From a virus: a stretch of DNA of 21,860 nucleotides. The DNA lies in IMG/VR virus record IMGVR_UViG_3300045257_000161, positions 1 through 21,860 of that record. One strand, 5' to 3'. The notes below the pieces were generated by a model. The model ran no database searches and was not told the DNA's origin. It saw only the letters and a program-made list of their open reading frames with translations. The translations under genes and the position numbers were made by a program. Shown piece after piece: positions 1-21,860 of this stretch (positions within the stretch are counted from its first letter, which is position 1; every line of letters starts with the position of its first letter).

Positions 1-121
1 CGCCGTCAAGTAGTACGCAGCGCGTCCGGCACCAAGGATGCGTCGGGGCGTTTGGATGAACGCAATCGCCTCTGCCAGTCAGGCATTCGCAGCTCACTTG
101 GATTGGCGGAGTCTTCTTCAT
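1..121 (-). CDS. Cys-rich small protein, partial (runs off left edge)
   Basis: This reading frame starts at an ATG (119-121 on the reverse strand) that overlaps the RuvC-like stop as ATGA, the same coupling seen between most genes of this operon. It stays open for 40 codons to the window edge. The visible part begins MKKTPPIQVSCECLTGRGDC and has five cysteines plus two histidines, so a small zinc-binding protein is possible. That is inferred only from composition. I recognise no family. The start is supported by the overlap; the length and function are unknown because the 3' end is missing. Confidence 0.5.
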   Translation of the reverse strand, partial: MKKTPPIQVSCECLTGRGDCVHPNAPTHPWCRTRCVLLDG

Positions 122-660
122 GCTGCCTTGGTGTGCGTTTCCGTGTGCAAGCTATAGAGCGCGATGAGCAGCGCATCGGCGCGACCGACGTCCTTCTTGC
201 GCGCGAGCTGCGCGGCCATCGTTGGCGCCAATTTGATCGCGCGGATCCGGGCAGCATCCTTCTCCTGCTTGAGCAGCCAATGGTGTGCTTTCCACTGCTG
301 CGGGAAGACGAGCGTTCGATCGATTCCGAGTGTGTCCAGGACGCCCTTCACCTGGCCGTACCCCTCACCGAACCTGAAGGCGCTGCTGCTGCCCATCGCC
401 TGTCGCTGTTCGCCCTCGGCGCCCTTCGTCGAAGGCATGGCGTTGACGTACTCGAGCACCGCCGAGACATAGGCGCCGGTATGCTGTTGAAGCACTCCGC
501 GCAGCAGTGCGGCGAGCCCCTTCGAGTCAAGCGCCATTCCCTTGCCGACGTTGCGCGCGATCGTTGGCATGTCGATGAAGCCGGCGGGCTCACCGTCGGC
601 GAGGATTGCGATCGCGCCCGACAATCCCGGGTCGATTCCGAGTTTGACATTGAACGTCAT
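118..660 (-). CDS. RuvC-like Holliday junction resolvase
   Basis: This 180-residue protein has the RNase H-like RuvC fold signature. GIDPGLSGAIAI near the N-terminus carries the first acidic residue (D10). AVLEYVNAMP carries the second (E70). GRADALLIALY near residues 159-169 carries the last (D162). RuvC-type enzymes cut Holliday junctions by metal-dependent hydrolysis. Phage versions resolve recombination and replication intermediates before packaging. The start ATG overlaps the stop of the Ref-like gene upstream (ATGA), and its own stop overlaps the next gene, so it is translationally coupled on both sides. Its place in the replication operon fits a role like that of lambda ninR-region resolvases. 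It lacks an obvious equivalent of the fourth acidic residue three positions before the last aspartate (a glycine is there), as far as I can judge by eye. Confidence 0.85.
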   Translation of the reverse strand: MTFNVKLGIDPGLSGAIAILADGEPAGFIDMPTIARNVGKGMALDSKGLAALLRGVLQQHTGAYVSAVLEYVNAMPSTKGAEGEQRQAMGSSSAFRFGEGYGQVKGVLDTLGIDRTLVFPQQWKAHHWLLKQEKDAARIRAIKLAPTMAAQLARKKDVGRADALLIALYSLHTETHTKAA

Positions 661-995
661 GCGGCCTCCCGCAAGTTGCTGAGTCGAATGTCCTGCAGCT
701 GCAGCAGGAAATCATCGCTGCCGTAGTGCTCGTGGAACGTCCTGCTACCGTTTGCCAGGCTCGGGCCTGGATCGGTCTGAAAATAGGACGGCTCGACGGG
801 CCAGCCGCGGTGATGCCAGCAGCAGAGTCCGATCGTGTATTGATGGCCGCGGCGTATGTTGCCGGACTTCAGGTGGTGAATATCCGGCTCGACGTAGCGG
901 TTCGCGTCGATCCTGCAGCAGAGGCAGCCGTCTTCCTTGATCGCGATGAAACGGGATTCGTCGGCCTTCGTTGGCTTGCCGGTCGAATGTCTCAT
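657..995 (-). CDS. Ref-like HNH nuclease
   Basis: The 112-residue protein has a GCLCC cluster at about residues 23-27, a paired HH at 40-41, and a CCWHH cluster at about 58-62. A typical C-terminal stretch with YGSDDFLLQLQ follows. This pattern matches the P1 Ref family (recombination enhancement function), RecA-dependent HNH nucleases that bind zinc and cut DNA at sites of RecA pairing. The family match is by motif order only, not by alignment. The gene is coupled to the RuvC-like gene downstream (ATGA) and to the gene upstream (overlap at 992-995). A RecA-linked nuclease beside a junction resolvase suggests a small recombination module in the replication operon. Confidence 0.72.
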   Translation of the reverse strand: MRHSTGKPTKADESRFIAIKEDGCLCCRIDANRYVEPDIHHLKSGNIRRGHQYTIGLCCWHHRGWPVEPSYFQTDPGPSLANGSRTFHEHYGSDDFLLQLQDIRLSNLREAA

Positions 996-1528
996 GCGTG
1001 ACCTTCCTCGACCGCGGCGATGATCTCGGAAAGCTCGCCAGGCGGCACGCCATGGAACTTCTCTCGGATGTAGTTGCAGATGCCGTGCACGAGTTCTGAG
1101 AATTCCGTTTCATCCATCTCGTCGAAGGCGATCGAGCGAGGCGCGCTGACCGGCGCTTTCACGATCCCTACACCGAGGCTGGTCAGGTCTATGTCGACCG
1201 TCGACGTCTCACAGCAGATTCCGGACTCGGCCTGCAGCTTCTTCAGCGCGGCGTGCGTGTCCAGAGCTTCGAAGCCTTCGATGTGGTCGACTGCAAGCGC
1301 ACCGATGGCATGCGCCAGGCGATGGAACTTCACATTCCGGCGCTTCTTCAGGTCCGCGCGCAGCTCGGTTCCCTTGAAGTACTTTCGGTCGCGCATCGTG
1401 CGCTGATCCCATTGCGTCATCGGGACGAGGGCGCCGACTTCCTCGCCTGTGTCCGGGCGAACTAGTTTCTCCACGCGGAAGTACACCGGACGATCCGGGC
1501 GCTTGCGCTTGGCGGCGGTTGCTGTCAT
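992..1528 (-). CDS. Phage protein, possibly DUF1367-like
   Basis: I place the start at the ATG at 1526-1528, because it overlaps the upstream stop as ATGA; a longer open frame extends further but lacks this support. The resulting 178-residue protein begins MTATAAKRKRPDRPVYFRVE. Its central part (RNVKFHRLAHAIGALAV) resembles DUF1367-type proteins of lambdoid phages, where a basic RNP-x-hHR segment precedes a helical domain. These proteins sit in ninR-like regions and have no firmly assigned function. The C-terminal third is acidic and probably helical. It lies between DnaB and the nuclease pair, so a role in replication or recombination is likely by position. The family assignment is tentative. 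Confidence 0.6.
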   Translation of the reverse strand: MTATAAKRKRPDRPVYFRVEKLVRPDTGEEVGALVPMTQWDQRTMRDRKYFKGTELRADLKKRRNVKFHRLAHAIGALAVDHIEGFEALDTHAALKKLQAESGICCETSTVDIDLTSLGVGIVKAPVSAPRSIAFDEMDETEFSELVHGICNYIREKFHGVPPGELSEIIAAVEEGHA

Positions 1529-1713
1529 TCGTCCAGCTTCCCAACCCTGCATCCGTTCTCTTCGGCGAAGATCACGCGGACTGGGCCGAGGCCGGCGGCA
1601 TTGAGCGTATCGGTCCATGCGGCGATCTGGGGGAACAATGCGCGGTTGCGCTCGCGCGCTTTCGCCATGCGCTCCGAATCCGCGTTCACCATCTCGATCA
1701 GGTCAGGCTGCAT
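1525..1713 (-). CDS. Small hypothetical protein, 62 aa
   Basis: This short frame encodes MQPDLIEMVNADSERMAKAR and so on, a charged, probably helical protein with a C-terminal IFAEENGCRVGKLDE strand-like end. Its start lies 11 nt inside the end of dnaB, and its stop overlaps the next start (ATGA). The double overlap is the main evidence that it is real, since the same compact style runs through the whole operon. I recognise no family and assign no function. Confidence 0.6.
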   Translation of the reverse strand: MQPDLIEMVNADSERMAKARERNRALFPQIAAWTDTLNAAGLGPVRVIFAEENGCRVGKLDE

Positions 1714-3001
1714 GAGCGAGATCCTCGAAGCGCATCGTTTCCTTCAGCCATGCGACGCGGACGAAGCCGGTCGGGCCATGGCGGTTTTTCTCGACCGATA
1801 TCTCGGCCGTGCCGGCGTGTTCGTGGTCCGGGTTATAGACCCCCTCGCGATACAGCGTCAGGATCTGGTCGGCTTCTTTCTCGATGTCGCCCGAGTCGGC
1901 AAGATCAGCCATGCCCGGGCGCTTGTCCGCGCGCTGCTCAACCTGCCGGCCAACTTGCGCGAGCGCCACCACCGGGATGCCGAGATCGCGCGATAGGTTC
2001 TTCAGGCCGCGCACGACGTCCCCTACCCGCTCGTGCCGCGCGAGCTTGCGATCCATCGCCTCGATGCGCTGCACGTAGTCGAGGAACAGGATTTCGATCT
2101 TCGCCTGGCTGCGCCACTTGCGCGCGATCCGCTGCACGTCAGCGATCGTCGGGGCGCTGCGGTCATAGATCAGGCAGGTGCGTCCGACGAGGCGCTCAGC
2201 GGCGGCCTTGAGCTGGTCCAGATCCGACTGATCGAACTTTCCGCTGCGCAGCCGCGCGGACTCGACCTTGGATTCGATCGACATCACGCGCGCCCCGATC
2301 TGATCCGCCGGCTGCTCGGCCGAGATGATCCCGCAAGAGGTCTCGCACGCCAGAGCGAAGTTCAGCAGCAGAGCGGTTTTGCCGTGGCTCGGGCGCGCGC
2401 CAATCACGACCAGATCACCGTTGTGCCAGCCGCCGAGAACGCCATCGAGCTTCGACAGGCCCGAAGTGATGCCGGGAATCTTGCCTGATTCCTTCGCGCG
2501 CTTCGCTGCGATGTAGGCCGCAGTCATCGCCTGCCGCAGCGTGAATTCCGTCTTGGCCTCGTTTTTCTGCATCGCCATCAGTTCAGCGATGCCGGCGGCG
2601 AGCAGCTCGTCGCCGTTGCCATCCGCGTCGAATGCGCGACTGGCCATCGTGGTCGCCGTGTCGATCAGCCGGCGGCGGACGGACTTCTCACGAACGATTT
2701 CCGTGTAGGCCATGATGTTCGCAGCACCCGGCGTCTGGTTCGCCAGTTGCAGGACGTAGCTGCAAACCTGCTTGTCGACGCCTTTCGACTCGAACCAGTC
2801 GCTCAGCGTGACCGCATCGCACGTCGCGCCGGCGCCAGACATCTCGCTGATCGCTCGGAAGATCAGCCGGTGGTCGTTCCGGTAGAAATCATCCACCGAC
2901 AGCCGGTCCAGAACTTCGCTGGCGCGGTGCGGCGCCAACATCAGGCCGCCAAGGATGGCCTGCTCGGAGTCGATTGCCTGCGGGGGAACTCGGACGTTCA
3001 T
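1703..3001 (-). CDS. dnaB: Replicative DNA helicase (DnaB family)
   Basis: The 432-residue protein has both DnaB parts. The N-terminal helical domain starts near residue 7 (PPQAIDSEQAILGGLM). The RecA-like motor domain carries a Walker A motif GARPSHGKT at about 201-209, the Walker B segment ILFLD at about 304-308, and the C-terminal EKNRHGPTG segment typical of the family. DnaB unwinds DNA as a hexamer at the fork. I chose the ATG at 2999-3001 because it overlaps the upstream stop (ATGA) and because the family N-terminus begins there; the 68 residues upstream in the same frame are unlike DnaB. The DUF1376 gene just upstream probably supplies the initiator or loader function, as O and P do in lambda. 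Length is slightly under that of bacterial DnaB. Confidence 0.93.
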   Translation of the reverse strand: MNVRVPPQAIDSEQAILGGLMLAPHRASEVLDRLSVDDFYRNDHRLIFRAISEMSGAGATCDAVTLSDWFESKGVDKQVCSYVLQLANQTPGAANIMAYTEIVREKSVRRRLIDTATTMASRAFDADGNGDELLAAGIAELMAMQKNEAKTEFTLRQAMTAAYIAAKRAKESGKIPGITSGLSKLDGVLGGWHNGDLVVIGARPSHGKTALLLNFALACETSCGIISAEQPADQIGARVMSIESKVESARLRSGKFDQSDLDQLKAAAERLVGRTCLIYDRSAPTIADVQRIARKWRSQAKIEILFLDYVQRIEAMDRKLARHERVGDVVRGLKNLSRDLGIPVVALAQVGRQVEQRADKRPGMADLADSGDIEKEADQILTLYREGVYNPDHEHAGTAEISVEKNRHGPTGFVRVAWLKETMRFEDLAHAA

Positions 3002-3747
3002 GCGCCAAGCTCGCGGCGAGTGCGGATTTGTTCGACATTCGCCGGCAGTCCGTTGCGCGACGTCCGCAAGTGGGCCCAGTCCTCCCTGATCGCTTTCATG
3101 AACGCCGCGTCCCAGTCGGCATAGGCATAGGCCCGAGCCGTAGCGGTTTCGCGGAATGCCTCGAGGTGCGAAGCCAAGTTTGTGAAGCCCTTTTCGGCAG
3201 CCCAAGCCTCGACGCGCGCTGAAATTCCGAAATCAGTAGGCAGTGGGAGCAGCACCGGCTTTTTCGTCTTCGGTTTGGCCGGCAACGACGCGCCATCAGG
3301 CGCGATGTCTTTGTTTTTATGGTGGTTGGTGTCTGGAGACTGGAGACTGGGAGCATTGCCTTCGCTATGCGTTCGCATATCCGTTCGCATTGCGTCCGGT
3401 GATGCGTTCGCATTGCCTTCGCTATGCGGTTGCTTTCCCGACCAACGTGCATCGGCACTGCGCTTGGCCTTCGTCTGCTTGTCCTTGAACCGGCCTATCT
3501 CGGAATCAGCCCGTTTCTGTCTCCAGATGCCGTCGATCAGCACGAAGAACTCGCGCAGGACAACATCCACAGCCGCGCGCTGGGGCTTCGACTGCGCGCG
3601 CGCCAGGCGATACTGCTCACCGTCGGCGACGCCACGTTCGTGGTGGTAGTACGCGCGCAGGAGGCGCGTGTAAGCCATATCCTCATCCCACGACAGATGC
3701 GCTGTCGCGGCGGCGTAGTCGCCCAGGTGGTGCTCGTAGTAGTTCAC
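2998..3747 (-). CDS. DUF1376 replication initiator-like protein
   Basis: The protein begins (V)NYYEHHLGDYAAATAHLSWD and continues with a Y-x-R-L-L-R-x-Y-Y pattern, the hallmark of DUF1376 proteins encoded next to phage helicases. The start is GTG at 3745-3747: it overlaps the upstream stop as GTGA, and a GAGG ribosome site lies about 5 nt before it. The N-terminal domain is followed by a low-complexity linker (about residues 105-165) containing the repeated peptide HSEGNA, encoded by a 19-bp direct repeat. A helical C-terminal domain follows, ending near RTRRELGA. The layout, an N-terminal DNA-binding-like domain, linker and C-terminal domain beside dnaB, resembles lambda O-type initiators. 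The origin of replication may lie inside the repeat-bearing linker, which is inference. Confidence 0.8.
   Translation of the reverse strand: MNYYEHHLGDYAAATAHLSWDEDMAYTRLLRAYYHHERGVADGEQYRLARAQSKPQRAAVDVVLREFFVLIDGIWRQKRADSEIGRFKDKQTKAKRSADARWSGKQPHSEGNANASPDAMRTDMRTHSEGNAPSLQSPDTNHHKNKDIAPDGASLPAKPKTKKPVLLPLPTDFGISARVEAWAAEKGFTNLASHLEAFRETATARAYAYADWDAAFMKAIREDWAHLRTSRNGLPANVEQIRTRRELGA
3353..3428. repeat. 19-bp direct repeat pair in the DUF1376 linker
   Basis: The 19-mer gcattgccttcgctatgcg occurs at 3353-3371 and again at 3410-3428, with further cgttcgcat units between. It encodes the repeated HSEGNA peptide. In lambdoid phages the origin is a set of iterons inside the initiator gene, so this could be an iteron-like origin, but two perfect copies are few and simple coding repeats would look the same. 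Confidence 0.4.
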
Positions 3748-4166
3748 GCAACCCTCAACCCTGCGGCTGGCGGCTGCGCAGCGGCGAATGGATTTGGAAG
3801 CTGGTGCGCACTGGATACCTTCCCGGAGCTGCGCTGCCATAGCTGCGGAGAAAGTTCGACATCGCAGAACGACATCGTGGCGTCGTTGAAAAACATTGCC
3901 GCTACGGCGAGCTCGAGACATTCGATATCGAAGAACTCTCGATTGGATGAGACGCGATACTCATCGAAACGCGCATGGAGTTCCCGTTCGATACGCTGGA
4001 AGTCCACCATTTCGGCGTAGCACGCGACCATAAATGGCCCAGGTACCCCGGTGGCTCCGGAAACCTCTTCTGCGCGCTGGGATGGGGCTCGCTCAGTGCA
4101 TCCGAGCTTGAACACCCTGGGCATGTAGTCGTTCATGAGGATGTAGACGAAGCCGTAGGAAGCCAT
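3744..4166 (-). CDS. GIY-YIG nuclease-like protein (T5orf172/MUG113 type)
   Basis: The 140-residue protein opens with GFVYILMND (the GIY-like strand) and then FKLGCT (the YIG-like strand) about 15 residues later. After it come a conserved-looking RAEEVSGATGVPGPF segment and ERELHARFDEYRVSSNREFF, with the family's catalytic-region glutamate and arginine patterns. This is the T5orf172 or MUG113 branch of GIY-YIG domains, common in phage early regions and of unproven function. The gene begins directly after the stop of the 66-aa gene with no spacer, and its stop overlaps the GTG start of the DUF1376 gene. The C-terminal 45 residues are unrelated, Ala/Pro-rich tail. A self-splicing or homing role is not implied by the sequence. 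Confidence 0.72.
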   Translation of the reverse strand: MASYGFVYILMNDYMPRVFKLGCTERAPSQRAEEVSGATGVPGPFMVACYAEMVDFQRIERELHARFDEYRVSSNREFFDIECLELAVAAMFFNDATMSFCDVELSPQLWQRSSGKVSSAHQLPNPFAAAQPPAAGLRVA

Positions 4167-4367
4167 CTATTTCGCCTTCAGTTTGAGTTCCGGCTGCCGC
4201 GCGCTCGGCTCTGTACTCAGCAGCGCGGCAGCCTCGGTGAGTTCGGTTGGTGTCGCGTTCCGGACGGCGAGGCGTTCGGCGTGTGCGGCGACAATACGCA
4301 GGAGCTCGCACTGCCGTCGTTCCTGCTCGGTCATGACACGCGGGACGGCAGCACCACGGACAGTCAT
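4167..4367 (-). CDS. Small hypothetical protein, 66 aa
   Basis: The frame encodes MTVRGAAVPRVMTEQERRQC followed by a helical, Ala/Glu-rich protein with a basic end (LKLKAK). Its TAG stop is followed at once by the ATG of the GIY-YIG gene. It may start internally at MTEQERRQ. Between it and the Cro-like stop are about 60 nt; a 19-codon GTG frame at 4364-4423 ends in ATGA overlap with this gene's start and could be a coupling leader peptide, but nothing else supports that. I recognise no family. Confidence 0.5.
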   Translation of the reverse strand: MTVRGAAVPRVMTEQERRQCELLRIVAAHAERLAVRNATPTELTEAAALLSTEPSARQPELKLKAK

Positions 4368-4427
4368 CCAAGCGCTCTCGCCTCCTGCCGGGTCATAAGC
4401 TGCGCGAGAGCTTCTGGCTTCACTGGT

Positions 4428-4646
4428 CTACGCAGCCTTCTTCTCGTCGCCCCAGATGTCGGGACGAAGATCACCGCGCTTGACGGCGCCGTTGGTGATG
4501 CGCTCGATATCCGAGCAACGCTCGTGCGGGACTTTTCCCCTCCGGCGCCACTCCGAGATGGATGGAGACTTGATATCGAGCGCGGCGGCGAAAGCCTCTT
4601 GCGTCTCAAAAATCGCGATTGCGCGGTCCAAGGCTTCGATGCTCAT
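4428..4646 (-). CDS. Cro-like HTH transcriptional regulator (YdaS/Cro type)
   Basis: The 72-residue protein carries a helix-turn-helix at about residues 15-37 (TQEAFAAALDIKSPSISEWR), followed by a VPHERCSDIERITNGAVKRGDLRPDIW segment. That segment is characteristic of Cro and YdaS-like regulators of lambdoid phages. I chose ATG at 4644-4646; a TTG three codons upstream would lie at the promoter -10. It is the first gene of the leftward operon, as cro is in lambda. It likely binds the TTAGG-N5-CCTAA operators directly upstream and represses both early promoters, including its own. The putative leftward -10 lies only 7 nt before the ATG, so the transcript may have almost no leader, and no ribosome site is visible. 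No CI partner is encoded next to it. Confidence 0.82.
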   Translation of the reverse strand: MSIEALDRAIAIFETQEAFAAALDIKSPSISEWRRRGKVPHERCSDIERITNGAVKRGDLRPDIWGDEKKAA

Positions 4647-4653
4647 GGCGCGC

Positions 4654-4683
4654 AATTTAGGCGTTCCCTAATCTGTTTGTCAA
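4654..4683 (-). promoter_or_regulatory. Leftward early promoter (PR-like)
   Basis: On the reverse strand a perfect -35 TTGACA (4678-4683) is followed 18 nt later by TAAATT (4654-4659), a fair -10. One operator lies across the spacer and -10 (4657-4671) and another abuts the -35 (4683-4697), so binding would block RNA polymerase. The predicted start point falls at or next to the ATG of the Cro-like gene. Confidence 0.65.
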
Positions 4684-4828
4684 TAGGTCGCACCTAATCA
4701 GCCCTTAACGGATACGATTAGGTCATGCCTACCGGCAAACCAGACAAGGTAGATCGGATGATCGCCATTGCGGTTTTCGCATGAATAGAAAATTAGGTGT
4801 TACCTATTGACAATTAGGTTTCGCCTAA
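4657..4828. promoter_or_regulatory. Five repressor operators, consensus TTAGG-N5-CCTAA
   Basis: Five 15-bp partial palindromes share TTAGG, five variable bases, CCTAA. O1 is 4657-4671 (perfect arms). O2 is 4683-4697 (first arm ATAGG). O3 is 4718-4732 (second arm CCTAC). O4 is 4793-4807 (second arm CCTAT). O5 is 4814-4828 (perfect arms). O1 and O5 sit between the -35 and -10 of the two divergent promoters, and O2 and O4 abut the two -35 boxes from upstream, so the set is nearly mirror-symmetric around O3. This is the logic of lambda OL and OR compressed into about 170 bp. The Cro-like protein is the natural ligand. A tiny 19-codon frame (4725-4784) lies between O3 and O4 without a ribosome site. 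Confidence 0.85.
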
Positions 4829-4835
4829 TTATTCT
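4807..4835 (+). promoter_or_regulatory. Rightward early promoter (PL-like)
   Basis: A perfect -35 TTGACA (4807-4812) is followed after 17 nt by TATTCT (4830-4835), a reasonable -10. O5 lies wholly in the spacer and O4 ends at the first base of the -35. Transcription would begin near 4842, about 25 nt before the first rightward gene, leaving room for its ribosome site at 4857-4860. It should drive the small-gene cluster, the DGR and the recombination genes. Confidence 0.75.
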
Positions 4836-4866
4836 CCCCTCCGTCGCAACCCGCACGGAGAAAAAA

Positions 4867-5004
4867 GTGTCCAGTTACCAGATCGAAGGATTCCGCTGGC
4901 CAAGCTTCGTTTGCTGGCTCGTCGAGTGGGCGCTTTACCTGGCTGACTGGCGCTACTGGCTCGCGCTGATTTTCTCGCTGGCGCTGCTCGCGGTGCTGCC
5001 GTGA
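4867..5004 (+). CDS. Small membrane protein, 45 aa
   Basis: The start is GTG at 4867, preceded by GGAG at 4857-4860. A longer frame from 4807 would start inside the promoter and is rejected. The 45-residue product is rich in Trp and ends in a clear transmembrane helix (YWLALIFSLALLAVLP), with a second hydrophobic stretch before it (FVCWLVEWALYLA). As the first gene of the rightward operon it is in the position of lambda N, but it looks like a membrane peptide. Small early phage membrane proteins often act on the host envelope or superinfection; that is only a possibility here. Confidence 0.6.
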   Translation: MSSYQIEGFRWPSFVCWLVEWALYLADWRYWLALIFSLALLAVLP

Positions 5005-5261
5005 GCTTCCGTCCGCGTTCGATCAGCATGGCGCTTATCGCCGGCCTGTTCGCTTGGGGCGCGAGCGTGTCGAAAGACATGCTTGATGCCGCGAAGACTA
5101 GCGCACCTCCTGCGTCGCGTCGCCGCCCGCAACTGATGGCCGGCGCACCGCTGCGCATCCGCCGCAAGCACGAAGCCTCCCGCCCGGCCAAGCACACGTC
5201 GCGCACCAAGTCCCGCAAGCGCCGCCGCTCAGTTGTTCGCATGCGGAGCCACCGGTCATGA
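5001..5261 (+). CDS. Small Arg-rich protein with N-terminal hydrophobic segment
   Basis: The GTG start (5001) overlaps the previous stop as GTGA and the stop overlaps the next start as ATGA. The 86-residue product has a short hydrophobic stretch (ISMALIAGLFAWGASVS, about residues 8-24) and then a very basic tail, with clusters such as RRRPQ, RIRRKHE and KSRKRRRS. The tail could bind nucleic acid, and lambda N also is a small Arg-rich protein early in its operon. However, the hydrophobic start argues for a membrane-anchored or secreted basic peptide. No family is recognised. Confidence 0.5.
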   Translation: MSFRPRSISMALIAGLFAWGASVSKDMLDAAKTSAPPASRRRPQLMAGAPLRIRRKHEASRPAKHTSRTKSRKRRRSVVRMRSHRS

Positions 5262-5596
5262 GGCCGATTCCCTTCACGTCCGAGCCGCTGATCAGCTGGC
5301 CCCGCGACTTCTTCTCGACGAAGTTCGACGGCCTGTACTTGATCGCGCTGATCGGCGCCATCGTATTCACGACCGTGCTTTGCGTCGGCCTGTCTTACGC
5401 GGCTACGGTCAGCCTCGCCGGCATGATCTGCCCCCTATCCGCAGCCTACGAGCGCAGCGACGCGCGCCTGGTCGTGGACGCCTGCGGCACGGTCTACATA
5501 TGCCCGCCCGATGGCGCTTCGTATGGCGCGACTGCGGTGCTGTCGGTGCCGGGTGGGTGCAGCGTTGATCGCGTGTTCGCTGGAGGTTTCCAGTGA
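5258..5596 (+). CDS. Single-pass membrane protein of unknown function
   Basis: The 112-residue product has a cytoplasmic-looking start, then a strong hydrophobic segment at about residues 26-58 (LYLIALIGAIVFTTVLCVGL and on) that can span the membrane. After it comes a soluble part with four cysteines (MICPL, VDACGTVYICP, GGCS) that could form disulfides if outside the cytoplasm. The start ATG overlaps the previous stop (ATGA); the stop overlaps the next GTG. I recognise no family. Confidence 0.6.
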   Translation: MRPIPFTSEPLISWPRDFFSTKFDGLYLIALIGAIVFTTVLCVGLSYAATVSLAGMICPLSAAYERSDARLVVDACGTVYICPPDGASYGATAVLSVPGGCSVDRVFAGGFQ

Positions 5597-5928
5597 GTGA
5601 TATCTGGCAGCCAATCGGCCCAGTGACGCCCGGCGTCGCACCCTTCGACGGCATGCAAGTCGCGCTGCTGATCAATGACGGCGACGAGCCGCGCACGCAT
5701 GGGTTCTGGCAGGAAGGCATCGAGGCCGATGGTAGAGACGGCTATTGGAACTTCGCCGGCTGGTGCTGGACGCACGATCACTACTGCCAAGGAACAACGT
5801 CCGCTGATGCCGAGCAGGATTGCGATTGCGTGGACGGATTGTTCCCGATTGCGTGGGCTTCGTTGCCGCCGCTGACTGACGCGGATATCGCGATGGTCGA
5901 AGCTGCAATCGTGAGGGATCAGCCGTGA
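5593..5928 (+). CDS. Small phage protein, 111 aa
   Basis: The start is GTG at 5593, overlapping the previous stop (GTGA). The protein has the aromatic-rich pattern of small phage proteins often annotated DUF551-like: it begins with SDIWQPIGPVTPG, has a central GMQVALLINDG strand, then GFWQEG, YWNFAGWCWTHDHYC, and ends with FPIAWASLPPLTD. The early W-x-P-I, the mid G-x-W and the W-x-x-L-P-P end are typical of that group, which has no known function. The match is by pattern memory only. The downstream gene is coupled by GTGA. Confidence 0.6.
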   Translation: MSDIWQPIGPVTPGVAPFDGMQVALLINDGDEPRTHGFWQEGIEADGRDGYWNFAGWCWTHDHYCQGTTSADAEQDCDCVDGLFPIAWASLPPLTDADIAMVEAAIVRDQP

Positions 5929-6140
5929 AAATCAAGGATGTCGAACGCCTGCTGGCTTCGCACGCCGAATTGGTGCATGCGCTCCGATCCGTCATGCCGT
6001 TCGTCGACGATGCCGAGGATGTGCAGAACGTCTTTCCGGAAAGCGCAATGTCGAACGCTTGCCGGTCCGCCGTTGCGATATGCCGTTCGGCAGTAGCTGA
6101 TGCGGAGAAGGTTCGCGCGGCGATCGAGAGGCCGCTGTGA
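5925..6140 (+). CDS. Small hypothetical protein, 71 aa
   Basis: GTG start overlapping the previous stop. The product is a short, probably all-helical protein (KDVERLLASHAELVHALRSV) with three cysteines-containing or Ala-rich helices following. Both ends are coupled by GTGA overlaps. No family is recognised; the evidence is reading-frame context and protein-like composition. Confidence 0.5.
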   Translation: MKIKDVERLLASHAELVHALRSVMPFVDDAEDVQNVFPESAMSNACRSAVAICRSAVADAEKVRAAIERPL

Positions 6141-6487
6141 ACCGCGCCGCCTACTACGCCGCCCGCCATGCGTTCCGGACCTTCGATCGCGCCGAGCGCC
6201 AACATGCGGCTGATCAGGTGATGGCCGACCAGCGCCACCCCTTTCGCGAATACCCGCCGATGCATTACTGGCTGATGGCTACGTTCGTTCCCAAGCGCGG
6301 CGATGCACTTCTAACCGCGCGCAACGCTCGCCTGCTGCGTGCCGACCGCCTGCGCCTGTCGCGGGCCAGCCGAGCCGAGGTCGCTGCACGGAACGCAGTC
6401 GGGCTTTCTAAGTTCAGCCCGGATTTCCGTGGAGTACTCGATTCGATCAACAGGAACTTTTCGAACCCGCCGAAGGAGGCAGCATGA
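6137..6487 (+). CDS. Small hypothetical protein, 116 aa
   Basis: GTG start overlapping the previous stop; the stop overlaps the next ATG. The product is basic and helical, with an AAYYAARHAFRTFDRAERQH start and an Ala/Arg-rich middle (LLTARNARLLRADRLRLSRA). No domain is recognised. A ribosome site for the next gene (GGAGG) is embedded in its last codons. Confidence 0.5.
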   Translation: MNRAAYYAARHAFRTFDRAERQHAADQVMADQRHPFREYPPMHYWLMATFVPKRGDALLTARNARLLRADRLRLSRASRAEVAARNAVGLSKFSPDFRGVLDSINRNFSNPPKEAA

Positions 6488-6807
6488 CCACGCTTTGCCC
6501 AATCGACTTTTCCGAAACCGAACGTTCGAAGGTTGTTCCGTTCCGCGCTCGCACCGTTGCCGAGCGGCTCGCCAAGCGCGACGCGATCCGCGACCAGGTT
6601 CTGGAGTCATGCCGCGCGCGCAACATCTTCGGACTGCCGGCCGAGGCGTGCGTCGATGCTGCGAACGCCGAATCCGCTTTCGGCGCCAGCACCGCAATGG
6701 CTGTAGCTGCCGGCGTGGCAATGGCTGACAAGATCGCCGGCAACCGCCGCGGTGTGCGCACGCGCTACGGCACGCGGCCCGACAACGATCTTCCGCCGGC
6801 GGCCTGA
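6484..6807 (+). CDS. Small hypothetical protein, 107 aa
   Basis: The ATG overlaps the previous stop (ATGA) and has a good GGAGG upstream at about 6474. The product has a charged N-terminal half with a helix (TVAERLAKRDAIRDQVLESC) and an Ala-rich middle (FGASTAMAVAAGVAMADKIA) that is hydrophobic but short for a membrane helix. No family is recognised. Confidence 0.52.
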   Translation: MTTLCPIDFSETERSKVVPFRARTVAERLAKRDAIRDQVLESCRARNIFGLPAEACVDAANAESAFGASTAMAVAAGVAMADKIAGNRRGVRTRYGTRPDNDLPPAA

Positions 6808-6809
6808 TC

Positions 6810-7136
6810 ATGGAATCTGATCGCGAAATCGGCCAAGCCTATGCAGCCCATGGTGCACGCCGCGCTCTGTTAGAGGCTGAGCGCGCGCCGATGCCGGATG
6901 ACCGCCTGAACCTGTGGCGCACACGTCTTCTGCCGCACATGAGACCTGACGAATACGTTCGTGTCGTCAGTTCCGGCATTGCCGTTCGTGACCAGTTCGC
7001 AGCGCAGTTCGCTCGCATCGATGCCAACAAGGCAGAAGCAAAGCGACGAGCTGAGGAAGCGCGGCGAGCAGAGTTCGACCCTCGCATAGTTGCATTACCC
7101 GTTGTGCGCCGGCCGAGGCTGAGCCTGGCGCGATGA
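6810..7136 (+). CDS. Small hypothetical protein, 108 aa
   Basis: The ATG comes 2 nt after the previous stop. The product is helical and charged, with a C-terminal coiled-coil-like stretch (IDANKAEAKRRAEEARRAEF) and a basic end. It is the last of the eight small genes before the intergenic region that precedes the DGR. No family is recognised. Confidence 0.5.
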   Translation: MESDREIGQAYAAHGARRALLEAERAPMPDDRLNLWRTRLLPHMRPDEYVRVVSSGIAVRDQFAAQFARIDANKAEAKRRAEEARRAEFDPRIVALPVVRRPRLSLAR

Positions 7137-7165
7137 CCTCTTCCCGGACACTGACTGGGACCACG

Positions 7166-7237
7166 CTTGGCCATGTTCCCCCGCATGGCCAAGGACTCGC
7201 AACGCCCGCACGCCGAGTGCGGTTCAGTGGCTCGGCG
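7166..7237. promoter_or_regulatory. Two inverted repeats upstream of the DGR
   Basis: The 158-nt gap between the small-gene cluster and the first DGR target holds a perfect 10-bp inverted repeat, CTTGGCCATG (7166-7175) with CATGGCCAAG (7184-7193) across an 8-nt loop. A 7-bp one follows, CGCCGAG (7211-7217) with CTCGGCG (7231-7237). Neither is followed by a T-run, so they are not standard Rho-independent terminators. They could be protein-binding sites, mRNA structure or a boundary of the inserted cassette. I see no convincing promoter in the gap. Confidence 0.55.
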
Positions 7238-7294
7238 CTAATTCCCCAACTGTAAACGCCATGTGCAATTTCACCAACAAATCGGAGTATCGAA

Positions 7295-7738
7295 ATGGCC
7301 AAACGAAAGGCGGCAATGGATCGCTTTGTGAAGCTCTCGGAGACAGGCGCCGAATTGCCTACAAAGGCGAAGGAATGGGCGCAGGTCCTGGATCGAGAAT
7401 CGGGCCTGATCTGGGCCGCGGATACGATCGGTGCTCGCTGCAATTGGGCACAGGCGAAGTCTGCCGCTTCTGCGGTGCGCATCGGCGAGCATGCCGATTG
7501 GCGCTTGCCGACGATCAAGGAACTTCTGAGCCTGGTCGACTACGAGCGGTTCAGCCCTGCGATCGACACTGCGTTCTTCAAGTGCGAGTCGAACTGGTAT
7601 TGGTCGATCACGCCGGATGCGTCGTCGCCCGGCGGCTTCGCGTGGAGCGTCTTCTTCGACAGCGGCGACGCCGACTTCAGCGGCCAGAGCTACGCGGCGT
7701 TCGTGCGGCCGGTGCGCTCCGCGCGCGCCAGTCAGTAA
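7295..7738 (+). CDS. DGR variable protein 1 (DUF1566 / C-type-lectin-like)
   Basis: The 147-residue protein has the DUF1566 (Lcl C-terminal) signature: GLIWAAD near residue 37, a DWRLPT motif at 68-73 followed by IKELLSLVDY, then YWSITP, and FVRPVR near the end. DUF1566 proteins share the C-type-lectin or formylglycine-enzyme fold used by many DGR targets. Residues 109-146 are encoded by VR1, so the diversified surface is the C-terminal part of the domain. The ATG at 7295 has GGAG 7 nt upstream (7284-7287). There is no signal peptide or membrane segment. It is a single small domain without a virion-attachment region, so whether it joins the particle, stays in the cell or is displayed cannot be told. 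Confidence 0.9.
   Translation: MAKRKAAMDRFVKLSETGAELPTKAKEWAQVLDRESGLIWAADTIGARCNWAQAKSAASAVRIGEHADWRLPTIKELLSLVDYERFSPAIDTAFFKCESNWYWSITPDASSPGGFAWSVFFDSGDADFSGQSYAAFVRPVRSARASQ
7619..7732 (+). repeat. Variable repeat 1 (VR1)
   Basis: This 114-bp stretch matches the TR at 8693-8806 except at 16 positions, all adenines in the TR (to G, T or other bases). Changed codons include AAC to AGC, GAC, TTC, GGC and TAC, and two TAC to TTC. The A-free GC-rich 3' end (from gcgttcgtg to gcgcgcgcc) is identical and serves as the initiation-of-homing region. The match ends at the T of gccagt; the next base is C in the VR and G in the TR. Confidence 0.97.
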
Positions 7739-7749
7739 TTGGCCTTTTT
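7727..7749 (+). terminator. Hairpin plus T-run after VR1
   Basis: GCCAGT (7727-7732) pairs with ATTGGC (7738-7743), including one G-T pair, across the loop cagta; CTTTTT follows at 7744-7749. It spans the target 1 stop codon. An identical element follows VR2 but none follows the TR. It could be a weak Rho-independent terminator, or the DNA hairpin known downstream of VRs in the Bordetella phage DGR that promotes retrohoming, or both. Confidence 0.6.
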
Positions 7750-7766
7750 GCTTTAGGAGAGAATCA

Positions 7767-8177
7767 ATGAAATTCGAAAGGATCGGAAGCGACGGGCGCC
7801 CGCTGGGACAGCCGGCGCCCGCAGCTTTTCTCGATGTGAAATCCGGACTGATGTGGGCGTCAGAGGACTTGCCGAAAGAATTGAAGTGGAAGGAAGCCGG
7901 CGATGCATGTACTGCCTGTCGATGCGCAGGCTTCTCAGATTGGCGTCTGCCGACGCGCTTCGAACTTGAAACGCTGCTCGATCTGAGTCGGAGCGATCCG
8001 GCTGCCGATCCCGATCTCGGGCTGAAGTCAGCGTACTACTGGTCGAGTACGCCGCTGGCGTCGTCGCCCGGCGACTACGCGTGGGGCGTCCACTTCTACC
8101 TCGGCGGCGCCAACTACGACTACCAGGGCAGCACGGCGTTCGTGCGGCCGGTGCGCTCCGCGCGCGCCAGTCAGTAA
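7767..8177 (+). CDS. DGR variable protein 2 (DUF1566 / C-type-lectin-like)
   Basis: The start is the ATG at 7767, with AGGAGA at 7755-7760; the longer open frame upstream runs back through VR1 in the wrong frame and is rejected. The 136-residue protein shares the family layout with target 1: DVKSGLMWASE, DWRLPT at 58-63, YYWSSTP, and a C-terminal FVRPVRSARASQ. Outside the VR the two targets are clearly diverged, so they are old paralogues and not a recent copy. Residues 98-135 come from VR2. A small CTACRC cysteine cluster at about 48-53 has no equivalent in target 1. No signal peptide or membrane segment is visible. The binding partner is unknown. Confidence 0.9.
   Translation: MKFERIGSDGRPLGQPAPAAFLDVKSGLMWASEDLPKELKWKEAGDACTACRCAGFSDWRLPTRFELETLLDLSRSDPAADPDLGLKSAYYWSSTPLASSPGDYAWGVHFYLGGANYDYQGSTAFVRPVRSARASQ
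8058..8171 (+). repeat. Variable repeat 2 (VR2)
   Basis: This 114-bp copy differs from the TR at 13 positions, all TR adenines. Seven of ten TR AAC codons in the core are changed at one or both adenines to GGC, CAC, TAC, CTC, GAC or AGC, with a few left intact. The first TR codons (GAC TAC) are unchanged here though mutated in VR1, so the two targets were rewritten independently. The 18 bp after the match (cagtaattggcctttttg) are identical to those after VR1. Confidence 0.97.
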
Positions 8178-8188
8178 TTGGCCTTTTT
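8166..8188 (+). terminator. Hairpin plus T-run after VR2
   Basis: GCCAGT (8166-8171) and ATTGGC (8177-8182) form the same 6-bp stem as after VR1, followed by CTTTTT at 8183-8188. It lies 10 nt before the avd ATG, so if it stops transcription it would set the ratio of targets to Avd and RT. As a DNA cruciform it would mark VR2 as a homing target. Confidence 0.6.
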
Positions 8189-8198
8189 GTCACCGTAG

Positions 8199-8636
8199 AT
8201 GACCTACTCGCTGCCACCGATCGTGAAGCTGGCCGGCCGTGTGCTCAAGGAAATCGAGCTCGCGGTTCGGCAGTTTTCGCGTTACAACAAATACACGGTC
8301 GGGGCCGATCTGCGAGCTCACGCCATGCAGGTCTGCAAGACGGCGCAACGTGCATGGAGGAATCGTGCGCGTCAGGCCCAGCTCGTGACGCAGCTGGTAT
8401 GGGATATCGATGATCTGAGAACGGTGCTGCAGCTCGGCAGCGCCCTAAAAGTATTCGCGAGCTTTGCGCAGTTCGAAATGCTCGCGCGCTTGCTCTCCGA
8501 CCTCGGTAAGCAGGCCGGCGGCTGGCATCGACAGCATCACCCGAAGGGCCAGAATGCCGGCGCCGTCAGTGCGCCGCCGCAGCGTGCCCAGACACTGAGT
8601 GCTCCCGCCGCCTCGCAAGCTGAGGCACAAGCATGA
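8199..8636 (+). CDS. avd: DGR accessory variability determinant (Avd-like)
   Basis: The 145-residue protein begins TYSLPPIVKLAGRVLKEIEL and continues with a FSRYNKYTVGADLRAHAMQV segment and two more long amphipathic helices. This is the Avd pattern, a basic four-helix-bundle protein that forms a pentamer and binds the RT and TR RNA; it is required for cDNA synthesis in the Bordetella phage DGR. The first 105 residues cover the bundle; the Ala/Pro/Gln-rich tail is probably disordered. The ATG has no clear ribosome site and lies just after the VR2 hairpin, suggesting low expression. The stop overlaps the RT start as ATGA. Confidence 0.88.
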   Translation: MTYSLPPIVKLAGRVLKEIELAVRQFSRYNKYTVGADLRAHAMQVCKTAQRAWRNRARQAQLVTQLVWDIDDLRTVLQLGSALKVFASFAQFEMLARLLSDLGKQAGGWHRQHHPKGQNAGAVSAPPQRAQTLSAPAASQAEAQA

Positions 8637-9880
8637 CGACGCCACGCTACGTCACGACGAGCTGCGCGGCCGGATCGCAAGTGCAGGAGCGAGCGTCGTC
8701 GCCCGGCGACTACGCGTGGAACGTCAACTTCAACAACGGCAACGCCAACTACAACAACCAGAACAACACGGCGTTCGTGCGGCCGGTGCGCTCCGCGCGC
8801 GCCAGTGAGTGTCGGGGTGAGGGGCAGGTCAGCTTTCAGGAATTGCACGCGGCATGGCAGCTGGCGCGCCGTCGCAAGGTGCCGAGTGATAACCAACTGG
8901 CCTTCGAGTCGAATTGGATCGGTGGGTTGATCGATCTGCAACGGCAGATCAATCGCGGTACCTGGACACCGCGCCCGCCCACATGCTTTATCGCGAAACG
9001 GCCGAAGGCTCGCGAAATCCATGCGCCAGATTTCGCTGATCGTGTGGTGCATCACTGGCTTGTGCCGAAGCTCGAGGCGCTGTTCGAGGCCGGCTTCATC
9101 TTCGACAGCTACGCCAATCGCACAGGGAAGGGCACGCATGCAGCCGTGAACAGGCTGCGGGGCTTTGTTCGACAGATAGACAGCGGGCAAGGTGGTGGCT
9201 GGTACCTGCAGCTCGACGTCCGAAACTTCTTCAACTCGATCCACCGACCGACGCTGTACGCGACACTGAAGCGACGGATGGATCGGGAACACGTGCCGGA
9301 AATCGTGCAGCGTGTGACACACGCTCTGCTGGCACGCTCACCCCTGAGTTATGGTGTCCACCACCGAGCCACCGCCGGCGAACTTGCCCAGGTGCCTCCG
9401 CATAAGCGGCTGGAGAACGCCGAGCCAGGCTGCGGTCTGCCGATCGGAAACCTCTCCAGCCAGTTCTTCGCGAATGTCTACCTCGATCGACTCGACCAGT
9501 TCGTCAAGCACGAACTGCGGGCCGCGCGATATCTTCGCTACGTCGATGACTTCGTGCTCGTGCATCGTGACCGCGCGCAACTTGAGGAATGGCGAGCACG
9601 CATCGAATCGTTCCTCCGCTCGACCCTGCGTCTTGAATTGAAGGCCGACGTTCGGCTGAGGCCGCTCAGCGCCGGCATCGACTTCCTCGGTTATGTCGTC
9701 TATCCCACGCACACGCGAGTTCGTCGTCGCGTAGTGCGACATGCGGTGAAGGCACTGGCGGCAAAAGCCACAGGCCGCGATGCGCACGAACGCCGTGCTT
9801 CGGTGCTGGCCAGCTACCTCGGGCACTTCGCGCATGCGAATGCGCATCGGCTATCCGAATTTCTTAGGAGAATGCAATGA
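8633..9880 (+). CDS. DGR reverse transcriptase with TR-encoded N-terminus
   Basis: The 415-residue protein has the RT palm motifs: LQLDVRNFF with the first aspartate at 195, GLPIGNLSSQ at 268-277 with the SQ that marks DGR RTs in place of the usual QG, and the catalytic YVDD at 303-306. Motif similarity starts near residue 67 (VSFQELHAAWQLARRRK). Residues 21-58 are encoded by the TR in the same frame as the targets. ATG 8633 overlaps the avd stop (ATGA) and follows a GAGG at a good distance. There is no ATG between the TR and the RT domain, only a TTG without a ribosome site. The enzyme therefore probably carries an Asn-rich TR-encoded extension. The stop overlaps the next gene's ATG. Confidence 0.94.
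   Translation: MTTPRYVTTSCAAGSQVQERASSPGDYAWNVNFNNGNANYNNQNNTAFVRPVRSARASECRGEGQVSFQELHAAWQLARRRKVPSDNQLAFESNWIGGLIDLQRQINRGTWTPRPPTCFIAKRPKAREIHAPDFADRVVHHWLVPKLEALFEAGFIFDSYANRTGKGTHAAVNRLRGFVRQIDSGQGGGWYLQLDVRNFFNSIHRPTLYATLKRRMDREHVPEIVQRVTHALLARSPLSYGVHHRATAGELAQVPPHKRLENAEPGCGLPIGNLSSQFFANVYLDRLDQFVKHELRAARYLRYVDDFVLVHRDRAQLEEWRARIESFLRSTLRLELKADVRLRPLSAGIDFLGYVVYPTHTRVRRRVVRHAVKALAAKATGRDAHERRASVLASYLGHFAHANAHRLSEFLRRMQ
8693..8806 (+). repeat. Template repeat (TR), inside the RT reading frame
   Basis: The 114-bp TR holds 26 adenines, 20 of them in ten AAC codons, and encodes an Asn-rich peptide (AWNVNFNNGNANYNNQNN). Every A-containing codon (GAC, TAC, AAC, CAG, ACG, AGT) yields no stop codon whatever base replaces the A. 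The 3' end is GC-rich and A-poor as in the VRs, but it is followed by gagtgtcgg instead of the cagtaattggc hairpin, which would protect it from being a homing target. Confidence 0.97.
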
Positions 9881-11037
9881 CTGAACAGTCAACAGGGGTC
9901 GTCGAATATTCCCCGACGGAGAAGGCGCTCGCTGAGCTGCGCCAGAAGTATGCCGCCGTCGTCTTCGACGTAACAAACGCTAAGGGCATGATGGCAGCGA
10001 AAGAGGCTCGGCGCGAGCTGCGCACGCTGCGCACGTCGCTGGAGTCCATGCGCGTCGAGATCAAGGCGCCGGCGCTGGAGCGCTGCAGGCTGATCGATGC
10101 CGAGGCGAAACGGATCACGGCCGAGCTGGAGAAGCTCGAGGATCCAATCGCTGCGGCGATCAAGGCCGAAGAGGACCGCAAGGAGGCCGAGCGCGCCGAG
10201 AAGGCACTGCAGGCCGAGGCCGCGGCGCGCGCACTCCGCGCCAAGCTGGATGCGATCCGCAACCGCCCGCTGTCCGTGATCGGCAAGCCGGCGCCGACGA
10301 TCGCAGCACTGATAGACGATACGAAGGCGCTCGAGTTCTCCGACCTGAACGAGCAGTACCAGGCCGAAGCCATCAAGCTGCGCGACGAGGCGATCGAAAA
10401 GCTTGTCGTGATGCATTCCGATCGCGTCAGCGCCGACGCTGAGCAAGCGCGCCTGGCTGTCGAGCGTGCGGAGCTGGAGCGCCAGCGCGCCGCGCATGAG
10501 GCCGCACAGAAGGAATCCGACCGCACCGCCCGCGAGGAGCGCGAAGCGCAGGAAGCCGCTGCGCGCGCTGAGCGTGAGCGGCAGGACAAAGAACGCCAAG
10601 CCGAGCACGAACGCCAGCAGGCCGAACTGAAGACTGAGCGGGAGCGCTTGGCCGAAGTTGAGCGCCAGCAGCAGGCCGCGGCGGCCGCGGAGCGCCAGCG
10701 CCTGGCAGATGAGGAAGCCGAGCGCCAGCGTCAGGCTCAGGCCGAACGCGATCGCCTGGACGCCGAGCGCAAAGAGTTCGAGCGCCAGCAGGCCGAAGCC
10801 GCGCGCATCGAGCGCGAGCGACAGGAAGCGGCGCAGCGCGAGTCCGAACGGCAACGCCGCGAAGCTGAGGAGATCGAGCGGCAGAACGCGATCGATTCCG
10901 CGGATCTGATCCAGTCAGCCGGCGAGGCCGTGCAGCTGCTGCAGAACGAAGGCTTCGGCGAGCACCTGACCACATTGAAGCTCGCGGCCGCGCTTGAGCG
11001 CGAAGCCGCGAAACACCCGCTGCAGGAGGCGGCATAG
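9877..11037 (+). CDS. Coiled-coil phage protein upstream of recombination genes
   Basis: The 386-residue protein starts MTEQSTGVVEYSPTEKALAE with a compact N-terminal helical part, then a middle domain (about 125-175, NRPLSVIGKPAPTIAALIDD). It then becomes a long Glu/Arg/Gln-rich coiled coil (about 185-345) with repeats such as ERQRAAHEAAQ and ERERQDKERQAEHERQQ. A short C-terminal globular end follows (SAGEAVQLLQNEGFGEHLTT). Similar proteins lie beside ERF or RecT genes in many phages, often mislabelled TolA for their coiled coil. The ATG overlaps the RT stop (ATGA), and AGGAG lies upstream. A scaffold or single-strand-binding partner role for the annealase is a guess. Confidence 0.75.
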   Translation: MTEQSTGVVEYSPTEKALAELRQKYAAVVFDVTNAKGMMAAKEARRELRTLRTSLESMRVEIKAPALERCRLIDAEAKRITAELEKLEDPIAAAIKAEEDRKEAERAEKALQAEAAARALRAKLDAIRNRPLSVIGKPAPTIAALIDDTKALEFSDLNEQYQAEAIKLRDEAIEKLVVMHSDRVSADAEQARLAVERAELERQRAAHEAAQKESDRTAREEREAQEAAARAERERQDKERQAEHERQQAELKTERERLAEVERQQQAAAAAERQRLADEEAERQRQAQAERDRLDAERKEFERQQAEAARIERERQEAAQRESERQRREAEEIERQNAIDSADLIQSAGEAVQLLQNEGFGEHLTTLKLAAALEREAAKHPLQEAA

Positions 11038-11041
11038 GCTC

Positions 11042-11653
11042 GTGCGCAAGTACACGCCCCAGCAGATCGAAGCGAACAGACAGCGTGATGCGCGCTGGCG
11101 AACAGCCAATCGCGATAAATGCCGCGCCGCAACTGCTAGATATCGCCTCAGAAACCCGGAGGCTGCGCGCCTATCCACGCGCGCCTCGACCGCAAGATGG
11201 CGCGAAACTAACCCGAATTCTGCCATGGCAACACAGAGGCGCTACGCGGCAAAGCACGCCGAAACGATTCGCCGTCGCAGCGCTGAATATCGCGTCCGAA
11301 ACTTGGAAAAAGTCAGGGCGCGGGAGTCTGAATATCGAGCGCGCAACGCGCAAGCCAGACTGGAGCGCAACCGGAAATATCGCGAACTCAATCGCGCGAA
11401 GGTGCGGGCGGCCGCGAGCAAGGTCTACGCGGAAGCGATGCGCGCAATACCTGGCTGGGCCGAGCACGAAATCATTGAATTGATTTATGCCGAGGCGGCG
11501 CACCGTGCGCTCGAAGTCGATCACGTCATTCCGCTCAGGGGCAAGCTGGTTTGCGGCTTGCACGTCCATATCAACATGCAGCTTCTCACTAGATCGCAGA
11601 ACGCGAGGAAGCGCAATTCATTCCACCCAGATGACCATAGGACATTCGCATGA
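11042..11653 (+). CDS. HNH endonuclease with basic repeat region
   Basis: I start at GTG 11042, four nt after the previous stop; the longer frame begins inside the upstream gene. The product is about 203 residues. The first 130 are very basic and repeat a pattern like R-x-x-x-x-x-N-P/R-x-x-x-R with YR elements (YRLRNPEAARL, YRVRNLEKVRA, YRARNAQARLE). The C-terminal domain has LEVDHVIPLRGKLVCGLHVH and then NMQLLTRSQNARKRN, the HNH core with DH and the downstream H and N. Such proteins are common in phages and may nick DNA. The Arg-rich repeats probably bind DNA. It is coupled to ERF (overlap at 11650). Confidence 0.8.
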   Translation: MRKYTPQQIEANRQRDARWRTANRDKCRAATARYRLRNPEAARLSTRASTARWRETNPNSAMATQRRYAAKHAETIRRRSAEYRVRNLEKVRARESEYRARNAQARLERNRKYRELNRAKVRAAASKVYAEAMRAIPGWAEHEIIELIYAEAAHRALEVDHVIPLRGKLVCGLHVHINMQLLTRSQNARKRNSFHPDDHRTFA

Positions 11654-12435
11654 ACGCAATAGCCAGACTTGAACCGCAAGACCAATCCCCGGCGATCAGC
11701 CAGGAGTCCGCAATCGACCGAATCATCGCGGCAGCGCTGAATCAGGATATCGATATTGACCGGATCAAGGAGCTGTACGCGCTCAAGCTGCAGCACGAGG
11801 CAAACGAAGCGCGCAAACAATTCAATATCGCGTTCGCGCATTTCAAGGCAGAAGCAGTGCGCGTCTACAAAGGGACGACGATCACGGACGGCCCTCTCAA
11901 GGGCAAGAGGCACGCGAACCTTTTTGATGTTGTGGTCGCATCCGCAGCGCCACTTGCGAAGTTCGGACTCAGCACATCTTGGAACCTGACGAAGGACGAG
12001 CCGACGCTGATGGAGGTGACGTGCGTCCTTAAGCATTCAGCCGGACATTCCGAATCGGTATCGATGGCTGCCGCTCCTGATACCGGTCCAGGACGTAATG
12101 CAATACAGGCGCGTGGCAGCGCTAAGAGTTACCTGGAGAGATATACGTTGATGGCCATCCTCGGACTCGCCGCAACGGACCAGGAAGACGATGACGGTCG
12201 CGGCGGCGGCGAAAGCGCCGGTGATCAGTCGCCGGAACAGATCGAAGCCGAGCGCGCCGCTGCGGCCAAACGCCAGGAGTGGCTCGACGTCATCAACGCG
12301 TGCACCGACGCGACCGAACTGGCAGCCCGCAAGAAAGAACTCGTCGACTCGTGCGGCGGCGGCGACATGGTGCCGGCCGACCTACGCAAGGCGTGCGTCG
12401 ACAAGGCAGCTGCACTCAAGGGCGCGAAGAAGTGA
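11650..12435 (+). CDS. erf: ERF-family single-strand annealing recombinase
   Basis: The 261-residue protein matches the ERF family. It has a helical start with the LYALKLQHEANEARKQFNIA segment, then ANLFDVVVASAAPLAKFGLS, a strand-rich middle, and GSAKSYLERYTLMAILGLAA near residues 156-175. The C-terminal part is acidic and linker-like before a small helical end (VINACTDATELAARKKELVD). ERF proteins anneal complementary ssDNA and promote phage genome circularisation and recombination. The ATG overlaps the HNH stop and the stop overlaps the exonuclease GTG. Annealase followed by exonuclease is the standard two-component phage recombination system. Confidence 0.9.
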   Translation: MNAIARLEPQDQSPAISQESAIDRIIAAALNQDIDIDRIKELYALKLQHEANEARKQFNIAFAHFKAEAVRVYKGTTITDGPLKGKRHANLFDVVVASAAPLAKFGLSTSWNLTKDEPTLMEVTCVLKHSAGHSESVSMAAAPDTGPGRNAIQARGSAKSYLERYTLMAILGLAATDQEDDDGRGGGESAGDQSPEQIEAERAAAAKRQEWLDVINACTDATELAARKKELVDSCGGGDMVPADLRKACVDKAAALKGAKK

Positions 12436-13052
12436 CGCCGGAAATCGCAGCCGCCCGCCTGGGCAAGCTCACCGCTAGCATGGCCGCCACGATCATGGGC
12501 GGCCTCAAGACGGACGGCCTGGACAAGTACGTCCGTCGCCTCGCCGGCGAGCGTGTCTATGGCGACCTCGGCGAGGAGAGCTACCAGAGCGCCGCGATGA
12601 AGCGCGGAACCGAGACCGAGAACGAGGCGCTCGACTGGTTCGAGTTCACCGAGGACGTCGTCCTGCAGCGCCAGCAGCACATCGACCATCCGATGGTTCC
12701 GTTCGCCGCAGCGACGCCTGACGGTCTGCTGCCGGGCGTTTACACGGTCGAAGGCAAGTGTCCGCTGTTCCATGTCTGGACCGAGACTTTCGAGGCCTGG
12801 CGCGATGGCAAGCGTGACCTCGACGCGGTCCCGAGCGGATACCGGCATCAGTGCCGCTGGCAGCCATGGTGCTGCGGTATGCGCGAGGGCCGGTTCATCG
12901 TTTTCCACCCGGCCGGCGGCGGCCAGGGCGTGATCGTTCCCTACGAAATCACCGACGCCGATATCGACGCCATGACGACGCGCGCTTTCCTCGTGAACGA
13001 GATGGTGAACGAATGGGTTGAACGGTTGAAGAACGCGAAGAGGGCAGCATGA
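12432..13052 (+). CDS. YqaJ/lambda-Exo-type exonuclease
   Basis: The GTG start (12432) overlaps the ERF stop (GTGA). The 206-residue protein begins (V)TPEIAAARLGKLTASMAATI, the typical YqaJ opening. It has a GTETENEALDWF helix with catalytic-region glutamates, a TPDGLL motif with the metal-binding aspartate (about D97), and EGKCP with the E-x-K pair (about E107, K109). These are the PD-(D/E)xK residues of the lambda exonuclease family, which resects 5' strands to give ssDNA for the annealase. Placement directly after ERF supports the pairing. The next gene is coupled by ATGA. Confidence 0.9.
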   Translation: MTPEIAAARLGKLTASMAATIMGGLKTDGLDKYVRRLAGERVYGDLGEESYQSAAMKRGTETENEALDWFEFTEDVVLQRQQHIDHPMVPFAAATPDGLLPGVYTVEGKCPLFHVWTETFEAWRDGKRDLDAVPSGYRHQCRWQPWCCGMREGRFIVFHPAGGGQGVIVPYEITDADIDAMTTRAFLVNEMVNEWVERLKNAKRAA

Positions 13053-13606
13053 AACCTCATCGCTATATGACTGCAGAACAGCGCTTTGAAGCGCAATTCA
13101 TACCAGTCCCAGAGGCCGGGTGCTGGCTTTGGATCGGAACACTAGTCGACGGCTACGGACAGATTCAGATCGAGCCTGGAAGGCGCGAACTCGCGCATCG
13201 GTATGCGCTCTCGCAAAAACTGGGACGCCCGCTAATCGATGGCGCGCTGGCGTGCCACCGCTGCGACACGCCAAGTTGCGTCAATCCCGATCACCTCTAC
13301 GAAGGCGACGTGCAGACCAACGCCGACGACGCGGTTGCACGCGGTAGGCAGACTCGCGGAATTGATAACGTTCCGCCGGAGAAGCGCTACAAGGGCGAGC
13401 ATCATCATTCGGCGAAGCTGACAGCGGCTGAGGTTTTGGAGATTCGTGCCCATCGGCAGTCTTACAGTCAACTATCGAAGCGGTTCGGAATCAGCAAAAC
13501 AGCCGTTGCAAGGATCATCGATGGCCGTACCTGGAAGCATCTGACGGCGCTCGTCGACCAGAACGAAGCAGCACTGCGCGCTTGCCCGATGAAGGCAGCC
13601 GCCTGA
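13049..13606 (+). CDS. HNH homing-type endonuclease with C-terminal HTH
   Basis: The 185-residue protein has the phage HNH order: FEAQFIPVPEAGCWLWIGTL, then AHRYALSQKLGRPLIDGALA, CHRCDTPSCVNPDHLYEG and NADDAVARGRQ. The His of AHR, the CHRCD/CVNPDHL cluster and the final Asn region match HNH_3 nucleases. A second part, residues about 120-165 (SAKLTAAEVLEIRAHRQSYS ... ISKTAVARIIDGRTW), is a helix-turn-helix of the kind found in such enzymes for target binding. It follows the exonuclease by ATGA overlap and precedes another HNH-like gene, so it may be a guest in the recombination cluster. Confidence 0.88.
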   Translation: MKPHRYMTAEQRFEAQFIPVPEAGCWLWIGTLVDGYGQIQIEPGRRELAHRYALSQKLGRPLIDGALACHRCDTPSCVNPDHLYEGDVQTNADDAVARGRQTRGIDNVPPEKRYKGEHHHSAKLTAAEVLEIRAHRQSYSQLSKRFGISKTAVARIIDGRTWKHLTALVDQNEAALRACPMKAAA

Positions 13607-14115
13607 TGCCACACGCTCACGGCTCAACGCTCAAGGCCTTGGTCAAGCTCGGCCGCTCCCCGGACGATTGCTGGACCTGGCTAGGCAAGATCGACTCGAA
13701 CGGCTGCGCGATTAAGCAACATGGCGGCGTTCCGATTCCTGCGCGCCGTTGGATGTGGATGCAGTTATTCGGTCCTATTCCAGTCGGAAAGATCGTCACA
13801 ACATCGTGCGGCAGCAAGCAATGCGTGAATCCGTTTCATCTGCGTTGCTGCACACAAGCAGCGGCCTGCCGAGCAAGCACGAACACAACGCTGCTGGCAG
13901 CAGACGTTGCCGAACTGCGCGAGTCGCCATTCCGAACAGCATCGGTCGCTGAAGCCTACGCTGATCGCTTCGGCGTCTCCGCGCAGACGATCCGAGACGT
14001 TTGGCGCTGTAGTTCGTGGCGCAATCCTGTGCCATTCCATGGCCCAGCTACGCCCAAGCATCCCCGTCGATTCATCGCGGCACAACCCACAGGAGAAAAC
14101 CCATGTTCGAGTTGA
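13606..14115 (+). CDS. HNH-like protein, possibly degenerate paralogue
   Basis: The ATG at 13606 overlaps the previous stop as TGATG, so I prefer it to an ATG 24 nt upstream. The 169-residue product follows the same plan as its neighbour: CWTWLGKIDSNG, ARRWMWMQLFGPIPVGKIVT, TSCGSKQCVNPFHLRCCT, then a helical part with SVAEAYADRFGVSAQTIRDV like the HTH. However, the AHRY histidine is replaced (ARRW), the CHRC site is TSCG, and the catalytic ND/H positions read NPFHL rather than NPDHL. It may therefore bind DNA without cutting, or be decaying. The end overlaps the next gene by 13 nt. Confidence 0.65.
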   Translation: MPHAHGSTLKALVKLGRSPDDCWTWLGKIDSNGCAIKQHGGVPIPARRWMWMQLFGPIPVGKIVTTSCGSKQCVNPFHLRCCTQAAACRASTNTTLLAADVAELRESPFRTASVAEAYADRFGVSAQTIRDVWRCSSWRNPVPFHGPATPKHPRRFIAAQPTGENPCSS

Positions 14116-14645
14116 AGAAACAGTGCCTGATCGAGCACGTCAACGTCAGACGTCCGAGCAATGACGATTCGCCGGTCGCGGTCGACATCAAGATTTCCGT
14201 CGATGACTTGCCGGCGAAGGCTGCAGCGTTCGTGCTGCGTGCGGATAATGTCGAAGACGTCACCAACGCGTTCTTCGCAAATGACGAGGATCAGAACAAG
14301 CGTTTCCTCGGTCTGAGCGAAATTCCGATTGATGAATCGTGGGAAGGCCGCCACCAGATTAAGGTGTCGAGCCTGGCCAAGCTGCGCGTCGTGAAGCTGT
14401 TCAACATCAAGCTCACGCCGCGCGCGAAGGGCCTGTTCAACGCAGTGTTCACGGCGACCGTCGAGGATCCGCCGGAGAATTATATCGATGCGCTCTCCAA
14501 GCGTCTGCACACGTCGACGTCGGTCTTGCTTGAGCAAGACCCGGAACTCGACCTGAAGCAGCCGACCGACAAGCCAGGTGAGGCAGGCAAGCGCCCAGGT
14601 AGGGTCTCGAAGCGCGAGCCGTCGCAGCAGCAGTTGGTCAACTGA
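14103..14645 (+). CDS. Conserved-looking phage protein of unknown function
   Basis: The start at 14103 (MFELKKQCLIEHVNVRRPSN) has AGGAGA at 14091 and overlaps the HNH-like end by 13 nt; a longer frame is rejected. The 180-residue protein is mostly beta-strand-like (VAVDIKISVDDL, HQIKVSSLAKLRVVKLFNIK, FNAVFTATVEDP), with an unstructured basic tail (KPGEAGKRPGRVSKREP). Proteins of this look accompany annealase/exonuclease genes in several phages, without a known role. An ssDNA-binding function is conceivable from its place and its tail but no OB-fold motif is clear. The stop overlaps the methyltransferase ATG (TGATG). Confidence 0.65.
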   Translation: MFELKKQCLIEHVNVRRPSNDDSPVAVDIKISVDDLPAKAAAFVLRADNVEDVTNAFFANDEDQNKRFLGLSEIPIDESWEGRHQIKVSSLAKLRVVKLFNIKLTPRAKGLFNAVFTATVEDPPENYIDALSKRLHTSTSVLLEQDPELDLKQPTDKPGEAGKRPGRVSKREPSQQQLVN

Positions 14646-16369
14646 TGGCCGACGGCAACGCTATCGTCGCGCGTAGCAGCGGTCTGAGGCCGCTGCTCAT
14701 GGCCGATCTATTCTGCGGCGCCGGCGGCTCAAGCTCCGGCGCAGTCCGCGCTATCCGCGAACTCGGCCGGGAACCGGTGCTCGTTGCCGTCAACCATTGG
14801 CAAATCGCGATCGACACGCACACGCGGAACCATCCGTGGGCGCGGCATCATTGCACCGACCTCGAGCACGCGAAGCCGCGCGAGCTCGTGCCTGAGGGCC
14901 GGCTCGATCTATTGATCGCATCGCCAACGTGCACGTTCCACAGTCGCGCGCGCGGCGGTCGCCCGATCCACGATCAGCAGCGCATGGATCCATGGCACGT
15001 CGTGCGCTGGTGCACCGATCTGCGCGTGTCGCGCCTCCTGGTCGAAAACGTTCCTGAGTTCGTGGACTGGGGTCCGTGCAGCCTGCAGACAGGCAGGCCG
15101 ATGCTGGCTCGCAAGGGCGAGTACTTCCGCGCCTGGTGTGCCGCGCTGCAGGCGATTGGATTCCGGATCGACTATGACGTGCTGTGCTGCGCGAACTACG
15201 GCGACCCGACGACGCGCGAACGGTTCTTCCTGATCGGCCGCAGCGATCGCGGCAAACTGCGCTGGCCAGAGCCGACGCATGCGAAAGGTGGCGCGGCCGA
15301 TCTGCTCGGCGCTCGGGCCCGCTGGCGCGCCGCGGCTGAGATCATCGACTGGACGATTCCCGGGAAGTCCATATTCACGCGCAAGCGGCCGCTGAAGCCG
15401 AACACGCTGCGCAGGATCCTCGCCGGTGCGATCCGCTACGGTTGGCCGCAGGTCTACGTCGACGCCCTGCAGGCGCTATTGAACGGGCGCACGCCGCGGC
15501 TGGACGTCTCGGCCGAGGAAGCCGCGCCATTCCTGCTGAGGATGCGCGGCACACATGCGCATGCGATCGCGGGCTCAGGGATCAGCACAAATCAACCGGT
15601 TCCAGCGTTGAGCGCTGGCGGCGGGCATATCGGCCTCGTGATGGCGACCGGAGCCGGCGGCGTCGCGCGTGATCTGAATCAGCCGATCCCGACCGTCACG
15701 GCCGGCGGCGATGGCGGTGCGCGGCCTCATCTGATCGAGCCTCTGCTGATGGGTGGCCAGAGCAACGCGACCGCCAAGCCGGTCAGCAATCCGGCGCCGG
15801 CCGTGACGACTGTCGCCAGGCAGCAGCTAATCGAGCCGCTCATCGCGCCCTACTACGGCGGCGGCAGCGGACTGACTTCGAAGCCGGCCAGTGAGCCGCT
15901 CGATGCCGTGACCACGAAGGCGCGCTTCGGTGTGGCGCAGCCGCTGATCGTCAGCACCAGCAACTCGAGCAGCCCAGGCATTCCGCGCGAGGCCTCCGAT
16001 CCGCTGCGCACGATCACGACGGCGAAGGGCGGCGACATGGCGGTTGCAGCGCCCTTCATCCTGCCGGTCACGCATCACGGCGACGTGCGCACGCACGCGC
16101 TTGATGATCCCATGCCGACGGTCACCGGTGCGCACCGCGGCGAACTCGGGCTCGTGCGGCCGGAATTCGAACCGTGCGACTACCGCATCGACATCCTCTA
16201 CCGGATGCTCCACTGGCGCGAACTCGCGCGCGCAATGTCCTTCGACGTCGACGGCGAGGTCTACGAGTTCGCCGGCAATGCGACAGAGATCACGAAGCAG
16301 ATCGGGAACGCGGTGCCCGGGAGAACTGCGAAGGCGCTGGTGCGATCGCTCTTGAAGGATGCGGCGTGA
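14645..16369 (+). CDS. C5-cytosine DNA methyltransferase with repeat-rich variable region
   Basis: The 574-residue protein has motif I DLFCGAGGSSSG (from D21), motif IV as SPTC with the catalytic Cys96 (in place of the usual PPCQ), motif VI ENV (134-136), motif VIII RERFFLIGR (191-199), and motifs IX-X near the end (NATEITKQIGNAVPGRTAKA). It transfers methyl groups to cytosine C5, probably shielding phage DNA from host restriction or modifying it for packaging. Between about residues 310 and 500 it carries six or so degenerate repeats of the form D/xP-x-P-T-V-T-x-x ... PLI (for example NQPIPTVTAGGDGG, SEPLDAVTTKARFG, DDPMPTVTGAHRG). They replace a normal target recognition domain. No restriction gene is beside it. 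Confidence 0.92.
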   Translation: MADGNAIVARSSGLRPLLMADLFCGAGGSSSGAVRAIRELGREPVLVAVNHWQIAIDTHTRNHPWARHHCTDLEHAKPRELVPEGRLDLLIASPTCTFHSRARGGRPIHDQQRMDPWHVVRWCTDLRVSRLLVENVPEFVDWGPCSLQTGRPMLARKGEYFRAWCAALQAIGFRIDYDVLCCANYGDPTTRERFFLIGRSDRGKLRWPEPTHAKGGAADLLGARARWRAAAEIIDWTIPGKSIFTRKRPLKPNTLRRILAGAIRYGWPQVYVDALQALLNGRTPRLDVSAEEAAPFLLRMRGTHAHAIAGSGISTNQPVPALSAGGGHIGLVMATGAGGVARDLNQPIPTVTAGGDGGARPHLIEPLLMGGQSNATAKPVSNPAPAVTTVARQQLIEPLIAPYYGGGSGLTSKPASEPLDAVTTKARFGVAQPLIVSTSNSSSPGIPREASDPLRTITTAKGGDMAVAAPFILPVTHHGDVRTHALDDPMPTVTGAHRGELGLVRPEFEPCDYRIDILYRMLHWRELARAMSFDVDGEVYEFAGNATEITKQIGNAVPGRTAKALVRSLLKDAA

Positions 16370-16374
16370 ATGCA

Positions 16375-16740
16375 CTACTTCAAACAGTGCGCACCGACAT
16401 AGGCGTAATACGCCTGAACGGCTCCGAATATGACGGCGAGCGTCGCGAGGATCGATGTCACCAAGAACGACAGTCGCGCTGCGGACAACTGCTTCACGGA
16501 TGCCAACGCCTGAAGTCTCGGAGCGACGATATTTCCTGCGATCCAAATCGATCCATGCAGCGTAGCGTTTTCGGCCTGCAGCCTGCTGAAGAGTGCGGCC
16601 AGTACTCGAACGTCATCGATACGCTCGACGATCTCAGCGACAGCAGGTGCCCATTCAAGCTCGTTTTTGCCGACGACAGCCTTACGAACTTGCTCAACCA
16701 GAGGCGCGACGGAAATTTTCATATTTTTGGAAATTGGCAT
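16375..16740 (-). CDS. Small C-terminally anchored membrane protein on the opposite strand
   Basis: This leftward frame fills the only gap in the rightward operon. It encodes about 121 residues, helical and charged at first (SVAPLVEQVRKAVVGKNELE), ending in a convincing transmembrane helix (LSFLVTSILATLAVIFGAVQ) and a short tail. The start is uncertain between 16740 (overlapping the start of the opposing DUF5131 gene) and an ATG at 16722; neither has a clear ribosome site. The opposite frame, from a GTG at 16366, is Arg/Cys-rich and less protein-like. It may be a lysogenic-conversion gene with its own control, but I see no strong promoter. Confidence 0.55.
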   Translation of the reverse strand: MPISKNMKISVAPLVEQVRKAVVGKNELEWAPAVAEIVERIDDVRVLAALFSRLQAENATLHGSIWIAGNIVAPRLQALASVKQLSAARLSFLVTSILATLAVIFGAVQAYYAYVGAHCLK

Positions 16741-17626
16741 GACTGAGAACACCAAAATCGAGTGGGCCGATCATACATGGAACCCATGGATCGGCTGCGC
16801 GAAGATCAGCCCGGCGTGCGATCACTGCTACGCCGAGGCGATGATGGACACGCGCCTCGGGCAGGTTGAATGGGGTGGCGATCGCAAGCGCACCTCGCAG
16901 GCGAACTGGCGCGAGCCGCTCAAGTGGAACCGCAAGGCCGAAGCTGCCGGCAAGGTCGCGACCGTCTTCTGCCTGTCGCTAGGTGATATCTGGGACAACG
17001 ACGTCGACCCGATGTGGCGCCGCGACGCGTTCGCGGTCATGGGCCGCACGCCATGGCTGATCTACCTACTGCTCTCCAAGCGCATCGGCAACGCGGTGAA
17101 AATGTGCGACACGGGCGCAGGCAATCCGGTGCTGCCGATGAACTGTGCGCTAGGCGCGACGCTGCCCAACCAAGCCGAATGGGATCGTGATCTGCCGAAG
17201 CTGATCGAAGCCGGACGCGTTCTCGCTGCGCGCTTCACGTTCGCCAGTGTCGAGCCGATGCTCGGGCCGATCGATGCCTTCCATTCGCTGCATGGGTTGC
17301 TGCCAGACTGGGTTATCGTCGGCGGCGAGTCTGGTCATAACGCGCGGCCAATGCATCCAGACTGGGCACAGTCGCTGCGCGACCAATGTGCAGCTGCAAA
17401 GGTGCCATTTCTATTCAAGCAGTGGGGTGAGCATCTTCCAGCAGATGCCGATGAATGCGACGCTGGCATTGAGCATGCGCGGCTCGTCTGGAGCGACGGC
17501 TCGGCATGGAGCGAGAGCGATGGTCAGCGGGGCTGCATAGCGCTCATGGCGCGCGTCGGCAAGAAAGCCGCCGGTCGCCTGCTCGACGGTCGCGAGCACA
17601 ACGAATTCCCGTCGGTGATCGCGTGA
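16739..17626 (+). CDS. DUF5131 phage protein (Gp37/Gp68 family)
   Basis: The 295-residue protein begins MTENTKIEWADHTWNPWIGC and has CAKISPACDHCYAEAM (Cys at 20, 27 and 30), then CLSLGDIWDNDVDP and a C-terminal WVIVGGESGHNARPMHPDWA followed by PFLFKQWGE. This set defines the phage Gp37/Gp68 (DUF5131) family, often labelled radical-SAM-like because of the cysteine triad, although its reaction is not established. The start follows the gap that holds the opposing membrane gene. The stop overlaps the next ATG (TGATG). Its role may be nucleic-acid or tRNA modification, but that is a guess from the cysteines. Confidence 0.88.
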   Translation: MTENTKIEWADHTWNPWIGCAKISPACDHCYAEAMMDTRLGQVEWGGDRKRTSQANWREPLKWNRKAEAAGKVATVFCLSLGDIWDNDVDPMWRRDAFAVMGRTPWLIYLLLSKRIGNAVKMCDTGAGNPVLPMNCALGATLPNQAEWDRDLPKLIEAGRVLAARFTFASVEPMLGPIDAFHSLHGLLPDWVIVGGESGHNARPMHPDWAQSLRDQCAAAKVPFLFKQWGEHLPADADECDAGIEHARLVWSDGSAWSESDGQRGCIALMARVGKKAAGRLLDGREHNEFPSVIA

Positions 17627-17892
17627 TGCGCACGCGTCCAATGTTCACTCCGGTAAAGCTCTGGTACGTGACGCTGCGCGCGCCTCTGGCCGGGCAATTT
17701 ATCCAAGCGCAAACGCGGGGTAAATCGACATATCTGATCCAGACCGCGCGCAAGAGCCCGAGCCATCGAGGCCGCTGGAATCTTGCCTGCGTGCGCTGGC
17801 CACCGAACGAAATCCCCGAGGGCAGCATCGTGCTGCCGCTGCATTGGTTCAAACGAGAGCGCCGTCGCGGCGCAAGGATTCGGAGCGCATGA
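17626..17892 (+). CDS. Small basic phage protein, 88 aa
   Basis: I start at the ATG at 17626, which overlaps the previous stop (TGATG); an open frame further upstream lies inside the DUF5131 gene. The product starts MRTRPMFTPVKLWYVTLRAP, has mixed strands and loops (STYLIQTARKSPSHRGRWNL) and a basic end (WFKRERRRGARIRSA). It is probably a small beta-rich nucleic-acid-binding type protein. No family is recognised. The stop overlaps the next start (ATGA). Confidence 0.58.
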   Translation: MRTRPMFTPVKLWYVTLRAPLAGQFIQAQTRGKSTYLIQTARKSPSHRGRWNLACVRWPPNEIPEGSIVLPLHWFKRERRRGARIRSA

Positions 17893-19616
17893 CGAAGCAA
17901 GTACTCCCGCCCGAAGCGCTGTCGCAGCACCTTGCGATCGTCGGCCGCACCGGCAGCGGAAAGACGTACACCGCGAAGGGCTTGGTCGAGCAGCTGCTCG
18001 AGGAGAAGCGCCGCGTGTGCATTCTCGACCCGACAGGCGCCTGGTATGGCCTGCGCTCATCGGCGGACGGCAAGCGCGCTGGCTATCCGGTCGCGGTGTT
18101 CGGCGGTGCGCATGGTGACGTGCCGATCGCTGACGGCTCCGGCGCCGCGCTGGCGAAGATCCTCGCCGCGAAGAACTTGCCGGCGATCATCGACCTGTCC
18201 GAGATGCTCATCGGGCAGCGGCATCGCTTCGTGACCGACTTCGCCGAGACGCTCTATCGTGACAACCGCGCGCCGCTGCACCTCGTTATCGACGAGGCCG
18301 ACGAGTTCTGCCCGCAAAACCCGATGCCCGAGACCAAACGGATGTTGCACCATGTCGACCGCATCGTGCGCCGCGGTCGCATCCGTGGGTTCCGAGTAAT
18401 GCTGATCACGCAGCGCCCGGCCGTGTTGCACAAAAACGTCCTGACACAAGCCAACACGCTGATCGCAATGCGCCTGACCGCGCCGCAGGACCGCAAGGCG
18501 ATCCTCGCATGGGTCGAAGGCCAGGCGGACGCCGGTCAGGCGAAGGCTGTGCTGGAATCGCTTGCACGCCTGCAGCGTGGCGAGGGCTGGGTCTGGGCGC
18601 CGGAGCATGACCTGCTCGAGCGCGTGCAGTTTCCGCGCATCCGGACCTTCGATAGCTCGCGCGCACCGGACGATGCGGAGACGATCGCCGAGCCAGCCAT
18701 GCTGGCCGACGTCGACCTGGGCGAGATCAAGGTGTCGTTCGCGGCAATCGAGGAAGAAGCGGCCGCCAATGACCCGCGCAAGCTGCATGCCGAGATCGCG
18801 CGACTGAAGCGCGAACTGGCCGCAGCAAAGTCCGATACGGGAATTCCCGCTTCGGAAGTAAAACAACGAGTTGCAGCCGCCGTTGCCGAAGCGCTCAAGC
18901 ATTCCAGTTCCGTTGTGAATAATTCTCGGAATATTTTGAGCGATGTTTCGCGCAAGGCGCTGCTCAAGATCGGAGAGATAGCGGCCAAGACGCTCGCGAC
19001 CGAGTCGCTCAACAGCGTTGAACACTTAACGAAACCAGCAGAAATGACCGGCACGCTAAAACCATCAGCCTCGGTCGCAAGACAAGCGCCCCTCAAAGTC
19101 GGGAGTAAAACCGGAAGTAGCGTCGCCACGGGCATCACGGCCCCGCAGCAGCGCATCCTCGACGTACTGGCACAGCTCGCGCTCTACGGGATCGAGGCGC
19201 CGGCGAAGGAGATGGTCGCCGCGCACGCCGGCGTCAGCCCTACGTCAGGAGGCTATTTCAACAACCTCGGGCGCTTGCGTGCTTCCGGCCTGGTCGATTA
19301 TCCGCAGCCAGGCGCAGTCGCGTTGAGCGATGCCGGGCGCGCAGCAGCGAATCATCCGGACCGCGCACCGACGCTCGACGAGTTGCACGAATCGTGGTTC
19401 GCAATTCTGCCGGCACCGCAAGCGGTGATCCTGCGCGCTGCAGTCGCAGCGTATCCACGTGCTATTCCGAAAGACGACCTTGCCGATGAAGTCGGCGTCT
19501 CGCGCACCAGCGGCGGGTATTTCAACAATCTGGGCCGGCTGCGCACGCTCGGTGCGATCGACTATCCGCAGAAGGGAACTGTGCGGGCCAGCGATATACT
19601 TTTCCCTAAGCCATGA
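17889..19616 (+). CDS. HerA/FtsK-like ATPase with tandem C-terminal winged helices
   Basis: The 575-residue protein has a Walker A motif GRTGSGKT (about 19-26), a Walker B segment HLVIDEADEF (131-140), and the TQRPAVLHKNVL sensor-like region (about 176-187). This fits HerA-type DNA-pumping or helicase ATPases (DUF87). A charged helical linker (about 280-320) and a Ser/Ala-rich spacer lead to two related units. One contains SPTSGGYFNNLGRLR and the other SRTSGGYFNNLGRLR, about 88 residues apart, each in a winged-helix context. The start (17889) overlaps the previous stop. HerA proteins usually pair with a NurA nuclease; none is visible here, so it may work with the YqaJ exonuclease or alone. 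A role in genome translocation or defence is open. Confidence 0.85.
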   Translation: MTKQVLPPEALSQHLAIVGRTGSGKTYTAKGLVEQLLEEKRRVCILDPTGAWYGLRSSADGKRAGYPVAVFGGAHGDVPIADGSGAALAKILAAKNLPAIIDLSEMLIGQRHRFVTDFAETLYRDNRAPLHLVIDEADEFCPQNPMPETKRMLHHVDRIVRRGRIRGFRVMLITQRPAVLHKNVLTQANTLIAMRLTAPQDRKAILAWVEGQADAGQAKAVLESLARLQRGEGWVWAPEHDLLERVQFPRIRTFDSSRAPDDAETIAEPAMLADVDLGEIKVSFAAIEEEAAANDPRKLHAEIARLKRELAAAKSDTGIPASEVKQRVAAAVAEALKHSSSVVNNSRNILSDVSRKALLKIGEIAAKTLATESLNSVEHLTKPAEMTGTLKPSASVARQAPLKVGSKTGSSVATGITAPQQRILDVLAQLALYGIEAPAKEMVAAHAGVSPTSGGYFNNLGRLRASGLVDYPQPGAVALSDAGRAAANHPDRAPTLDELHESWFAILPAPQAVILRAAVAAYPRAIPKDDLADEVGVSRTSGGYFNNLGRLRTLGAIDYPQKGTVRASDILFPKP

Positions 19617-19924
19617 GTGATATGAACCGCCAGCAGCTTTGCGCCGCACTCGCTATCAGCGAGTCCACGGTGCGACGCCTGGAGCTCGATGGTATGCCAT
19701 GCACGCCGATCGGGCGCAGCAAGCGGTATGATCTTGACGAAGTTAAGGGCTGGCTGCGGAGCCGCGAATGTCGACATGGACAGACAAAGACGGACGGCGC
19801 CATGTTGGCGTCATGGTCCAAAGCCGCCGAGTGCATCGCATCCTCCCGAAAGGTGCAACTGCGAGTGATGCCAAGCGGGCGGAATCTGCGATCCGTGAAA
19901 GCATCGGACGACAAAGCGGCGTAG
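19613..19924 (+). CDS. Excisionase-like helix-turn-helix protein
   Basis: The 103-residue protein has an HTH_17-type DNA-binding domain in its first 52 residues (NRQQLCAALAISESTVRRLE, then DGMPCTPIGRSKRYDLDEVKGW). This is the MerR-like wing fold of excisionases and AlpA-type proteins. The start overlaps the ATPase stop (ATGA). It lies just upstream of int and overlaps it by 157 nt in another frame, as xis precedes int in many phages. Its C-terminal half, read through the int start, is Ser/Lys-rich and probably poorly structured. A role as excisionase that bends attR is inferred from place and fold. Confidence 0.7.
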   Translation: MSDMNRQQLCAALAISESTVRRLELDGMPCTPIGRSKRYDLDEVKGWLRSRECRHGQTKTDGAMLASWSKAAECIASSRKVQLRVMPSGRNLRSVKASDDKAA

Positions 19925-20757
19925 CGATCCCGAGCGACCCGCCGCTGCCGACGGTCATGGACCTATACCTGAAACACGCGGAAGGTCTGCGCAGTTCGAA
20001 GACGGCGCGCTTTCATGCGCTGCGCGCCGTGCCGTGGATCGAAGGGTTTCGAGCCAGCCAGGCGCAACAGGCTGCCGCCACGATGGTTCAGGACATGCGC
20101 GGCCATTACGCCGTGGCTACCATCAATCGCAGCCTTGGAGCGCTCAAGAAGGCACTGGCGCTCGCCTGGGAGCGCGGCGTGACGCATGACCATCACGGTC
20201 TGCGTATCAAGCGCCTGCCGGAGAACAACGCGCGCGACGTCCATCTGTCGATCGAGCAGATCAAGTCGATTGCCGACGCGGCAAGCGAGCAGGTGCGCGC
20301 GGCAATATGGATTGCCCTGTTCACCGGCTGCCGGCGCGGCGAGATCCTCGCGCTACGAAAGGAAGACATTGGCGACGATGCTGTGCGCGTGCGCGCGGCG
20401 AGCACGAAGACGCAGCGCGCCAGGTCCGTGCCGATCGTAGCGCCGCTGCGCCCATGGCTCGGCTACCTTCCGCTGGCGCTGAATTTCGAGGGATTGAAGA
20501 CGGGATTCCGTCGTGCGCGTGAGACGGCGATGTTACCGCACGTCACGTTCCACGATCTGAGGCGATCGTGTGGCACTTTGATGGTGCAGGCAGGCGTCGA
20601 TCTGTATGTGGTGAGCAAGGTGCTCGGACATTCGAGTGTGAAGGTCACGGCCGATCGCTATGCGCACCTGCAGATCGATCGTATGAAAGAAGGATTGGAA
20701 CGAACTTTTGCACCGAGAATTACACAGGGCAAAAGGCGCACTCGAGTAAGTAACTGA
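19768..20757 (+). CDS. int: Tyrosine-family site-specific integrase
   Basis: The 329-residue protein has an N-terminal arm-binding-like part (STWTDKDGRRHVGVMVQSRR), a core-binding SAM-like domain (about 60-150) and the catalytic domain. The catalytic set is visible: R189 in FTGCRRGEILAL, K214 in ASTKTQR, H262 and R265 in HDLRRS, H288 in LGHSS, and the nucleophile Y298 in DRYAHL. It joins phage attP to a bacterial site by a Holliday-junction pathway. I keep the ATG at 19768 although it overlaps the HTH gene by 157 nt, because the family N-terminus begins there. The gene ends 5 nt before the tRNA-Val-derived core, so it recombines at that site. Confidence 0.95.
   Translation: MSTWTDKDGRRHVGVMVQSRRVHRILPKGATASDAKRAESAIRESIGRQSGVAIPSDPPLPTVMDLYLKHAEGLRSSKTARFHALRAVPWIEGFRASQAQQAAATMVQDMRGHYAVATINRSLGALKKALALAWERGVTHDHHGLRIKRLPENNARDVHLSIEQIKSIADAASEQVRAAIWIALFTGCRRGEILALRKEDIGDDAVRVRAASTKTQRARSVPIVAPLRPWLGYLPLALNFEGLKTGFRRARETAMLPHVTFHDLRRSCGTLMVQAGVDLYVVSKVLGHSSVKVTADRYAHLQIDRMKEGLERTFAPRITQGKRRTRVSN
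20711..20727 (+). repeat. Possible integrase arm site, left of core
   Basis: CACCGAGAATTACACAG inside the end of int recurs on the other side of the tRNA-like core as CACCGGAATTACACAG (20885-20900), differing by one inserted base. Paired direct repeats flanking a core are typical of integrase arm-binding sites. Confidence 0.45.
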
Positions 20758-20762
20758 TTTTA

Positions 20763-20810
20763 TGGTGGGCGATAGTGGGATCGAACCACTGACCCCTGCC
20801 GTGTGAAGGC
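20763..20810 (-). other. attP core: 3' part of tRNA-Val(CAC)
   Basis: Read on the reverse strand, this 48-bp segment runs from within the anticodon stem to the CCA end. It holds the anticodon loop TTCACAC (anticodon CAC), a variable loop, a T-arm with GGTTCGATCCC and the acceptor 3' strand ATCGCCC plus A and CCA. The anticodon stem's 5' half stops matching after 20810 and no D-arm or acceptor 5' strand follows, so it is not a functional tRNA gene. Many phages use the 3' end of a tRNA gene as attachment core so that integration restores the tRNA. Int lies on its 3' side. Confidence 0.85.
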
Positions 20811-20880
20811 TGTTGCACGCCATCAGCCGCGCCAATAATCTAGCGGTCGGCAGGCTCAGAATGGCACGAATGAGCAGCTG

Positions 20881-20900
20881 ATTACACCGGAATTACACAG
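20881..20900 (+). repeat. Possible integrase arm sites, right of core
   Basis: Two overlapping ATTACAC copies occur here (20881-20887 and 20892-20898), the second within CACCGGAATTACACAG that matches the repeat at 20711-20727. Together they place arm-like repeats about 40 bp left and 75 bp right of the core. The remaining sequence to 20938 holds no gene and no convincing terminator between the converging int and leftward genes. Confidence 0.45.
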
Positions 20901-20938
20901 TCCATCTATAGGGCTTCATTCGAAGATATTCAGGTTCT

Positions 20939-21205
20939 CTAATTCTGCAAAACGACGAAGCCGACGTCGGCGAGCGTATGCCCTGACGGCGGCGCAGTGC
21001 TAGGTGCGCCGCTTGTCACCCAATCCTCGAAGACGCTGCCGGTCGCGTACCAGCCTTCGTTCTTATAGCTCAGGTTCACGACGTTCGCCGCAGTGCTCGT
21101 GACGATTAAAAATCCGTTGTCGCCTAAGCCCATGCGGTCTTGGCTGAATAGCAGCGCTACTCCTAAAATTGGCGCATCGACATAGAAAGCATCGCGTAAG
21201 GTCAT
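20939..21205 (-). CDS. Small hypothetical protein, probably late-operon end
   Basis: The 88-residue protein (MTLRDAFYVDAPILGVALLF and on) starts 4 nt after the stop of the gene upstream, so the two form an operon. It is strand-rich with small and polar residues (GFLIVTSTAANVVNLSYKNE, GSVFEDWVTSGAPSTAPPSG), as in accessory virion proteins. It resembles the upstream gene in style, and its GC content is lower than the early region. It ends close to attP, where lambda-type late operons end. No family is recognised. Confidence 0.6.
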   Translation of the reverse strand: MTLRDAFYVDAPILGVALLFSQDRMGLGDNGFLIVTSTAANVVNLSYKNEGWYATGSVFEDWVTSGAPSTAPPSGHTLADVGFVVLQN

Positions 21206-21209
21206 GGCA

Positions 21210-21860
21210 TCAACTCAGGTTGATCGCGCCAGTATTCCACGGCAACACAATACTCCACGAAGCATTATTCGCAGCAAGTAGGAATTGGTTTGTGGTTCCG
21301 CTAGAGGGGAATGAATCTCCTACAGCAAGGGAAGGCGACGCTATCCACAAATCTTGCAAAGTGAACAACTTACCCCGCGCACCTGCCGTTGTTCCTGCTA
21401 TACCAGCGGGGAGTAAATCCCACGCTCCGTCCACTTCACTGGCAAACGATAAAAGTACATTTTGCTCAAATGTTACTAACGTCGCCGTGTTAACAGCATT
21501 TTGAAGCGTCCCACTGCCAGTTGCTAAATTTGGAGTGCCGGTTGCTATCCAAGAACCAAAACCGGAGTTATTTGCTCCCGGTGTTCCGCCAACAGGGTTC
21601 GCCCCTTTCTCAAAACATGCAAACATTCGCAGTGAGCCGGCTGCATAAAAAAACAGTCGCGTACATTGGCCGTCTGTCGACTGCTCCACGCTCCAGCGAT
21701 AGGCTAGGTCCGAGACGTTATTGTTCCAATTAAATCCAGTGCCGATTAAAATTACCTCATCCGTCGCTGTTGGATTCGCCGTTGTGCTGCCGCCTGTATA
21801 GCCTGCCGCTGTTGAGAAAGCGATTTTTGCCTGCCCGGCTGCGGCAGCGCCATTGTCAAA
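21210..21860 (-). CDS. Probable virion-associated protein, N-terminus missing
   Basis: The frame is open from 21860 to a stop at 21210 and continues beyond the right edge; the visible 216 residues include FDNGAAAAGQAKIAFSTAAG and later TDEVILIGTGFNWNNNVSDL. A GTG at 21687-21689 is an internal valine, not the start. The protein is Gly/Ala/Thr/Asn-rich and beta-like, with WRSVEQSTDG-type and SLRMFACFEKGANPVGGTPG segments that look like a phage tail, fibre or capsid-decoration protein. The composition and position at the end of a leftward operon next to attP suggest a late structural gene. I cannot name the protein. GC is near 50 percent by eye, lower than the rest. Confidence 0.55.
   Translation of the reverse strand, partial: FDNGAAAAGQAKIAFSTAAGYTGGSTTANPTATDEVILIGTGFNWNNNVSDLAYRWSVEQSTDGQCTRLFFYAAGSLRMFACFEKGANPVGGTPGANNSGFGSWIATGTPNLATGSGTLQNAVNTATLVTFEQNVLLSFASEVDGAWDLLPAGIAGTTAGARGKLFTLQDLWIASPSLAVGDSFPSSGTTNQFLLAANNASWSIVLPWNTGAINLS

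Follow-up and report, generated by a model that had tools for sequence, protein, structure and literature searches.

A two-target diversity-generating retroelement in the early operon of a temperate phage, with its template repeat inside the reverse transcriptase gene and a predicted RNA fold around it

The DGR locus

The window analysed is the entire virus record, a 21.9-kb fragment without structural genes; the phage may therefore carry a further target outside it. The diversity-generating retroelement (DGR) of the window includes: (i) two target genes, each with a variable repeat (VR), (ii) a gene for the Avd accessory protein and (iii) a reverse transcriptase (RT) gene that contains the template repeat (TR). 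The features, in order of position, are:

4428..4655, minus strand: Cro/repressor-type regulator (PHROG transcriptional repressor, 3e-18), in an immunity region flanked by two divergent early operons
7295..7738, plus strand: target protein 1, 147 aa, Lcl_C/DUF1566, C-type lectin fold (Pfam 3.1e-28)
7619..7732, plus strand: VR1, 16 changes, each on a TR adenine, altering 14 of 16 A-bearing codons
7733..7750, plus strand: 3' flank of VR1, CAGTAATTGGCCTTTTTG, a conserved target-site motif that contains the stop codon
7767..8177, plus strand: target protein 2, 136 aa, Lcl_C/DUF1566 (Pfam 1e-25)
8058..8171, plus strand: VR2, 13 changes, each on a TR adenine, altering nine codons
8172..8189, plus strand: 3' flank of VR2, a second copy of CAGTAATTGGCCTTTTTG
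8199..8636, plus strand: Avd accessory protein, 145 aa (PHROG 'Avd protein of DGR', 1.5e-14)
8633..9880, plus strand: RT open reading frame (ORF), 415 aa, with a leader (8633-8692), the TR (8693-8806) and the RT domain (from about 8822)
8693..8806, plus strand: TR, in frame inside the RT ORF
19768..20757, plus strand: tyrosine integrase (Pfam 2.9e-21, PHROG 1.5e-44), ending the rightward operon that holds the DGR

The VRs lie at the 3' ends of target genes for proteins of C-type lectin fold. The Avd gene also matches Pfam bAvd (4e-7), below the family cut-off. The RT matches RVT_1 (Pfam) and the PHROG RT family (9e-97) and has the motifs IGNLSSQ and YVDD. Its nearest solved relative is the bRT of BPP-1 (2e-38 vs 2.6e-13 for a group II intron RT), which appears to place it within the DGR clade and not outside, the outcome that would have counted against the original prediction. 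That prediction of a complete DGR, with a TR, two VRs, DUF1566 targets, Avd and a DGR-type RT, is borne out, and all of the ORFs are intact. Thus, by its sequence, the element is a genuine and complete DGR of an already known kind, and it is read here with high confidence as belonging to a temperate phage and lying in its lambda-pL-like early operon, with the mechanism and target role proposed below.

Adenine-only variation and the VR flank

Rerunning the alignment returns the predicted repeat coordinates, with the 114-bp VR1 and VR2 aligning to the TR with no gaps. Adenines account for 26 of the TR bases and other bases for 88. Relative to the TR, VR1 carries 11 A>G and five A>T changes, and VR2 eight A>G, three A>T and two A>C changes; as had been claimed, each of the 29 differences is at a TR adenine, while none of the 176 non-A positions of the two copies is changed. 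If differences were random, all 29 would fall on A with a probability of (26/114)^29, or ~2e-19. The VRs carry different changes, in agreement with the predicted independent variation of both targets. Ten TR codons are AAC, and an A>N change to a stop is possible in none of the TR codons.

The homology between TR and VRs ends sharply on either side, and the flanking DNA differs except for the 18-nt 3' flank common to VR1 and VR2. Among 96 VR flanks from 43 loci, the information of this motif is at background beyond about position 18, and the first base past the repeat is G in 43 of 43 TRs vs C in 96 of 96 VRs. A BPP-1-type hairpin after the VR (7-10 bp, GC-rich, 4-nt GRNA loop) was considered and rejected: the window has a weak 6-bp stem, one pair of which is G-T and the loop of which is 5 nt long, many relatives are without it, and the 18-nt sequence motif stands in its place. 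The shared VR flank, the overlap of TR with RT and the RNA structure were all absent from the original prediction.

The close relatives of the DGR are 47 loci, mostly Lysobacterales prophages, and the host of the phage is probably in Lysobacterales. The sharing of one TR by two small DUF1566 targets had been thought uncommon, which does not hold in this RT clade, where two or three VRs, and as many targets, go with each template in 45 of the 47 loci. Earlier reports (PMC3521204, PMC6642488) note multiple VRs in 1/7 to 28.6% of DGRs and describe five DUF1566 targets in one DGR of Stenotrophomonas; DGRs with several such targets, like the overlap of TR and RT, have already been published.

Target proteins and their genomic setting

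The predicted structure of target 1 is of high quality (AlphaFold2 mean pLDDT 92.4), with the C-terminal domain of Legionella Lcl (8q4e) as the best solved match. Searches with target 1 against phage records, and for near-identical DNA, returned zero matches, and comparing the target 1 and Avd sequences with those of solved structures gave no meaningful match.

The phage is temperate, since a tyrosine integrase closes the DGR operon. The targets are grouped with repressor, recombination and integrase genes, in line with the early-operon placement first proposed. Across nine phage genomes, complete or long, no VRs were found away from the DGR operon and its neighbourhood; where genes are annotated among these, the DGR operon is the early/lysogeny operon and none of the targets is a tail gene. 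Judging by this gene position and the lack of hydrophobic segments, the targets are probably binding proteins that are made early, are not part of the virion and act within the infected or lysogenic cell.

The alternative that survives best, although unlikely, is an ordinary BPP-1-like DGR, the small lectins of which bind receptors at the tail tip and are encoded by oddly placed genes. Tail proteins are the targets of most phage DGRs (PMC8144416), and the target fold is also found at phage tail fibre ends (in tail fibre, S74 peptidase and collagen-repeat proteins). By contrast, the targets here are without long N-terminal fibre parts, their genes keep company with those of repressor and integrase, complete genomes have zero VRs in tail genes, and in phages Magia, Haboob and G008 the targets are on the strand opposite to the structural genes. 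Less probable again are lysogenic-conversion or superinfection-exclusion proteins, exposed on the host surface or exported. Such a role would suit a temperate phage with its operon between immunity region and integrase, and cellular DGR targets are frequently surface proteins (PMC8144416); however, no hydrophobic stretch is present, the highest 19-residue Kyte-Doolittle means being 0.63 (target 1) and 0.57 (target 2).

Translation of the TR within the RT frame

The RT frame opens upstream of the TR and continues through it in all 47 relatives, and every locus has, ahead of the TR, a start codon in the leader with an SD-like site. The avd stop overlaps the RT start as ATGA, an overlap that keeps its offset in 46 of 47 loci. 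The gap from TR to RT domain is 15 nt in the window and 4-30 nt across the 47 loci, and a structured spacer of the BPP-1 type was not found between them. The leader is likely translated because its frame and start are conserved; selection on amino acids is not the argument, as the leader pN/pS of ~0.66 is weak as a protein constraint, and conservation of the leader mainly as protein is unsupported.

It is improbable that the TR lies within the RT ORF by chance only, with frames staying open in G+C-rich DNA and the leader untranslated. The leader, TR and post-TR bases are conserved also at silent sites, as an RNA would be; yet the start codon and SD-like site are universal and the avd overlap nearly so, the distance from start to domain takes 16 different values that are each a multiple of 3, two loci (L008 and L061) have a shifted TR frame with a nonetheless continuous ORF, and 23 loci have no in-frame start after the TR.

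A predicted RNA fold around the TR

Four covarying RNA helices surround the TR:

8591..8598 (avd 3' end) with 8806..8813, plus strand: helix P1, 99.7% of cells paired
8602..8608 with 8683..8689, plus strand: helix P2, both-sided changes in 7 of 7 pairs
8610..8626 (8610-8613 with 8623-8626), plus strand: hairpin P3, the 3' strand of which is GAGG, the RT ribosome-binding site
8641..8670 (8641-8643 and 8645-8647 with 8664-8666 and 8668-8670), plus strand: hairpin P4, within the RT leader

P1 encloses the leader and TR, its 3' strand consisting of the last TR base and the GAGTGTC right after the TR. Overall, 97.8% of cells are paired, with 106 both-sided changes vs 24 in shuffles, and pairing falls to 22-52% when the helices are slid. 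The 23 loci outside the derivation of the fold are 97.4% paired, with 60 both-sided changes. Since the covarying fold encloses leader and TR, the structured part of the template RNA in this clade would lie 5' of the TR (avd end and RT leader), tied to the TR 3' end by P1. P3 is predicted to hide the RT ribosome-binding site, so one transcript may serve as either RT mRNA or folded template.

Silent-site conservation is 0.57-0.9 and then drops to 0.38 at the RT domain, on which grounds an RNA core within the RT 5' coding region was rejected. Rfam gave zero matches for the window and the RNA element, and a promoter and terminator scan was near chance.

Re-diversification among relatives

The VRs of related phages differ almost only at TR-A positions. 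Homology-anchored pairs form the fair test of this bias: L021 and L067 have RTs 99.9% identical and identical TRs, while one VR differs at 16 A and 0 non-A positions, and the VRs of L005 and L017 differ at 16 of 24 A vs 0 of 86 non-A positions. The totals (1247/2174 A vs 18/7807 non-A) were obtained with a finder in which non-A mismatches carry a penalty. Non-A changes as frequent as A changes in related genomes, named beforehand as evidence against a DGR, are thus not seen, and the DGR family can be taken as active; that of this phage is probably active as well. A dead DGR with old variation is very improbable, for although this phage is represented by one genome, its ORFs are all intact, its non-A positions have not drifted and relatives with near-identical RTs have different VRs.

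Proposed mechanism and comparison with known DGRs

As in other DGRs, an RT-Avd complex would reverse-transcribe the TR RNA, making errors at adenines, and the 3' end of either target gene would be replaced by the resulting cDNA to give new lectin-fold variants. Translation of avd may open P3, such that the transcript serves as RT mRNA; otherwise, it would be the folded template. Tentatively, and as a possibility short of probable, a class of DGR is proposed in which a long-range helix closes a 5' structured core (avd end and RT leader) onto the 3' end of the TR, with the RT start inside the fold, so that the transcript is either RT mRNA (with translated TR as N-terminus) or template, and in which the targets are early intracellular binders, e.g., against host defence or competing phages.

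The Bordetella phage BPP-1 (mtd-avd-TR-brt) shares with this DGR the order VR, avd, TR and RT, the adenine-only change, a C-type lectin target and the nearest RT. BPP-1 differs in its single tail-fibre target, structured 3' spacer between TR and brt, and GC-rich GRNA-loop hairpin after the VR (PMC12875486, PMC3240598), in place of which are two early-operon targets, a 5' RNA fold with no such spacer, and a sequence-conserved VR flank. BPP-1 also requires RNA downstream of its TR, and, unlike here, its TR is not inside the RT ORF. The Quimbyvirus DGR (PMC8008677) similarly has a hypervariable phage protein encoded outside the structural module, near defence-type genes; however, one of its two targets is beside tail genes, whereas the VRs of near-complete relatives here are all outside the structural module. 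Stenotrophomonas SKA14 (PMC6642488) has several DUF1566 targets and DiGReF group 3 (PMC3521204) has TRs that overlap the end of the RT ORF; the available parts of these two reports include no test of TR translation and describe no RNA fold. The DGR, although of a known kind, is distinguished by its early-operon targets and by a TR that lies in the RT gene within a newly inferred RNA fold, the fold being apparently new as judged against a partial literature check of RNA architecture.

Phage DGRs are known mainly as diversifiers of tail fibres. Small lectin-fold targets, detected only in early operons across a clade of Lysobacterales temperate phages, point to targeted hypermutation for another purpose, e.g., intracellular arms races. 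The covarying fold suggests a second way of building DGR template RNA and predicts sites of priming and RT recognition where a 3' spacer is absent, while an arrangement this compact, with an 18-nt target flank and a 5' RNA core, may be usable for testing DGRs. A related DGR clade is present in Burkholderia and Pseudomonas phages. Burkholderia phage Magia (MT701587, PMC7883833), the RT of which is ~42% identical to the RT here, is likewise temperate, with a DGR in an early/lysogeny operon, small lectin targets and a TR within the annotated RT CDS. Its published annotation lists genes 47 and 57 as targets (PMC7883833); gene 46 is found here to be a third DGR target.

Adenine-only variation in two targets

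The window carries a genuine diversity-generating retroelement (DGR) with two targets, an accessory protein (Avd) and a template repeat (TR) inside the reverse transcriptase (RT) ORF at 8633-9880:

7295-7738, + strand, target 1, Lcl_C/DUF1566 protein (family search)
7619-7732, + strand, variable repeat VR1 (gap-free alignment to TR)
7767-8177, + strand, target 2, Lcl_C/DUF1566 protein (family search)
8058-8171, + strand, variable repeat VR2 (gap-free alignment to TR)
8199-8636, + strand, Avd (profile match)
8693-8806, + strand, TR (gap-free alignment to both VRs)

Realignment of the repeats matches the coordinates of the original prediction exactly and bears out its claim of adenine-only variation: TR differs from VR1 at 16 positions and from VR2 at 13, and 29/29 differences fall on the 26 TR adenines, with none at the other 88 positions in either copy (computed chance probability of all 29 on adenines ~2e-19). 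Ten TR codons are AAC, an A>N change yields a stop in no TR codon, and the altered residues number 14 in target 1 and nine in target 2. The RT, with motifs IGNLSSQ and YVDD, is of the predicted DGR type; in a search of solved structures its best relative is the bRT of Bordetella phage BPP-1 (2e-38; structure 8ub7, the BPP-1 enzyme), ahead of a group II intron RT in second place (2.6e-13). The window DGR is probably active.

Pairs of related phages provide a fair test of activity, because VR extents were set by homology, and non-A substitutions were looked for in these relatives; A positions dominate. In L021/L067, related loci with 99.9% RT identity and identical TRs, one VR has 16 A and 0 non-A differences, with 7 differences in 200 in the flanks. 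Between L005 and L017, a VR has changes at 16/24 A positions and at 0/86 of the others. Paired comparisons among L011, L012 and L022 give 9-18 changes at the 23 A positions and 1-3 at the 87 non-A positions. The 25 non-A differences in one L005/L017 comparison stem from a register shift at a 3-base deletion, which leaves the L017 target one residue shorter there. Recurrent re-diversification of VRs is evident from sequence comparison of these relatives.

Number, place and nature of the targets

TR/VR pairs were scanned in 47 loci with RT identity of about 57% or more (the window, L002-L022 and L046-L070). Two VRs are found in 34 loci, three in 11 and one in 2; therefore, the multi-target layout is the rule in this RT clade, contrary to the original prediction, which held two DUF1566 targets sharing one TR to be uncommon. 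Multi-VR DGRs and multiple DUF1566 targets are also described in earlier reports (PMC3521204, PMC6642488).

The window, an entire IMG/VR record of 21,860 bases, has a Cro/repressor-type gene at 4428-4655. Leftward genes include primosome, DnaB, NinB and Holliday-resolvase genes, while the rightward genes are small ORFs, the DGR, a DUF1351 protein, Erf, exonuclease, DNA methyltransferase, HerA-like ATPase and integrase. The arrangement resembles the divergent pR and pL operons of phage lambda; the counterpart of pL holds the DGR in its accessory part. The 21,860-base contig yielded no identified structural genes. In phages Magia and Haboob and the relative genome G008, repressor, recombination or integrase genes accompany the DGR cassette, which lies on the opposite strand from tail and head genes. 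A search of nine genomes, three of them from isolate phages (Magia, LPPA56 and Haboob) and six of them long IMG/VR records, found no VR beyond the DGR operon and its neighbourhood. While Benler et al. (PMC8008677) describe one phage DGR target of non-structural sort, such targets are here clade-wide and, as far as seen, exclusive; this early-operon target set merits follow-up.

The structure model of target 1 predicts a C-type lectin fold with high confidence (pLDDT 92.4), nearest to the C-terminal domain of Legionella Lcl. Virion-associated targets are possible; gene position and the absence of hydrophobic segments in a sequence scan instead favour early intracellular binding proteins. Some upstream targets of relatives (L004, L005, L007, L013, L017, L019 and L021) have an N-terminal extension of ~40-100 aa before the lectin domain (e.g., MNQITIHVAGN...), possibly an oligomerisation or docking part.

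The nearest bacterial-genome RTs, from Arenimonas, Rhodanobacter, Stenotrophomonas, Lysobacter, Dyella, Pseudoxanthomonas and Xanthomonas, suggest where the host lies. In the early operon, the HerA/FtsK-like ATPase (17844-19616) comes after the methyltransferase region and before the integrase, and G008 has a similar gene between DGR and integrase (L132 14648-16432). Past the integrase, an open-ended ORF on the opposite, minus strand (21210-21860), with no PHROG match, may be host DNA beyond an attachment site or another phage gene.

Likely translation through TR, and the RNA fold

TR is fused in frame to RT. Each of the 47 loci has an RT-frame start codon ~57 nt upstream of TR, accompanied by an SD-like site; in 46/47, the avd stop and this start share an ATGA overlap at a constant offset. 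The start-to-RT-domain distance falls into 16 classes (156-216 nt), every one a multiple of 3; an in-frame start after TR is absent in 23 of the 47 loci and is ATG in only two. In L008 (7806-7975) and L061 (9827-9996), the RT ORF uses a TR frame other than that of the targets but is uninterrupted from leader through RT. Thus, RT is very likely translated through TR, though the leader is under little amino-acid constraint (pN/pS = 0.66). The overlap itself is known from DiGReF group 3 (PMC3521204).

Silent-site identity is elevated over the leader, TR and the first bases 3' of TR, and falls at the RT domain. Alignment of 43 loci gives four helices:

8591-8598 with 8806-8813, P1
8602-8608 with 8683-8689, P2
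8610-8613 with 8623-8626, P3
8641-8647 with 8664-8670, P4

P1 joins the avd 3' end to the bases immediately 3' of TR, and P3 contains the RT ribosome-binding site. The fold covaries: 97.8% of cells are paired (slid controls, 22-52%), 16/24 pairs have both-sided changes, and cells with such changes number 106 versus 24 in shuffles. In 23 loci outside the fold derivation, 97.4% are paired, with 60 both-sided changes. Rfam searches of the window and RNA element gave no match. By contrast to BPP-1, which requires a structured 3' spacer (PMC12875486), the fold of this clade involves the avd end and 5' leader, an RNA architecture that merits follow-up. The related Pseudomonas/Burkholderia/Magia clade has the same topology: its 5' leader is folded, and the TR 3' end takes part in an AUCUG/CAGAU pairing that is nearly invariant and, thus, lacks covariation support. 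Pseudomonas/Burkholderia loci (L023-L045, L089-L107) have their own strongly conserved folded leader 5' of TR.

The base after the repeat is C in 96/96 VRs and G in 43/43 TRs. The VR flank consensus CAGTAATTGGCCTTTTTG runs beyond the stop codon, with information content at background beyond about position 18. The GC-rich GRNA hairpin of BPP-1 type is not present after VR; the flank motif, found instead, is likely the target-site determinant. RT-Avd would bind the 5' fold and P1 would present the TR 3' end for the cDNA start, while ribosomes completing avd would open P3 and then translate RT, which would unfold that transcript as template.

Further targets in isolate phages

Magia (MT701587; L144) has a third DGR target in gene 46 (32316-32780), which carries the annotation 'hypothetical protein'. 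Its VR (32336-32425) differs from TR (31692-31781) at 11 positions, 11/11 on TR adenines; genes 47 and 57 are the only targets given in the Magia publication. The DGR targets of Pseudomonas aeruginosa phages LPPA56 and Haboob are likewise annotated merely as hypothetical proteins:

28487-28586, LPPA56 (L145) VR, A/non-A differences from TR 14/0
29173-29272, LPPA56 VR, 14/0
14199-14301, Haboob (L146) VR, 18/0
14912-15011, Haboob VR, 13/0
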